NCBI RefSeq assembly: GCF_002837275.1
Contig: NZ_NXIF01000033.1
Span: 1-64,000, forward strand
Direction: 5' to 3'
From: Malaciobacter halophilus
GTDB lineage: Bacteria; Campylobacterota; Campylobacteria; Campylobacterales; Arcobacteraceae
Length of the DNA stretch: 64,000 nucleotides
Every line of letters begins with the position of its first letter. Within the stretch, counting starts at the first letter, position 1. The notes beneath the pieces are model-generated. The model worked only from the letters and a program-made list of their open reading frames with translations. It searched no databases and had not been told where the DNA came from. Position numbers and translations under genes: made by a program. This document shows positions 1-64,000 of this stretch, in pieces.

Positions 1-766
1 CTGCTTCTACTGTTCCAGTGTTAAATGTAAAGTCATACTCTTTGTCTGAATCTGCTTCTCCACTTAATTTTACAGTGTGAACTAAATCAGTTCCTTCTGT
101 TTTTGTATCACTTGTTACACTTGATACTTCGATATCTGCAGAAGTATCAGTAGTATCACCTGCTTCATTTGTATTATTTCCATCTCTATCAGGAATATTT
201 GAATCTAATCCATCTAATTGAGTATCAAGTCTACTTCTTCCACCTAATATATTTACATCATCTGTTTCATTAAAGTTAATAGGTCTGAAAGTTGAAGTAT
301 CCCCTTCTGATCCACCAGCAGCTGCAGCCTCAAGCATACTTGTTAAAGAACCAAAATCATCTATTATAACTCCATTTGTTTCTTCAGGATTAGTAGATGA
401 TTGTGCTAATAAATCTTTTAATGACTTTATTACATCATCACCGTTAAAATTATCGTTTAATACAGTTTGGTTTAGTTCATCAAGTCCTTCTTCATCTTTA
501 ATAATTCCCAATACACTTTTATCTTGAATATTCTCTTCAAGTACTAAATCCACCATATTTTTAAATATGATTTTAACTTTTTGTGTTCCTAAATCCATAT
601 TTAAAACAATAGATTTCTCAGAATCTTGAAGATTCATAGTATATTGATGACCATCTAAATTATTAAAATAGTACTGTTGACCAGCTTTTGGAGTAATTAC
701 TAAATTATCAGTAACATCTAAACTTTTAACTTCACCATTTGCTTCTTTAACTATTAACTTTAACAT
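1..766 (-). CDS. Large type I-secreted adhesin, N-terminal fragment (runs off left edge)
   Basis: This is the first 255 codons of a larger gene that continues beyond base 1. The start at 766 (MLKLIVKEANGE) has a good AGGAG ribosome site just upstream. Residues 1-80 form a small beta-rich domain like the prefix or retention modules of Lap/Bap-type adhesins. A linker ends in MLEAAAAGG (residues 144-152), which resembles the di-alanine site where LapG cuts LapA. From about residue 160 the chain is Asp/Thr/Gly-rich, then enters a predicted beta-sandwich repeat (residues 205-255). There is no Sec signal, as expected for a type I substrate whose signal is C-terminal. It lies downstream of matching exporter genes on the same strand, so it is probably their substrate. 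The repeat number, RTX region and C-terminus are outside the window. Confidence 0.8.
   Translation of the reverse strand, partial: MLKLIVKEANGEVKSLDVTDNLVITPKAGQQYYFNNLDGHQYTMNLQDSEKSIVLNMDLGTQKVKIIFKNMVDLVLEENIQDKSVLGIIKDEEGLDELNQTVLNDNFNGDDVIKSLKDLLAQSSTNPEETNGVIIDDFGSLTSMLEAAAAGGSEGDTSTFRPINFNETDDVNILGGRSRLDTQLDGLDSNIPDRDGNNTNEAGDTTDTSADIEVSSVTSDTKTEGTDLVHTVKLSGEADSDKEYDFTFNTGTVEA
311..328 (-). other. Candidate LapG-type di-alanine cleavage site
   Basis: Codons 147-152 of the adhesin read AAAAGG, preceded by LE. Pseudomonas LapA is cut by the periplasmic protease LapG within a TAAG motif in a similar position near the N-terminus. The assignment rests on this short motif and the exporter context; no LapG or LapD gene is visible in the window. 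Confidence 0.4.
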
Positions 767-775
767 TGCAGACTC

Positions 776-794
776 CTATAGTTTTCTACTATAG
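776..794. repeat. Inverted repeat overlapping the adhesin ribosome site
   Basis: CTATAGT and ACTATAG form a perfect 7-bp inverted repeat with a 5-base spacer. On the minus-strand transcript it lies directly upstream of the adhesin start and takes in part of the AGGAG ribosome site (768-777 region). It could be an operator or a translation-controlling hairpin; the function is inferred only from position. Confidence 0.4.
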
Positions 795-853
795 TTATAA
801 TAGTAAAAAAAAGTCTCCTTATAGTCTCTTTTTTATAAAAATATGAAAATTAA

Positions 854-1663
854 TTATTTATTAATATTTTGAGGTGTTTGAATAGTAAAAAGTGCTCCAT
901 TCTCTTTATTTTCTACACTTAAAAGACCAGACATATGTTTTTCAATTATAAGCTTTGACATAAATAATCCTATGCCTGAGCCATCTTTTTTCTCTTTTGT
1001 ATAAAAAGGTTTAAAAACATCATCTATATTTCTTAGTTTTATTCCTCCTGCATTATCTTCAATCTTAATAATTGCAATGTCCTCTTTTTTATCAATAGTG
1101 ATTTTTATTAAAGGATTAGGTGTTTTTCTGAATATAAGCATCTCTTTTGCATTATTGATTATGTTTATTAAAACTTGAGAATATTCACTTTTTATACCAT
1201 AAACTTCTGGATTCTTTTTTACTATTATTTCAAGATTAATATTATTTTGTTTTAAACTCGTACTTAAAATGTTTATTGCTGAGTTTATTTGAGTTGATAA
1301 ATTAAACTTTATAGCCTGTTTATTTGAAGAGAAAAAATTTCTAAAATCATTTATTGTATTTGACATATAATTAGTAATATCATTTAATTTTTTTATAGAA
1401 TTCAAAATCTCTTCATTATCAACACTTTTATTACTTTTTAATTGTGCTTCAATAGGTATAAATAAAGAGTTTATTTCCATTAATGGTTGTCTCCATTGAT
1501 GAGCAATTGAAGATAACATCTCACCCATAGAAGCTAATTTACTTTGATGAAAAAGTATTTGTTCTTTTTGTCTATTTTTTTCAACTTCTTGTTGAACTTT
1601 TTTTTCTAATTGTTTATTTTGCTCTTCTAGTTGTATAAATTCATCTAAATTAGTTTGTCTCAT
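854..1663 (-). CDS. Soluble histidine kinase in the type I secretion locus
   Basis: A 269-residue kinase core with no signal peptide, membrane segment or recognisable sensor domain. Residues 10-40 are Glu/Gln/Lys-rich and probably coiled coil. The phosphoacceptor box is SIAHQWRQPL with His55. An N-box (INIINNAKEM), a G1 box (EDNAGGI) and a G2 box (GSGIGLFMSK) mark an intact HATPase domain. It sits between the WG lipoprotein gene (6-base gap) and the adhesin, so it is probably part of the operon. No response regulator is adjacent on this strand. The nearest candidate is the divergent regulator at 9000-9710, and that pairing is an inference. Soluble kinases of this type may instead sense through partner proteins. 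Confidence 0.85.
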   Translation of the reverse strand: MRQTNLDEFIQLEEQNKQLEKKVQQEVEKNRQKEQILFHQSKLASMGEMLSSIAHQWRQPLMEINSLFIPIEAQLKSNKSVDNEEILNSIKKLNDITNYMSNTINDFRNFFSSNKQAIKFNLSTQINSAINILSTSLKQNNINLEIIVKKNPEVYGIKSEYSQVLINIINNAKEMLIFRKTPNPLIKITIDKKEDIAIIKIEDNAGGIKLRNIDDVFKPFYTKEKKDGSGIGLFMSKLIIEKHMSGLLSVENKENGALFTIQTPQNINK

Positions 1664-1669
1664 AGGAAC

Positions 1670-2392
1670 CTACTTTAAGTCATCTTTATTTAAAAAATAG
1701 ATTTTCTCATTATCTACAACTTTTGCTTTATTATCTAAAAAATCATAAGCAAAATCATATTTTGCTTTTACTACTTCATTACAATTTTTATCTAAAAACC
1801 CCCATTTATTATCTTTCTTAAATCTTGCAAAATCACTTGAAAAAGAGTAAACCTCATCATAAATAAATTTAGTTAAAAGATTCATACTTAAGTCAATACA
1901 AGCATATTTATCATTTGTCATAGACTGAACAAAACTAACTTTAGATAAAAAATCTCTTGCATCTTTAAAAATAGGTTTTTGTATCAAATTTAAATCTTTA
2001 TTAATATATCCAAATAACTCATTCTCTTGAACAACTGCAACATTATTATAAAATTTAGAAATATTTTTAAAAATTGGTCTAAAAATAAATTTCTTATTAT
2101 TTGCAACAACTCCATATAAATTATTATACTCATAAACTAAATACTCTTTTGGAGTATTGTTATGAATCCAATGTAAATTAAAATAGTTTTTATGTTCAAT
2201 TTTTTTATTATCTGCTTTTAAACTATCAATAAAATATAACTCTTGAAAAATAGGCTTAATTATAAACTCTTGGTTATTTACACTATACAAACCATATTTG
2301 TAATTTTTATTAGTAACAAGCAAACTATCTTTAAAAGAACAAGCATTAAAAAATAGGACAACAAAAACTACAATAGAAATATTTTTAATCAT
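1670..2392 (-). CDS. WG-repeat lipoprotein
   Basis: A 240-residue protein with a lipoprotein signal (VVLFFNAC, Cys18). The body holds several WG-type beta repeats, seen as recurring units such as KYGLYS, LYGVVAN, LFGYINK and KWGFLDK, each followed by a 'xxPIF/KY(D/K)' segment. WG repeats are usually binding or scaffolding modules without enzymatic function. The gene lies 9 bases after the ankyrin/OmpA lipoprotein gene and just before the soluble kinase, inside the type I secretion locus. It may act as an envelope accessory to adhesin display, but nothing in the sequence shows the partner. Confidence 0.75.
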   Translation of the reverse strand: MIKNISIVVFVVLFFNACSFKDSLLVTNKNYKYGLYSVNNQEFIIKPIFQELYFIDSLKADNKKIEHKNYFNLHWIHNNTPKEYLVYEYNNLYGVVANNKKFIFRPIFKNISKFYNNVAVVQENELFGYINKDLNLIQKPIFKDARDFLSKVSFVQSMTNDKYACIDLSMNLLTKFIYDEVYSFSSDFARFKKDNKWGFLDKNCNEVVKAKYDFAYDFLDNKAKVVDNEKIYFLNKDDLK

Positions 2393-2401
2393 ACTTTATC
2401 C

Positions 2402-3751
2402 TTACTTATTTGGTACAGTTTGTATTTTAAACTCTACTCTTCTTGATAACTCATAGTTTTCTGAACCATCACTATTTTTAATCGTTTCTAAAGAGGATTT
2501 ACCTTCTGGGAAAAAGTTTTTTTCAATCCAAATAATTTTATCTTTGATTCTTTTATCATCAATACCTTTTATAAAACTATATACATTTTGTGCTCTTTTT
2601 TTAGATAACTCCAAATTTTTTTGAAACTTCTCTTCTTCTGTTTTTGCACTTCTATAAATAGATGAAGTATGTCCTTGAACTAAGACATTTACTATTTGAT
2701 TTTTATACTGATATAAAAGTTCTATATATCTTGGGGCAAAAGAGTTCAAAATATCTTTATATTTATCACTTATTTCTAAACTTCCATTTGAAAACATAGT
2801 AGTAGGATTTAAAAATCTAAAAGTTAAAGTATCCTTTTGTAACTTTGCATTCCAATTTTCAAAATCTTTATTAAACTCATCATTTAATGCTTTGTATAAT
2901 GAATTTAATACATGAATTGAAACTGTTTGTCTCTTTTTATCTATGAAATTTTGTTTTTTTGCATCAACACTTAATAAATAATCTTTGTTTTCTAAACTAT
3001 TTTCTACTTGCGCACACCATCTATTATTATTTATGCTTCCTTTATACTCAACTTTGTCAACTCTTAAAACTATACTTTCAATATCTTTTTCAAGTACTTT
3101 TCCACATATTTTAGGTGTATTATCGTTGATTGTTGTATAACTATCAAGTGTAATTAATTCTTTTTTTATCTCTTTTTTTTGTTTTTTTTCATATGTTCTA
3201 TTTAAACTTTCATCTAACAACATAGATTCATCATTTTCTTTACAAAAAGAGTTTAAATTATTAGATTCAAGCATCTTTATAAGTAATTGATTTTTTGCTT
3301 TTAATGCATACTGAAGTGGTGAAACTCCATATTTATCTACAACATCTTTGTTTGCATTATTACAAAGTAAAAGCTTTGCCATTTTTGAATATCTATTTCT
3401 AAAAGCATCCAACAATGGAGTATCTTTAAATTTATCTACACTATTTACAATTGCACCATTGTTTATTAAAATCTCAGCAATTTGTAAATGATTAAATCGT
3501 GCTGCTAAATGTAAAGGTGTATAACCAAATCTATCTTTTTTATTTAGTAAAGATTTATTTTGTTTTAACAAATAGCTTAATAAATCAATATCATTGATTC
3601 TTGCTGCATCATGTAAACTCATCTCATCTAAAATAGCCTCTTCATCTACCTTTGCTAAATTATTTTCTAATTTTAGTTGCTTTTTGCTCTCAATAAAAGC
3701 ACATCCATTAAAAAATAAAAAGCTTAGTATTACTACTAAATATAGCCTCAT
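2402..3751 (-). CDS. Lipoprotein with ankyrin repeats and C-terminal OmpA-like domain
   Basis: A 449-residue protein with a lipobox (FLFFNGC, Cys17). Residues about 45-160 contain three to four ankyrin repeats (for example DRFGYTPLHLAARFNHLQIA and a following GVSPLQYALKAKNQ). A middle region of about 200-290 looks like a small beta domain. Residues about 325-449 are OmpA-like, with VLVQGHTSS, NLELSKKRAQNVYSF and a terminal SRRVEFKIQ. OmpA-like domains bind peptidoglycan, so this is probably an outer-membrane lipoprotein tethered to the wall. The start is 3 bases after the HlyD gene stop, which indicates one operon. The ankyrin-OmpA combination next to a type I exporter is unusual. Confidence 0.85.
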   Translation of the reverse strand: MRLYLVVILSFLFFNGCAFIESKKQLKLENNLAKVDEEAILDEMSLHDAARINDIDLLSYLLKQNKSLLNKKDRFGYTPLHLAARFNHLQIAEILINNGAIVNSVDKFKDTPLLDAFRNRYSKMAKLLLCNNANKDVVDKYGVSPLQYALKAKNQLLIKMLESNNLNSFCKENDESMLLDESLNRTYEKKQKKEIKKELITLDSYTTINDNTPKICGKVLEKDIESIVLRVDKVEYKGSINNNRWCAQVENSLENKDYLLSVDAKKQNFIDKKRQTVSIHVLNSLYKALNDEFNKDFENWNAKLQKDTLTFRFLNPTTMFSNGSLEISDKYKDILNSFAPRYIELLYQYKNQIVNVLVQGHTSSIYRSAKTEEEKFQKNLELSKKRAQNVYSFIKGIDDKRIKDKIIWIEKNFFPEGKSSLETIKNSDGSENYELSRRVEFKIQTVPNK

Positions 3752-3754
3752 AAA

Positions 3755-5242
3755 TTACCTCTCTGTTAATGCATTTTGTTTAACTTTCAATATTGGTTTT
3801 AAAATAAAATCTAAAATACTTTTTTTACCTGTTACAATATCTACACTTGCAACCATACCTGGAATAATAGGAAGTTTCTCTCCATTTCTTTCAAGAAAGT
3901 TCTTATTTGTTTTCACAACTACTCTATAATAACTTTTTTCTTCTTTTGATTCTTTATCAACAATACTATCTGCAGAAATATCAACAATCTTTCCATCTAA
4001 CCCACCATATATTGAAAAATCGTATGCAGTAATCTTTACAATAACTTTTTGACTTGGACTAATAAAAGCAATATCTTTAGGGTCAATTTTTGCCTCTACA
4101 AGTAAAGCATTACTGTCTGGTACAATCTCTACTAAATCCATACCTGATTGAACTACTCCGCCAATTGTATTTAAATATATCTGTTTTACAACACCATGTA
4201 CTGGAGATTTTAATACTGTTTTTGCAACCTTATCCTTATCAGATACAAGCTTTTCTTTAAACTTATTTAATTCTCCTAATGTTTTTTGTAATAAATCAGA
4301 AGCTTCACTTTTAAACCCATTTACTTTCTCATCAATTTTAAACTCTACTTCTTTAATAGCACTTTTTGACCTTGGAACAGATAATAGTGCAGCTTCTAAA
4401 TCTCCACCTACTTTATTGTACTCTTTTTCTATATCAAGTACATCATAACTAGACTTTGCTCCTCTTTGAGCCAATCTTTGAATAGTTCTTCTTTGCTCTT
4501 TAATAATTCTAAAACTTTTTCTTAAATTCTTAATAGTATACTCTATCTCTTTTAATTCTTGTTTTTTTTGTTCCAATTGATTTTTTAAGACCTTTACAGA
4601 AGAGATAAGTTCTCTTACTCTACTTTTTAATAACTGCCTTTCTGATTTAGCATATTCAGGTGCTTGTTCTAAAACTTCATTTGGAAATTTTAATTTTGGA
4701 ACTTTTTTATCTAAATCAATATTTGCTTCTGCTTCAAGTCTAACTCTTACAGCAAGTAGATTTAAATATGCTTGTTTATTCTCTTCAAAAGATGCTTGAA
4801 ATCTTGTAGTATCTATTTTTAATAAAGGATCACCTTTTTTTACAATTTGCCCTTCTTTTATTAATATCTCTGAAATTACTCCACCATCAAAAGATTGTAC
4901 TTGTTGAATTTTGTCAGAAGGAATAACCTTACCATTTCCTCTTGCTAATTCATCAACTTGAGCTAATGCTGCCCATAAAATAAATGAAGTAAAAACTACA
5001 GTTATAACAATAAATACTATTTTTGAAAGGTTAGAAGGCTCTTCATTTGCATAACTATAACTTGTATATACAAAATCCATATCCTCATTTGTAGAATCCT
5101 CTAATCCAAACAACTGTTTAATTCTATTTTTTAAACTTATTTGTTTTTTTTCTTCTTTAAAGCTATGCTTTTTTGATTCTGGTATAGAGCTATTTTGCCC
5201 TTCATTTATAATCTTATGAATCTCTTCTTCTGTATTTTTCAT
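3755..5242 (-). CDS. HlyD-type periplasmic adaptor of the type I secretion system
   Basis: A 495-residue membrane fusion protein. A cytoplasmic N-tail of about 75 residues precedes one membrane segment (IVFIVITVVFTSFILWAALA). Next comes a lipoyl-like half motif (VQSFDGGVISEILIKEGQIV), a long coiled-coil hairpin (about residues 150-320), the second lipoyl half (VLKSPVHGVVKQIYLNTIGG) and a C-terminal beta barrel. This order is typical of HlyD/LapC adaptors, and the length fits. It bridges the ABC exporter and the TolC-like channel. Its start lies 2 bases after the ABC gene stop, so translation is probably coupled. Confidence 0.95.
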   Translation of the reverse strand: MKNTEEEIHKIINEGQNSSIPESKKHSFKEEKKQISLKNRIKQLFGLEDSTNEDMDFVYTSYSYANEEPSNLSKIVFIVITVVFTSFILWAALAQVDELARGNGKVIPSDKIQQVQSFDGGVISEILIKEGQIVKKGDPLLKIDTTRFQASFEENKQAYLNLLAVRVRLEAEANIDLDKKVPKLKFPNEVLEQAPEYAKSERQLLKSRVRELISSVKVLKNQLEQKKQELKEIEYTIKNLRKSFRIIKEQRRTIQRLAQRGAKSSYDVLDIEKEYNKVGGDLEAALLSVPRSKSAIKEVEFKIDEKVNGFKSEASDLLQKTLGELNKFKEKLVSDKDKVAKTVLKSPVHGVVKQIYLNTIGGVVQSGMDLVEIVPDSNALLVEAKIDPKDIAFISPSQKVIVKITAYDFSIYGGLDGKIVDISADSIVDKESKEEKSYYRVVVKTNKNFLERNGEKLPIIPGMVASVDIVTGKKSILDFILKPILKVKQNALTER

Positions 5243-5244
5243 AA

Positions 5245-7401
5245 CTACTTACCTAACTTATTAAATACTTCTTCTTTTGGACCATCAAGTATTATTTTAC
5301 CATCTTCAACTATTATTACTCTATTTACTAGTTGTAATAACGATGTTTTATGAGTAACAACAATTAATGTTTTATCTTCAACTATATGTTTAACTCTTTC
5401 AATAAACATCTTCTCAGTTTGCCTATCCATAGAGTTTGTAGGTTCATCAAGCATTAAGACATTTGGATTTGAAATAAGTGCTCTTGCAAGGGTAACTGCT
5501 TGTCTTTCTCCACCACTTAAACCCTCTCCTCTTTCACCTACAATCAAATCATAACCAGCTTCATGTTTTCCTAAAAACTCATTTAGTCCTGCAATTTTTG
5601 ATGCTCTTAATAACTCTTCATCAGAAACATACTGTTCACCAATAGTTATATTATCTTTAATCGTTCCCATAAATAAAAAAGGTTCTTGAGGAACAGAACC
5701 AATTGCTTGCCTTAAATCAACTGGATCAATTTGTCTAATATCTACATTGTCAATCAATACTGAACCTTTAGTTGGCTCATAAAGGTTCATAATAAGTTTT
5801 AATAATGTAGATTTCCCTGAACCAATTTTTCCTAAAATTGCTACTTTTTCTCCTTGTTTTATCTTAAGGTTAATATCTTTTAATGTTTGGTGATTTTGTT
5901 CTTTATATGCAAACTGAACACTTTTAAATTCAATATCACCAAATAAGTTTGGCCTACTAATATAAGTTTTATTCTCTTTTTCAACTGGCATTTTCATAAC
6001 TTCATCAAGATTTTCTAAAGAAAGCATTGTTTTATCATACTTAATTATCATACCTACAAGTTGTGAAACAGGAGCAATTACTCTACCATTTAAAATCATA
6101 GCTGCAATAATTGCACCCATTGTCATCTCACCTTCACTTGCTAAATAAACACCAGCTGCAACAATTAAGATATTAGAAAATTGAGAAATAAATGCAGTAA
6201 AAAAAGTAATTGTTTGTGATAAAAATTGCCCTTTATCACTATAATGAATAGTTTTGTTTACAGCTTGGTCCCAATATGTTCTCATTCTATTTTGAGCTCG
6301 AATACTTTTAATAATCTCTAAGCCTGTAACTGTCTCAATTAAAGTAGTATGTTTAATTTGTTCCTCTTTTACAGATTTTTCAATTATATTTTTTAGCGGT
6401 CTTTGCATATACCAAGATGTTAATATTGAGATTAGTACTGTTGCAATTGTTATATAACCTAAAGGTCCACCAATATAAAAAATTACTATTATAAAAATAA
6501 TCACAAAAGGGAAATCAACAACAGCAGCAATAGTTGCACTTGTAAAAAACTCTCTAACACTCTCAAAAGATTGTAATCTACTTACAAATTGACCTGTTGA
6601 AGCTGGTTTTGAATCAATTTTAATATTTAATAATTGATTAAAAATTCTATTAGAAACCACCGTATCCGCTCTTTTACTTGCAACTCCTAAAAAGTAAGAC
6701 CTTAACATTTTTAAAATAAAATCAAATACCATTACCAATGAAATACCAATAAATAGTGCCCATAAAGTCTCTAAAGCATTATTGGGTAATACTCTATCAT
6801 AAACATTCATAGTAAATAGTGGTGTAGCTAAAATAAATAGATTAATAAATAGTGAAACAATTATTACTTGTTTATATATACCCCTGTTTCGTTTTAATGT
6901 TCCCCAAAACCAATCTTTTGGTTGCTCAATAATAACTTCATTTTCTACTCTATTATTAAATGCAAATTCGGGTTTTACAATTATTAAACTACCAGTATAT
7001 TCAGATTGTAACTTCTGCATACTCATAGTAGTCACACCTTTACTAAGACCTGGTAAAATAACTTGTGCTTCACCTTTTTGCATATCATAATCAAGTAAAA
7101 CGCATGACCTATCTTTTTCAAGTAATAAAACAGAAGGTAATGCAAGCTTTGTAATATTTGCAATATCTCTTTTTACTACTTTTGTTGTAAGTCCTATTCT
7201 ATTTGCAGCTTGTAAAAACATATCTACATTCATAGAAGATTTATGAATAGGTAACCCAAAAGTTAAAGACTGTGCAGAAGTCTCCCTTTTGTGATACTTA
7301 GATAGAAAAATCAAACACTCTAATAGACTATCAACTTCTCTTCTATCTTTTAAGTTTTTTAAGCTTTGTTCCTCTTCAACATTGCTATCTTGTGTATTCA
7401 C
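5245..7401 (-). CDS. Type I secretion ABC exporter (LapB-like) with degenerate C39-like domain
   Basis: Residues 1-150 form a C39 peptidase-like domain. Where active C39 enzymes have their His motif, this one reads RSCVLL, so it is probably a non-cleaving substrate-docking domain, as in LapB and HlyB. Six membrane segments follow (about 180-440). The nucleotide-binding domain has Walker A GKIGSGKST, signature LSGGERQ, Walker B VLMLDEP and an H-loop VVTHK. I place the start at a GTG (7401), 9 bases after an AAAAGG ribosome site. A TTG at 7410 is also open but directly abuts that site. The exporter probably secretes the adhesin encoded at the left edge. Confidence 0.93.
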   Translation of the reverse strand: MNTQDSNVEEEQSLKNLKDRREVDSLLECLIFLSKYHKRETSAQSLTFGLPIHKSSMNVDMFLQAANRIGLTTKVVKRDIANITKLALPSVLLLEKDRSCVLLDYDMQKGEAQVILPGLSKGVTTMSMQKLQSEYTGSLIIVKPEFAFNNRVENEVIIEQPKDWFWGTLKRNRGIYKQVIIVSLFINLFILATPLFTMNVYDRVLPNNALETLWALFIGISLVMVFDFILKMLRSYFLGVASKRADTVVSNRIFNQLLNIKIDSKPASTGQFVSRLQSFESVREFFTSATIAAVVDFPFVIIFIIVIFYIGGPLGYITIATVLISILTSWYMQRPLKNIIEKSVKEEQIKHTTLIETVTGLEIIKSIRAQNRMRTYWDQAVNKTIHYSDKGQFLSQTITFFTAFISQFSNILIVAAGVYLASEGEMTMGAIIAAMILNGRVIAPVSQLVGMIIKYDKTMLSLENLDEVMKMPVEKENKTYISRPNLFGDIEFKSVQFAYKEQNHQTLKDINLKIKQGEKVAILGKIGSGKSTLLKLIMNLYEPTKGSVLIDNVDIRQIDPVDLRQAIGSVPQEPFLFMGTIKDNITIGEQYVSDEELLRASKIAGLNEFLGKHEAGYDLIVGERGEGLSGGERQAVTLARALISNPNVLMLDEPTNSMDRQTEKMFIERVKHIVEDKTLIVVTHKTSLLQLVNRVIIVEDGKIILDGPKEEVFNKLGK

Positions 7402-7490
7402 AAAAGCCAACCTTTTTTAAATTTTAATAAAATCTATTATACAACTAAATATCTAAAGTTATTATTTTATGTGGCTATTCTGTCACAAGG

Positions 7491-8879
7491 CTACGATTCT
7501 AAAAGCTCTTTTAATTCATCAGAGAACTCTTCTTTCTTTCTATCTGGTGAAATTTCATAAACTTTTGCTTTTACTTTAGTACAGTCTTGGTCTTTTGATT
7601 TTAAGATAGTATCTCCTAAAATCGATAAATTATAAAGTAACTCATAATAGTTATCATATAAAGCATATTCCCTTTGGATTAAACTTTGAATTGATTGATA
7701 CAGTTCAGTTTGTGCATTTAAAATATCTACAAATGTTCTAGTACCTGCTTCAAACTCATTTTTATACACCTCTACAATATTTGCATTCGCATCAATATAT
7801 TTTTTAAGAGTTTCAACTCTTTTTTTATTATTTTGAAACTTCAAGTATTGATTTTTAACCTCTTCAACTATTTTATCAGTAATAACATCTAAACTCTTTT
7901 TTTGCTCTTGTAAAAAAACTCTTTCTTGTTTATCTTTTACTCTATTTACTCCACCATTATATAAATTCCAGTCAAAATTTAATCTTGCATATGTTTCATC
8001 TTCTCTACCATTTTCATCTAGCTCTAAATCATCATCAATGCTAGTTCTTAGTTCAAAAGATATTGTAGGTAAAAAAGAGGCATTATTTTGAGCGATTTTT
8101 TCTCTTTGAACTTTTATTTTCTCAATTTGCTCTTTTATTTGGTAGTTACTTAAAATAGCTTTTTTTATCACTTCTTCTAAACTTTTTGGAAGAATAGATT
8201 CATCTACAATTGGTCTACAAACTTTATCTTTTACCTCTAATCCCACATACTTTTTTAAAGCATTTACTTGGTCTTGTCTATTACTTTTCTCTTCATAAAA
8301 TTTATCAGTTGCAAAATGTAATTTAGAAGATACCTGATAAGTTTCTAAAACCTCTCCACTTATTTGCTCTTTCTCTTTTGCAATTGTTAAATTATCTTCA
8401 TTAGTTTTTATCATTCCTTGAGATAGCAGTATTAATTCATCATATTTTACTAATGTAGTATAAGCTTTTGCTGTTTCTAAAACTATATTTTCAATAGCAT
8501 TTAAACTTCTATATCTATTTGCTAAATCTTGATGTTTCATCTCACTTACTTCACTTGGAGTTAATCCACCATCATAAATAAGTTGTCTTAGAACAAGTGC
8601 TGCATTATATCCATCTTTTTTATTATCAGAATCAGGAGTATCATCATCATAATAATCTTTTACTCTTGATTTTTCTAAATAAGCATTAAAATCTAAAGTT
8701 GGTAAATACTTACTTTGCTTCTCATCAATATAGTATTTATAAGCTTCTTGATTTTTTCTCTCTGCTAATACATCAGGATTTGATGTAAGAGTTTTTTGTA
8801 CTCCTTGTTTTAAACTAAATCCATATGATGAACTTAAAAAAAGAAGTATTGAAATTGTTATTACTAATAATTTTTTCAT
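7491..8879 (-). CDS. TolC-family outer-membrane channel of the type I secretion system
   Basis: A 462-residue protein with a clear Sec signal (MKKLLVITISILLFLSSSYG). Two long coiled-coil/beta repeats are typical of the TolC/LapE family, including LVLRQLIYDGGLTPSE and a matching LNFDWNLYNGGVNRVKDKQE in the second half. It is the first gene of the minus-strand secretion operon. An 89-base gap separates it from the ABC exporter gene, so the two may be partly uncoupled. It completes the exporter-adaptor-channel trio. The divergent response regulator at 9000 shares its upstream region. Confidence 0.93.
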   Translation of the reverse strand: MKKLLVITISILLFLSSSYGFSLKQGVQKTLTSNPDVLAERKNQEAYKYYIDEKQSKYLPTLDFNAYLEKSRVKDYYDDDTPDSDNKKDGYNAALVLRQLIYDGGLTPSEVSEMKHQDLANRYRSLNAIENIVLETAKAYTTLVKYDELILLSQGMIKTNEDNLTIAKEKEQISGEVLETYQVSSKLHFATDKFYEEKSNRQDQVNALKKYVGLEVKDKVCRPIVDESILPKSLEEVIKKAILSNYQIKEQIEKIKVQREKIAQNNASFLPTISFELRTSIDDDLELDENGREDETYARLNFDWNLYNGGVNRVKDKQERVFLQEQKKSLDVITDKIVEEVKNQYLKFQNNKKRVETLKKYIDANANIVEVYKNEFEAGTRTFVDILNAQTELYQSIQSLIQREYALYDNYYELLYNLSILGDTILKSKDQDCTKVKAKVYEISPDRKKEEFSDELKELLES

Positions 8880-8999
8880 GTTTTGTCCTTATGTTATCAA
8901 ATAACCTATAAAATTATTTCGTATTTTGTATTTAAACTAACTTAAACTTATATATTATATAATTTATGAAATTATTCTAAATACTGTAAAAGGCTACTT

Positions 9000-9710
9000 T
9001 TGGAAAACAATGAGTTAAAAAATATTCTTAAAAATATGACTATTGCTTATGTAGAAGATGAAGATATAATAAGAGAAAATATGACAAAAACATTAAATCT
9101 TCTATGTGGTGAGTGTGTTAGTTTTAATAATGCAAAAGAGCTACTAATACATCTTAAAACCAATAATATTGATATTGTATTAACAGATATTAACCTTCCA
9201 AAAATGGATGGAATAGAACTAATAAAACAACTTCGTAATCAAAATGAAAATATACCAATTATTCTACTTACAGCATATTTAGAAACAGAATATTTACTTA
9301 AAGCAATTGAGTATAGAGTTGTTGAATATTTAAATAAACCTGTAGATTATGAAACCTTATTAAATGCATTATTAAAAGCAGTTAAAGAGATAGTAAGAAC
9401 AGGACAATATATTATAAAAATCAATTCGACATTATTTTATAATGTACTAAAAAAAGAGCTAAAGAATAATAAAAATAATAAAATAATAAATTTAACAACA
9501 AAAGAATTAAAACTCTTTGAACTGCTTTTAAAAAATAAAAATAGAGTTGTAAGTTATGATGAAATAAAAACAGACGTTTGGAATAGTGCTTATGAGGTTA
9601 CGGAATCTGCTTTTAAAAACCTTCTAAGCAAACTAAGAAATAAAGTTGGCAAAGATATAATTGTAAATATCTCAAAAGTTGGTTATAGATTAGAAGTAGA
9701 AGTTAATTAA
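9000..9710 (+). CDS. OmpR/PhoB-type response regulator
   Basis: A 236-residue regulator that starts at a TTG (9000) with AAAAGG 6 bases upstream. The receiver domain has the acidic pair VEDED and the phosphoacceptor Asp63 in VLTDINLPKMDG, with conserved Thr (LLTAY) and Lys (NKPVD). The C-terminal winged helix (about 155-236) ends in NISKVGYRLEVE, typical of OmpR family DNA-binding domains. It is divergent from the type I secretion operon across 120 bases, so it may control that operon. Its cognate kinase may be the soluble kinase at the far end of the same locus; this is inference. Its stop overlaps the stop of the convergent AI-2E family gene. Confidence 0.9.
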   Translation: MENNELKNILKNMTIAYVEDEDIIRENMTKTLNLLCGECVSFNNAKELLIHLKTNNIDIVLTDINLPKMDGIELIKQLRNQNENIPIILLTAYLETEYLLKAIEYRVVEYLNKPVDYETLLNALLKAVKEIVRTGQYIIKINSTLFYNVLKKELKNNKNNKIINLTTKELKLFELLLKNKNRVVSYDEIKTDVWNSAYEVTESAFKNLLSKLRNKVGKDIIVNISKVGYRLEVEVN

Positions 9711-10750
9711 CTTCTACCTTTTCTACCACTTAAATCAGATAATAAAACTCCTATCCATTTCGTATTACTTGCTGATTCAAAAGCAATTTTTAAAGTCATA
9801 GTAATAGGTACAGCTAAAAACATACCTACTATTCCTAATATCCAACCCCAAAAAATCAATGAGAAAAATATTATCATAGGAGAAAGCCCTAACTCTTTTC
9901 CCATAAATTTTGGTTCTAAAACATTACTAATAGTTATATTAATTACCATATAAACAATTATAAGCCAAATAGTAACCTCAAAATCACCACTTACAAGAGA
10001 TAAAAGTATAGCTGGAATTGCTGCTACAATTGAACCTACTACGGGAACAAAATTAAATAAGAAACCAACTACTGCCCATAAAATAGGATACTCAATTTCA
10101 AAAAAGAAAAGTGCTATAAAAATAAAACTACCTGTTAAAAAACTTGTAAAAGTTTTTACAATAAAATATTTTTGAAGATTATGTGAAAATAGTTTAAAGT
10201 TTGATAATCTTGCTCTATTACTATTAAAAATAACTTTCAATTTCTTCTCAAAAACTTTTGTTTCTGATAAAATAAAAGCAACTCCAATAAATACTAAAAG
10301 TGCTTTTGAAAAAATTGCACCAATATTTCCTAAAATATCAGTTGTAAACTTAAAAAAGTAGCTAAAATTTAAAGCCTTTAAAATCTCTTCTTTATTTACT
10401 GTAAAGCCAAAATCCTCTACATATGTAATTAATAGTATTATAGAGTTTTTTATTTTCTGTTCATATGTAGGTAAATTTGTTGTAAAACTTGCTAATGAAG
10501 TATTTATCATATATGTTAATAGCAAACTAACAATTGTTAAAACTGAAATTAAAATTCCATATGCAAGTAGCTTTGGAATCCCTCTTTTAGTTAAAAATTT
10601 TAAAAATGCTGATAAAATAGAAGCTATAAAAATAGATAATAAAAGTATTATAATAACTTCTGAAGCTGCCTTAAATCCAGCAATAATTACAACTGATGTT
10701 GCTAAATAAAAAAAATAGTATTCTAAACTTGTTTTCTCTAACATCGTCAT
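9707..10750 (-). CDS. AI-2E family transporter (PerM/YdiK-like permease)
   Basis: A 347-residue polytopic membrane protein. The N-terminal pair of helices has AAEVIIILLLSIFIASILSAF, and the conserved C-terminal half has PVVGSIVAAIPAILLSLVSG and NVLEPKFMGKELGLSPMIIF, the family signature. Members include the E. coli AI-2 exporter TqsA and Na+/H+ antiporters, so the substrate cannot be assigned here. It lies 7 bases after the Cache-kinase gene stop on the same strand and may be cotranscribed with it. Confidence 0.9.
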   Translation of the reverse strand: MTMLEKTSLEYYFFYLATSVVIIAGFKAASEVIIILLLSIFIASILSAFLKFLTKRGIPKLLAYGILISVLTIVSLLLTYMINTSLASFTTNLPTYEQKIKNSIILLITYVEDFGFTVNKEEILKALNFSYFFKFTTDILGNIGAIFSKALLVFIGVAFILSETKVFEKKLKVIFNSNRARLSNFKLFSHNLQKYFIVKTFTSFLTGSFIFIALFFFEIEYPILWAVVGFLFNFVPVVGSIVAAIPAILLSLVSGDFEVTIWLIIVYMVINITISNVLEPKFMGKELGLSPMIIFFSLIFWGWILGIVGMFLAVPITMTLKIAFESASNTKWIGVLLSDLSGRKGRS

Positions 10751-10757
10751 CCTAATA

Positions 10758-12650
10758 TTAATATATTGGAATATTGATTATAAACTTTGCACCTTTAAAA
10801 GTTTGGTTTTTATATTTATACTCAACATTCTGTACTGATAAAGTACCATTTAAATGCTTAGAGATTATTTCATGACTCATGTAAAGTCCTATTCCCGTAC
10901 CTATACTTTTCTCTTTTGTTGTAAAATATGGTTCAAAAACTTTTGATAAATACTTATCTTCTATTCCCTTTGCATTATCCAAAATCTCAATTATCAAATT
11001 CTCTTTTTCTTTTACTACATCAATAAATATATATCTATCTTGGTCATATTTTATCAATTCATCTCTTGCATTATTTAAAATATTTATTAATACTTGTAAA
11101 AACTCATTTTCTAAAGTTTTAAACTTAACTTGAGGTATATTTTTAATCACTTGTATATTTTTAGTTTTAAACTGTGCATCTAAAAGTTTAAATGTTTTAT
11201 CAAAAAGGTGTTTAATGTCAGCCTCTACTTCTTTTTTAGTTGGACTAAAAAAGTTTTTAAAATCATCTATTGTTTTAGAAAGATATTGAGCAGACTCATT
11301 TATTTTTGCAGTTGCTTCAAAAAACTCTTTATCACTTAAACTATTTAACTCTTTTTGAAAACTAATTCCTGTTGCTGCTGTTGAAATGATTGATAAAGGT
11401 TGTCTCCACTGATGAGCGATATTTGCAATCATCTCTCCCATACTAGCCATTTTTGATTGTTGAGCCAAAATATTTTGTTGATTTTCTATCTCTTTTTTAT
11501 ATGATTTAAACTTCTCTTCTAAAAGTTTTGATATATATATTGAAATAAATAAAAATAAAAAAGTTAAAATAATCGCAAAAATAATAACATTTGTAATATA
11601 AGAAAAAAACTTCTCATTTAACTCTTTTTGTTTATTTCTTAAACTTTGTTCCATATCATCTTGATAAAAACCTGTTCCAATTATCCAATCCCATCCATTT
11701 AAACCTTTTACAAAACTAATTTTTTTAGTAGGCAATTTTGTATTGGGTTTTTCATCTTGAACATAACTATAATAACCTTCACCATTTGATGCCATGATTT
11801 TCAAATCTTTTAAAACTCTTCTTTTATTTTCAGCATCCTTAATTTCATCTACATTTTTTCCTATATAATCTTTTCTAATATGACTTAAATATGTAAAATC
11901 ATAATCAATTATAAAAATATATCCATAATCTGCATATCGAATCAAATTAACATACTCTAAAACTCTTTTTTTTACTTTTTCCTCAAAATCTTTTACATAT
12001 TCACCTGAACCAATTACTACATCATACGGTTCAAAATATTTATAAAAACTTATTTTTTTATATGCTTTTTCTTCATGGGGCTTATACCAATAGTATGTAT
12101 CGAATCTTTCACTTTTATTTTTTATTGTTTGAATAATTGTTTTTACAAACTTATATCCATTAGCATCTTCAAAGTTTGATAAATCTTTACCTTCATATTG
12201 TCTATTTAATGATTGTAATCTTTTTACTCCATCTTTATCATCAATAAAATAATATCCTCTGCCTTCATTAAATATAATTGAACCTAAAGTCTGTTTAATT
12301 ATTTCAAATATCTCTTCTTTTGTTTTTTTATCTTTGTATTCATTATAGATTTGAGTTGCTATATTATGAGCTTCGTATACCCTTGATTTTATAGATTCTT
12401 TTAGCTCTTCTTCTGTAGATTCTTTCATAAAAGAGATATATTTATGCACTCTTTGAACCTCTTCGTGAATCAATTTTTTATTCTTTTTTATAAAACTTCT
12501 ACTTAAAACCTCTTTCTCTTTTTCAAAAGTAGTTTTATTTTCTAAATACAAAAGTAACGTAATTATCAAAGATAACACAATAGTAAGTAAAGGTAGACTA
12601 TATCTAATTATATTAGTTAAAATTTTTTCATTCTTATAATTCACAGGCAT
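10758..12650 (-). CDS. Sensor histidine kinase with double-Cache extracellular domain
   Basis: A 630-residue membrane kinase. One membrane helix (about 15-30) and another (about 350-372) flank a periplasmic sensor of about 300 residues. The sensor has two Cache-like units, seen in GRGYYFIDDKDGV...VIGSGEY and GYIFIIDYDFT...WIIGTGFYQDD. The catalytic part has IAHQWRQPLS with His413, an N-box (LINILNNARDEL), a G1 box (EILDNAKGI) and GTGIGLYMSH. Cache domains usually bind small metabolites such as carboxylates or amino acids. No regulator gene is adjacent. It is head-to-head with another kinase of the same class at 12812. Confidence 0.92.
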   Translation of the reverse strand: MPVNYKNEKILTNIIRYSLPLLTIVLSLIITLLLYLENKTTFEKEKEVLSRSFIKKNKKLIHEEVQRVHKYISFMKESTEEELKESIKSRVYEAHNIATQIYNEYKDKKTKEEIFEIIKQTLGSIIFNEGRGYYFIDDKDGVKRLQSLNRQYEGKDLSNFEDANGYKFVKTIIQTIKNKSERFDTYYWYKPHEEKAYKKISFYKYFEPYDVVIGSGEYVKDFEEKVKKRVLEYVNLIRYADYGYIFIIDYDFTYLSHIRKDYIGKNVDEIKDAENKRRVLKDLKIMASNGEGYYSYVQDEKPNTKLPTKKISFVKGLNGWDWIIGTGFYQDDMEQSLRNKQKELNEKFFSYITNVIIFAIILTFLFLFISIYISKLLEEKFKSYKKEIENQQNILAQQSKMASMGEMIANIAHQWRQPLSIISTAATGISFQKELNSLSDKEFFEATAKINESAQYLSKTIDDFKNFFSPTKKEVEADIKHLFDKTFKLLDAQFKTKNIQVIKNIPQVKFKTLENEFLQVLINILNNARDELIKYDQDRYIFIDVVKEKENLIIEILDNAKGIEDKYLSKVFEPYFTTKEKSIGTGIGLYMSHEIISKHLNGTLSVQNVEYKYKNQTFKGAKFIINIPIY

Positions 12651-12811
12651 CTCTTTTTTTTGATTTGTTATTTTATCTAATTTTTATAAATTGATTAATA
12701 AATCTATAAAAAAAGCCACTCTTCCAATTACAGTTTAATAAAAATATTTTAATTTACTTTAACTTTTATTTCTATAATATATTAGTAGTTGGGAACAAAA
12801 AAGGCTAAAGC

Positions 12812-14938
12812 ATGTTAAAAGGCAACTATTTTAAGCATGTATTCACTTATATGCTAGGTATTTTATTTATTGGTGCAGTTATCTCTTATTTTTTGTATCT
12901 TTTTTTAATCTCTTATCAAAAAGAAGAGATTTACAAAAAAAACCTTCAATTTGCGAAATATGAAATAAAACAAAATAAAACAATTATTCATAATACAATC
13001 AAAAGATACAAAGATATTCTTCTATCTTTAAATTCAACTATTGAAAAAAACAATCTTTTAAAATCAAATTTAACGCTTCTAAAAAAGCATATGGATATTT
13101 TAATAAAAGCTAATAGTTCAATTTTTCAAATAAGATATATAGATTCACTAGGAGATGAAAAAATTAGAATAGATAGAGATTTAAACAAAACTATCTTTGA
13201 ACCTAAAAAACTACAAAATAAAAGTAATAGATACTATTTTTTACAAACCAAAAAATTAAAAAAAGATGAGTTCTTTATTTCAAGTTTAGACTTAAATGTT
13301 GAAAATAAAAAAATTGAAATTCCTTTTAGACCTACACTTAGAGTCTCAACACCAGTCTATTTAAACAATATTTTTGAAGGTATTTTAATAATAAACTTTA
13401 ATGCAAAACAACTTATAAAAAAAGTGACAAATAGCAAGCTTTTTGATATTTATTATATGGATAAAGATAAAAACTTTCTTATTCATCCAAATGAAGATAA
13501 ATCTTGGAGTACTCAACTTGGCACAAATTATAAAGTAAAAGATGAAATCTCCAACATTGACTCTTTAATTAAAAGCAAAAAAAATGATACAAAAAATAGA
13601 TTCTACATAGAAAAAATATTTCCTGAAAAAAACACATATATAATTTTATCTATAAAAAAAAGATTTTATGATGCATCTATAAGAGAAACAAGAAAAAATA
13701 TCCTCTCTTTATTTTTTATAGTAGCATTAATAGGTTTTCCTTTTACACTTATAATTGCATATATTCAAGCAAGACATGTAATTTTATTAGATTATATAGT
13801 AAACTCTATTCCACATCCTTTCTTTATAAAAGACCAAGACGGTAAATTTGTGATTGTAAATGATGAAATGTTAAAACTTTACAAATTAAAATCTAAAAAA
13901 CAGCTAATAGGTAAAAACTCATATAATATATTAAATCAAGTATCTTTAAACTCAAAAGACAAAGACCAACTTGCATTAGAACAAGGTAGATTAAAAACAA
14001 TCGAAAAATTTTATTTAGATGATGAAAGACGATACTATTATGAGATGATTAGAGTAAAAATACCTTTTTATAATTTATTTAAAAAAACATATCTTTTATG
14101 TATTGCAATTGATATTACTGAAATTCAAGAACTAAACACACAATTAAATAAAAAAGTAGAAAAAGAAGTAAACTCTAGAATAAAAACAGAACAAATATTA
14201 TCTCAACAATCAAAAATGGCTCTAATGGGAGAGATGATTGGTAATATTGCCCATCAATGGAGACAACCTTTGTCAAATATTACAACAGCGTCAACAGGAA
14301 TGAAACTTCAAAAACAGATGCATATATTAAAAGAAGATGAATTAATTCAAGGGTTAACCCATATTAATAACTCTGCTCAATATCTTTCACAAACTATTGA
14401 TGATTTTAGAAACTTTTTTAAACCATATAAAGTAAAAACAAATTTTACAATCGATTTTATTATTCAAAAAGCTTTAAAATTGGTAAGTGCCCAATTTAAA
14501 AATAAAAATATTAAAATAATTAAAGATATAGAATATACTAAAATATATAATTTAGAAAATGAATTTACACAAGTTATTTTAAATATTTTAAATAACGCAA
14601 GGGATGAATTAGAAAAATTAGACTCTCAAGAAAAACTTATTTTTATTTTGAGTAAGAAATTAGAAAATGATGTTATAATTCAAATTAAAGACAATGCTGG
14701 AGGTATTAGCAAAAAAATAGAGAAAAAACTCTATGAACCTTACTTCACTACTAAAGATGAACAAAAAGGTACTGGTATTGGTCTTTATATGTCAAAACAG
14801 ATAATCGAAAAGCATATGGGTGGCAAATTAAGCCATAAAAATGAAACCTTTACTTATGAAAATAAAGAGTATAAAGGTGCAGTATTTACAATCAAATTAA
14901 AATTAAATGAAGGATTAGAAAATGAGAAAAATATTTAA
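12812..14938 (+). CDS. Sensor histidine kinase with Cache and PAS domains
   Basis: A 708-residue membrane kinase. A first helix (about 10-30) and a second (about 292-315) flank a dCache-like periplasmic domain, with VSTPVYLNNIFEGILIINF typical of the first Cache unit. A PAS domain follows (about 325-450, with NSIPHPFFIKDQDGKFVIVN), then a coiled coil and the kinase core: IAHQWRQPLS with His481, VILNILNNARDEL, KDNAGGI and GTGIGLYMSK. It ends with a 17-base overlap into the META lipoprotein gene, so the two are likely cotranscribed. It has no adjacent response regulator. The 161-base divergent region (12651-12811) is shared with the other Cache kinase. Confidence 0.92.
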   Translation: MLKGNYFKHVFTYMLGILFIGAVISYFLYLFLISYQKEEIYKKNLQFAKYEIKQNKTIIHNTIKRYKDILLSLNSTIEKNNLLKSNLTLLKKHMDILIKANSSIFQIRYIDSLGDEKIRIDRDLNKTIFEPKKLQNKSNRYYFLQTKKLKKDEFFISSLDLNVENKKIEIPFRPTLRVSTPVYLNNIFEGILIINFNAKQLIKKVTNSKLFDIYYMDKDKNFLIHPNEDKSWSTQLGTNYKVKDEISNIDSLIKSKKNDTKNRFYIEKIFPEKNTYIILSIKKRFYDASIRETRKNILSLFFIVALIGFPFTLIIAYIQARHVILLDYIVNSIPHPFFIKDQDGKFVIVNDEMLKLYKLKSKKQLIGKNSYNILNQVSLNSKDKDQLALEQGRLKTIEKFYLDDERRYYYEMIRVKIPFYNLFKKTYLLCIAIDITEIQELNTQLNKKVEKEVNSRIKTEQILSQQSKMALMGEMIGNIAHQWRQPLSNITTASTGMKLQKQMHILKEDELIQGLTHINNSAQYLSQTIDDFRNFFKPYKVKTNFTIDFIIQKALKLVSAQFKNKNIKIIKDIEYTKIYNLENEFTQVILNILNNARDELEKLDSQEKLIFILSKKLENDVIIQIKDNAGGISKKIEKKLYEPYFTTKDEQKGTGIGLYMSKQIIEKHMGGKLSHKNETFTYENKEYKGAVFTIKLKLNEGLENEKNI

Positions 14939-15362
14939 AATACTATTTGTAGTTGCATTTACTTCACTATTTTTAGCTTCATGTGCTAAAAATGAACCAG
15001 TTGTAAAAAATAATGACTCCTTAAAAAATACATATTGGAAGTTAACTAAAGTAAGAGAGCATAAAACAATAACATATGAAAAACAAACAGAAGCACATAT
15101 TATATTAAAAAATGAAAATAAAATAGTAGGCTCAGATGGTTGTAATAGAATTTTTGGTTCTTATAATATAGATAAAAACAAAATAGAGTTTTCACATCTT
15201 GCCTCTACTAGAATGGCATGCATGAAAGGGATGACACAAGCACACGAATTTTCGACAGCTTTTGCATATGTAAAAACATATAAAATTCAAAAAAATAAAC
15301 TATTTTTTTATGATGAAAATAAAAATGTTATTTTAGAGTTTATTTCTGTATATTTAAACTAG
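14922..15362 (+). CDS. META-domain lipoprotein (HslJ-like)
   Basis: A 146-residue lipoprotein with lipobox FLASC (Cys21). The mature part is a META domain: LKNTYWKLTKV at the start, the core GSDGCNRIFGSYNI, and the RMACMKGM segment, all of which match the HslJ family. In E. coli HslJ is linked to novobiocin resistance, and other META proteins are envelope proteins of unclear role. The start lies inside the end of the upstream kinase gene, so translation is probably coupled. The gene ends just before the terminator that faces it from the tRNA-Cys side. Confidence 0.82.
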   Translation: MRKIFKILFVVAFTSLFLASCAKNEPVVKNNDSLKNTYWKLTKVREHKTITYEKQTEAHIILKNENKIVGSDGCNRIFGSYNIDKNKIEFSHLASTRMACMKGMTQAHEFSTAFAYVKTYKIQKNKLFFYDENKNVILEFISVYLN

Positions 15363-15363
15363 T

Positions 15364-15413
15364 CAAAAAAAAAGCTCAAGAAAATAGCTTTCAAAAGCCA
15401 TCATCTTGAGCTT
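15364..15413 (-). terminator. Rho-independent terminator of the tRNA-Cys gene
   Basis: A 10-bp perfect stem (AAGCTCAAGA at 15372-15381 with TCTTGAGCTT at 15404-15413) encloses a smaller inner hairpin (GCTT/AAGC, 15387-15398). On the minus strand it is followed by a run of eight to nine T. It begins 4 bases after the tRNA-Cys CCA end. Confidence 0.85.
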
Positions 15414-15417
15414 CAAT

Positions 15418-15493
15418 TGGAGGAGGTAGCCGGACTTGAACCGACGAATATCTGATTTGCAATCAGGTGCATTACCAACTTTGCTATACCTCC
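15418..15493 (-). tRNA. tRNA-Cys (anticodon GCA)
   Basis: Read on the minus strand, acceptor GGAGGTA pairs with TACCTCC, followed by discriminator T and an encoded CCA. The anticodon loop reads TTGCAAA in the stem context CTGAT/ATCAG, giving GCA for Cys. The T arm has GGTTCAAGTCC. The U73 discriminator is the usual Cys identity base. Confidence 0.95.
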
Positions 15494-15543
15494 AAAAAAG
15501 TGGAATAGAATTATAGCAAAGATTTCTTAATATTCATTTAAAT

Positions 15544-16446
15544 TTATGGCCTATTTGCTTTTCTTTCGTGCCTTACTAAATAAATCCCAGCAAAAATTAC
15601 AATAATAGCACCTAAGATAGTTAATTTATCTGGAATATCTTTAAATATAAGCCACCCTAATATTGTAGCACTTATAATTTCCAAATATTGAAAAGATGCT
15701 AAAACAGAGGCTTTTGCATGAAAAAAAGCACTTGATATTAAAAGTTGAATTATTGTTGTAAGTACTCCTAAAATTAAAAGTATCCACCAAAAAGAGAAAT
15801 CAATTATATGAAAACTTAAAACTTCAATAGAAAAACTCTCTCCTATTAATATAAGTATTGACAAAAAGATTGTTGAAACAACTCCTACCCAAAACTGTAA
15901 ACTTATACTATTGCCAACACTTGATGCCATTCTAATAGACATTAGATATAAAGCATAGCAAACTGCAGAAGCAATAGGTAAAAAAGAGGCCATTCCATAC
16001 AAAGAGAAATTTGGTCGAATAATAATTAGTGTTCCAATCAATCCTATAACAACAGCTATTATATGATTATAAAATATTTTCTCTTTTAAAAAAAGCACTG
16101 AAAGTATTGTAAGAACCATAGGTTCAATAAAAAACAGTGCTATATTATTCGCCAATGGTAAATATCTAAGTCCCCAAAATAGAAGTATCATAGTAAGAGA
16201 AACAAAAAGTCCTAAAAAAATATATGAAACTCTAAACTTTTGAATCTTTTGCTTTACAAAAAAACTAAGTATAAATATAAATAAAGCTTGTAATAAAAAC
16301 CTTATCCATGAAATTTGTGTCGGACTAAGTGATGTTGATAAATATTTTGCAATAGCATCAGTAAAAGGCAGTAATAAAACTGCTATAAGCATAAATAGCA
16401 TACCTTTATTTACACTTTTAGGTTGTTCTAAAATATCTGTTTTCAT
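15544..16446 (-). CDS. DMT superfamily permease (EamA family)
   Basis: A 300-residue inner-membrane protein with about ten helices in two homologous EamA halves. Half one includes DAIAKYLSTSLSPTQISWIRFLLQ and the loop PLANNIALFFIEPMVLTILS; half two ends LGWLIFKDIPDKLTILGAIIVIFAGIYLV. EamA proteins export or import amino acids and other small metabolites, and no substrate can be read from the sequence. It lies 37 bases after the cupin gene on the same strand and could form a two-gene unit with it. Confidence 0.9.
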   Translation of the reverse strand: MKTDILEQPKSVNKGMLFMLIAVLLLPFTDAIAKYLSTSLSPTQISWIRFLLQALFIFILSFFVKQKIQKFRVSYIFLGLFVSLTMILLFWGLRYLPLANNIALFFIEPMVLTILSVLFLKEKIFYNHIIAVVIGLIGTLIIIRPNFSLYGMASFLPIASAVCYALYLMSIRMASSVGNSISLQFWVGVVSTIFLSILILIGESFSIEVLSFHIIDFSFWWILLILGVLTTIIQLLISSAFFHAKASVLASFQYLEIISATILGWLIFKDIPDKLTILGAIIVIFAGIYLVRHERKANRP

Positions 16447-16483
16447 TGGCGTATTATAGTTAAAATATCTTATTTTAAACTAA

Positions 16484-16882
16484 TTATAAAAGATATTCTT
16501 GATTACTTACCTCTTCAAGCCATGTTACATTGTTTCCATTTTTATTTTCTTGTATAGCAATATGACTCATTTTTGTTGTTTTTGTTGCTCCATGCCAATG
16601 TTTTTCATTTGCATCAATCCATACAATATCACCACATTTTATGTACTCTTTATCTTCTCCTTCAATTTGAATATAACCTTGTCCTGAAGTTACTATTAGT
16701 ATCTGTCCCCTTGGATGAGTATGCCATTTTGTTCTACTTTCAGGCATAAAATTAACATGTCCAAAAGATACATTTGAAGGTTCATCTGCTTCAAAAAGCA
16801 TATCTAATCCTACATCTCCAGTAAAATAATCTTTTAATTGTTCTTTTATATATGGTTGTGTTCCATTTTTTATTATTTTCAT
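16484..16882 (-). CDS. Cupin-domain protein
   Basis: A 132-residue single-domain cupin. Cupin motif 1 is WHTHPRGQILIVTSGQGYIQ and motif 2 is GDIVWIDANEKHWHGATKT; their His residues would bind one metal ion. The length and motifs match the small cupins annotated as carboxymuconolactone-associated or quercetinase-like proteins, but the substrate is unknown. It is divergent from an AraC-type regulator, which is its likely controller, and probably cotranscribed with the DMT permease downstream. Confidence 0.85.
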   Translation of the reverse strand: MKIIKNGTQPYIKEQLKDYFTGDVGLDMLFEADEPSNVSFGHVNFMPESRTKWHTHPRGQILIVTSGQGYIQIEGEDKEYIKCGDIVWIDANEKHWHGATKTTKMSHIAIQENKNGNNVTWLEEVSNQEYLL

Positions 16883-17084
16883 AAAAACTCCTATTATTTA
16901 TTTTTTAGTATATAACAAGATATTAATTTGTTCATAGAATAATTTTATAAACAGATTGCCTAATTCTCTAAATTATATGTATTATTACTATTTTAAAGGA
17001 TTGTGCAATATATATGAAGAATATTTATATTAATATATGAAAATATTTTATATAATAAACGCCATATTTATTAAAGTAGAAAAG

Positions 17085-17996
17085 ATGAAAGAGAAGATTA
17101 AAAATCTCCAAGAAGATTTATTAAAATTTATAAATAACAAATACTGCATATCAAATATTAACGGTGAAGTTAAAACACAAATTCCTAATTTAGATTTTTA
17201 TTTTTCAAATGAAAAAACTCAATTTAATACAATTATTTATGAACCTTCTATTTGTATTATTTTACAAGGAGAAAAAATAGTTGATTTTGGAAATGAAGTA
17301 TATCAATATAATTCAAATGAATATCTAATCTCTTCTACACATATACCAGCAAAAGTTAAAATAAAAAAAACTCCATATATTTCATTTAGAATAAAATTTG
17401 AATTAGAAGAGATATATAACGTCATAAAAAATATAAATCAAGAAAAACTTATCTTTAAAGAAAAATCAGAAAAAGGACTATTTTTCAATAATATTGATGA
17501 AAAACTTTTTGAACCTATTTGTAGATTAATAAAACTTCTTAATAGACAAGAAGATGAAATAAAATATTTATATCCTTTAATTATTAAAGAGATTCTGTTT
17601 ATTTTAATAAAAGACGAAAGTGGCTATTTTTTAAATAAATTTGCAATGGAAGGAACAGTATCAAATAAGATTGTAAAAACAATTTCTGATATAAAAGATA
17701 ATTTCAATAAAAAACTAAATGTAAAGCAATTAGCAAGAAATATTGATATGAGTGAATCATCTTTATATCAAAACTTCAAAACTATCACTTCTATGTCTCC
17801 TATTCAATTCCAAAAAAAGATTAGATTAGAAGAAGCAAAACTAATGCTTTTAAATCAAAATATAACAGCCTGCGAAGTTGCTTTTATTGTAGGATATGAG
17901 AGTCCTTCTCAATTTAGTAGAGAATATTCAAAAATGTTTGGGATGGCACCAAAAGCACACATAAGCTACTTAAAAAGCTTAAATAAAAAAATATAA
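17085..17996 (+). CDS. AraC-family transcriptional regulator
   Basis: A 303-residue regulator. The N-terminal half (about 25-170) is the AraC_N cupin-like domain with EPSICIILQGEKIVDFGNE. The C-terminal half holds two helix-turn-helix motifs (LNVKQLARNIDMSESSLYQN and VAFIVGYESPSQFSREYSKM). I choose ATG 17085, preceded by GAAAAG; an in-frame ATG at 17037 would add 16 residues but has no ribosome site. It is divergent from the cupin and permease genes, which are the likely targets. AraC_N regulators often control an adjacent redox or efflux gene. Confidence 0.88.
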   Translation: MKEKIKNLQEDLLKFINNKYCISNINGEVKTQIPNLDFYFSNEKTQFNTIIYEPSICIILQGEKIVDFGNEVYQYNSNEYLISSTHIPAKVKIKKTPYISFRIKFELEEIYNVIKNINQEKLIFKEKSEKGLFFNNIDEKLFEPICRLIKLLNRQEDEIKYLYPLIIKEILFILIKDESGYFLNKFAMEGTVSNKIVKTISDIKDNFNKKLNVKQLARNIDMSESSLYQNFKTITSMSPIQFQKKIRLEEAKLMLLNQNITACEVAFIVGYESPSQFSREYSKMFGMAPKAHISYLKSLNKKI

Positions 17997-18047
17997 ACAC
18001 TAAATTTTATAAACTTTATAAGAAGAAATAGTAAAGCTATTAAAAGA

Positions 18048-18053
18048 TATAAT
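18048..18053 (+). promoter_or_regulatory. Candidate -10 box for the FHA-FecR-CHASE2 unit
   Basis: A perfect TATAAT lies 38 bases before the start of the haemagglutinin-like gene. No clear -35 is present, as is common for housekeeping promoters in Campylobacterota. Confidence 0.45.
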
Positions 18054-18090
18054 TCGCTAAATATTACCAGTAACACAATGAAAGGTTTAA

Positions 18091-21000
18091 ATGATTTATA
18101 ATTTTAGTTCATGTTTTAGGATTCTAAAAGGTGGCAAAATTAGTTTAGTAGTTAGTGCACTTTTTAGTTCTTTAACACTTTGTCTTGCTTCTCCAAAAGG
18201 TGGAACTGTTACTTCTGGAACTGCAAGTATTACTCAAAATAAAACTATTACAAATATTAATCAAACATCTAATAAAGCAACTATTAATTGGCAAAATTTC
18301 TCTATTGCAGCAAATGAGACAGTTAATTTCAACCAACCAAACTCTAGTGCTATTACACTAAACCGAGTTATTGGAAATGAGAAAAGTATTATAAATGGTG
18401 CATTAAATGCAAATGGACAAGTTTGGATACTAAATTCAAATGGTGTTTTATTTGGTAAAAATGCAAGTATAAATACAAGTGGAATCTTAGCAACAACAGC
18501 AGAACTTTCTGATAAAGATTTTAATGCAAAAAATTATAGTTTCAAAAATGCAACAGCAAACTCTATTATAAATCAAGGAACAATAGAAGTGATAAATAAT
18601 GGTTCAGTTATATTAGCTTCAAATGAGACTATAAATGAAGGAACTATCAAAGCTATTAAAGGAAATGTTCACTTAGTTGGAACTGATTCATATTCAATTA
18701 ATCTAAATGGAAACTCATTAGTTAATCTTAGAGTAAATAAAGGTGTTCTTGATGCTATGGTATCAAATAAAGGAACTATCAAAGCAAATGGTGGAAAGAT
18801 TTATTTAACAACTAATGCAGTAAATGAATTATTAAAAGGGGTAGTAAACAATACAGGGATTATTGAAGCTAATAGTATTGATGATTTAACAGGTAATATT
18901 GAATTATTTGCTCATGGTGGTGAAACTAATATAGATGGTAAAATAACTGCTAATAATGGTTTTATTGAAACTTCTGGTTCACATATTAACTTTTCAGATA
19001 CTCTTGATATAAATGCAGGTAATGGTGGTACTTGGCTTATTGATCCAAATAATATAAAAATTGTATCTGATGCAATAGCTGAAGCAAATGTAGACTACTT
19101 AGGAGCACCATTATATTCATCATTAGATGATTCAACAATTTTACGTGCATCAACTATTGAAACACAATTAAATAATGGAACTAGTGTTATTGTTGAAACA
19201 TCTGAAGCTGGAACAAACTCTCAAGCTGGTGATATTTTTTTACAAACAAGTATCAACAAAACTTCAGGTGCTGATGCAACTTTGACACTAAAAGCACATA
19301 GAAATATATTATTTGCAGATAGCTATAATTTAAATTCAATTGGGAGTATCTTAAGTACAACAAATAAACTAAATGTAGTTTTATGGTCTGATAGTGATGG
19401 AAATAACAATGGTTCAGTATGGTTACCTCAAAACTCAAATATCTCAACAAATGGAGGACATATTCACATAGCAGGAGGGGCTAGTTCTAAAACATGGAAT
19501 GGATTAACTGTTGGGAACTCTTATGCTGTTGGAAGTAGTTTTTCTTCAAAAGAAGGAAACTCCATAGCAAGAGGTTCTTCAATCAATGGTAATATTAGTG
19601 CTAATGGTTTAACTTCAGGTGGAGATATTTTTATAAAAGGTCTTGCTAGCCAATCAAATTATTATATTAGTGCAAGAGGAGTTAGTTTATCTGGTAGTGT
19701 TACAACAAACCATGGAGGAAATATAACAATAGAAGGTAAAGCAAAAGGTGCTTCTGATGCTGTTGCTATTGGAGATAAAGCATCTTCATTAACTGATGGT
19801 TCAGCTATTGTAAGAGTTGAAAATGGAACTATTTTAATAAATGGCTATGGAAATACGGCAAATGCAAATAGTAATTCATTTGAACTAAATAATGGCTCTT
19901 ATATAGATGATAATGCAACAGGATTAGGAACACTTATTATAAATGCAAATACAGATGAAATATTTGCTGATTCTACTTCATACATAAAAATCAATAAATT
20001 GTTGTTAAAAAATGGTTTTACTACAACCTTAACTAATGCAAATAATAATATAGGAATATTAGCAGCAACAAATATGGCTAACTTAACTTATAAAGACAAA
20101 AATACTATTACAATAGGTAGTATAAATGGAGTTAATGGTATAACAGCTAATGGTGATATTAATCTTAGTGCATCAAGTATTGTAATTAGTGAACCAGTTT
20201 CAAATGGTTCAAATATACTAACACTTGATGCTAGTGGAACTATATATGATAATTTAAATGGATATATAAATACAAATAATCTTCTTTTAAAAAATGGTAG
20301 AATTATTCTTGATAATATAAAAAATGATACTTCTGTAATAGCTGCTAATAACTTAACTAGTCTATCTTATATAGATGCAAATGAACTTACTATTGGAAAA
20401 ATTAATTCTACAAATGGAATAACAGCACTAGAGGCTATAAATATTTCAACAAATACAGGCAATTTAACTATTAATAATAATATAAATACATCAGATATTG
20501 GAACTTCTGCCATAGTTTTAAATGCAGGGAAAAGTCAAGTAGCAGGAATAGCAACAGGAGGAGATATTAAATATATTTCAGGAAATATTTCAATGAGTAA
20601 TACAAGTAGAGCGACTTTTTATACGGGTAGTATAAATGGAAGCTCTATAAACACTTTAATATCTAATGGTAACTTTAGGTATAACAGTGATGAGAGTTCA
20701 AATGGTTATGATACAGTAAACTCTTCTTTAAATTCAGGATTTTATACCCTTTACAGAGAACAACCAACTATTTATGTTACTGCTAATAATGACTCTTTTA
20801 AATATAATGGTAGTTCTTATATAGGAGGAAATGGTGTCACTTATTCTGGCTTTGTAAATAATGATACATCTTCAATTTTAAATGGTAAATTAGTTTATAC
20901 AGGGACTTCTCAAGGTGCAAGTAAAGCTGGAATATATACAATAAGTGCAAATGGTTTGTCAAATAATCTTGGATATGATATTACTTTTATAAATGGACAA

Positions 21001-21894
21001 TTAGAGATCAAAGAAGATAATACAAAAGCCAATGTAATAATAGAAGATAAAATAATACCTAAAAATAACCAAGTCTCAAAAGTTAAAATAACAACAAATA
21101 ATGATTCACTTATACCTCTTAATTCAATAAAAAATTTATCCATAAAAGATTTAGATGAAAATCAAACAAAACAGACTTTAGATTTAGTCACTTCAAGTAA
21201 AAATTTACAAGAAAAGAGAACTAATAAAACTACAACAATAAATAAAACAAAACAAAACAAAACAATAGATAATCTAATAGAAAATAAAACAAAAAATCAA
21301 GTAAAAGAAAAAACAAAAACAATCAACACAATAAAAGATACAAAAATAAGTAATTTAAACAAAAAACAAACTAAAAATGAGCAAACTGAACAAAGTTCAA
21401 ACTCAACTAAAAATTCAGATGAAAAAACAATTAAAAAAAATCCAAAAACAAATACCTCAAAACAAAATACACCTAAACAAAACACATATGAATTAGATGA
21501 AGCACAAATAGAGATTCGTGTTAATGAAAAGGGTAAAATTATATTCAGTAAATCTGATATTGAAGCAGTAATTGAAAAAAACGGTCAATTAATTTTATCA
21601 AATAATACAGCTGATGTATTAAAAACCATGGGAATATCAATAAAAACAATCTCAGTAAAAAATAGTAAAGTTGAAGTTGTTATTATTGATAAAAGAAGTA
21701 CATCTAAATATAGTGCAACTTTAACAAATGGTAACTCTTTACCAAAATATCTAATATTAGATTCTAAAACAGGAAAAATTACTGGAACTTTACCTAAAAA
21801 GATAAAAGAAGTTAATATTAGTTTAAAAGCTACGAGCAAAGATGGAACAATTAGAGTTTTAAATTTAGAAATGAGGATAAATAAATATGAATAA
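18091..21894 (+). CDS. Filamentous haemagglutinin-like exoprotein (TPS domain, MBG domain)
   Basis: A 1267-residue secreted protein whose start has AAAGG 5 bases upstream. An extended signal (1-33, ending SLTLCLA) precedes a two-partner-secretion domain: TINWQNFSIAANETVNFNQP, NGQVWILNSNGVLFG and NTSGILATTAELSD are classic. A beta-helix region follows (about 200-880) with an imperfect tandem repeat at 615-795. Residues about 890-975 form an MBG-like domain (YVTANNDSFKYNG). A Lys/Thr/Asn-rich low-complexity stretch (about 1010-1135) leads to a C-terminal folded segment with an Ig-like GKITGTLPKK motif. It overlaps the FecR-domain gene by 8 bases. No FhaC/TpsB transporter gene is adjacent. Confidence 0.88.
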   Translation: MIYNFSSCFRILKGGKISLVVSALFSSLTLCLASPKGGTVTSGTASITQNKTITNINQTSNKATINWQNFSIAANETVNFNQPNSSAITLNRVIGNEKSIINGALNANGQVWILNSNGVLFGKNASINTSGILATTAELSDKDFNAKNYSFKNATANSIINQGTIEVINNGSVILASNETINEGTIKAIKGNVHLVGTDSYSINLNGNSLVNLRVNKGVLDAMVSNKGTIKANGGKIYLTTNAVNELLKGVVNNTGIIEANSIDDLTGNIELFAHGGETNIDGKITANNGFIETSGSHINFSDTLDINAGNGGTWLIDPNNIKIVSDAIAEANVDYLGAPLYSSLDDSTILRASTIETQLNNGTSVIVETSEAGTNSQAGDIFLQTSINKTSGADATLTLKAHRNILFADSYNLNSIGSILSTTNKLNVVLWSDSDGNNNGSVWLPQNSNISTNGGHIHIAGGASSKTWNGLTVGNSYAVGSSFSSKEGNSIARGSSINGNISANGLTSGGDIFIKGLASQSNYYISARGVSLSGSVTTNHGGNITIEGKAKGASDAVAIGDKASSLTDGSAIVRVENGTILINGYGNTANANSNSFELNNGSYIDDNATGLGTLIINANTDEIFADSTSYIKINKLLLKNGFTTTLTNANNNIGILAATNMANLTYKDKNTITIGSINGVNGITANGDINLSASSIVISEPVSNGSNILTLDASGTIYDNLNGYINTNNLLLKNGRIILDNIKNDTSVIAANNLTSLSYIDANELTIGKINSTNGITALEAINISTNTGNLTINNNINTSDIGTSAIVLNAGKSQVAGIATGGDIKYISGNISMSNTSRATFYTGSINGSSINTLISNGNFRYNSDESSNGYDTVNSSLNSGFYTLYREQPTIYVTANNDSFKYNGSSYIGGNGVTYSGFVNNDTSSILNGKLVYTGTSQGASKAGIYTISANGLSNNLGYDITFINGQLEIKEDNTKANVIIEDKIIPKNNQVSKVKITTNNDSLIPLNSIKNLSIKDLDENQTKQTLDLVTSSKNLQEKRTNKTTTINKTKQNKTIDNLIENKTKNQVKEKTKTINTIKDTKISNLNKKQTKNEQTEQSSNSTKNSDEKTIKKNPKTNTSKQNTPKQNTYELDEAQIEIRVNEKGKIIFSKSDIEAVIEKNGQLILSNNTADVLKTMGISIKTISVKNSKVEVVIIDKRSTSKYSATLTNGNSLPKYLILDSKTGKITGTLPKKIKEVNISLKATSKDGTIRVLNLEMRINKYE
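19933..20475 (+). repeat. Imperfect tandem repeat inside the haemagglutinin-like gene
   Basis: Two units of roughly 85-95 codons align: each has an N/D-rich lead, then NKLLLKNG or NNLLLKNG, an AATNMANLTY or AANNLTSLSY segment, TITIGSINGVNGITA or LTIGKINSTNGITA, and a closing beta strand. This is the periodicity expected of a beta-helix passenger. Confidence 0.7.
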
Positions 21895-23035
21895 AAAAAG
21901 CTATATTATTTTTTTAGGAATTTTGATATTAGGTATTATTGGTTTTATATATTATAAAATTGAAGATTCAAAAAATATATTTGCTCAAATTGTTTCTAAA
22001 GTAGGTGAAGTTAATTTAGTTAACGAAAAAGGAGAAATTCTAACAAAAGTAAAAGAAGGCTATAAAATTAAAATAGGAGAGTTTTTAGAAACAAAAGAGA
22101 ACTCTTCTGTAACAATAAAATTTATTGATAATTCTATTGCCATTATCTCTGAAAAATCATTAGTTTCTATGAAGAGATTGAAATATGATAAAGACTCTAA
22201 AAAATCAACTACAAATATAATGCTTTTAAAAGGAAAAATTGAATCTACTGTAACTAATCAAGATACTTTTGGTTCTGAATATAAAGTAATAACTCCAACT
22301 TTACAACTTGCAGTTAGAGGAACAGTATTTAATGTAATTTTTGAAGATAAAGAGTCAAGAGCTTTTGTAACAAAAGGAAAGATTTTAGCTTCAGATGGTG
22401 AAAACTCTTTAACTTTAAATGCAGGATATGGTGTAGTTGTAAACGATAATACTAAGTTAAGTTCACCAATAAAACTGTTAAATAAACCAACAATAGATTT
22501 AAATGAATTAAATATTAAATATTATAAAAAATATATCTCATGGAAAAAGCTTAAAAATGCAGTTAAATATCATGTTCAAATATATACTACATCAAAATAC
22601 AATGCGCTAATTTATGATAAATATGTTAATAATACACAATTAGATATAGATAACTTAAAAGATGGGAAATATAAAATAAGCATTCAAGCTGTTGATAAAT
22701 ATGGATTAGAAGGATTTAAAATTATAAAAAATTTCAATGTTAAATCTAATCCACTTCCACCAAATGTAAATGAACCAAGAGCTAATTTAAAATCAAAAAT
22801 GATTTTATTTAGTTGGGAAAAATCAGTAGATGCAAATAAGTATATATTAGAAATATCAAGAATGAGAAGTTTTAAAAATATTCTAATTAGAGTTACTAAC
22901 TTAAACTCTTCATTAGATAAGATCTCTTTGCCATTACAAAAAGGAGAATATTTTATTAGAATGTCAAGTGTTGATAGCTCTGGTATTAGAGGACCATACA
23001 GTAAAATACATCAATTTAAAGTAGATAACAAATGA
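21887..23035 (+). CDS. FecR-domain membrane-anchored protein with fibronectin-like repeats
   Basis: A 382-residue protein with one N-terminal membrane helix (YIIFLGILILGIIGFIYYKI) that probably anchors it on the periplasmic side. Residues about 33-165 form a FecR domain: VSKVGEVNLVNEKGE, SSVTIKFIDNSIAIISEKS and the signature LAVRGTVFNVIFED. The rest (about 185-382) contains two fibronectin-like modules, each starting with a WKK/WEKS-x-(N/D)A segment and ending YKISIQAVDKYG or YFIRMSSVDSSG. It is not the sigma-regulator type of FecR: no sigma factor or TonB receptor is nearby. It overlaps the genes on both sides by 4-8 bases, so all three act as one unit. Confidence 0.85.
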   Translation: MNKKSYIIFLGILILGIIGFIYYKIEDSKNIFAQIVSKVGEVNLVNEKGEILTKVKEGYKIKIGEFLETKENSSVTIKFIDNSIAIISEKSLVSMKRLKYDKDSKKSTTNIMLLKGKIESTVTNQDTFGSEYKVITPTLQLAVRGTVFNVIFEDKESRAFVTKGKILASDGENSLTLNAGYGVVVNDNTKLSSPIKLLNKPTIDLNELNIKYYKKYISWKKLKNAVKYHVQIYTTSKYNALIYDKYVNNTQLDIDNLKDGKYKISIQAVDKYGLEGFKIIKNFNVKSNPLPPNVNEPRANLKSKMILFSWEKSVDANKYILEISRMRSFKNILIRVTNLNSSLDKISLPLQKGEYFIRMSSVDSSGIRGPYSKIHQFKVDNK

Positions 23036-24798
23036 GAAAAACAGATAAATTATACTTCAAATATAAGATTTGGATAGTTTTACTATCTTTAAGTATCACT
23101 TATGCTTTTTCCCATACAACAATATATGATAAATTAAAAAACTACTTTAATGATACTATACAATACTTAGCATCTAAAGAGAAATATTTTACGGATTCAG
23201 TTGTTATTGATATAAATGATACCTCTTTAAAAGTATTACAAAAAGATTTTGGACACTGGCCTTATACACGAGATAAATACGCACTAATAGTTGAATTTTT
23301 ACAATCTATGAATGTTAAAAATATTGTATTTGATATTAAATTTTTAGACCCAAGAGCTGGAGATGATATTTTTAGAAAAACAATTGATAAATATAATAAT
23401 ATTTTCTTTGTAACAAGTACTTTACAAGAAGAAATTCCAATAAATAAAGAAGAAAAAAAGATATTAAAACAAATCTCTTGGGGTAAGCATTTAAATATAC
23501 CAACATTAAAATATAATAGTTTACTTCTTCCTCATACTAATGTCTTTGATGAAGATACAATTTATAAATTTGGAATCACTTCAGTTTTAGGAGACAGTGA
23601 TAATTTTATAAGGTCAATTCCACTGTTATATAATATTGATTTTAATATATTCCCATCCTTACTTCTTAGGCTTCAATCTTTACATAAAAATATACCAAAA
23701 ATAGAGTATAACCCAAAAACAAATAAACTTTTTATAGATAAAAATACTTGGCATGTTGATAATAAAAGTAGAATTAAACTATTTTACCCTAAAAATGCAA
23801 ACTCAATTATAAGTATTCCTTTTTATAAAATCAGTGAAGTTGCACTAAATAAAAAATCAATCTCAAATAAAAATTTTCTAAAAAATAAAACAGTCTTTAT
23901 AGGTAGTTCAGCTTTTTTATCAGATAGAATAAATACTCCAAGAGGAGCTATGTCAGGCTCTTATTTACTTGCAATTGCATATGAATCACTAAAAAATAAT
24001 CTAATTATAAAAAATAACAATATTGTAAATACTTTACTACTATTAATAGCCGTTTTATTCTCTTTTTATTTAAGTAATAAAAAAGAGATATATAAAAAAT
24101 CAGTAGCAATTACTACATTATTAACAATTTTAGCAACTTCAATTTATGGTTTTATTTTCTTAAAACTATTTTATTTAGAGACTAATGTATTTTTTTCAAT
24201 ACTAATAATTATATTTTCAATTCTACTAACAATAGTAAGTCATCAGCTTTCTTTATCTAAATACAATCAAAAACTAATTAATGAAACTAAAAGATTATAT
24301 AATGAAGCAAATTGTGATACTTTAACAGGATTGCTAAATAGACGTGGATTTGATGAGCAGTATGAAAAGTATAAAGAGCTTACTTATACAAAAAATATAC
24401 ACTCTTCATGTTTAGCAGTTATTGATTTAGATCACTTTAAAAGTGTTAATGATACTTATGGTCATGATATAGGAGATTTAGTTCTACAAAGTTTTGGAAA
24501 TCTTTTAAAAGAGCAGTTAAGAGATATTGATATTCCTGCAAGATGGGGTGGAGAAGAGTTTGTGATTTTACTAAAAGATACAACATTAGATGAATCAATT
24601 ATTGTACTAAATAGAGTTAGACAAGTATGCAAACAAATGGATATAAAAACTCCTCAAGGAAAATTAAATATTACTATTAGTATAGGAGTAACACAAATAG
24701 AAAACTTTTCTAAAACAGTTGATTTGTATGTAAAACAAGCTGATATTGGTTTATATCAAGCAAAAAAATCAGGAAGAGACAAAGTTTGTATCGCTTAA
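23032..24798 (+). CDS. CHASE2-GGDEF diguanylate cyclase
   Basis: A 588-residue membrane protein. After an N-terminal helix comes a CHASE2 sensor (about 50-310) with VVIDINDTSLKVL and GHWPYTRDKYA, then three closely spaced helices (about 328-405). The cytoplasmic GGDEF domain has LTGLLNRRGF and the active-site loop GGEEF (506-510). An I-site RxxD (RDID) sits 5 residues before it, so product inhibition is likely. The protein should make c-di-GMP. CHASE2 receptors commonly sit beside FecR-domain proteins, and here the gene overlaps the FecR gene by 4 bases. It may link the state of the exoprotein or envelope to c-di-GMP. Confidence 0.92.
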   Translation: MRKTDKLYFKYKIWIVLLSLSITYAFSHTTIYDKLKNYFNDTIQYLASKEKYFTDSVVIDINDTSLKVLQKDFGHWPYTRDKYALIVEFLQSMNVKNIVFDIKFLDPRAGDDIFRKTIDKYNNIFFVTSTLQEEIPINKEEKKILKQISWGKHLNIPTLKYNSLLLPHTNVFDEDTIYKFGITSVLGDSDNFIRSIPLLYNIDFNIFPSLLLRLQSLHKNIPKIEYNPKTNKLFIDKNTWHVDNKSRIKLFYPKNANSIISIPFYKISEVALNKKSISNKNFLKNKTVFIGSSAFLSDRINTPRGAMSGSYLLAIAYESLKNNLIIKNNNIVNTLLLLIAVLFSFYLSNKKEIYKKSVAITTLLTILATSIYGFIFLKLFYLETNVFFSILIIIFSILLTIVSHQLSLSKYNQKLINETKRLYNEANCDTLTGLLNRRGFDEQYEKYKELTYTKNIHSSCLAVIDLDHFKSVNDTYGHDIGDLVLQSFGNLLKEQLRDIDIPARWGGEEFVILLKDTTLDESIIVLNRVRQVCKQMDIKTPQGKLNITISIGVTQIENFSKTVDLYVKQADIGLYQAKKSGRDKVCIA

Positions 24799-24849
24799 AA
24801 TTAGTTTTATTAAAATAAAAAATTTGATTTATTAAATTTGTTAGATAAG

Positions 24850-24938
24850 TGGCAGTGAGTGAGGGATTCGAACCCTCGGAGGCGTGAACCTCGCCGGTTT
24901 TCAAAACCGGTACTTTCGACCAACTCAGTCAACTCACT
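24850..24938 (-). tRNA. tRNA-Ser (anticodon TGA)
   Basis: On the minus strand, acceptor AGTGAGT pairs with ACTCACT, with discriminator G and an encoded CCA. The anticodon arm CCGGTTTTGAAAACCGG gives anticodon TGA. A long variable arm and the T loop GGTTCGAATCC fit a class II serine tRNA. Confidence 0.95.
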
Positions 24939-24952
24939 ACAACATTAATAAG

Positions 24953-25039
24953 TGGTGCGAATGGTGAGAATCGAACTCACACTCCGAAACCGGAATGGGA
25001 TTTTAAGTCCCACGCGTCTACCTATTCCGCCACACTCGC
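24953..25039 (-). tRNA. tRNA-Leu (anticodon TAA)
   Basis: On the minus strand, acceptor GCGAGTG pairs with CATTCGC (one G-T pair), with discriminator A and an encoded CCA. The anticodon arm TGGGACTTAAAATCCCA gives TAA. A long variable arm is present. It lies 14 bases upstream of tRNA-Ser and is probably cotranscribed with it. Confidence 0.95.
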
Positions 25040-25097
25040 ACTTTTTGTACTTAAGATTTAAACACTTTAAAAGTCGTTCTTCTTAAATTGGACTGGA

Positions 25098-25126
25098 ATT
25101 ATAATAGAAAATTTTTTATTTGTCAA
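25098..25126 (-). promoter_or_regulatory. Consensus sigma70 promoter for the tRNA-Leu/tRNA-Ser unit
   Basis: Read on the minus strand, TTGACA (25126-25121) and TATAAT (25103-25098) are separated by 17 bases, a full match to the bacterial consensus. It lies 59 bases upstream of tRNA-Leu. Confidence 0.8.
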
Positions 25127-25196
25127 GAGTTTTTTTAAAAAAAATCAAAATTTTCTTTTTTTTAATATTTTTATCTAAATAAAACACCAAAATTAG

Positions 25197-25202
25197 TATA
25201 AT
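25197..25202 (+). promoter_or_regulatory. Candidate -10 box for ilvD
   Basis: A perfect TATAAT lies 37 bases before the ilvD start. No -35 box is visible, but T-rich runs recur upstream, the pattern described for sigma70 promoters in Campylobacter and Helicobacter. Confidence 0.55.
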
Positions 25203-25239
25203 CGCAAATATAATAATATAGTTACACTAAAGGATATAT

Positions 25240-26928
25240 ATGAGAAGTGATGAAGTAAAAAAAGGATTTGAAAGAACTCCACATAGGTCTTTATTAAGAG
25301 CTACTGGTTTAAAAGATGAAGATTTTAATAAACCCTTTATTGCAGTTGCAAACTCTTTTATTGAAATAATACCTGGGCATTTCTTTTTAAATAAAGTATC
25401 AGAGATTATAAAAGAAGAGATTAAAGCAAATGGATGTGTACCATTTGAATTTAATACAATTGGAGTTGATGATGGTATTGCAATGGGACATGATGGAATG
25501 TTATTTTCACTTCCATCAAGAGAATTAATTGCAAACTCTATTGAAACAGTAATGAATGCACATAAACTTGATGCAATGATTGCAATTCCAAACTGTGATA
25601 AAATTGTACCAGGTATGATTATGGGAGCACTAAGAGTTGATGTACCTACTGTATTTGTTTCTGGTGGGCCTATGGCAAAAGGTCACACAAAAGATGGTAA
25701 ACCTATTGATTTAGCAACTGCATTTGAAGCTGTTGGTAAATATGAAAAAGGTGATATGAATGATGAAGAGTTAAAAGATATAGAATGTAATGCATGTCCA
25801 AGTGGAGGTTCATGTTCTGGTATGTTTACAGCAAACTCTATGAATACACTTATGGAAGCTATGGGAATTGCTCTTCCAGGGAATGGAACAATCTTAGCAC
25901 TTACTCCTCAAAGAGAAGAGTTATATAGAAAAGCAGCAAGAAGAGTTTGTGAAATTGCAAAAGATGAGCAAGCAAGAGAAGAATTTAAATTAAGAAACAT
26001 TTTAAATGAAAATGCAGTAAAAAATGCATTTGCAGTTGATATGGCAATGGGTGGAAGTTCAAATACGGTATTACATATGTTAGCTATTGCAAAAGAAGCA
26101 GGAGTTAACTTTAATCTTGAAAATATTAACGATATATCAAAAAGAGTTTCTCATATTGCAAAAATCTCTCCATCATTAAGTACTGTGCATATGGAAGACA
26201 TTAATAAAGCTGGTGGTGTAAATGCAGTTATGAAAGAGATGAGTAAAAGAGGAGATAATATACTACTTGATAATCCAACAATTACAGGAGAATCAATATT
26301 AGAAAGAATTTCTGATGCTTATATTAAAGATACAAATATTATCCATACAATTGACAATCCATATAGTAAAGTTGGTGGATTAGCTATTTTATATGGTAAC
26401 TTAGCTAAAGAAGGTGCTGTTATTAAAACTGCTGGTATTACAGGAGATAGAGTGTTTACTGGTAAGGCTGTATGTTTTGATGGACAACCTGAAGCTATAA
26501 AAGGTATTGTTGAAGGTAAAGTTAAAGCTGGAGATGTTGTTGTTATTAGATATGAAGGACCAAAAGGTGGCCCAGGAATGCAAGAGATGTTAGCACCTAC
26601 AAGTCTTATTATGGGAATGGGACTTGGAGATAAAGTTGCACTTATTACTGATGGAAGATTTAGTGGTGCTACAAGAGGGGCATCAATTGGCCATGTTTCA
26701 CCAGAAGCTGCGGAAGGTGGAATGATTGGTTTATTAAAAGATGGAGATGAGATTCATATTGATGTTGATAAATACATTTTAGAAGTAAATTTATCAGATG
26801 AAGAGATAGCAAAAAGAAAAGCTGAATTTACTCCACTTAAAAAACCTCTCAACTCAAGATGGCTAGGACAATATAGAGCCCTTGTAACAAATGCAAGCTC
26901 AGGTGCAATATTAAAAACTGACATGTAA
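25240..26928 (+). CDS. ilvD: Dihydroxy-acid dehydratase
   Basis: A 562-residue enzyme that dehydrates 2,3-dihydroxy-isovalerate and -methylvalerate, the penultimate step of valine and isoleucine synthesis. Fe-S ligands are visible in PNCDKIVPG (Cys119) and CPSGGSCSG (Cys186, Cys192). The N-terminal position that carries a Cys in [2Fe-2S] enzymes reads IIPGH here, as in the oxygen-sensitive [4Fe-4S] type of E. coli. The family signatures [11 protein letters not shown] and [13 protein letters not shown] are intact and the length is normal. The start has AAAGGA upstream. It is a single-gene unit with its own candidate promoter and terminator. Confidence 0.97.
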
Positions 26929-26930
26929 AA

Positions 26931-26960
26931 GAGAGGAAGTTTTTCTTCCTTTCTTTATTT
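26931..26960 (+). terminator. Terminator after ilvD
   Basis: AGGAAG (26934-26939) and CTTCCT (26945-26950) form a stem with a five-T loop, followed by a T-rich tail. Confidence 0.65.
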
Positions 26961-27011
26961 TTATTAACTCTTTGTTAACCTTTGATTGTAAAATAGTTTA
27001 CACTAAAAACT

Positions 27012-27017
27012 TATAAT
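27012..27017 (+). promoter_or_regulatory. Candidate -10 box for htrA
   Basis: A perfect TATAAT lies 30 bases before the htrA start, preceded by an AT-rich region without a clear -35. An AAAAAGGA ribosome site separates it from the gene. Confidence 0.45.
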
Positions 27018-27047
27018 TTCATCATAGTAAAATTAAAAAGGATAGGT

Positions 27048-28463
27048 ATGAAATCAAAACTATTTATAATTTCAACATTAATAGCTACTAATATATTTGC
27101 AAATTCTATTGATTTTAATATGGCACAAAAAGATACAAAAAGAGTTGCACCAAGTTCTGCTACAGAACTATTATCTTTTAACTCTAGTGTTAAAGATGCT
27201 ATGAAATCAGTAGTAAATATTTCTGCAAAAAGACATGTAAATGCTATGGGAAACTTCCCTTTACAAATGTTCAATGACCCTATTTTCAAAAGATTCTTTG
27301 GTGACCAATTTGGAAATCAATTTCAACAAAATAGAATTCAAAGATCTCTAGGTTCTGGTGTAATACTTTCAGAAGATGGTTATATTGTTACAAATAATCA
27401 TGTTATTGAAAATGCTGAAGAGATTATAGTAACAATAGGAGATGACCCAACTGAATATACAGCAAATGTAATTGGGAAAGATGCTGATAGTGATATAGCA
27501 GTTATCAAAATTGAAGGAAATAATTTCAATGCAATAAAGGTTGGTTACTCAAAACATTTAAAAGTAGGTGATGTAATTTTTGCACTTGGAAATCCATTTG
27601 GTATAGGAAGTACAGTTACACAAGGTATTATATCTGCACTTAATAAAAATAAAGTTGGTATTAATAGATATGAAAACTTTATTCAAACAGATGCATCAAT
27701 TAATCCTGGAAATTCAGGAGGAGCACTAATTGATAGTAGAGGTGCATTAATTGGTATTAATAGTGCAATTATTACTAAAAGTGGTGGTAATAATGGTATT
27801 GGTTTTGCAATCCCTGTTGCTATGGTAAAAGATGTAGTTCAAAAACTAATAAAAGATGGTAAAGTAACAAGGGGTTATTTAGGTGTTGTAATAGATGATT
27901 TAAATAAAAAACTTGCAAGAATCTATAACCATAAAAAAGGTGCACTTATTTTAGATGTTTCTCCTGATACACCTGCTGAAAAGTATGGTTTAAAAAGGGG
28001 TGATTTAATATATGCTATAAATAACAAAACTATTAAAGATAGAGCTGATTTACAAAATACAATTGCATCTTTTAAACCTAATCAAAAAATTACTTTAAAA
28101 ATAGAAAGAGATAAAAAGAACTACTCATTTGATATTGTTTTAGGAAATAGAGATGGACTTATAGTATCAACAGCAAATAATGGTAAATTCTTAGGTGGTT
28201 TAAGATTAGCAGAACTTGATACTAATATGATGGCAAAATTTAGAATAAATAGAAATATAAAAGGAGTTTTAATTACAGAGGTTGAACCAAAATCAAGAGC
28301 AGAGAAAGTTGGTTTCCAACCAGGAGATGTAATAGTTCAAATAGAAGATATGGAGATTGAATCGTTTGTAAACATGCAACAAGCAATTAGAAAGTATAAT
28401 AATCAACATAAAAGAGTTTACGTAAATAGATACGGTCAAACTATTCTTTTAGTTATAAAATAA
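27048..28463 (+). CDS. htrA: Periplasmic serine protease/chaperone HtrA (DegP/Do family)
   Basis: A 471-residue protein with a signal peptide (MKSKLFIISTLIATNIFAN). The protease triad is His118 (NNHVIENA), Asp149 (SDIAVIKI) and Ser223 (NPGNSGGAL). Two PDZ domains follow (about 280-370 and 385-470). It degrades or refolds damaged envelope proteins. It is followed by a response regulator and kinase in the same order as htrA-cprR-cprS in Campylobacter jejuni, which supports a shared envelope-stress role. Confidence 0.96.
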   Translation: MKSKLFIISTLIATNIFANSIDFNMAQKDTKRVAPSSATELLSFNSSVKDAMKSVVNISAKRHVNAMGNFPLQMFNDPIFKRFFGDQFGNQFQQNRIQRSLGSGVILSEDGYIVTNNHVIENAEEIIVTIGDDPTEYTANVIGKDADSDIAVIKIEGNNFNAIKVGYSKHLKVGDVIFALGNPFGIGSTVTQGIISALNKNKVGINRYENFIQTDASINPGNSGGALIDSRGALIGINSAIITKSGGNNGIGFAIPVAMVKDVVQKLIKDGKVTRGYLGVVIDDLNKKLARIYNHKKGALILDVSPDTPAEKYGLKRGDLIYAINNKTIKDRADLQNTIASFKPNQKITLKIERDKKNYSFDIVLGNRDGLIVSTANNGKFLGGLRLAELDTNMMAKFRINRNIKGVLITEVEPKSRAEKVGFQPGDVIVQIEDMEIESFVNMQQAIRKYNNQHKRVYVNRYGQTILLVIK

Positions 28464-28473
28464 AGGATTTGCT

Positions 28474-29154
28474 ATAACAAAGGTACTTATGATAGAAGAT
28501 GATTTAGAATTAGCACAAATCATCACAGATTATTTAAAATCATTTGATATAGAAGTTACAAACTTTGATAGTCCATATCTTGGACTATCAACTTTAGAAA
28601 CAAAAAAAGATTTTGAATTATTAATTTTGGATTTAACACTTCCTGAAATTGATGGATTAGAACTAATCCCAAAAATTAGAAATGTATCAGATATTCCTAT
28701 TATTATTTCAAGTGCAAGAGATGATATTCTTGATAAAGTAATGGGCTTAGAAAGAGGTGCAGATGATTATCTACCAAAACCATATAATCCAAGAGAACTA
28801 CAAGCTAGAATTAAAGCTATTTTAAAAAGAATATCAACACAAAAAACACCAGAGGAAAAAAGTACAAATAATAGTGCTTTTACAATAAAAAGTGATGATA
28901 TGCAAATTAGTTTAAAGCAACAAACTCTTAGTTTAACACTAGCAGAATTTGATATTTTAAAACTACTTATTCAAAGAAATGGAGCAGTTGTTGCAAGAGA
29001 AGATTTCATTTATGCAAGTGACCATATTGAAGATGATAGCAGTTTAAAAAACATTGATGTTATTATCTCTAGAATTAGAAATAAAATCTCTAAAATAGAT
29101 GATAGCAGAACATATATAAAAGCAGTTAGAGGTATTGGGTATCAACTTATATGA
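28474..29154 (+). CDS. OmpR-type response regulator, CprR-like
   Basis: A regulator with receiver and winged-helix domains. The conventional start is ATG 28489 (MIEDDLELAQ, 221 residues), with AAAGG upstream. That start would remove most of the first receiver strand. Extending five codons to ATA 28474 restores xTKVLMIEDD, puts the phosphoacceptor at Asp53 (LLILDLTLPEIDG), and leaves AAAGGA 6 bases upstream. I give the longer form. The C-terminus ends KAVRGIGYQLI. Position directly after htrA and before a sensor kinase matches C. jejuni CprR, a regulator of envelope and biofilm traits. The 4-base overlap with the kinase indicates coupling. Confidence 0.85.
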   Translation: MTKVLMIEDDLELAQIITDYLKSFDIEVTNFDSPYLGLSTLETKKDFELLILDLTLPEIDGLELIPKIRNVSDIPIIISSARDDILDKVMGLERGADDYLPKPYNPRELQARIKAILKRISTQKTPEEKSTNNSAFTIKSDDMQISLKQQTLSLTLAEFDILKLLIQRNGAVVAREDFIYASDHIEDDSSLKNIDVIISRIRNKISKIDDSRTYIKAVRGIGYQLI

Positions 29155-30371
29155 TTAAAAACATATCTATTTCAACATTTATTAATGCCATTTTTACTAT
29201 TGCAGTTATAGCAATTTTAATAACATTTGCACTATTTATAAACCTTGATATGCAAAAGCATCAAATAATGCAAAAAAATAGATATGAAATCATAGCAGAA
29301 AACTTTCTTTCCGTTTTTAAAAAAAATCCCTCAAAAAATGATTTAAAACAACTATATACTCAATTTAAAGTAAAACTTGTAAAAGATAGAGAAAAAAAAT
29401 TAAATATTCTAAATAAGGGACAAGAATTACTTTTTAAAAGAACTTATTTAGGTACATATAGAATCTATATTTTCGAATCAGAATACTATTTATATGCCCA
29501 ACAACTTGGATATAACTTAATGTTAAAAGATTTACATTCAAATAAATATAATATTGCAGTAATTATTCTAATTTTAATTTTATCACTCTCAACAATACTT
29601 TTTTTATATATAATCTTAAAAAGAAAACTAAAACCACTTAAAGAGCTAAATTGTGAAATAACAAAGTTCTCAAAAGGGGATTTAAATATAAAAATCAAGC
29701 CTAAATCAAATGATGAAATTGGAGAAATAGCAAAAAATTTTGATGCTGCAATTACACTTATTAATAATCAAACTGAATCCAAAAATCTTTTTATGCGTAA
29801 TATGATGCATGAATTAAAAACACCTATTACAAAAGCTATGTTCATTGCAGAAACCTTAGAAGATGAAAAAAGTAAGCAGATGCTTCAAAAAGCTTTTAAA
29901 AGAATGGATGATATTATTAAAGAGCTTGCAACAGTAGAAAGAATTACATCAAAAACATCTGTTACATATAAAGAATTCACTTCTTTTTTTAATATTTATA
30001 GAAAAACTTTAGATATTATGATGATAGAATCTTCTCATATCTCTTCAAAAATAGATGATTTTACTTTTGAAGTAGATTCAACACTTTTTAGTGTAGCTCT
30101 TAAAAATCTTCTTGACAATGGTATAAAATTCTCTTCGGATAAAAAAGTTAATATTGTAGCAAATAAAAAAAGAATTGATGTTATTTCAAAGGGTATAAAA
30201 TTAAAATATAAACTAGATTACTATACAGAACCTTTCTCACAAGAAGAGAAAAGAGCAGATGGTTTTGGACTTGGACTTTACATAGTAAAAACCATTATGA
30301 ATATGCATGGATATAAATTAAAATATAGCTATAAAGAGGGATATAATCACTTTATGATTATCCTTTCTTAA
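29151..30371 (+). CDS. Sensor histidine kinase, CprS-like
   Basis: A 406-residue membrane kinase. Two helices (about 8-28 and 137-157) flank a small periplasmic domain of about 105 residues. A HAMP-like linker (LKPLKELNCEITKFSKGDLN) leads to the phosphoacceptor box MMHELKTPITK with His220. An N-box (ALKNLLDNGIKFS) and GFGLGLYIVK follow. The G1 region (IDVISKGIKLKYK) lacks a clear DxGxG, so the ATP lid looks degenerate. Order and overlap with the regulator match C. jejuni CprS. It converges with the cobalamin operon, and the two 3' ends overlap by 14 bases. Confidence 0.87.
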   Translation: MIKNISISTFINAIFTIAVIAILITFALFINLDMQKHQIMQKNRYEIIAENFLSVFKKNPSKNDLKQLYTQFKVKLVKDREKKLNILNKGQELLFKRTYLGTYRIYIFESEYYLYAQQLGYNLMLKDLHSNKYNIAVIILILILSLSTILFLYIILKRKLKPLKELNCEITKFSKGDLNIKIKPKSNDEIGEIAKNFDAAITLINNQTESKNLFMRNMMHELKTPITKAMFIAETLEDEKSKQMLQKAFKRMDDIIKELATVERITSKTSVTYKEFTSFFNIYRKTLDIMMIESSHISSKIDDFTFEVDSTLFSVALKNLLDNGIKFSSDKKVNIVANKKRIDVISKGIKLKYKLDYYTEPFSQEEKRADGFGLGLYIVKTIMNMHGYKLKYSYKEGYNHFMIILS

Positions 30372-30780
30372 CTTTATTCATAACTTCAAACCAATTTCTT
30401 GAAAAGTTCTTTTTAATATATCTTTCTTTATGCGGTACTATACAACCTGTACAGTCTTGATGTATATAAGTATCTGAAATAAATTGACTTCCATCTTTTG
30501 ACTCAATTTCACAATATGAATACAAAGTTCTATTTTCTTGTTTTCTAAAACCATTGTCATTGAACCTAAAATTAGGACAAGCACACAAATAACAGTTTAG
30601 TTTTTCATAATCATGGCACTTTTTATTATCTTTATACAAAGGACAGAAATCTGGCTCATTTTTTACCATATTTTCAAATCTAAAATACTCTATAACCTCA
30701 TCATCACTTTTATGCTTTAATTTTTCCATAATCTTTGCATGTTTTTTTCCATGGGCTTCAAACCAATCAGTATAAGACAT
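30358..30780 (-). CDS. Cysteine-rich small-domain protein of the cobalamin operon
   Basis: A 140-residue cytoplasmic protein. The central cluster FCPLYKDNKKCHDYEKLNC, followed by YLCACPNFRF, supplies six Cys that could bind a metal or Fe-S centre. This small domain is often found at the end of cobalamin operons and its function is unproven. The start has GGGAG upstream and overlaps the CbiB gene by 14 bases. It is the last gene of the operon. Confidence 0.82.
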   Translation of the reverse strand: MSYTDWFEAHGKKHAKIMEKLKHKSDDEVIEYFRFENMVKNEPDFCPLYKDNKKCHDYEKLNCYLCACPNFRFNDNGFRKQENRTLYSYCEIESKDGSQFISDTYIHQDCTGCIVPHKERYIKKNFSRNWFEVMNKVKKG

Positions 30781-31657
30781 ATAATACTCCCAATACTATA
30801 ATTATAAATATATCAAGTGATGATTTTATACTAAGTGCTTTATATACATCACTATCTTCAATTATCTCTTTTCCTTCACCAAAATATGGTTTTTGCTTAA
30901 CTTTACCAAAATATGAAGTATTTCCACCTAGCTTTAAGTTAGTTGCTAAAGCCATTGAAGCTATTGGAAGACCTGCATTTAAACTCTCATGTTTACTTCC
31001 ATATTTTTTAAACTCTTTAAATGCTTTTTTACTTTTAAATAATAAAGCTATTAAAATAGCTGTAATTCTACTTGGTATAAAATTAGCAATATCATCTAAT
31101 CTAGCACTAACTTTTCCAAATTTTTCATATCTTTTATTCCTATATGCAACCATAGAATCAAGTGTATTAATAGCTTTATATAAATATGCTCCAATAAGCC
31201 CAAAACATACCAAATAAAAAAGTGGAGCTATTACTCCATCACTTAAGTTCTCAGCATAAGTTTCAATACTTGCTTTATTTATATCACTATTTGTCATATC
31301 TTTTGTATCTCTACTTACAAGCATTGATATCTTTTCTCTTTTTTCTTGAATATTTTTACTTTCAACTACATCTTTTACACAAACATATAACATCTTTGAA
31401 GAAAGAGTAAAGGAAGCTATAAAACCTTGAAAAAAAATATTTTCAATAAAACTTATACAATAAACAACAATAAAAACTATACTTAAAGTAAATAAAACTA
31501 ATAAAAATCCTCGTAAAACTGTATCTTTATAAAATTTATTTTCAAAAAATCTTATCACATCACCAATATAAATAATAGGATGTTTAATTTTTAGTTTATC
31601 AAACTCTGCAAAAAGTTTATCAATAATAAATGCAATTAATGCAAGACTATAAAACAC
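30767..31657 (-). CDS. cbiB: Adenosylcobinamide-phosphate synthase (CbiB/CobD type)
   Basis: A 296-residue membrane protein that joins adenosylcobyric acid to aminopropanol (or its phosphate). Family signatures include KINKASIETYAENLSDGVIA-like text (IETYAENLSDGVIAPLFYL) and DDIANFIPSRITA, followed by KHESLNAGLPIASMALATNL. Three to five helices are evident, and the length is near the usual 300-320. It overlaps the cobyric acid synthase gene by 11 bases. Confidence 0.95.
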   Translation of the reverse strand: MFYSLALIAFIIDKLFAEFDKLKIKHPIIYIGDVIRFFENKFYKDTVLRGFLLVLFTLSIVFIVVYCISFIENIFFQGFIASFTLSSKMLYVCVKDVVESKNIQEKREKISMLVSRDTKDMTNSDINKASIETYAENLSDGVIAPLFYLVCFGLIGAYLYKAINTLDSMVAYRNKRYEKFGKVSARLDDIANFIPSRITAILIALLFKSKKAFKEFKKYGSKHESLNAGLPIASMALATNLKLGGNTSYFGKVKQKPYFGEGKEIIEDSDVYKALSIKSSLDIFIIIVLGVLYVLY

Positions 31658-33047
31658 TTTTAAGTATCCTTTTTACATCAAGTTTACTTTTCATCTTATT
31701 TACAAATTCATCAACTTTACTCTTTTTATACTCTTTAAAATTAAAGCCTTTATAATCATGACAAATAGATTTAAAATAGCTTGTTCTAAACTCATCATTA
31801 TCAAAAGTACCATGAATAAATGTTCCTTTTAGATTTCTATTTTCATATTCTAAAGGATATTTTTTTGAGACTCCATGGTGTATCTCAAAGCCATTTACAT
31901 CAAAGCCAAATAGTTTATAACTACTCTTTTTTAATATCTTTTCTTTTTTAAAAATAATATCATCATCAATAAAAGCAAATCCCTTTTCTATTGTTGCACT
32001 TTCATTTTCTAAAGCGTATTTATCATTTAAACTTTCAAACATCATCTCATAGCCACCACAAATTGCAAAAATATTTTTTTTAAACTCTTTAATATTTTCA
32101 AAAAGTCCTATATTTCGTAGCCATTTCAAATCTTTTATTACAAGTTTAGAACCAGGAAGTATTATCAAATCAAACTTATCTAAAGAGATATTAGAACTTA
32201 TAAACTCTACAAAAATCTCTTCATCTGCAATTAGTGGTTCTATATCATTATAATTACTCATAGTAGGATATGAAATCACACCTACATTTACTTTACAGTT
32301 TTTCTTTATTTGAATATAGTTTTGTAAACTTTCACTATCTTCAAATCCTAAATTAAATTCACTATAAGGCAATACTCCCAAAACTGGAATTTTAAAATCT
32401 TCTTCTATGATTCTTATACCCTCATCAAATAAAGATATATCTCCTCTAAATTTATTTACAATTACTCCAATTACATTCTGCCTTAACTTCTTAGGTAACA
32501 GATGGTAGCATCCATAAATTGAAGCGAAAACACCACCTTTTTCAATATTGGCTACTAATATAATTTTTGTATTATAATAATCTGCAATAAAAATATTTGA
32601 TAAATCTTTATCCATCAAGTTAAGTTCAACAGGACTTCCAGCACCCTCACTTATGATACAATCATACTTTTCATCTAAATATTCATAACATCTTTTTACA
32701 GCTGGTTTTAAAAGGTCTAAATCCCTATAATATTCTCTTACATCTTTGTTTGTAACTACTTTTCCCTCAACGATAAGTGAAGCACTACTTCCACGTCCTG
32801 ATTTTAAAAGTATTGGATTTAGATGATATGAAGTAGGAATATCTAAGACTTCACTTTGAAAATATTGTGCAATTGCTATTTCACTTCCATCATCACAAAC
32901 TTTTGAGTTATTTGAAACATTTTGAGCTTTAAAAGGGGCAACACTAAAGCCCTCTTCTTGTAAAATTTTTCCTATTACAAAAGTTAATGTAGATTTACCA
33001 GCATCGCTACTAGTTCCAAAGATTGATATATTTTTTATATTACTCAA
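31647..33047 (-). CDS. cobQ: Cobyric acid synthase (CobQ/CbiP)
   Basis: A 466-residue glutamine-dependent amidotransferase that amidates adenosylcobyrinic a,c-diamide. The N-terminal ATP-binding domain has GTSSDAGKSTLTF and SEGAGSPVELNL. The C-terminal class I glutaminase-like domain has a nucleophile Cys in AICGGYEMMFE, and IHHGVSK plus FIHGTFDND. The length is slightly below the usual 480-510. It overlaps neighbours on both sides, which shows a tightly coupled operon. Confidence 0.95.
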   Translation of the reverse strand: MSNIKNISIFGTSSDAGKSTLTFVIGKILQEEGFSVAPFKAQNVSNNSKVCDDGSEIAIAQYFQSEVLDIPTSYHLNPILLKSGRGSSASLIVEGKVVTNKDVREYYRDLDLLKPAVKRCYEYLDEKYDCIISEGAGSPVELNLMDKDLSNIFIADYYNTKIILVANIEKGGVFASIYGCYHLLPKKLRQNVIGVIVNKFRGDISLFDEGIRIIEEDFKIPVLGVLPYSEFNLGFEDSESLQNYIQIKKNCKVNVGVISYPTMSNYNDIEPLIADEEIFVEFISSNISLDKFDLIILPGSKLVIKDLKWLRNIGLFENIKEFKKNIFAICGGYEMMFESLNDKYALENESATIEKGFAFIDDDIIFKKEKILKKSSYKLFGFDVNGFEIHHGVSKKYPLEYENRNLKGTFIHGTFDNDEFRTSYFKSICHDYKGFNFKEYKKSKVDEFVNKMKSKLDVKRILKSVL

Positions 33048-33655
33048 TATTTATACTCCAAACTTTTATACTTTATTTTTTTATTTTCAAAAGGATCTAT
33101 TATTGCTTCTATTTGCTCAAAGCTATACTTTAAAGGAAAACCTATTTTTGAATTAGTTGCAGTTGTTTCAAGTTTATAAAAAGCTTTACCATTTACATAT
33201 AAAGCCTTTTTATTCAAACTTTGATTTATATCCAAATGCACTATTACAAAAATATGCTTAGGCACAAGGACAAAATATGCTTCATATCCTTTTACATGCA
33301 GTAATGAAATAAGAAGATTTGATTTATCATCACAATCTCCAAAGTTTTGAGTTACGACATTTCTTGCACTTCTTGCAATACTTTCATTTACTTTATAAGG
33401 AATATTAGTAGTAAAATCAAGCATACTTTGAACTTCACAAATTTTATCGTTTTTACAATGTAGTGTTAATTTCTTTGCTAAAGAGTGTGTAAATTCATCA
33501 ATTTTTACTTGATTTACATATGTTTTATCCTCTATATCTAAAAACTGTCTATCAACAATCTTAAAAGAGGTAAATATCATATAAAATACAAGTGCTATAA
33601 ATATAATAGATATAATCAAAGAGATATAGTAAATAAACTTATTTTGAAATAGCAT
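33044..33655 (-). CDS. Membrane-anchored transglutaminase-like protein
   Basis: A 203-residue protein with one N-terminal membrane helix (about 8-29) and a periplasmic domain. The core has NFGDCDDKSNLLISLL (nucleophile-like Cys), then VPKHIFVIVHLD with a His, and YKLETTATN, which fits a papain/transglutaminase-like fold. The activity (protease, amidase or binding) is unknown. It is embedded in the cobalamin operon, overlapping the aminotransferase gene by 17 bases and the cobQ gene by 4, yet has no known role in the pathway. It could be a passenger gene or act on the envelope. Confidence 0.75.
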   Translation of the reverse strand: MLFQNKFIYYISLIISIIFIALVFYMIFTSFKIVDRQFLDIEDKTYVNQVKIDEFTHSLAKKLTLHCKNDKICEVQSMLDFTTNIPYKVNESIARSARNVVTQNFGDCDDKSNLLISLLHVKGYEAYFVLVPKHIFVIVHLDINQSLNKKALYVNGKAFYKLETTATNSKIGFPLKYSFEQIEAIIDPFENKKIKYKSLEYKY

Positions 33656-34655
33656 CTAAAGCCTTTTTAAAAGCATCTAAATCATTTTGAGACTTTACTG
33701 CAACTCTTACAAATTTCTCATCTAAAAAATCAAAATTACTACAGTCTCGTATCATTATTTTATACTCTTTTAGCTTTTCTTGTAACTGCTTTGCTGTATA
33801 GCTTTTAAGCCTTGCTAAAACAAAATTTGCACTACTATTAAAAATAAACTCAACTAAATTACTATTTTGTAAAATTTTTTCTAAATATATTTTATTTTTT
33901 ACATTAATAGCAGTTGCAACTTTTCTAAACTTTTTATCATTTAAAGCCTCTTGTAAATAAATACTATCAAAAACAGAAAGCTTCCACATAGGTTCAAATT
34001 TTTTTAATTCATCAATATTTAATTTATTAGAAATAATAGTACCTACTCTAACTCCTGCACTACTATAAAACTTTGTCATTGATTTTAATATATATAGTTT
34101 TTCATATCTATGTATATATTTTACAGCAGAGTTATTATCCGTAAAATCTAAAAAACTCTCATCAATTAAAACTGTTGCATTTTGTTTTTGCCAATAGTTT
34201 AAAAACTTTTCAAGTTCATAATATGTCCCATCAGGGGTTGAAGGATTTACAAAGACTACAAGAGTGTTTTTTTCAATTGGCACATCAACTCTTTCAAGCC
34301 TATTTATAAGATTATAATCATACTTATAAATGTGACAAGCTTTTTTATACTCTAAATATGCAGGCGAATAAATAGTACAGTGATTTAAATCTAAGTGCCT
34401 AAAAAGTGTAAAAATAGCACTACTTCCACCATTGTACAACTCTAATTCAAACTCTTTTACTTTATAGTTTTTTGCTATTTTACTATATAATTTTTCATAT
34501 TTTGGATATGAAGATATTTCTAAATTATTAAAATCATACTCAATTTCTGGCTTTACAAAATTTATATTTGAAGATAAATCTATAACTTCTTCAAGCTTAC
34601 AATTTATGCTTTTTGCAAAGTTTTGTATATCTCCTCCATGCTCAAAAGTTTTCAA
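33639..34655 (-). CDS. PLP-dependent aminotransferase/threonine-phosphate decarboxylase (CobC/CobD type)
   Basis: A 338-residue class I/II fold PLP enzyme. The N-terminus KTFEHGGDIQNFA is typical of the CobC/CobD group. Catalytic features are LYNGGSSAIFTLFRHL, the Asp in LIDESFLDF, and the PLP lysine in SMTKFYSSAGVRVG. In cobalamin synthesis this enzyme makes aminopropanol phosphate from threonine phosphate. The relatives include HisC aminotransferases, but operon context favours the cobalamin role. It overlaps the CobS gene by 4 bases. Confidence 0.9.
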   Translation of the reverse strand: MKTFEHGGDIQNFAKSINCKLEEVIDLSSNINFVKPEIEYDFNNLEISSYPKYEKLYSKIAKNYKVKEFELELYNGGSSAIFTLFRHLDLNHCTIYSPAYLEYKKACHIYKYDYNLINRLERVDVPIEKNTLVVFVNPSTPDGTYYELEKFLNYWQKQNATVLIDESFLDFTDNNSAVKYIHRYEKLYILKSMTKFYSSAGVRVGTIISNKLNIDELKKFEPMWKLSVFDSIYLQEALNDKKFRKVATAINVKNKIYLEKILQNSNLVEFIFNSSANFVLARLKSYTAKQLQEKLKEYKIMIRDCSNFDFLDEKFVRVAVKSQNDLDAFKKALDAISK

Positions 34656-35392
34656 AGAAAAAATCCTATATTTAAAAGTAGTAACTCTGTTATTTCAATA
34701 GAACATCCTAAGCAATCTCCATTTACAAAACCAAATCTTTTATTTAAAATCTTTAAATTTAAATATAAAAACAGTAATGCCAAAACAAAAAGTAAAATTG
34801 CATTCATATTTAAATATATTGCAAAAACTAAAAAAATCAAAACAGCAAATCTAACTTTATTAACTCCATTTGCTTCAAAAGCTTGACTCATAAAGCTGTC
34901 TTTATTAAATTTAAAAAATGGTAAAATATATGTTAAACTAAGTCTTGAAAACATAAAAACTATTAAGATAATTTCATACTTTTTTTCATAAAGTAAATAA
35001 GCAATAATTGATACTTTTAAAAGTACAAAACTAAAAGTAGCAATTGCACCAATTGCACCAATAGTTGACTCTTTCATAATCTTATAAGCATCTTTTCCAG
35101 AATAACTTGCAAACCAAGCATCAACAACATCAGTAATTGCTTCTGTATGTAAATAACCATATAAACCAAGAGATATTACAGCACTTACAACACTTGCATA
35201 TAAAGGATGAAAAAAACTACTTAAAAGTATAAAAATCAATATAGTAACAATTGCTATTAAACTTCCAATTAATGGTAAGAAAAACAGACTATATTTAAAA
35301 GTATTTTTATCTATTATCATCTCTTTTACAAATACAGGAAAAACTGTAAAATATGATAAACTAAAAGCAAAAGCATTAAAAATCTCTCTCAT
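34652..35392 (-). CDS. cobS: Adenosylcobinamide-GDP ribazoletransferase (CobS)
   Basis: A 246-residue polytopic membrane enzyme that joins adenosylcobinamide-GDP to alpha-ribazole, completing the nucleotide loop. Recognisable parts are FFLPLIGSLIAIV, the conserved GYLHTEAITDVVDAWFAS stretch (equivalent of LDGxxDxxD), KDAYKIMKESTIGAIGAI and the terminal FGFVNGDCLGCSIEITELLL. Overlap of 4 bases on each side ties it to cobU and the aminotransferase. Confidence 0.95.
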   Translation of the reverse strand: MREIFNAFAFSLSYFTVFPVFVKEMIIDKNTFKYSLFFLPLIGSLIAIVTILIFILLSSFFHPLYASVVSAVISLGLYGYLHTEAITDVVDAWFASYSGKDAYKIMKESTIGAIGAIATFSFVLLKVSIIAYLLYEKKYEIILIVFMFSRLSLTYILPFFKFNKDSFMSQAFEANGVNKVRFAVLIFLVFAIYLNMNAILLFVLALLFLYLNLKILNKRFGFVNGDCLGCSIEITELLLLNIGFFL

Positions 35393-35880
35393 TTTAATCT
35401 TCTTTCTAATGAATATTTTACTTCTATAACTTCATCACAATTTTTTGCTAAAAATTGCCCTATTAAGCCTGAAATATCTACAAACTCCCTACTATATTTA
35501 TCAATAGGAATTACACCATTATTTATATCATTTAAAATAAAAATAATATTACAATCAATTTCAAAAAGCTTTTCAAGCTGTTTTTCCATAAACTCATAAC
35601 CTTCTTGAAGATTATTTAAAATAAACATCGTCATACAATCTATTAAATAAGTCTGTTTTGGTTTTATTACTTTAGTTAAATCTTTTGGCTCTTCAATAGT
35701 AATAAACTCTTCAGCTCTTTGTTTTATATGTCTATTAACCCTATCTTGCATTGCTTTATCTTCATATGAATTATCATATGTTGCAATATAGTATGGCTTT
35801 GCACTAGCAAGCATAAGTGCTTTTTTACTAGCACATGAACTCTTTCCTGATTTTTGTCCACCAAAGTAAAATGATTTCAT
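35389..35880 (-). CDS. cobU: Adenosylcobinamide kinase/guanylyltransferase (CobU/CobP)
   Basis: A 163-residue bifunctional enzyme that phosphorylates adenosylcobinamide and adds GMP. The Walker A is FGGQKSGKSSCA at the N-terminus. DRVNRHIKQRAEEFITIEEP matches the RH.xxR...W.T.E block that carries the guanylylated His. The C-terminal NDINNGVIP and FVDISGLIGQFLA blocks are also present. Slightly shorter than the E. coli protein (about 180). Confidence 0.93.
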   Translation of the reverse strand: MKSFYFGGQKSGKSSCASKKALMLASAKPYYIATYDNSYEDKAMQDRVNRHIKQRAEEFITIEEPKDLTKVIKPKQTYLIDCMTMFILNNLQEGYEFMEKQLEKLFEIDCNIIFILNDINNGVIPIDKYSREFVDISGLIGQFLAKNCDEVIEVKYSLERRLK

Positions 35881-35882
35881 TT

Positions 35883-36494
35883 TTATCCTAAATTTAAAAA
35901 ACTTTTAATTCCACTAAAAATAATTTGTGCAGATAAAGCAGCAAGAAAAAGTCCTGTAATTTTAGAAATGACCATAAGTCCTTGCTTTCCAATAATTTTT
36001 TCAATATGGCTTGATAAATATAACATCACACCAATTGTAAAAATAGCCGTAACTAAAGCTAAACTTCCTGTCATTAACTTTGCAAAAGTATTAAACTCAG
36101 CACCCATTACAAGTAAAACCCCTATTGTTCCAGGCCCCATAGTCACAGGAATTGCCAAAGGAACTACTGCTAAATCTAAAACCGACTTATTGTTTATCTC
36201 TTGTTTATCTTTATTACCTTTTACAAGCTCAACTGCTGTTAAAAAAAGTAAAGCTCCTGCTCCTATTTTAAAAGCGTCTAAAGTAATCCCAAATACTGCA
36301 AAAATATGTTGCCCAAAAAAAAGTAATACTAAAGACATAATAATAATCGAAATTGTAGTTTTAATAGCAAGTGCATGTCTTTGTTTTACAGTACTCTCAT
36401 TTGTAACTGTTAAAAATACTGACAATACAAAAAAGGGAGTCATAATAAAAAACATTTTTAAATATATTGATATAAAATATGCGCCAATTTCCAA
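35883..36494 (-). CDS. MarC-family integral membrane protein
   Basis: A 203-residue protein with six helices. It has the family's PFFVLSVFLTVT start, the core VVPLAIPVTMGPGTIGVLLV, and a C-terminal MVISKITGLFLAALSAQII. MarC (UPF0056) proteins were once tied to multiple antibiotic resistance, but their substrate is unproven. It is placed 1 base from the CobT-like gene stop and 2 bases from cobU, so it is transcribed with the cobalamin genes. A link to cobalamin or precursor transport is only an inference. Confidence 0.88.
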   Translation of the reverse strand: MEIGAYFISIYLKMFFIMTPFFVLSVFLTVTNESTVKQRHALAIKTTISIIIMSLVLLFFGQHIFAVFGITLDAFKIGAGALLFLTAVELVKGNKDKQEINNKSVLDLAVVPLAIPVTMGPGTIGVLLVMGAEFNTFAKLMTGSLALVTAIFTIGVMLYLSSHIEKIIGKQGLMVISKITGLFLAALSAQIIFSGIKSFLNLG

Positions 36495-36495
36495 C

Positions 36496-37563
36496 TTACT
36501 CTCCTAAAAGCTCTTCTACTTTATTTACTATATCTTCTTTTTTTACACCATTTATACTTGCATATATAAGTGCAGCACCTGCACCTACTCCTTCTTTTGC
36601 TTCACCTTTATCATAAAGCTTTAATACTTTACTTTTACTAGTTAAAAAATCAAATTGAGAACTATATGCATTTATTTTAAAGTCCAATAACTCTAAAAGT
36701 GCTTTTATATCAGAGTTCTCATCTTCAAAAAGCCATTTTGTTGTACAAAGTGCAAGTTTAGAACTATCTATTTCTCCACCCATTGTTTTAAGTATTGAAT
36801 TAACAGTTAATAAAACTGCTGCCATTTGAGTTCCTCCTGCAAGTATTAACTTATGTTTTGTTGCTTGAAGTCCTAAAATAAAACCTGCATTAAAAACAAT
36901 CATATTATCACTTACATATGATAATCTTTCAAAAATATCCATATGAGGTTTTATATTTTCAAGTGCTGTATTTAGCACCTCATCTTTTATAGTTTTTGGA
37001 TTAGTTTTAAAAGAGCTTGAAAAGAACTCTTTACAATCATAGCCTAAAGCAAGTGCTGTTGCCATTGCTGTTGTAGTTCCAGCAGGAATAGTCTCAGCTA
37101 GTATTGTATATTCATTTGAACTTTTATAGTTTTGTCCAAACTCAACACCTTTTTGAAAAACATCCATTGCATCAATATTTGCACCTGTTTTTATATTTTC
37201 ACTTGCAATTATATTAAAATCATAAATTTTAAAGTGCTCAAATTTAGGTAAAACCTCTAAACCTAAATTTAAAAACTCTAAACTTGAAAAAGGTTTTAAT
37301 TCATGCACTGCTCTTGTAATAAGTGCAGGTGTTGGAATACCTTTAGTAGTTGTAGCAATATTATCTAAAGAACGTACTTCTTTTATAGCTAGAAACTCTG
37401 CATCTAAAGTAGGAGTCAAATACATTTTTCCTGGAATACCAGCTTGTGAAATACCTTCAATTTGAGCTGTATTAGTAACAGAGCAAGATAATACAAAAGA
37501 GGCTTTTTTACCTCTTAAATACTCTAAAAAATCTTTTTTACCCAATATTGTATTAAAGTTCAT
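36496..37563 (-). CDS. cobT: CobT-like nicotinate-nucleotide phosphoribosyltransferase
   Basis: A 355-residue protein of the CobT-related family that activates the lower ligand base to alpha-ribazole phosphate. Visible blocks are AEFLAIKEVRSLDNIATTTKGIP-like text (GIPTPALITRAVHEL), AETIPAGTTTAMATALALGY, LAGGTQMAAVLLTV and the terminal GVGAGAALIYASING. I start at ATG 37563, which has AGAAAGG upstream; an in-frame ATG at 37602 would add 13 residues without ribosome-site support. It is the first gene of the cobalamin operon and lies 43 bases after the two-component regulator gene. Confidence 0.88.
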   Translation of the reverse strand: MNFNTILGKKDFLEYLRGKKASFVLSCSVTNTAQIEGISQAGIPGKMYLTPTLDAEFLAIKEVRSLDNIATTTKGIPTPALITRAVHELKPFSSLEFLNLGLEVLPKFEHFKIYDFNIIASENIKTGANIDAMDVFQKGVEFGQNYKSSNEYTILAETIPAGTTTAMATALALGYDCKEFFSSSFKTNPKTIKDEVLNTALENIKPHMDIFERLSYVSDNMIVFNAGFILGLQATKHKLILAGGTQMAAVLLTVNSILKTMGGEIDSSKLALCTTKWLFEDENSDIKALLELLDFKINAYSSQFDFLTSKSKVLKLYDKGEAKEGVGAGAALIYASINGVKKEDIVNKVEELLGE

Positions 37564-37606
37564 AATTGAACCTTTCTTATAAAATTTGCGAAAGTATAAC
37601 AAATAT

Positions 37607-38254
37607 TTAATTGATATTTAGTTTATAACCAACGCCTCCTTGAGATATAATAGTATCTTTTGGTAATTTTTTCCTAACTCTTTTTATTAAAGCTCTAATA
37701 TTATCATTTGTAGTTAAATCACCTTGCCATACATACTGTTCTATATGTTCAAAAGTAATAACTCTATCTTTATATTTTGCAAATAAGTTCATCAATAAAA
37801 TCTCTTTTTTTGAAAGTTTTATTTCTTGCATATGTTTGTCAAAAAGCTTCTGTTTAATAATATCATAACTATAATCTTCACTAAGTTTTATTATGGCTTC
37901 TTCAGTTATACATAATCTATCTAACTTAGTTTCAAGTTCATATACAAAAAAAGGTTTTTTCAAATACTCATCACAACCTTTTGTGTAGGCATCTTTTATA
38001 GTATCTAACTCTACATTTGCACTTATTATAATACAAGGAGTAGAACTATATACACTTTTAATCTCTTTTAATAAAGATATTCCATCAATTCCAGGAACAT
38101 TTATATCTAAAATAAAACAATCATACCCATCAAAGATTGCATTTATTGCATCTTTACCATTTTCAAACCAATCTACATGATAGTTTCGCTCTTCTAAACT
38201 CTCAATAATTAGATTAGATAACCTCTTGTTGTCTTCTAGCAACAATACTCTCAT
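37607..38254 (-). CDS. OmpR-type response regulator
   Basis: A 215-residue regulator with receiver domain (LLLEDNK, phosphoacceptor Asp50 in FILDINVPGIDG, Thr/Ser switch IISAN, Lys in KKPF) and a winged-helix domain ending ISQGGVGYKLNIN. It overlaps the upstream kinase gene by 41 bases, so the pair is translationally coupled. The likely target is the divergent DASS transporter gene at 40542 or the cobalamin operon directly downstream; the sequence does not decide between them. Confidence 0.92.
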   Translation of the reverse strand: MRVLLLEDNKRLSNLIIESLEERNYHVDWFENGKDAINAIFDGYDCFILDINVPGIDGISLLKEIKSVYSSTPCIIISANVELDTIKDAYTKGCDEYLKKPFFVYELETKLDRLCITEEAIIKLSEDYSYDIIKQKLFDKHMQEIKLSKKEILLMNLFAKYKDRVITFEHIEQYVWQGDLTTNDNIRALIKRVRKKLPKDTIISQGGVGYKLNIN

Positions 38255-40439
38255 CTTTTCCTTTCAAACTATTTAAAGATACTAAAAGTTGTGCTCCTTT
38301 TTTGCACTCCAACGCTTCTATATTACCATCCATCTTATCTTCTATAATTAGTTTTGCCATATAAAGTCCAAAACCATCCCCACTCTTTTTTGTTGTATAA
38401 AAAGCATCAAAAATAATCTCTAAATTCTCTTTTTTTATACCTATTCCATTATCTTTTAAAAGTATATATATTTTATTATTTTCAGAATAAATATCAATAG
38501 TTATTTTTCCTTGAAAATCTTTTATTTCTCTCTTTTTTAAAATACTATCTCTTGAGTTATTTATAATATTTAGAATTGATTGCTTAAACTCATTTGGATA
38601 ACCATAAACATTTAAATCATTATCTTTTTCGTAGTTTACTTCTACTTCAATATAGTTATATTTAATATTATGCTCTATAACCTTTAGTAGCTCTTTTATT
38701 GCATCTTGAACCGCAAACTCTTTTTTAGTATTTGATGGCTTAATAAATGCTCTAAAATCATCTATTGTTGTTGTCATATATTGTATTTGTGTCATTATTT
38801 CATCAACAAAATCTTTAGTATCTTCTAAACTTAACTCTTTATTTCTTCTTTTATGCATCATCATCTCTTGAGCAATTGTCGAAACCTCAATTAGTGGAGT
38901 TTTCCATTGATGTGCAATTGAAGTTATCATCTCCCCAATTTCAGAAAGTTTTGAACGCTGAATTAAAAACTGCTCTTCTTTTTTTCTTTGAAGCTCTAAA
39001 TTTCTCATCTTTGTAATATCACTTATTACTGTAACAATACCTGCTTCTTTATTGTTTTTATCAAGATATACTTTTCTTTTTATAAAATATATCCCATCTT
39101 TATTTGCAAGTTTCAATTTTACTTCAATTTCATTACATAAAAAGTCATCAAAATCTCTAATTTTTTCATAAATCTCAGGTAAAACTTTACTCATATATTT
39201 TCCAATAAGTTTATCTTTTTTTGTACCTAAGAAATCACAAAAGGCCTCATTACACCCTAATAATACACCTTGATTACTCTGCCAATAAATTCCACTTTTT
39301 ACATTATTTAATAAAACTTTATCCAATTTACTTTGTTCTACTAATTTTATTTCTAAACTTATTCTTTTTATTATATTAACCACAAGTGCTAATATTAAAA
39401 GAATTAAAAAAGGAATCATCACAAAACTACTATCAATTATTTCTCTATTTTTTTCAAAAAAACTTTGTGGTTTATTTATTACATTAGAAAGCATTGGAAT
39501 ATTTGAACTATCAATGCCATATTTTTTTAGCATCTCATCATCAAAAAAATATTTAGAACTTGGTGTTTCAACTTCTAAATTACCTGCTAGTTTTCTATTT
39601 TTCAAAATCTGCAATGCTTTTTTTGCAGCTACTTCACCTTGCTCTTGAGGGCTTACCATAATTCCCCCTACAACACCCTCTTTTAAGTGTATCTTATTTA
39701 CTGCAAAAATAGGCACTTTTGAATTTTTAAATAGTTTTCTAATTTTATTATATGGAATATAATTATGATACCTATCTATATATAAACTAGTAAAAAGAGC
39801 TGCGCTATTTTTAGGAAGATTTCTTAAATCTCTTTTTAAATACTCAAAATCTACATTATCATTGAAAATAATCTTAAAATCATTTTTAAATTTTTCACTT
39901 GCTTTTAAAATCTGTTTTTTGATTGCGCTTGAAGAGAAAGAGCTATCACTTATAATATATAAAGTTGATAAATCAGGAATAACATCTTTAATTAATTCAA
40001 TATTTCTTTTTATGTGTTTAAACTCTACAACCCCAGTTACAAACTCTTTTATGCTATCTGGAATTTGTGACTCTTTAAAATTTTCTACACCACAAAATAC
40101 AATTGGCACACTATTAAAAATCTCTTTGTGTTTTTTTAATACAAAATCAAATGCATAATTATCAATAGCAATTATCAACTCATAATCTCTATTTGAAAAC
40201 TTTTGTTTATAGAGTTTTTCTAAAAGTGAAAAATACTCTTTTGTATCAATTTTTTTACTATCCATGTACTCAAAAGTTAATTCATAATCAAGTTCATCTT
40301 TAAAAACTTTTTTTATTCCTTGAGTTATTCCATCACTCCATTTAAGACCACTATTATAAGAGTGCAATATAAGAATATCTTTTTGAGGTTGTGCATAAAT
40401 TGAAGATATAAATAATAAAATAAAAACTAAAACTCTCAT
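38214..40439 (-). CDS. Sensor histidine kinase with ABC substrate-binding-like sensor and PAS
   Basis: A 741-residue protein with a signal peptide (ending SSIYAQP). The periplasmic part (about 20-320) resembles ABC_sub_bind periplasmic binding proteins: ILILHSYNSGLKWSDGITQG, VPIVFCGVENF and FAVNKIHLKEGVVGGIMVSP. One membrane helix (about 340-362) precedes a PAS domain (about 375-480). The kinase core is SIAHQWKTPLIE with His510, IIELLK-type spacing, NIINNSRDSI, LKDNGIG and GDGFGLYMAK. It is transcribed with the regulator downstream and divergent from a carboxylate transporter, so it may sense that transporter's substrate. Confidence 0.92.
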   Translation of the reverse strand: MRVLVFILLFISSIYAQPQKDILILHSYNSGLKWSDGITQGIKKVFKDELDYELTFEYMDSKKIDTKEYFSLLEKLYKQKFSNRDYELIIAIDNYAFDFVLKKHKEIFNSVPIVFCGVENFKESQIPDSIKEFVTGVVEFKHIKRNIELIKDVIPDLSTLYIISDSSFSSSAIKKQILKASEKFKNDFKIIFNDNVDFEYLKRDLRNLPKNSAALFTSLYIDRYHNYIPYNKIRKLFKNSKVPIFAVNKIHLKEGVVGGIMVSPQEQGEVAAKKALQILKNRKLAGNLEVETPSSKYFFDDEMLKKYGIDSSNIPMLSNVINKPQSFFEKNREIIDSSFVMIPFLILLILALVVNIIKRISLEIKLVEQSKLDKVLLNNVKSGIYWQSNQGVLLGCNEAFCDFLGTKKDKLIGKYMSKVLPEIYEKIRDFDDFLCNEIEVKLKLANKDGIYFIKRKVYLDKNNKEAGIVTVISDITKMRNLELQRKKEEQFLIQRSKLSEIGEMITSIAHQWKTPLIEVSTIAQEMMMHKRRNKELSLEDTKDFVDEIMTQIQYMTTTIDDFRAFIKPSNTKKEFAVQDAIKELLKVIEHNIKYNYIEVEVNYEKDNDLNVYGYPNEFKQSILNIINNSRDSILKKREIKDFQGKITIDIYSENNKIYILLKDNGIGIKKENLEIIFDAFYTTKKSGDGFGLYMAKLIIEDKMDGNIEALECKKGAQLLVSLNSLKGKDESIVARRQQEVI

Positions 40440-40507
40440 ATAAAACTTCTTTTGTATTTTCTTACTATTCTAACAAAAAAGTCCTATTTTTATCCCAAAA
40501 GGCAGTT

Positions 40508-40513
40508 TATAAT
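40508..40513 (+). promoter_or_regulatory. Candidate -10 box for the DASS transporter gene
   Basis: A perfect TATAAT lies 28 bases before the start codon in the region shared with the divergent kinase gene. No clear -35 is seen. Confidence 0.45.
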
Positions 40514-40541
40514 AAAAATACAAAACAAAAAGGAGAGGGAA

Positions 40542-41948
40542 ATGTCACAATTTACAAAATCAATCATTCCAGTTGCCGTACTTGTTATTTTTTGGTTTAT
40601 ACCAGCACCAGAAGGATTAAGTGTTCAAGCATGGCACTTTTTAGCAATTTTCTTTGCCGTAGTAGTAGGCTTGATTATTGAACCAGTTCCAGCAGCACTA
40701 ATAGGTTTTACAGGAATTTCATTAGTTGCTGTATTTGGTCTTATTTCTGATTCTGCAAAAGCAAATATATCATGGGCACTATCAGGATTTTCTAATACAG
40801 TTATATGGCTAATTTTTGCAGCGTTTATGTTTGCACTAGGTTATAAAAAAACTGGTCTAGGAAGAAGAGTATCTTTAATCATGATTAAATATATGGGTAA
40901 AAGCTCTTTAGGTCTTGGTTATGCTGTTGCTTTCTCTGATTTAGTCTTAGCTCCATTTATGCCTTCAAATACAGCTAGAAGTGCAGGTACAATCTATCCT
41001 GTTGCAAATAATATTCCACTAATATTTAATTCAACTCCAGATAATGAACCAAGAAAATTAGGTGCATATATTTCATGGGTTGCAATTGCGACTACTTGTG
41101 TTACAAGCTCTATGTTTCTAACAGCACTTGCACCAAACCTTCTAGCTGTTGATTTAATAAACCAAGGAAGTGGAAATCTAATTTCATGGTCAGCATGGGC
41201 TAGTATCATGTTACCTCTTATGATTCCACTATTTTTATTAACTCCATGGTTAGTTTATGTAGTATATCCACCAACTCAAAAAACTTCACCAGAAGCTCCA
41301 GCATGGGCAGCAAAAGAGTTAGAAAAATTAGGTTCAATTACAAAAAAAGAGTTATTAATGGCAACACTTGCACTAGTTGCACTTCTTCTTTGGATTTTTG
41401 GTAAATCAGTAGGAATTCACTCAACTACTGCTGCAATTGCAGTTGTATCTGTAATGGTTTTATCTGGTATTATTACATGGGATGATGTAATCTCAAATAA
41501 ATCAGCATTTAATGTACTTATTTGGTTTGCATCACTTGTAGCAATGGCTTCAGGTCTTAAAAAAGTAGGTGTTTTAGAGTGGATTGGAAGTGGAGCAGAA
41601 ACTTATCTTTCTGGATTAACACCAACAATGCTTATTCTTTCAATGTTAATACTATTTTTTGTATTACACTACTTTTTTGCAAGTACTACTGCACATACAA
41701 CAGCTTTAATGCCAATTTTCATAGCTATTGCTATGAAGCTAATGACACCTGAACAATTATTACCGTTTTCTATACTATTAGCAGGTAGTTTAGGTCTTAT
41801 GGGTATTATTACTCCATATGCAACTGGACCATCTCCTATTTGGTATGGAGCAGGATATATATCTCAAGCAAGATGGTGGGGATTAGGTGCTATATTTGGA
41901 GCACTTTATTTAGCAGCTATCTTAATAGGTTCATTTATATTTATCTAA
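40542..41948 (+). CDS. DASS-family dicarboxylate/anion transporter
   Basis: A 468-residue membrane protein with about 12-14 helices, of the divalent anion:sodium symporter family (2-oxoglutarate/malate translocator and CitT-like branch). Signatures are LAPFMPSNTARSAGTIYPV, WFASLVAMASGLKKVG, FASTTAHTTALMPIF and GIITPYATGPSPIWYGAGYI. I start at ATG 40542 (MSQFTKS), which has AAGGAGAGG upstream; an upstream in-frame ATG at 40452 lacks a site. The likely substrates are succinate, malate, 2-oxoglutarate or tartrate. A two-component system is divergent. Confidence 0.93.
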   Translation: MSQFTKSIIPVAVLVIFWFIPAPEGLSVQAWHFLAIFFAVVVGLIIEPVPAALIGFTGISLVAVFGLISDSAKANISWALSGFSNTVIWLIFAAFMFALGYKKTGLGRRVSLIMIKYMGKSSLGLGYAVAFSDLVLAPFMPSNTARSAGTIYPVANNIPLIFNSTPDNEPRKLGAYISWVAIATTCVTSSMFLTALAPNLLAVDLINQGSGNLISWSAWASIMLPLMIPLFLLTPWLVYVVYPPTQKTSPEAPAWAAKELEKLGSITKKELLMATLALVALLLWIFGKSVGIHSTTAAIAVVSVMVLSGIITWDDVISNKSAFNVLIWFASLVAMASGLKKVGVLEWIGSGAETYLSGLTPTMLILSMLILFFVLHYFFASTTAHTTALMPIFIAIAMKLMTPEQLLPFSILLAGSLGLMGIITPYATGPSPIWYGAGYISQARWWGLGAIFGALYLAAILIGSFIFI

Positions 41949-41950
41949 AT

Positions 41951-41975
41951 AAAAAGGAGTTAACTCCTTTTTATT
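41951..41975 (+). terminator. Terminator after the DASS transporter gene
   Basis: AAAAGGAGTT and AACTCCTTTT form a perfect 10-bp inverted repeat, followed by a T-rich tail, 3 bases after the stop codon. Confidence 0.8.
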
Positions 41976-42048
41976 TACTTTATACTTTAATTAAGGTCAC
42001 TATTATAAAAAGCACCGTAAAATTTCAAAGATTTACAAAAGGTCTTTT

Positions 42049-43098
42049 ATGAAATTTCTTACGATAATAGCTTTATTACTAATCTTAAATGAAACAAACT
42101 ATGGGTTTTCTAGTTTTATAAATAAAAATAAAATAAAAAATATTCTTAAAAAAGAGTTTGATAATAAAATAAAATTAATCTCATATGAAACAGTGTATGC
42201 TCCATCAATTGTCCCTTTACCTCAAGATTTTAAATTTGTAATACTTTATGATAAAAAAGAGGATTTTTATTTTACAATTGCACATGACTTTAGAGGCAAA
42301 AAAAAAGATTCAAGAGAAGATATCATAGAGAAAATAAAAAAGAGTAAAGAAGAGCAAATTAAGTATATAGACAATCTCAAAGAAAAAGCAAAAGTTTTTA
42401 AAAAATATTATAATAAAGAGTTTTTTATTATTTATGACGAAACTTATAGTAAAAATGTATTTATTACTTTTTTAGATATTAAAGATTTTGATAATACATA
42501 TGCAATAAAAGAGTTTAACAAAATACAAAATTATTTAAAAGATAATCAAAAAGATATTATAGAAATAATGCCAAAAAAATATACAAAATATTTTAAAGAA
42601 CAAATATCAAAAAACTACTACTCACAACATGAAAAAACAGACCTTATAAAAGATTTATATAAATCAAAAAAAGAAGAAGTTATCTATTCATCTAAAGCTT
42701 TAAACTCAATACTTTTTAGAACTTATTTTAAAATCTCTTATGAAACTTATGAAGATATGGAACATAGAGTAGTAAATAGTTATTTAATACATAAAGATAA
42801 TCAAATGTCACAAGCAAGAGGTTATACATTAGGTGCTCATGTTGAAAATCTTTATAAAAGAGCTCAAAATATAGATATTGATTTAGGTGTAAAAATGAGA
42901 GAACTAATCAAAGATAAATATTTTAAAGAGTTCAATAAAGAGTTAAAGATTAATTTTTTAGACTCTTATTTAAATTGGGAAAAAAATATACTTAATATTG
43001 AAGTATATGATTTTTTAATAGATGAAAAAAAAGTCTTAAAAACTCACTATTTAAAATATGATTTTTTAACAAACCAATTTATTGAGCATAAAGATTAA
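42049..43098 (+). CDS. Exported protein of unknown function
   Basis: A 349-residue protein with a probable signal peptide (MKFLTIIALLLILNETNYGF). I do not recognise a domain. The mature part is Lys-rich, with a beta-strand-like N-terminal third and a helical middle (about 85-200), then EDMEHRVVNSYLIHKDNQMS and a mixed C-terminal domain. The start has AAAGG 7 bases upstream (acaaaaggtctttt). It has its own terminator shared with convergent dsbD. No neighbour suggests a function. Confidence 0.7.
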   Translation: MKFLTIIALLLILNETNYGFSSFINKNKIKNILKKEFDNKIKLISYETVYAPSIVPLPQDFKFVILYDKKEDFYFTIAHDFRGKKKDSREDIIEKIKKSKEEQIKYIDNLKEKAKVFKKYYNKEFFIIYDETYSKNVFITFLDIKDFDNTYAIKEFNKIQNYLKDNQKDIIEIMPKKYTKYFKEQISKNYYSQHEKTDLIKDLYKSKKEEVIYSSKALNSILFRTYFKISYETYEDMEHRVVNSYLIHKDNQMSQARGYTLGAHVENLYKRAQNIDIDLGVKMRELIKDKYFKEFNKELKINFLDSYLNWEKNILNIEVYDFLIDEKKVLKTHYLKYDFLTNQFIEHKD

Positions 43099-43099
43099 A

Positions 43100-43125
43100 T
43101 AAAAGGGATAAAATCCCTTTTAAAA
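43100..43125. terminator. Bidirectional terminator between the unknown exported protein and dsbD
   Basis: AAAAGGGAT and ATCCCTTTT form a 9-bp stem with an AAA loop, flanked by A-rich and T-rich runs. It overlaps the dsbD stop codon. Confidence 0.75.
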
Positions 43126-44853
43126 ACTTCTATTTACAATTTCTAAAAACTCTTTAGCAGTTTTAAATCCAACGATTTTAGCCTCTTTAATCTCTTTATT
43201 GTTTTCATCCCAAAAAATTAATCCAGGAGGTCCAAAAATACCATATTTTTTTTGCATCAATTTATCATCAGCACTATTTTTAGTAACATCTGCTTTTAAA
43301 AGAGTAAACTCTTGAAGTTTTTGTTTTACTTTTTCATCTGTAAAAGTTATCTCTTCTAACTCTTTACAAGCCACACACCAATCAGCGTAAAAATCAAGCA
43401 TAACAGGTTTTGAAGACTCTTTTATAGCCATATCTAATTCATCTAAATTCTTAACATATTTCCATTTTATATCATTTATACTAGTTGATTTTGAAGTTGA
43501 TAAAGTAAGTTTATTAAGAGGTTTTAATATATCATTTGCACCACTTATTGCCCCAACAAAAGCAATAACACCATAAACTAATAAAACAACTGTAAATGTT
43601 CTTATTAAGATATGTTTATACATTTGTAAATATATTGATGCTCCAATTAATAAAAATGCCCATAAATACATAGTATATTGTGGTATAACTCGCTCTAACA
43701 TCCAAATTGCAATACCAAGCATTACAATACCAAAAATTTTAGAAATACTATCCATCCAGCCACCTGGTTTTGGCATAAATTTACCAGCACCTACACCTAT
43801 TAATAATAAAGGAAGTCCCATTCCAAAGCTAAGTACAAATAGTGCTAAACCACCAAGAACTGCATCTCCTGTTTGACCTATATAAACTAAAGCTCCTGCT
43901 AATGGTGGAGCAACACAAGGACCTACAATTAAAGCAGATAAAAATCCCATAATTGCAATTCCTAATACTCCTTGTTTCTCTTTTCCCTCAGTTGTTTTAT
44001 TGATTTTGTTTTGAATAGCTTGAGGCAATTCTAATTTAAAGTAGCCAAACATAGAAAAAGCTAAAGCCACAAATATTAATGCAAAAACAACTAAAACATA
44101 AGGATTTTGAAGTGCTACTTGTAAGTTTGCACCAAATAGACCTGCAACTACACCTGCAATAGTATATGCAAGTGCCATAAAGAAAACATATACAAAAGAT
44201 AAGAAGAAACCTTTAAGTGGTGTTAATCTTTCATTGTTACTAGCTTTTACAATTATTGATGAAAGTATAGGAATCATTGGGAAAACACAAGGTGTTAATG
44301 AAAGTAATAATCCAAAGCCAAAAAATGTTGCTAATACTAAAAGGAAGTTTCCACTTGCTAATGTATTTGCAATAGAATCAGTCTCACTTAAAGCTTGTTT
44401 ATTTTCTAAAGGTTTTACTTCTTGAACTTTTGAAGCTGTTTTTGAATAAGTATATGTTTCACTCATAGGTGCATAACATAACCCAGCTTTAGAACAACCT
44501 TGAAATTGAACCTCTATTTCATAACTATTTGTTTTAAATTTTGATTCTAATAAACTTAAAGGAATCTTTATATTTTGCTCACCAAAATGTACAATAAACC
44601 CATCATATTCAACTGGTTTAGGGATATTTAACTCTTTCGTAATTTCTAATTTTTCAGGAGTATTGATAAAAATTTTTAACATATTATCATATAAATATAT
44701 ATCTTTACCAAGTTTAATATTAAAAGTAATATTTTCATTGTTTTTTTCAAACTTTGTTTGAAAAGCTTGTTCTGGTGTTAAGAAATCATCATTAGAGATT
44801 GCAAATAAAGAACTAAAAGAAAAAATCAATACTAAAAGAAATCTTTGTATCAT
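43120..44853 (-). CDS. dsbD: Thiol:disulfide interchange protein DsbD
   Basis: A 577-residue membrane reductase. After a signal peptide, the N-terminal periplasmic domain (about 20-155) carries the pair in FQGCSKAGLCYAP. The eight-helix core has TPCVFPMIPILSS and IVGPCVAPPLAGAL, the two membrane cysteines. The C-terminal thioredoxin domain has WCVACKELE (Cys493, Cys496). It passes electrons from cytoplasmic thioredoxin to periplasmic disulfide isomerases and cytochrome c maturation. A periplasmic thioredoxin gene lies 9 bases upstream on the same strand and is a probable partner. Confidence 0.96.
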   Translation of the reverse strand: MIQRFLLVLIFSFSSLFAISNDDFLTPEQAFQTKFEKNNENITFNIKLGKDIYLYDNMLKIFINTPEKLEITKELNIPKPVEYDGFIVHFGEQNIKIPLSLLESKFKTNSYEIEVQFQGCSKAGLCYAPMSETYTYSKTASKVQEVKPLENKQALSETDSIANTLASGNFLLVLATFFGFGLLLSLTPCVFPMIPILSSIIVKASNNERLTPLKGFFLSFVYVFFMALAYTIAGVVAGLFGANLQVALQNPYVLVVFALIFVALAFSMFGYFKLELPQAIQNKINKTTEGKEKQGVLGIAIMGFLSALIVGPCVAPPLAGALVYIGQTGDAVLGGLALFVLSFGMGLPLLLIGVGAGKFMPKPGGWMDSISKIFGIVMLGIAIWMLERVIPQYTMYLWAFLLIGASIYLQMYKHILIRTFTVVLLVYGVIAFVGAISGANDILKPLNKLTLSTSKSTSINDIKWKYVKNLDELDMAIKESSKPVMLDFYADWCVACKELEEITFTDEKVKQKLQEFTLLKADVTKNSADDKLMQKKYGIFGPPGLIFWDENNKEIKEAKIVGFKTAKEFLEIVNRSF

Positions 44854-44862
44854 TTAATTTTC

Positions 44863-45222
44863 CTAAAAATAGTTTTTAACATTTAAATGTAATTGAGAAG
44901 GTGTTTTTATCCCAACCTCTTTTTTTAAAAATATTCCATTTTTAAAATATACAGTTGTAGGAATTGTTCTTATTCCATACTCTTTTGCTAATTCAGGTTG
45001 CTTATCTACATCTACTTTATAAACTACAACATTAGAACTATTAGATTTTTCAAACTCTTCTAAATTTTTAGACATTATCTTGCATGGTGGACACCAAGTA
45101 GCATAAAAGTCAACAATTACATTTTTATTTTGTAGCTTTTCATCAATATTTTGAGCTGTAATATGTTCTGCTGCAAAAGATGAAATAAAACTAAATAATA
45201 AGATTAAAACTACTCTTTTCAT
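44863..45222 (-). CDS. Periplasmic thioredoxin-like protein
   Basis: A 119-residue thioredoxin fold with signal peptide (ending SSFAAEH). The active site is FYATWCPPCKIMS (Cys44, Cys47), a CPPC rather than the usual CGPC of thioredoxin, and the cis-Pro is in IRTIPTTVYF. It is the first gene of a pair with dsbD, so it is probably kept reduced by DsbD. It could serve cytochrome c maturation or general disulfide repair. Confidence 0.9.
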   Translation of the reverse strand: MKRVVLILLFSFISSFAAEHITAQNIDEKLQNKNVIVDFYATWCPPCKIMSKNLEEFEKSNSSNVVVYKVDVDKQPELAKEYGIRTIPTTVYFKNGIFLKKEVGIKTPSQLHLNVKNYF

Positions 45223-45367
45223 ACACTTACCTTTAAGATTTTTTAGTATTATAGTAAATAATTGTAAAGAGTTTGTTAATAGAAACTTGTATTTATTAAA
45301 CTAACTTTCAAATTATAAGATTTATTAATATTAGCTTGTTAAAATTCTGTTTTTTAAAAGGACAATT

Positions 45368-45724
45368 ATGCAAGAAGAAGTAATAGATTTAATTCCTAGA
45401 AAAGTTGATTTAATGAATAAGGATAATGTTGTTTTAATTGATGTAAGAACAGATATAGAGTTTAAACAAACAGGAGTTATAAAAAACTCACATAAACTTA
45501 CTTTTTTTGATATTTATGGAAATTATGATTTAGAAAATTGGATGCAAGAGTTTCAAAAGTTAGTAACATCTAAAAACCAAACTTTTATACTAATTTGTGC
45601 CCATGCAAATAGAACACGAACAATAGGAAACTATCTTATTGGATTAGGTTATAAAAACTGTGCTCACTTACATGGAGGTATAGCACAATGGATAAAAGAA
45701 GGAAGAGAAACAGTTTTCAATTAA
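45368..45724 (+). CDS. Rhodanese-domain protein (active-site Cys present)
   Basis: A 118-residue single-domain rhodanese with no signal peptide. VVLIDVRTDIEFKQTGVI is the N-terminal signature, and the catalytic loop ICAHANRTRT carries the Cys and the conserved Arg. HLHGGIAQWI closes the domain. It probably transfers sulfane sulfur in the cytoplasm. It converges on a paralogous exported protein, with stop codons sharing TTAA at 45721-45724. Confidence 0.9.
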   Translation: MQEEVIDLIPRKVDLMNKDNVVLIDVRTDIEFKQTGVIKNSHKLTFFDIYGNYDLENWMQEFQKLVTSKNQTFILICAHANRTRTIGNYLIGLGYKNCAHLHGGIAQWIKEGRETVFN

Positions 45725-46110
45725 TATACTACTCTTCTGTTTTCTTTTTTCCAAGAGTTAAAACCACCTTTTAAATAAAAAACCTTTTTAAATCCAGCTT
45801 TTTTTAACTCTTTTGCTAGGTTTTTTGCTTTTGTTCCATCCTTATCTATAAGAGCAAAACTTTGATTTGGACTTTTTATAACTTTTAAAAGTTTATATTT
45901 CCATCTTTTCATTTCAAGTTCCGAATTACCTTCATATGTAATTTTATATGAACTTGGAATTAAACCTTCATCTTTTTGTTCTTTTTTTGTTCTTATATCG
46001 ATTATTATAGCACTTTTTGAAATATACTTTTGTAAAGTTTTAGTATCAATAAAACTAGTAGTATTTGCAAGAAGAGGTAAAAAAGTAGCTAATAAAAGTA
46101 GTATTTTCAT
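45721..46110 (-). CDS. Exported rhodanese-fold protein lacking the catalytic Cys
   Basis: A 129-residue protein with a signal peptide (MKILLLLATFLPLLANTTSF). The rhodanese fold is visible in SAIIIDIRTKKEQKDEGLI, SFALIDKDGTKAKNLA and FYLKGGFNSWKKE. The position of the catalytic Cys (ICAHANRT in the neighbouring paralogue) reads LIDKDGTK, so sulfur transfer by that mechanism is unlikely. It may bind or sense rather than catalyse. Residue-by-residue it aligns with the convergent gene, so the pair probably arose by an inverted duplication. Confidence 0.85.
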   Translation of the reverse strand: MKILLLLATFLPLLANTTSFIDTKTLQKYISKSAIIIDIRTKKEQKDEGLIPSSYKITYEGNSELEMKRWKYKLLKVIKSPNQSFALIDKDGTKAKNLAKELKKAGFKKVFYLKGGFNSWKKENRRVVY

Positions 46111-46154
46111 AAGGTATCCTTTGTTATAAATTATAACAAAAAATATTATAAAAA

Positions 46155-46178
46155 AGAGATAATATTTCTATTATCTCT
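46155..46178 (-). terminator. Terminator after the 78-residue protein gene
   Basis: AGAGATAATA (46155-46164) and TATTATCTCT (46169-46178) form a perfect 10-bp stem with a four-base loop. On the minus strand it is followed by a T-rich tail. Confidence 0.85.
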
Positions 46179-46184
46179 TAAAGT

Positions 46185-46421
46185 TTAAGCATCTTGTGCT
46201 TTTTTTTCTTCATTTACTTTTTGTAAAACTTCAATAACTGAATCAAGATTTGCATAAGGAATATGTGATTTCCATTCAATATCTTTACCATTTAATGCAA
46301 TTCCAATACTAACAACATCTTCTGTTTTTTTTCCGTATGGCTCAGTAATATTTGAGATAATTATCTTACCTTTTTTTGTTCCTGATAACTCAAGTGTAGC
46401 TATTTGTGTAGTTGTTGACAT
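46185..46421 (-). CDS. Small conserved protein of unknown function
   Basis: A 78-residue soluble protein that I do not recognise. It starts MSTTTQIATLELSGTKKGK, with AAGGAAT upstream. The sequence predicts three or four beta strands (IATLELSG, KIIISN, VVSIGIAL) and a C-terminal helix (LDSVIEVLQKVNEEKKAQ). It has its own terminator. The coding pattern and a good ribosome site support a real gene. Confidence 0.75.
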   Translation of the reverse strand: MSTTTQIATLELSGTKKGKIIISNITEPYGKKTEDVVSIGIALNGKDIEWKSHIPYANLDSVIEVLQKVNEEKKAQDA

Positions 46422-46524
46422 TATCTATTCCTTTTTTAATTTTTTTCATTTTGACAAAACTTAACTTTTAATTAAATTAAATTTTTACAGCTATATTAAG
46501 TGTGAAGCTATTTCTTAAACTTTG

Positions 46525-47331
46525 TTACTTAATAGTTCCTATTTTTTGTCCAAATTTTACTTTTTCATTTAAAAGCTCTTCTAATTGAACACTTTGTTTT
46601 TCCCAAACCATTACAACAGTTGAACCCATTTTAAAATAGCCTAAAGTTTGACCTTTTTTTACTTTTAAATCATCATACTTTATAACTTTTATATCTTTTG
46701 TATTTTTATTTGTTTCAACACTTGGCTCAAACTCAAATACCATTTGTCCAACATTTAAAGCACCAACAAAAACCATATAGAAAATTTTATTATTTGCAAA
46801 GCACTCTAAAATAACCCTTTCATTTTGAACAAATAAATCAATCTCTTTATTTAGGTATTTAAAATTAACTGGATACAGTTTTCCTGGAACATGTATTAGT
46901 TTTTTAATTTCACAATCAATTGGTGCATGATACCTATGATAATCACTTGGTGCAAGATAAAAATTCATATAACTTCCATCTTTTACCATAGGAAAAGTAT
47001 CAGTACAATAATAAGTAAGTAAATCTTCAACAGAATACTCCATACCTTTTATTTGAAAAAGAGTCTCTTTATGTAAACTTCCTGCTTGTGTAATAAAACT
47101 ATCAGCAGGTGAGATAAAACTTTTTTCGTCTTCATCAATTTGTCTTGGTATAGCAAGCTCTCTTGTAAATAAATCTGTTAAAGATTTATAATATTTTGCA
47201 TTTCTAAACTCACTCATATTTATCTTAAATATCTTCACATATGCGTTATTTATCATCTTTTGAAAAAAAGAGGGAAACTCTTTTTGTGCAAACTTTCCAA
47301 AATATTGTGAAATCAAGTTTGTTATGTGCAT
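46525..47331 (-). CDS. psd: Phosphatidylserine decarboxylase
   Basis: A 268-residue membrane-associated enzyme that converts phosphatidylserine to phosphatidylethanolamine. The self-cleavage site that makes the pyruvoyl group is in FKMGSTVVMVWE (Ser237). The conserved FYLAPSDYHRYHAPIDCEI and VGALNVGQM blocks are present. Start at 47331 has AAGGA upstream. The length fits class I enzymes. Confidence 0.96.
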   Translation of the reverse strand: MHITNLISQYFGKFAQKEFPSFFQKMINNAYVKIFKINMSEFRNAKYYKSLTDLFTRELAIPRQIDEDEKSFISPADSFITQAGSLHKETLFQIKGMEYSVEDLLTYYCTDTFPMVKDGSYMNFYLAPSDYHRYHAPIDCEIKKLIHVPGKLYPVNFKYLNKEIDLFVQNERVILECFANNKIFYMVFVGALNVGQMVFEFEPSVETNKNTKDIKVIKYDDLKVKKGQTLGYFKMGSTVVMVWEKQSVQLEELLNEKVKFGQKIGTIK

Positions 47332-47488
47332 TATTGTCCTTAATAATTCTTTTTAATCAAATATTCTATCAAAATCTCACTTGATTTTTAAAATTAAAAT
47401 ATAAATTTTTAATGTAAGATAAATAAGTGTATCTTTAAGTTAATATTTCACAACAATTTATAAGAATTTTTATATAAGGAAAAATTAT

Positions 47489-47728
47489 ATGTATAAAATC
47501 GTAGTAGCAAATCAATGTGGCTGTTTTAAAAGAAGTGACCTTGAAAATAATATATCTTTTAATTCAAAAGATGATGCTCTTTTAAGTGCAGTTCAAATGA
47601 AAGATAAGATGAATAAAGAGTTCTGTGGAAAGCATGAGTTTCAAGTTGAAGAGATGCAAAATAATTTTGTGATTTCATTTGATACTCAACCTAAATCAAC
47701 ATGCTGTGGAGATGGATGTTGTAGTTAA
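47489..47728 (+). CDS. Small Cys-tailed protein of unknown function
   Basis: A 79-residue protein with six or seven Cys, starting MYKIVVANQCGCFKRSDLEN, with AAGGA upstream. The N-terminal CGC and the C-terminal CCGDGCC could bind metal. The middle predicts a small alpha/beta fold (FNSKDDALLSAVQMKDKMN). I do not recognise the family. It sits alone between psd and a Gate-domain membrane protein. Confidence 0.75.
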   Translation: MYKIVVANQCGCFKRSDLENNISFNSKDDALLSAVQMKDKMNKEFCGKHEFQVEEMQNNFVISFDTQPKSTCCGDGCCS

Positions 47729-47820
47729 AACTACATCCATCTTTTAAACTATAATAATCTTTTAATCTTTAATCTTTAAAATTTAGTTAAAATTACAAAA
47801 ACTTTCAAAAAAGAGTACTT

Positions 47821-48717
47821 ATGAATTTCAAAAAAACCTTAAATTCTTCATTTAAAAGTGCTTGGATAATATTAAAATTAGTAATTCCAATATATATCCT
47901 TGCTGAAATACTATTTTATTACAATACACTATCATATGTATCATTTTTAGTTGAACCTTTTACTTCTATTTTAGGTTTACCAAAAGAGGCTTCACTATCT
48001 ATAATTAGTGGAATGTTTTTAAACCTTTATGCAGCTGTTGCATTTGCTGCTCCTCTTGATATGACAGCCCAACAATGGACTGTTTTAGCAGTATTTTTAG
48101 GTATTTGTCACTCTTTAGTAGTTGAGAGTGTTATTATGAAAAAAATTGGTTTATCAAATACTTACTCATATCTTTTAAGATTTATTGCTGGATTAATAGT
48201 TGCATATATAACTACTTTTATTCCTGCAAACTACTTTATCTCAAATATTAATTTAGATGCATTTGAAGAAAAAAGTTATGATAGTTTAATTTCATTACTT
48301 CAAGTATCATCATATAATGCGTTTATTCTTTCAATAAAAATTATCGCTCTTATTACTGCTTTGATTTTTCTTATGGATTTTATTAAAACAAGAGATTTCA
48401 TACAAAAAAGTGGTAAAAATATAAGTAAAAGTTTCTCCATCTTAGTTGGTATTTTTTTAGGAATTACTTATGGTGCTGGTATATTAATAGAAGAAGCAAA
48501 AGGTACAAATTTAAGTAAAAAAGATATTTTTTTTATTGGTACTTTCTTAATGATTTGTCACGCAATTATTGAAGATACTTTATTATTTGTAATTTTTGGT
48601 GCAGATTTTACAATAGTAATTGCAATTAGAACAATTGCTGCAATTATAATCTCATACTTAATGTTATATTTTTATGATAAAAGGCAAGAAGTAAGAGTTT
48701 CAAAGCAAGGTATTTAA
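47821..48717 (+). CDS. Nucleoside-recognition (Gate) domain membrane protein
   Basis: A 298-residue integral membrane protein with two Gate-domain halves: LPKEASLSIISGMFLNLYAA with VFLGICHSLVVES, and VGIFLGITYGAGILIEEAKG with TFLMICHAIIEDT. Such pairs occur in SpmA/SpmB and FeoB-related proteins and in nucleoside transporters. The substrate is unknown. Its stop shares TTAA (48714-48717) with the convergent mltA. Confidence 0.85.
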   Translation: MNFKKTLNSSFKSAWIILKLVIPIYILAEILFYYNTLSYVSFLVEPFTSILGLPKEASLSIISGMFLNLYAAVAFAAPLDMTAQQWTVLAVFLGICHSLVVESVIMKKIGLSNTYSYLLRFIAGLIVAYITTFIPANYFISNINLDAFEEKSYDSLISLLQVSSYNAFILSIKIIALITALIFLMDFIKTRDFIQKSGKNISKSFSILVGIFLGITYGAGILIEEAKGTNLSKKDIFFIGTFLMICHAIIEDTLLFVIFGADFTIVIAIRTIAAIIISYLMLYFYDKRQEVRVSKQGI

Positions 48718-49817
48718 TTTAATACCTGCTTTGGAATAAGCATATAAAGCTTACCTTTTTCTTTCATTTTTCCTGCATAATCAAAAGCTTTATCGCCAAA
48801 TCCCCAGAAAAAATCTGCTCTTATTTCACCTTTTATAGCTCCTCCTACATCAGCTGCAACCATTAATTTATTAATATCCTCTTTAGTAACAGGATTTGAA
48901 GTAGAAATAAAAACAGGCATTCCTAAAGGTATATATCTTCTATCAACTGCTAAATTTCTTTTTGAAGTAAGTTCAACTCCTAAAGCACCTGTAGCACCTT
49001 GTTTTGACTCTTTAAAAAAAACATAACTTTCATTATGATTTAAAATTTCATCAAGTCTATTTGGATTTTTATCAAAATATGCTTTCATACCTTGAATTGA
49101 GGCATTATTTCTAGTAATAAAACCATTTTTTAACATATATTTCCCAACTGACTTATATCTTCTTCCATTTTGATTTGCATAACCAACATTTAAAACTGTT
49201 CCATCTGTTAACTTTACTTTTCCAGAACCTTGAATATGAAGTAAAAAAAGTTCAAATTTATCATCTACATAACAAATAGGCTCTAAATTACTATTTTCTT
49301 CTTTTTCAAGTTCAGCTCTACTATCATAAGGTATTAATCTATTTCCTTTTAGTTTTCCTCTTAATCTATACTTTTTTAACTCTGGATAAACATCACTTAA
49401 ATCAACAGTAATCATATCTTTTGGTGTTTTATAAATAGGATATTTGTAAATCTCATTTTTTGTTAAACTTCCATGTAGTAAAGGTTCATAATAGCCAGTT
49501 ATTATACCTTCATCACTTCCTTTATTATCTATTAACTTATATGCTTCAAAATTAGAGATAAAAAACTCTCTTGCATTTTTTACATCATTTGCTTTTAAAC
49601 AAACATCCTTAAACATATCATATCTTTTAGAACGAGTACAAGCTTTTTTAAATACTTCTAATGCATAATCTAAATCATCATTATAAAAATCTTCAATATC
49701 ATAAAAATTTACTTTTTCTAAAGATGCCTTAGATATATCATCGTATTTTTGGTACTCTTTGATAGAACATCCAGTAAAAATTAAAACTGTAATAAAAAAA
49801 ATTAGTAAATGTTTCAA
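48714..49817 (-). CDS. mltA: Membrane-bound lytic murein transglycosylase A
   Basis: A 367-residue lipoprotein (LIFFITVLIFTGCS). It cleaves glycan strands to 1,6-anhydro-MurNAc. GYYEPLLHGSL, VGYANQNGRRYKSVGKYM and the catalytic region VAADVGGAIKGEIRADFFWG are diagnostic. I start at a TTG (49817) that follows AAAGGAG by 6 bases and gives a clean signal peptide; an ATG at 49850 would add an 11-residue N-terminal extension. Confidence 0.94.
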   Translation of the reverse strand: MKHLLIFFITVLIFTGCSIKEYQKYDDISKASLEKVNFYDIEDFYNDDLDYALEVFKKACTRSKRYDMFKDVCLKANDVKNAREFFISNFEAYKLIDNKGSDEGIITGYYEPLLHGSLTKNEIYKYPIYKTPKDMITVDLSDVYPELKKYRLRGKLKGNRLIPYDSRAELEKEENSNLEPICYVDDKFELFLLHIQGSGKVKLTDGTVLNVGYANQNGRRYKSVGKYMLKNGFITRNNASIQGMKAYFDKNPNRLDEILNHNESYVFFKESKQGATGALGVELTSKRNLAVDRRYIPLGMPVFISTSNPVTKEDINKLMVAADVGGAIKGEIRADFFWGFGDKAFDYAGKMKEKGKLYMLIPKQVLN

Positions 49818-49878
49818 AACTGCTCCTTTAATTTTGCAGTATTTTAACATCTTAAAGTAAATATTTAATTACAAAAAA

Positions 49879-50163
49879 TTAATGACTTTGAGGATGTACT
49901 TCTTTTAAGCCACAATGTTTACATCTATACTCAAATTCAACTACTCCAGAACAGCCATGATTTTTCAATACTCTTTTTGTAATTGCTTCGTTTTTAAACA
50001 TTGTTTTTGTCTGTTCATCAAAAAAAGTTCTGGTTTTTTCACCACAATTTGGGCATTCTCCTGAATCCAGTTTTTTAACTCTTTGATGCTTAGTTTTAAA
50101 GTAAAGTAATATTGAGAATATTACTAAAAGAAAAGTTAGTAGTAGAAATATTAGTGTTTGCAT
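49879..50163 (-). CDS. Membrane-anchored zinc-ribbon protein of unknown function
   Basis: A 94-residue protein starting MQTLIFLLLTFLLVIFSILL, an N-terminal membrane helix. The soluble part has ECPNCGEKTRTFF and later YRCKHCGLKEVH, two CxxC pairs that should bind one zinc. A GTG at 50175 could add four residues. The start codon directly follows a perfect hairpin that contains the purine-rich ribosome-site candidates. It is 34-46 bases downstream of dnaK on the same strand, possibly transcribed with it. Confidence 0.75.
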   Translation of the reverse strand: MQTLIFLLLTFLLVIFSILLYFKTKHQRVKKLDSGECPNCGEKTRTFFDEQTKTMFKNEAITKRVLKNHGCSGVVEFEYRCKHCGLKEVHPQSH

Positions 50164-50183
50164 AAGGGAAGTCACCTTCCCTT
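50164..50183 (-). repeat. Perfect hairpin at the start of the zinc-ribbon gene
   Basis: AAGGGAAG and CTTCCCTT form an 8-bp stem with a four-base loop. It has no T-run behind it, so it is not a typical terminator. It covers the only Shine-Dalgarno-like bases and ends right at the ATG. Confidence 0.65.
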
Positions 50184-50209
50184 TGCAAATAAAATGTTAT
50201 TGTGCAAGA

Positions 50210-52102
50210 TTATTCAACCTCAGCGTCAATTACATCGTCATCATCTTTTTTAGCTTTTTTATTAGCTTGTCCTGCTTGTCCACCTTGAGCTTGTTGCTCT
50301 TTTGCGTACATAGCTTCTGCTAATTTATGGCTTACTTCAGTTAATGCTTTAACTTTTTCTTCAATTTGCTCTTTTGTAGCATTTTCATCTTTTAAAATCT
50401 CTTCTAAAGCTGCTGCTGCATCTATAATTTTTTGTTTTTCTTCTTCTGAAACAGCACTTTCATTCTCTTCTAAAGTTTTTCTTGTACTATGAAGTAATGA
50501 ATCTGCTTGGTTTCTAACTTCAATTACTTCTTTTCTTTTTGCATCAGCTTCTTTATTTGCTTCAGCTTCATTTACCATTTTTTCAATCTCTTCATCACTT
50601 AGTCCAGATGAACCAGAGATAGTAATTTTGTTCTCTTTTCCAGTTCCTTTATCTTTAGCAGATACATTTAAAACACCATTTGCATCAATATCAAATGTTA
50701 CTTCAATTTGAGGAACACCTCTTGGAGCTGCTGGAATATCTGAAAGTTCAAACATACCTAAAGATTTATTATCTTTAGCAAACTCTCTTTCCCCTTGAGT
50801 TACATGAATTGATACAGCTGGTTGGTTATCTTCTGCTGTACTAAATACTTGAGATTTTTTAACAGGAATTGTAGTACCTTTCTCAATTAATTTAGTCATA
50901 ACTCCACCAAGAGTCTCAATACCTAATGATAAAGGAGTTACATCTAATAGTAATACATCCTTAACATCTCCTTTTAATACACCAGCTTGAACTGCAGCAC
51001 CTTTTGCAACAACTTCATCTGGGTTTACACCTTTATTTAAATCTTTTCCAAAATAGTTTTTAACTACTTCATTAGCTTTTGGTAATCTTGTAGAACCACC
51101 AACCATAATAATTTCTTGAATCTCACCTTTATCAAGTCCTGCATCATCTAAAGCAGTTTTAATATGAGATAATGTTTCATTGATTAAATCTTCAGTCATA
51201 GACTCAAACTTAGCTCTTGTTAAAGATTTTACTAAGTGAACTGGTCCTGCATTACCCATAGAAATAAATGGTAAGTTAATCTCAGTTGATTCTGCTGAAG
51301 ATAACTCTTTTTTAGCATTTTCTGCTGCATCTTTTAATCTTTGTAATGCCATTTTGTCATTTTTAATGTCAAAACCATTCTCATCTTTAAACTCTTTTGC
51401 TAACCAATCAATAATTCTGTTATCAAAATCATCTCCACCTAAAAATGCATTACCATCTGTTGAAAGAACTTCAAATGTTCCATCCCCAATTTCAAGTGTA
51501 GTAACGTCAAATGTACCACCACCTAAATCATAAACTAATACTTTTTCTTCACCTTTTTTATCAAGTCCATATGCTAGTGATGCTGCTGTTGGTTCATTGA
51601 TAATTCTTAATACATTTAATCCTGCAATTGTTCCTGCTTCTTGAGTAGCTTTTCTTTGAGCATCATTAAAATAAGCTGGTACTGTAATAACTGCATCAGT
51701 TACAGGTGCTCCTAAATACTCTTCTGCATCTGCTTTTAATTTTCCTAAGATTTTTGCAGAAATCTCTTGTGGAGTATATATTTTTCCTGCAATATCAACT
51801 GCAGCAGCTCCATTTCTATCTACAATTTTGTACCCTACTTTTTCTTGTGCTTCTTTTGCATTCTCTTCTTCCATCATAAGACCCATAATTCTTTTTACAG
51901 AATATATAGTTTTCTCTGGATTTGTAATAGCTTGTCTTTTTGCTGGATCACCAACTAAAACTTCATTTTTATCAGTAAATGCAACAATAGATGGAGTAGT
52001 ATTTTTACCCTCTTTATTTGGTATAACTTTTGCTTCCCCACCTTCATAAACTGCCATACAAGAGTTAGTTGTACCTAAGTCAATTCCAATTACTTTGCTC
52101 AT
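50210..52102 (-). CDS. dnaK: Hsp70 chaperone DnaK
   Basis: A 630-residue ATP-driven chaperone. The ATPase domain has [23 protein letters not shown] and [11 protein letters not shown]. The substrate domain has [14 protein letters not shown], and the C-terminus ends with an acidic tail ([11 protein letters not shown]). Start has AAGGAAA upstream. It is last in the hrcA-grpE-dnaK operon, 84 bases after grpE. Confidence 0.99.
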
Positions 52103-52186
52103 TTTATTTCCTTATCAAATTTTGTTTTTTAATTTATAATAATTTTTCTAATCTATCTAGTTTTATGACATTTCGGTCAAACTTAT

Positions 52187-52756
52187 CTATTTTTTACAAA
52201 TAGAAACCATTGCAGGTCTTAGCAATCTTTCTTTATACTTATAACCTTTTTGTAACTGCTGTACAATCTGTCCATCATCATGTTCAGAACTATCAACTTG
52301 CATTACTGCATCATGAAAATTTGGATCAAATTCACCATCAGTTTCAACTACACTAATATCATGTTTTTCAAATACTGTTGTAAAGTTTTTTAAAGTTAAT
52401 TCAATTCCCTCTTTTAACTTTTCCAATAACTCTTCTGCACTTAACTCTGCATTTGCAGATTGTAATGCCATTTCTAAAGTATCAATTGGTGTTAGTAAAT
52501 CTTTTGCAAACTTTTCAGATGCATAATCTATTGCTTGATACTTCTCTCTTTCTAATCTTTTTTTAATATTTTCAAAGTCAGCATGAACTCTTAAATATTT
52601 ATCTTCTGCTTCTTTTAATTTCTCTTCAAGTTCAGCTTTTACACTCTCTACAGTCTCTTCTTTTACCTCTTCAGTAGTGTTGTCTTCACAAGTTTGTTCT
52701 TCTTGATTTTGTACTACTTCTTCTTGTTGTAATTCTTCTTTTTTTTCTTCGCTCAA
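52187..52756 (-). CDS. grpE: Nucleotide exchange factor GrpE
   Basis: A 189-residue DnaK cofactor that starts at a TTG (52756) with AGGAG 6 bases upstream. An acidic, Gln/Glu-rich N-terminus precedes a coiled coil (about 35-90) and the conserved core [15 protein letters not shown] and [12 protein letters not shown]. The C-terminal beta domain ends with [16 protein letters not shown]. It lies 9 bases after hrcA. Confidence 0.97.
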
Positions 52757-52765
52757 TTTTCACTC

Positions 52766-53557
52766 CTAAGACATACTAATTTGGTTATAAAAATACTCAA
52801 AATCTTTTGATAACTCGCCAACTACAAGCATTTTAGAATTATATCCTTTGATATTACACTCATGGCAAATTGCAGTATAGCCACTTGGTAATAACTCTTC
52901 AAAATATAAGCCCTCTTCACATTTGTCTATAACTTCTCCATTTAAAAACGAATTAATAATACTTTCATCAAAATCATAGCTAAGAGCTAATCTTAAAAAC
53001 TCTTTAGTGTTATATATTGAAAGGTCTCTTTTTTTCACAAACTGCGAAATCTGTTCATATAATTCATAAGCTCCCACATCTTTAGATATTTTTATAATAT
53101 GATTAATTTCTAAACCAATCATATCTTGCAAAAATCTATAAAGTGCAGAAGAGAACTTTATTGTAATTGGAAAATTATCAAATTCCAAAATCATATACTT
53201 ATCTTGGATATTAATTATATTTACCAATTTATCATTTTTAAGCTCTTTTATAAAAACAGTAAGACCTATTACTTGGGCTAAATGCTCAATAGTTCTTAAA
53301 TCAACAAAAGATAGTTTAAAATTTAACTTACCATGCCAATACTGCTTTAAAGCTTCAGTAGTTGGTGTTCTTCCACTACTTGCATGTGCTTGGGCTAAAT
53401 AACCCTCATCACCTAACTTCTTAAAGTACCCTCTAATAGTTGCTGGTGAGTAAGCGATATCATACATTGATTTTAACTGACTAGAGCCAATTGGCTCACA
53501 GTGTTCAATATATGCTTTGATAATAGACTGTAATAAAAACTCTTTTTTATCAATCAT
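52766..53557 (-). CDS. hrcA: Heat-shock repressor HrcA
   Basis: A 263-residue repressor that binds CIRCE sites. The N-terminal winged helix has EPIGSSQLKSMYDIAYSPAT and HASSGRTPTTEAL. The rest is shorter than the approx. 340-residue Bacillus protein, which is usual in Campylobacterota. A CIRCE element lies upstream of its own start, so it should autoregulate the operon. Confidence 0.95.
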   Translation of the reverse strand: MIDKKEFLLQSIIKAYIEHCEPIGSSQLKSMYDIAYSPATIRGYFKKLGDEGYLAQAHASSGRTPTTEALKQYWHGKLNFKLSFVDLRTIEHLAQVIGLTVFIKELKNDKLVNIINIQDKYMILEFDNFPITIKFSSALYRFLQDMIGLEINHIIKISKDVGAYELYEQISQFVKKRDLSIYNTKEFLRLALSYDFDESIINSFLNGEVIDKCEEGLYFEELLPSGYTAICHECNIKGYNSKMLVVGELSKDFEYFYNQISMS

Positions 53558-53579
53558 TTAAAACCAATCTTTTGAATTT

Positions 53580-53606
53580 TTAGCACTCATTCTCTTGAAC
53601 TGCTAA
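53580..53606. promoter_or_regulatory. CIRCE operator upstream of hrcA
   Basis: TTAGCACTC, nine bases, then AACTGCTAA. The consensus is TTAGCACTC-N9-GAGTGCTAA, so one half-site is perfect and the other has two changes. It covers the expected transcription start of the promoter at 53610-53639. Confidence 0.9.
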
Positions 53607-53609
53607 AGT

Positions 53610-53639
53610 ATTATAACTTATTGAGTGTATATTTGTCAA
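53610..53639 (-). promoter_or_regulatory. Sigma70-type promoter of hrcA-grpE-dnaK
   Basis: On the minus strand TTGACA (53639-53634) and TATAAT (53615-53610) are separated by 18 bases. CIRCE begins 3 bases downstream of the -10 box, so HrcA binding would block initiation. Confidence 0.85.
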
Positions 53640-53852
53640 GTACTTTTTGAGTCTTTTTTTATAAAAGTTTTTAAATAATAATTTATAGAGTATTTTTTAT
53701 ATATAAATTATATATTGTTAAGATAGTTTTATAATTTTAACTTATTATAATCAATTTTTTTAAATTTAATTTTTTTAGATTTTCTTACTTTAAAATCTTT
53801 ATATAATAATAGTTTTGTTAAAATTTTCGATTATTAATTATAAGGAAAAATT

Positions 53853-54233
53853 ATGAAATATCAACTTACAACAAATAAATCATTTGATGAGACTTATGAA
53901 GCACTTCAAGAGTCTATTGTAAAAAATAAATTTGGACTTCAACATACTCATAATGTACATGAAAAACTAAAAGCAAAAGATGTTGAGCTTGGAAGAAGAT
54001 GTCTAATATTAGATATATGCCAGCCATATATTGCTAAAGAGATTTTAGATATTGACCCAAGTGTTAGCTCAGTTTTGCCATGTAGTATCTCTTTATATGA
54101 GGATGAAGGGAAAACAAATATATGTGTAGTTAAGCCCTCTTTTCTATTCCCTCAATTAAATGAAAAATTAAAACCACTAATGCAAAGAGTTGAAAAAACA
54201 ATCTTTAAAATAATTGATGAAGCAGCGGCTTAA
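53853..54233 (+). CDS. DUF302-domain protein
   Basis: A 126-residue soluble protein. SFDETYEALQESIVKNKFGL and CRCL-type core (RRCLILDICQPYIAKEIL), followed by SVLPCSISLYEDEGKT, match DUF302. This family has a small alpha/beta fold with unproven function. Start has AAGGA upstream. The stop shares TTAA with the convergent helicase gene. Confidence 0.85.
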   Translation: MKYQLTTNKSFDETYEALQESIVKNKFGLQHTHNVHEKLKAKDVELGRRCLILDICQPYIAKEILDIDPSVSSVLPCSISLYEDEGKTNICVVKPSFLFPQLNEKLKPLMQRVEKTIFKIIDEAAA

Positions 54234-56989
54234 ACACTTAATGTAAACTCATCAAATAAATAAGCAGGAAGTTTTTTTTCTAATTTTAAAGTTAAATTGA
54301 TGGGTTTTTCACCTTCATGCTTTATAGTATTTGCTAATCCTAAATATATGAAATTTTGTGTTTTTCTATCTACTGTAATAAACTTTCTTACAAAAATATG
54401 GATTTTTATCTTATATTTTTTATTATCAATTAGTTTTTGACCATCACCTTTGTTTATAGTTGCATTAGGTTTTGTTTGCCAAGAAAAAGTATCATTTGTA
54501 AAGAAAGTATTATTATATCTTTTACTTTTTACTGCATTTTGTTTATCTAAATTTATAAATAAAAAGTAGTCATTTTTATATTTTAGCTGTCCACTTCCCC
54601 TAAAAGAGCTATGTATCTTATCTAAATTGCAAAGCAATGCAATATTTTTCATATTATACTTTTCATAAAGTTTAAAAAATGGTAATCCATAATAAGCTCT
54701 TCCAAACTCTTTTTCATATAAAACAATTCCATACTCTAAACTATTTTTTATAATCTGTTTTTGTTCTTTTACTTCTAAACATCTTTTAAAGCTTTGAGAT
54801 ACATATAAAATCTCATTATTTAAATCAACAACTTTTTCATATCTTTTTATTTGTGCACTATCAAAGAAATCTTGATTTAAGTATCTAAAACTATGTTTTA
54901 TACTTTGTATATCAACTTTTTCTTGATATTTTAAAATCTCTTTTTTTGCTGTTAAAATATCTATTGAATCATGATTTATAAGATATTTTAGTATAGCAAA
55001 CTCATTAACTCTTTTTAAATTAATATGTGAATCTATAAATCTAATAGTCTTTAAGAACTCTAAAGAGTAATTGTTAGTAGTTTTTTGTACTTTTAATACA
55101 AACTCTATATATGATTTACTATCATCTATAAAATCTTTTGGATTAATTGTTGTTTCATAAGTTATAAAATCTATAAGATAAACAGATTTTTTAATACTAT
55201 TTTTAAACTCTAAAAACTGTTGTTTTAAATATCTAAAACTACTAAAATTTTTCTCTTCTAACTGTTTTAAAACCCTATTTTTTGAGATTTCATCCATACA
55301 AATAAAACTATTATTTGGTATTGTTGCAAAACTATTATTAAGTGCAAGCTTTACACTATCTTTATCTATTGCTTTATTGGATAAAAGAGCATATGCAATT
55401 AAATAAGCTCTGTTATGATTTCCAATAAAATCTAAAATAGTTAAAAACTCTTTATCTTTTGTCTTTCTAAGTCCTCTTCCTAATTGCTGTATAAATACTG
55501 TTGAAGAAGTTGTTGGTCTTAACATTAAAATTGTATTTATTTTGGGTATATCTACACCTTCATTAAAAATATCTACACAAAAAATAACTTCTAAGTTACT
55601 ATTTTCATCTTGTAATTTTTCAATAGCTTTTTCTCTACTTGATATTGAATCTTCTGCTAAAAGTGTAGTTGATACTACTTCTTTTTTATTAAACTCTTCA
55701 CACATATAGTTTGCATGTTCTTTATTTACACAAAAAGCTAATGCCTTTCTTTTTTTATTGTCATGTCCATAAAATTTTAGTTGTTCTAATATAAAATCAA
55801 CTCGTTTATTAACACTTAAAAGCTTTGCCAGCTTAGGAATATCTTCTAAATTAATATCCTTATAATCAGTTACTATATCGCTTATACCAAAATAGTGAAA
55901 AGCACAAACCAAGTTTCTCTCTAAAGCATCGTTTAATCTTAAATCAATTGCAATATTATCTTCAAAAACTTCATAAACATTTTGCTCATCACTTCTATTA
56001 GGTGTGGCAGTTAATCCCAAAGAGAATTTTGGTTTAAAATAGGAGTAAACTTTTTGAAAACTTGGACTAGTAATATGATGGGCTTCATCATATACTATAT
56101 AGTCAAACTCATCTTTTTTGAATAGCTTTAGATTTTTACTTATTGTTTGTATAGTTGCAAAAAGATACTCAGCATTAATCTCTTTTTTATTTCCAGTAAA
56201 AAAACCATAACTTTTAGAACTTATAACTTTTTCAAAACTAAATTTTGAAGAGATTAAAATATTTTCTCTATGGGCTAGAAATAATACTTTTTTTGCATTA
56301 AAGTTTTTTATATCAAAAGCACTAAGATAAGTTTTCCCTGTACCTGTTGCACAAACTGCTATTGCTTTATCTTGTCCATTCTTTCTTAAGTTAATTAAAT
56401 TTTTCAATGCTTCAATTTGCATACTATTTGCTTTTAACTCTTGTTTAAAAATAAACTCTTTATTGATTTTAACACTATTTGTTTTTAAAAAATTTTCATA
56501 AGAGTTTAAAAAATTTTCATCTAAAAAATAAGCTTTTTGAAATAGTATATCATACTGATGTAGCACTTCAAGAGTAAAATTATCTTCTTTTTTGCTAACT
56601 ACTTTTAAATTCCATTCTATATTTGATTTAAATGCACTTGCTGTTATATTTGAAGAGCCTACAATTATTTTATAGCTATCTTCAAACTCAAAAATATAAG
56701 CCTTACTGTGAAACCCCACTTTATTACTATCAAATATTTTTAATTGAATATTATTAAACTCTTGAAGTTTTTTAAGAGCTTTTATCTCTGTAAAATTTAG
56801 ATATGTTGAAGTTAAAACTTTGCCTTTAACTTTTCTTTGTTCACACTTTTTTAAACTATTAAGTAATAGTTGTAAACCACTATAATTTATAAAAGCTACA
56901 TTTATATAAAAACTTTTACAAGAATCAAAAAGATTTGTTAAAATATTATAAAAATTATCTGTTTTACTATTTGTTAAAAGTTTTTTCAT
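54230..56989 (-). CDS. PLD-nuclease/superfamily 2 helicase/DUF3427 protein
   Basis: A 919-residue protein. Residues 20-150 form a single PLD-type domain with HSKAYIF (His94, Lys96) and GSSNITASAF (111-120). The helicase core has Walker A CATGTGKTYLSA (about 212), DEAH box VYDEAHHIT (about 300), and motif VI QQLGRGLRKTKD (about 503). The C-terminal part (about 600-919) is DUF3427-like. Such proteins resemble stand-alone restriction or DNA-repair enzymes, and the function is unproven. The start directly follows the sensor kinase stop with no gap, so they are cotranscribed. Confidence 0.88.
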   Translation of the reverse strand: MKKLLTNSKTDNFYNILTNLFDSCKSFYINVAFINYSGLQLLLNSLKKCEQRKVKGKVLTSTYLNFTEIKALKKLQEFNNIQLKIFDSNKVGFHSKAYIFEFEDSYKIIVGSSNITASAFKSNIEWNLKVVSKKEDNFTLEVLHQYDILFQKAYFLDENFLNSYENFLKTNSVKINKEFIFKQELKANSMQIEALKNLINLRKNGQDKAIAVCATGTGKTYLSAFDIKNFNAKKVLFLAHRENILISSKFSFEKVISSKSYGFFTGNKKEINAEYLFATIQTISKNLKLFKKDEFDYIVYDEAHHITSPSFQKVYSYFKPKFSLGLTATPNRSDEQNVYEVFEDNIAIDLRLNDALERNLVCAFHYFGISDIVTDYKDINLEDIPKLAKLLSVNKRVDFILEQLKFYGHDNKKRKALAFCVNKEHANYMCEEFNKKEVVSTTLLAEDSISSREKAIEKLQDENSNLEVIFCVDIFNEGVDIPKINTILMLRPTTSSTVFIQQLGRGLRKTKDKEFLTILDFIGNHNRAYLIAYALLSNKAIDKDSVKLALNNSFATIPNNSFICMDEISKNRVLKQLEEKNFSSFRYLKQQFLEFKNSIKKSVYLIDFITYETTINPKDFIDDSKSYIEFVLKVQKTTNNYSLEFLKTIRFIDSHINLKRVNEFAILKYLINHDSIDILTAKKEILKYQEKVDIQSIKHSFRYLNQDFFDSAQIKRYEKVVDLNNEILYVSQSFKRCLEVKEQKQIIKNSLEYGIVLYEKEFGRAYYGLPFFKLYEKYNMKNIALLCNLDKIHSSFRGSGQLKYKNDYFLFINLDKQNAVKSKRYNNTFFTNDTFSWQTKPNATINKGDGQKLIDNKKYKIKIHIFVRKFITVDRKTQNFIYLGLANTIKHEGEKPINLTLKLEKKLPAYLFDEFTLSV

Positions 56990-58999
56990 TTAATTATATG
57001 GCAACCTAATTATAAACTTTGCACCTTTATGCATACTATTGTTATAAGTAAAAGATACATTTTGTGCCTCTATACTTCCATTTAAACTCTCAGTTATTAT
57101 TTTATATGTCATATAAAGACCAAGCCCTGTGCCTTGACTTTGATGCTTAGTTGTAAAATAAGGTTCAAATATAGAGTTTAAAATCTCTTCTTTTATTCCA
57201 CCTGCTGTATCTTTTATCTCTATTACTACTTCATCTTCTTGCATATATGCTTTTAAAAATACTATTTTTTGCTCTATTTGACTATCTATTAATGCATCTT
57301 TTGCATTATTTAAGATATTCAACATAGCTTGATTTAACTCATTAAAATAACTTTTTATAAATATATCATGCTCAATATTCACCCTATTCTCAATAAAACT
57401 ATTTTCCAAAGCAGGTCTTATTAAACTTAATGATTGTTCAAATAAATCTTTGATATTAAACTGCTCTTTTTGTTTTGTGTCTTTTAAATAGTTTTTAAAA
57501 TCATCAATTGTTTGAGATAAAAATTTACTATTTCTCATTATTGCTTCAACAGATTCATTTAAAACCTCATCTGTAAAATCACCTAATTCTTTTCTTAACT
57601 TTAAACTACTTGCAGCAGTAGTTATTGCTGTTAAAGGTTGTCTCCATTGATGAGCAATATTACCAATCATCTCTCCCATACTTACAAGTTTAGATTGCTC
57701 TAAAATTAATTTTTCTTTTTGTTTTAGTTCAGTTAAATCAAAAATAGAGATAATTAAAGACTTTTTATTTTCAAAAAAGATACTCTCTTTTTTTACTAAT
57801 ATAGGAAATTCGTTTCCACTTTTATCTATTCCTTGAAACTCAAAAGCTTTATTATTTAACTCTTTATTTAAAATGCTTCTTGCAAAGTGATTATCTACAT
57901 AAGTGTTGAAAACATCATCATTATTTTTATATTCAAAAACTTTTAAAAAAGACTCATTTGCATATTTAATTTTATTATCTCTTACTATTATTATCGCTTC
58001 AATAGTTGAGTTTAGCAATACTTTAAAACTATTTAAAGAGTTTTCTAAACTCTTTTGTGTATCTTCAAGCAAATAGTTTGTCTCTAAAAGTTTCTCTTTT
58101 TGTTTTTCTAAAACACTATTTTTTTGCTTAATAACCTCTTGGTACTTTAAAAGTTGTCTATTTTTATACATTACAATAGAAACAATAATAACAACTATGC
58201 TTAAAATATAAAGTATTATTTCATAATTTGGTTCATCATGATAAATAACTGCTATCCATTTATTTAATATTGCTTGTTTTTCAGAAGATGAGATTGTTGC
58301 AATAACTTTATTTACTATAGAAATCAACTCTTTATAGTCATCTCTAATCATAAATGTTACATCAAAATCTATTCCAGTATTACCTGAAATTCTTAAATTA
58401 GTATATCCTAATTTGTTTATATTATATGACAGTACTGGCATAATATCAATATAAGCAAATACTTTATTATCAGATAAAAGCTTTAACCCCTCTCTTATGT
58501 CTTTTACTAAGACAAATTTTAAAAAAGGATACTGTTCTTGTAATTTTTTATGTGCAGTGTAGTTCTTTCCTACTGCAATTACTCTACTTTTTAAATCATT
58601 TATTGTTAAATTCTTTCTAACATCTTTTGTAGTGGCAATTGAGATAGGAAAAGTAGCATAACTTTTTGTAAATTTTGCATATTTTTGTCTATCTTTTGTT
58701 TTTCCAACACTAAGTGCCATATCGTAACGTTTCTGTTTTATTGAGTTTAAAACTTTTGTAAAAGACTCCAACTGTATAGATTCACTTTTCAAACCAGTTT
58801 TTTGCTTAATCAAGCTCCAAATATCATAAGATATTCCAGTTTGAACTCCATTATCTATCACATGAAAAGGTTCCCAAGGAGTAGCAGAAACAATTTTTAT
58901 ATTTGAATTTTTAATAAACTCTTTCTCTTCTTTTGTAAAAATCTCATCAGAAAAAAGTGAGATATTTAAAAATATTAAAAATATTAAAAATCTTCTCAT
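56990..58999 (-). CDS. Sensor histidine kinase with periplasmic SBP (type 3) domain and PAS
   Basis: A 669-residue kinase. A signal peptide (RRFLIFLIFLNISLFSDE) leads to a solute-binding domain (about 20-250) with VSATPWEPFHVIDNGVQTGI. A membrane helix (about 258-278), a coiled coil, a PAS domain (about 330-430) and the kinase core follow: NIAHQWRQPLT with His about 450, MLNILNNAKDAL, KDTAGGI and GTGLGLYMTY. I start at ATG 58999; a TTG at 59005 is also open. It probably senses an amino acid or similar solute. It lies 45 bases after the MFS gene and abuts the helicase gene. Confidence 0.92.
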   Translation of the reverse strand: MRRFLIFLIFLNISLFSDEIFTKEEKEFIKNSNIKIVSATPWEPFHVIDNGVQTGISYDIWSLIKQKTGLKSESIQLESFTKVLNSIKQKRYDMALSVGKTKDRQKYAKFTKSYATFPISIATTKDVRKNLTINDLKSRVIAVGKNYTAHKKLQEQYPFLKFVLVKDIREGLKLLSDNKVFAYIDIMPVLSYNINKLGYTNLRISGNTGIDFDVTFMIRDDYKELISIVNKVIATISSSEKQAILNKWIAVIYHDEPNYEIILYILSIVVIIVSIVMYKNRQLLKYQEVIKQKNSVLEKQKEKLLETNYLLEDTQKSLENSLNSFKVLLNSTIEAIIIVRDNKIKYANESFLKVFEYKNNDDVFNTYVDNHFARSILNKELNNKAFEFQGIDKSGNEFPILVKKESIFFENKKSLIISIFDLTELKQKEKLILEQSKLVSMGEMIGNIAHQWRQPLTAITTAASSLKLRKELGDFTDEVLNESVEAIMRNSKFLSQTIDDFKNYLKDTKQKEQFNIKDLFEQSLSLIRPALENSFIENRVNIEHDIFIKSYFNELNQAMLNILNNAKDALIDSQIEQKIVFLKAYMQEDEVVIEIKDTAGGIKEEILNSIFEPYFTTKHQSQGTGLGLYMTYKIITESLNGSIEAQNVSFTYNNSMHKGAKFIIRLPYN

Positions 59000-59044
59000 T
59001 AGCAATATCCAAAATTATTTTATTTATATAATAGCCAAATTTCC

Positions 59045-60187
59045 TTACATTTTAAAATCATTTCTAAATATAAAAAATAAACTATAAATAATTATAAGTG
59101 CACAAATAAATAAAATTACTGTAAAATCCCATCCAACTGAATGATAAAACATTGCAGGAACTACAGAACCAACAGCACCTCCAATATAATAAAATGTTAA
59201 ATACATTCCAGAAGTCAAAGACTTTTGAGATTGTTTTATAGAGTTAGCAATACCTGTGCTTACACTATGTACAGTAAACATACCAACACAAAAAATAAAT
59301 AGCATAAAGAAAACAAATAGCATATTATCACTAAAAAAAGATAGATTTACTAATGTAAAAATTACTCCACCAACTAAAATTGTGTTTGACTCACCTTTTA
59401 GCAATTTTATAATTTTTTTTGAAAGTAAAGATACTACTATTCCCATACCATAACCTAAATATAATAAGCCAATTTGTGATTCAGTTGCATCAGGAATTAA
59501 CTCTTTCATTCTAAAAGGTAAAATATTAAGTAATCCTGCAAATACAAAAAATGTTGTGAACATTAATAGATAAATTAAAACAAATCTTCTATCTTTTAAT
59601 ATCTGTATAACATCACTTATTTTTGCTTTAGTAAGATTTGTATCTCCTTCAAAAGAGAGTTTTCTTATTAAAAATAAACCCAAAAATAGTGCAATTGATA
59701 AAGATAAAAATACTGTTCTCCATCCAAACTGTGTAGCAATAAACCCAGATACTACACGACCAACCATTCCCCCAAATACTGTCGCTGCAACATAAATTGC
59801 CATGTTATATTTTACATTAGCTTTATCACTATTTGCTAATATACTCATACATGAAGTAATTATTGCTGGAATTACTAAAGACTCTATTACTCTAATTGTT
59901 AAAAACATCTCATAGCTATTTGAGTAAGATAAAATTAGATTTGTTACAAGAAGTATCACTGAAGCAATAAAAAGCATTTTTTTAGGACAAATAGACTCTA
60001 GCACATATCCATATACAATTGGTGCAATTGCTAAAGAGAACATTATTACTGCTGTAAATTGTGAAGCTTGTACCATATTTATATCAAACTGATTAGCTAA
60101 TAACGGCTGTAATGGTTGAGTTGCATACATAATTGAGAATACTACAAGAATTATGTAAATAATTATTATAAGCTGTTGATTTTTCAT
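59045..60187 (-). CDS. MFS transporter (YnfM-like)
   Basis: A 380-residue protein with 12 helices. Conserved parts include YATQPLQPLLANQFDINMVQ, LSLAIA-like helix 2 (MFSLAIAPIVYGYVLE) and GGMVGRVVSGFIATQFGWRT, the helix 4-5 motif of the family. Substrate unknown; relatives export drugs or sugars. It is the first gene of an MFS-kinase-helicase unit, divergent from the TRAP transporter gene. Confidence 0.9.
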   Translation of the reverse strand: MKNQQLIIIIYIILVVFSIMYATQPLQPLLANQFDINMVQASQFTAVIMFSLAIAPIVYGYVLESICPKKMLFIASVILLVTNLILSYSNSYEMFLTIRVIESLVIPAIITSCMSILANSDKANVKYNMAIYVAATVFGGMVGRVVSGFIATQFGWRTVFLSLSIALFLGLFLIRKLSFEGDTNLTKAKISDVIQILKDRRFVLIYLLMFTTFFVFAGLLNILPFRMKELIPDATESQIGLLYLGYGMGIVVSLLSKKIIKLLKGESNTILVGGVIFTLVNLSFFSDNMLFVFFMLFIFCVGMFTVHSVSTGIANSIKQSQKSLTSGMYLTFYYIGGAVGSVVPAMFYHSVGWDFTVILFICALIIIYSLFFIFRNDFKM

Positions 60188-60396
60188 TTATGGATTATAC
60201 CATAACTAAAATTTCTATTTAAGTTTGCATAAATTTTACATATGGTACATTTTTACAATTAATGCAATTTTTGTGCAATTAATATACAACTTTGGCACCA
60301 TTATTTATTAATATTATATTATAATAGATTTATGATATAATAATTATGTTGTGATTATGTCATTGCAAAACTTATAAAAATCAAAAAGGAGAACGA

Positions 60397-61341
60397 ATGA
60401 AGAAGCTTGCTACAGCTGCTCTAGTAGGAGCATTAACACTTCCAGCATTTGCTGCTGAATTTATTACAATTGGTACAGGTGGAGTTACAGGAACTTACTA
60501 CCCAACAGGTGGAGCTATTTGTAGACTTGTAAACCAATATAAAAAAGAGACTAAAATCAGATGTTCAGTAGAATCTACAGGTGGTTCTGTATATAACATC
60601 AACACTATTAAAAATGGTGAATTAGATTTTGGTATTGCACAATCAGATGTTGTTTATCAAGCATCTAAGGGTACTGGAAAATATAAAGGTAATACTATTA
60701 AGAAATTAAAATCTGTAATGGCTATTTATCCTGAATTATTAACATTAGTATCAAGAAAAGATGCAAATATTAACTCTTTAGCTGATGTAAAAGGTAAAAG
60801 AATTAATTTAGGAAACCCAGGTTCAGGAAATGAAGCAACTGCTTTAAATCTATTTAAAACTAGTGGTATTAAAAAATCTGATTTAGCATTTGCTGGTGCT
60901 TTAAAAGCTTCTGAAATGCCTGATGCTTTAAGAGATAATAAAATTGATGGTTATTTTTATATGGTTGGACACCCAACTGCAAATATTAAAGATGCATCAA
61001 ATTCAGTTGATGTAAAAATTGTTCCATTAGAAGGAAGCAATGTTGATACATTAATTAAAGAAAATCCTTATTTTGCAAAAGCAGATGTTCCAGGTGGAAT
61101 CTATAAAGGAAACCCAAATCCAACTCCTACATTTGGTGTAAAAGCTGTACTTGTTACTAGTGACGATGTAAGTGAAAAAGCAGTTTATACTGTAGTTAAA
61201 GCAATTTTAGAAAACTTTGAAAAATTCAAAAAACTACACCCTGCATATGCAAATATTACAAAAAAATCATTACTTGATGGTTTAAGTGCTCCTTTACATG
61301 AAGGTGCAAAAAAGTACTTCAAAGAAGCAGGTATATTATAA
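60397..61341 (+). CDS. TAXI-family TRAP transporter substrate-binding protein
   Basis: A 314-residue periplasmic protein with signal peptide (MKKLATAALVGALTLPAFAAEF). FITIGTGGVTGTYYPTGGAI is the TAXI signature and GKRINLGNPGSGNEATALN the second block. It delivers substrate to the membrane component encoded next. Substrates of TAXI systems are poorly known (glutamate/2-oxoglutarate in one case). Start has AAAAAGGAG upstream. A hairpin follows the stop. Confidence 0.94.
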   Translation: MKKLATAALVGALTLPAFAAEFITIGTGGVTGTYYPTGGAICRLVNQYKKETKIRCSVESTGGSVYNINTIKNGELDFGIAQSDVVYQASKGTGKYKGNTIKKLKSVMAIYPELLTLVSRKDANINSLADVKGKRINLGNPGSGNEATALNLFKTSGIKKSDLAFAGALKASEMPDALRDNKIDGYFYMVGHPTANIKDASNSVDVKIVPLEGSNVDTLIKENPYFAKADVPGGIYKGNPNPTPTFGVKAVLVTSDDVSEKAVYTVVKAILENFEKFKKLHPAYANITKKSLLDGLSAPLHEGAKKYFKEAGIL

Positions 61342-61344
61342 AAC

Positions 61345-61369
61345 TTTCGAAAGCCTAGTGCTTTCGAAA
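61345..61369 (+). repeat. Hairpin between the TRAP binding-protein and permease genes
   Basis: TTTCGAAAGC and GCTTTCGAAA form a perfect 10-bp stem with a five-base loop. The tail is only weakly T-rich, so it may be a leaky terminator or RNA-stabilising element that gives more binding protein than permease. Confidence 0.65.
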
Positions 61370-61455
61370 CTATATTGTTATATTTCATTTAATTCACATA
61401 AATTTCATACTTTATATGAAGTATGACAATAATTCTATATGATTAAGGTATTACT

Positions 61456-63576
61456 ATGATAGAACGAGACAAACATCACACGCTTGACGAACTTGAAGTC
61501 GAACAGGCAAAAGAGACAGAGAATATAGTTAATGACCTAGAAGGTCAAAGAGTGTTTGGAACACAACACTATGAATTTTGGCTTATTTCTGCAATTGCAT
61601 TAGCATGGACTTTATTTCAACTTTATATTGTTATAGAACCACTTAATTCAACAATTGCAAGGTCAATTCACCTAACATTTGCATTGGTATTATCATTTTT
61701 AATCTATCCAATGTTTAGAAAAGAGTATTTTCTAAAAAAAATTAGATGGTTTGGTTATACATTCGCAACATTAGGTCTATGTACTGCAGGTTATATTGCA
61801 TTTTTTTATAATGATTTGGCTTTAAGACCAGGTGATTATAATATGGTTGATATTTCAGTTGCGCTTTTAGGTATTGTAATTTTATTAGAAGCGGGTAGAA
61901 GAGTATTAGGTTTCGCACTTAGTTTAATTGCTATTGTATTTTTAGCATACGATATTCTTGGTCCTTATATGCCAGAATTAATTATTCATAAAGGTGCTAG
62001 TTTAAATAAACTTGCAGGACATATGTTTTTGACAACTGAAGGTATTTTTGGTGTACCATTAGGAGTTTCAACTGGTTTTGTATTTTTATTTGTACTTTTT
62101 GGTTCTTTATTAGATAAAGCTGGTGCAGGTGAATATTTTATCAATTTAGCATTTGCATTACTTGGAAAATTTAGAGGTGGTCCAGCTAAAGCTTCAGTTG
62201 TTGCATCTGGATTTACAGGTATTATGAGTGGTTCATCAATCGCAAATACAGTAACAACTGGTACATTTACAATTCCATTGATGAAAAAAACTGGATTTAG
62301 ACCAGAACAAGCTGGTGCGGTTGAAGTTGCTGCTTCTACAAATGGTCAATTAATGCCACCTGTAATGGGTGCAGCTGCTTTTATTATTGCAGAGTTTTTA
62401 GCTCTTAATTATACAGATGTTATTTATGCTGCATTTATTCCTGCATTTGTTTCATATTTTGCACTATTTTATATAGTTCACTTAGAAGCATTAAAACTTG
62501 GATTAAAAGGTGCAGATCCAAAAGATTTACCACCTAAATTAAAAACATTTTTAAGAGGTATTCACTATTTAGTTCCAATTCTGTTTTTACTTTATACTCT
62601 TATGATTTTAAGAGAGAGTGCTGCTAGTGCTGCTTTTAATGCAGTTTCTTTATTAATGTTACTAATGGTTGTTCAACACCCTTTTAGAGCACTTATTTAT
62701 AAGCAAAAAATTACAAAAGAGGTTTGGATTAGTGGATTTGTTGATATTTTAGCTGGGTTTATTAGTGGTGCTAAAAATATGGTTCCTATTGCAGTTGCAA
62801 CTGCACTTGCAGGTATTGTTGTAGGTTCTATTACACTAACTGGTCTAGGTCAAGTATTATTAGAAGTTATTGAAACAATTTCAGGTGGAAATATCTTTAT
62901 TATTCTTATTTTAGCAGCTATTGTATCTTTAATTTTAGGAATGGGACTGCCTACTACTGCAAACTATATTGTAATGGCATCATTAACAGCACCAGTTATT
63001 TTAACACTTGCACAAGATAATGGATACTTAATTCCAGCAATTGCAGCACACTTATTTGTGTTCTATTTTGGTATCTTAGCAGATGATACGCCTCCTGTTG
63101 GTCTTGCAGCATATGCAGCAGCAGGTATTGCAAAATCTGACCCGATAAAAACAGGTATTCAAGGATTTAAATATGATATTAGAACAGCAATTTTACCATT
63201 TATGTTCTTCTTTAATCCAGAGTTACTGCTAATTTCAGGTGTAGATTCATTTAATCCAGCAGATCCAAGTGGATGGATATGGATAACTGATCCATTTGAA
63301 GTTGCAACAATATTTATTACAGCTTTTATTGGTATGATTGCATTCTCTTGTTTTACACAAGGATACTTCTTAACATGGACAAATGTAATAGAAAGATTTA
63401 TATTTTTAGGTGTTGTTCCTTTTATGTTTTTACCAAAACTAATGGAAGCAAAACTATCTTTACCAAGTCACTATATATCTTATTTAATAGGACTAGCTAT
63501 TTTTGCTTTAATTTATCTTTTCCAAAAAGCTAAACTTAAAGCAGAGAATACTTCAAAATATGAAGTAGACTTATAA
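61456..63576 (+). CDS. TRAP transporter fused permease (DctQ-DctM, TAXI type)
   Basis: A 706-residue polytopic membrane protein. The N-terminal four-helix DctQ-like part (about 40-150) is fused to the 12-helix DctM-like part. Blocks such as ASGFTGIMSGSSIANTVTTG, FRPEQAGAVEVAASTNGQLM, LGMGLPTTANYIVMASL and LADDTPPVGLAAYAAAGIAK are diagnostic. It imports the ligand captured by the upstream TAXI protein using a sodium or proton gradient. ATG 61456 has AAGG upstream. A strong terminator follows. Confidence 0.95.
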   Translation: MIERDKHHTLDELEVEQAKETENIVNDLEGQRVFGTQHYEFWLISAIALAWTLFQLYIVIEPLNSTIARSIHLTFALVLSFLIYPMFRKEYFLKKIRWFGYTFATLGLCTAGYIAFFYNDLALRPGDYNMVDISVALLGIVILLEAGRRVLGFALSLIAIVFLAYDILGPYMPELIIHKGASLNKLAGHMFLTTEGIFGVPLGVSTGFVFLFVLFGSLLDKAGAGEYFINLAFALLGKFRGGPAKASVVASGFTGIMSGSSIANTVTTGTFTIPLMKKTGFRPEQAGAVEVAASTNGQLMPPVMGAAAFIIAEFLALNYTDVIYAAFIPAFVSYFALFYIVHLEALKLGLKGADPKDLPPKLKTFLRGIHYLVPILFLLYTLMILRESAASAAFNAVSLLMLLMVVQHPFRALIYKQKITKEVWISGFVDILAGFISGAKNMVPIAVATALAGIVVGSITLTGLGQVLLEVIETISGGNIFIILILAAIVSLILGMGLPTTANYIVMASLTAPVILTLAQDNGYLIPAIAAHLFVFYFGILADDTPPVGLAAYAAAGIAKSDPIKTGIQGFKYDIRTAILPFMFFFNPELLLISGVDSFNPADPSGWIWITDPFEVATIFITAFIGMIAFSCFTQGYFLTWTNVIERFIFLGVVPFMFLPKLMEAKLSLPSHYISYLIGLAIFALIYLFQKAKLKAENTSKYEVDL

Positions 63577-63608
63577 ATAAAGTATCCATTTAGGATACTT
63601 TATTATAA
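63576..63608 (+). terminator. Terminator after the TRAP permease gene
   Basis: AATAAAGTATCC (63576-63587) and GGATACTTTATT (63593-63604) form a perfect 12-bp stem with a five-base loop and a short T-rich tail. Confidence 0.8.
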
Positions 63609-63651
63609 TTGAACTATTAATATCTTGCTCTAATATAAAGGAGTGTTTCTT

Positions 63652-64000
63652 ATGAATATACTAATAGTTCACTGTCATCCAGAAAAACAATCTTTTAATG
63701 CATCTTTAACAAATACTGCTGAAAAAACATTAACAAAACAAGGTCACAATGTAGAGATCTCAGACTTATATGCAATTAATTTTGATCCAGTAGAAAAAGC
63801 AATACATTATAAAAATAGAGTAAATACCTCTAAATTTGATGTATTATCGGAACAAAGAAATGCATATAAAACTGATACTTTATCAAAAGATGTTAAAGAA
63901 CAAATAGAAAAAATAAAAAAATGTGATTTGTTAATTTTGCAATTTCCATTATGGTGGCATCAACAACCAGCTATGCTTAAAGGGTGGTTTGATAGAGTTT
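63652..64000 (+). CDS. NAD(P)H-dependent flavodoxin-fold oxidoreductase, N-terminal fragment
   Basis: The first 116 codons of a gene that runs off the right edge. AAAGGAG lies upstream of ATG 63652. MNILIVHCHPEKQSFNASL and LLILQFPLWWHQQPAMLKGW are the signatures of the NQO1/MdaB-like flavodoxin fold family, FMN/FAD-dependent quinone reductases. Cytoplasmic; the exact acceptor is unknown. Confidence 0.9.
   Translation, partial: MNILIVHCHPEKQSFNASLTNTAEKTLTKQGHNVEISDLYAINFDPVEKAIHYKNRVNTSKFDVLSEQRNAYKTDTLSKDVKEQIEKIKKCDLLILQFPLWWHQQPAMLKGWFDRV

Follow-up and report, generated by a model that had tools for sequence, protein, structure and literature searches.

Why should a gene for an exported adhesin-like protein lead into genes for a FecR-domain protein and a CHASE2 diguanylate cyclase, with no transporter gene beside it? 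The locus lies in Malaciobacter halophilus (NCBI RefSeq assembly GCF_002837275.1), in the first 64,000 nucleotides of contig NZ_NXIF01000033.1, the whole stretch that was analysed and that we refer to as the window. A sequence-only reading had described three genes overlapping by 4-8 bases, and had proposed that the surface or secretion status of the exoprotein is read by FecR/CHASE2 and turned into c-di-GMP. The unit consists of the following genes:

18091..21894, + strand: orphan TpsA exoprotein, 1267 aa (TPS domain PF05860, TIGR01901; orthologues in 6 genomes)
21887..23035, + strand: FecR-domain protein, 382 aa (PF04773, 2.4e-14)
23032..24798, + strand: CHASE2-GGDEF diguanylate cyclase, 588 aa (PF05226, 1.2e-28; PF00990, 1.7e-42)

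Coordinates, + strands, overlaps (TpsA/FecR 8 nt, FecR/CHASE2 4 nt) and Pfam domains were all confirmed. The neighbouring genes, which were read and Pfam-scanned, contained no TpsB, sigma factor or TonB receptor gene adjoining the unit, again as had been claimed. The trio is probably co-transcribed. Promoter and terminator scans around the unit performed no better than shuffles, and no riboswitch was found near it.

The systematic survey of the trio covered Campylobacterota. The order TpsA-FecR-CHASE2/GGDEF occurred in 7 of 104 Arcobacteraceae genomes, this one included, in three genera and at two chromosomal sites, and among the 104 the trio was all-or-none. Gene adjacency, the non-conservation of which had been set beforehand as refuting the proposal, was conserved, with the same order in 7/7 trio genomes, and the three genes form a conserved block. 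Close FecR orthologues (67-78% identity) were present in 7/104 genomes, the next best match reaching ~30% over part of the protein, and CHASE2 proteins of ~590 aa in exactly the seven trio genomes. The FecR/CHASE2 overlap of 4 nt is kept in all seven; the TpsA/FecR junction varies between overlaps (8, 8 and 4 nt) and gaps (1, 17, 74 and 74 nt). Purifying selection acts on each of the three genes (dN/dS about 0.17-0.48), least strictly on TpsA, and the trees of TpsA, FecR and the cyclase each group the three congeners. Judged by this recurrence and selection, the trio arrangement is beyond chance. In a comparison of 397 sampled Campylobacterota, made by eye among the TPS matches listed (weaker ones fall outside it), adjoining TPS and CHASE2 matches belonged to the Arcobacteraceae trio only. 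A genome-contig search returned one close relative only, Arcobacter sp. CECT 8985.

In this genus, the unit is located upstream of ilvD, in an interval bounded by tRNA genes:

15418..15493, - strand: tRNA-Cys, left edge of the interval
24850..25039, - strand: tRNA-Ser and tRNA-Leu, right edge of the interval

In two other genera, it lies between genes for a 624-aa protein and a 637-aa protein (HtpG by sequence). The tRNA-bounded site carries neither the unit nor remnants of it in three of six congeners. What the interval (15418-25039) contains differs between members of the genus: in this genome, genes for a DMT-type exporter, a cupin and an AraC regulator accompany the unit, and in congeners it holds the unit alone or the exporter alone.

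The FecR protein comprises an N-terminal anchor (residues 3-26 by hydropathy), a FecR domain (residues 67-166) and a fibronectin/Ig-like second half, in which the Pfam matches to Ig_J and Y_Y_Y were weak and below cut-off. The anchor is the single membrane segment, and because almost no residues precede it, the protein has no cytoplasmic anti-sigma domain. No linked sigma factor or TonB receptor was found among the window neighbours or in the ORF lists of the orthologous loci. FecI/FecR (FecIRA) cell-surface signalling was rejected, since sigma factor, receptor and anti-sigma segment are all missing. Pfam gave no LysM match in the protein, and comparison of the FecR profile with solved structures yielded nothing useful. 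The predicted FecR fold (pLDDT 47) was too poor and was left unused.

The lack of FecR partners had been pointed out in the sequence-only reading. Their absence nearby stands, but a lone FecR protein is not odd, because FecR and CHASE2 are a known pair. The BiofilmReg operon of Burkholderia encodes a response regulator, a LysM-FecR protein and a CHASE2 histidine kinase, and a mutant in the operon's regulator was without biofilm (PMC5192318). In Campylobacterota, adenylate-cyclase clusters combine a CHASE2 cyclase with FecR and TPR proteins (PMC9239204). We found FecR relatives by tblastn (22-24% identity) in large plasmids of Cupriavidus, Caballeronia, Novosphingobium, Eleftheria and Paraburkholderia, and at all seven Proteobacteria loci inspected the relative was directly upstream of a CHASE2 gene. 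Six of the CHASE2 products, scanned with Pfam, were CHASE2 histidine kinases, and the seventh is annotated as CHASE2. The trio has the same placement, with FecR directly upstream of CHASE2, and the proposed FecR/CHASE2 sensor pair thereby fits the published ones. By sequence comparison, the trio FecR is one partner of a known sensory pair and no stray anti-sigma factor. The predicted cytoplasmic output of the pair differs between systems, being a kinase, an adenylate cyclase or, as in the trio, a diguanylate cyclase. A FecR-CHASE2 adenylate/guanylate cyclase locus is also present on contig C40 of this genome (L077:4276-7358), where a pair of small genes, of which one is similar to FecR, is divergent from the CHASE2 adenylate/guanylate cyclase gene.

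The cyclase has a cluster of membrane segments at residues 324-409 (hydropathy). Its functional motifs were placed by alignment of the 7 orthologues:

24520..24561, + strand: I-site RDID (residues 497-500) and active-site GGEEF (residues 506-510)

Since GGEEF is invariant and the RxxD I-site is kept in all seven orthologues, with key positions invariant, the enzyme is predicted to be active and product-inhibited. FecR and CHASE2 most likely constitute a periplasmic sensor with c-di-GMP as the output.

The product of the first gene has the build of a TPS exoprotein, with a hydrophobic signal segment (residues 15-35 by hydropathy) ahead of an N-terminal TPS domain, and it matches adhes_NPXG (TIGR01901, 5.5e-22). 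The following regions were located along it:

18193..18942, + strand: TPS secretion domain, residues 35-284 (Pfam PF05860, 1.3e-29)
20764..21012, + strand: residues 892-974, which align with the MBG domain found in the G082 orthologue
21463..21891, + strand: C-terminal Ig-like (He_PIG) domain (PF05345, 1.8e-7)

The MBG domain itself (PF18676, 8e-9) was scored in the G082 orthologue. Common to the trio TpsAs are a low-complexity linker and the conserved Ig-like C-terminal domain, modelled as a beta-sandwich of moderate confidence (pLDDT 67); a fold search with the model gave no match at E<=0.001. The TpsB-linked TpsAs that were compared are without this type of C-terminal domain, and most of them end in an NGG(V/I)xLPxG(V/S)-type motif. 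We rejected the idea that the domain is private to the trio, as the same domain is found near the C-terminus of giant adhesins of 1,470-3,060 aa (T1SS-type), which start with LEPR/DUF4347, contain Ig and cadherin-like repeats and have neighbouring genes that resemble type I secretion parts. Judged by this recurrence, it is a mobile adhesin domain, not exclusive to the unit. It also evolves faster than FecR (42-66% vs 67-78% identity among orthologues). LapG-type release of TpsA was likewise rejected, the LapG-type AAG site ([TPAV]AAG) being absent from all 7 trio TpsAs.

How the exoprotein leaves the cell depends on TpsB. The earlier description of a unit without TpsB holds for its surroundings, as no TpsB gene adjoins the trio in the window or at the 6 orthologous loci, but probably not for the genome as a whole. 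A ShlB profile, which matches 55 of the 104 genomes of the family, 51 of them above the curated cut-off, found no TpsB in this assembly. With a TpsB protein as the query, however, contigs C39 and C94 were both seen to open on the final 35 codons of a tpsB gene (91% identity to the TpsB of genome G063). A second tpsA is cut by the end of contig C64, with 90% identity over 153 aa to the tpsA linked with the G063 tpsB. The starts of C39 and C94 are identical over 138 bp (L075:1-138, L076:1-138) and divergent after, which suggests two near-identical tpsB copies in the genome. The simplest reading is that two or more near-identical tpsA-tpsB loci broke the assembly, in which case tpsB would lie in the gaps; a genome devoid of TpsB was rejected as an assembly gap. 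In each of the six other trio genomes, tpsA-tpsB loci occur away from the trio. With this genome counted as a carrier, TpsB occurs in 7/7 trio genomes vs about 52/104 overall, with p = 0.006 valid only if the genomes were independent, which they are not. Export of orphan TpsAs by an unlinked TpsB is documented for Bordetella FhaS/FhaL via FhaC and for Neisseria TpsB2 (PMC10449530). The TpsB-linked TpsA loci that were scanned are near 7TMR-DISM histidine kinases, most with an adjoining response regulator (L060, L061, L062, L064, L067, L069). In genome G079, the tpsA that lies beside tpsB is split into two frames by an in-frame stop (L070:6755-8871), and G081 carries a second orphan tpsA of non-trio type, with no linked tpsB (L082:3778-7077, matching Arcobacter sp. 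CECT 8985).

As it is inherited as one block in several related species, the trio probably allows the cell to translate a cue from its surface or envelope into a signal of the biofilm type. The best explanation, which we put forward tentatively, is envelope sensing by FecR-CHASE2 with TpsA on the input side, either read directly or reporting an envelope cue. TpsA would leave the cell through an unlinked TpsB, with its Ig-like C-terminus emerging last and perhaps retained in the periplasm close to the outer membrane. FecR, fixed to the membrane by its anchor, would read this end, or the cue that TpsA reports, and pass the signal to the periplasmic CHASE2 domain, which would set c-di-GMP synthesis and, in turn, attachment or biofilm. 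In a stricter version, which is rather less likely than not, TpsA would itself be the ligand, and the export, retention or engagement of a surface filament would be written into c-di-GMP. An input role of the exoprotein itself is plausible because TpsA leads the unit, never separates from FecR-CHASE2 and carries a special C-terminal end, and because the outer-membrane NsrA acts upstream of CHASE2 cyclases as a precedent (PMC13001267). Against it, the C-terminal domain also occurs in giant adhesins and evolves faster than FecR, and the TpsA/FecR overlap is not found in all orthologues.

Moreover, the link of TpsA to FecR as an input rests on gene order, and the exoprotein could be an output or be co-regulated. 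FecR/CHASE2 would then sense an unrelated envelope cue, and the adhesin would be made together with an attachment-promoting c-di-GMP signal. Such an output role, possible but hardly probable in our view, agrees with the FecR-CHASE2 pairs elsewhere, which occur without a TpsA neighbour (inspected loci; PMC5192318, PMC9239204), and with TPS adhesins such as CdrA being known c-di-GMP outputs and adhesins common c-di-GMP targets (PMC5422565). It accounts less well for an exoprotein gene that comes first in the unit, with its special C-terminal domain, and for a trio that never splits in 104 genomes. It is unlikely that an orphan TpsA and a FecR-CHASE2-cyclase pair merely travel as a block, with no functional contact. 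The variable tRNA interval in one genus, the other site in two others and the varying TpsA-FecR spacing would suit such passive neighbours, but all seven genomes retain the full trio in unchanged order across two sites, three of the seven show a TpsA/FecR overlap, and each gene is under purifying selection. Export of TpsA without any TpsB, via FecR or another route, is highly improbable: it would match the absence of a linked TpsB from every trio genome and of a ShlB match from this assembly, but not the tpsB 3' ends at two contig starts, the unlinked TpsB in all other trio genomes or the canonical TPS domain.

To our knowledge, the signals sensed by CHASE2 domains are largely unknown. In the trio, a CHASE2 cyclase is always packed with a candidate exported protein and a periplasmic go-between, which makes the question of CHASE2 input directly testable in culturable Arcobacteraceae. 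If TpsA is on the input side, a surface protein would feed into c-di-GMP and not only obey it, the reverse of the CdrA/LapD direction.

By domain content, the trio is a FecR-CHASE2 module variant whose output enzyme is a diguanylate cyclase and whose third member is an exported TPS protein. It shares with BiofilmReg the placement of a FecR-domain gene immediately ahead of the gene for a CHASE2 sensor (PMC5192318), but it lacks a linked response regulator and a CHASE2 histidine kinase, and its FecR gave no LysM match; the trio instead has a diguanylate cyclase for output, along with an additional TPS exoprotein. The Campylobacterota CHASE2 adenylate cyclase cluster is from the same phylum and also has FecR and CHASE2 genes together, but its output is an adenylate/guanylate cyclase and it has no TPS exoprotein (PMC9239204). 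Like the Bordetella and Neisseria orphan TpsAs, the trio TpsA has no linked transporter, with TpsB probably elsewhere in the genome; the available part of that source describes no accompanying sensory genes (PMC10449530). Pseudomonas aeruginosa CdrA/LapG/LapD also couples a TPS adhesin to c-di-GMP, but there c-di-GMP controls the adhesin, whereas the trio TpsA is without the LapG-type site (PMC5422565). The Sinorhizobium NsrA-CHASE2 cyclases likewise place a surface-side protein upstream of a CHASE2 cyclase, but NsrA is a beta-barrel, the product is cAMP, and no FecR takes part in the pathway as described (PMC13001267). What is new is that the FecR-CHASE2 pair here comes with two constant additions, an exported adhesin-like protein and a diguanylate cyclase as output. 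A possible counterpart of the trio was noticed in Eleftheria terrae (L118:7713-16795), where a gene encoding a large, SdrD B-like surface protein comes after the FecR-CHASE2 pair.
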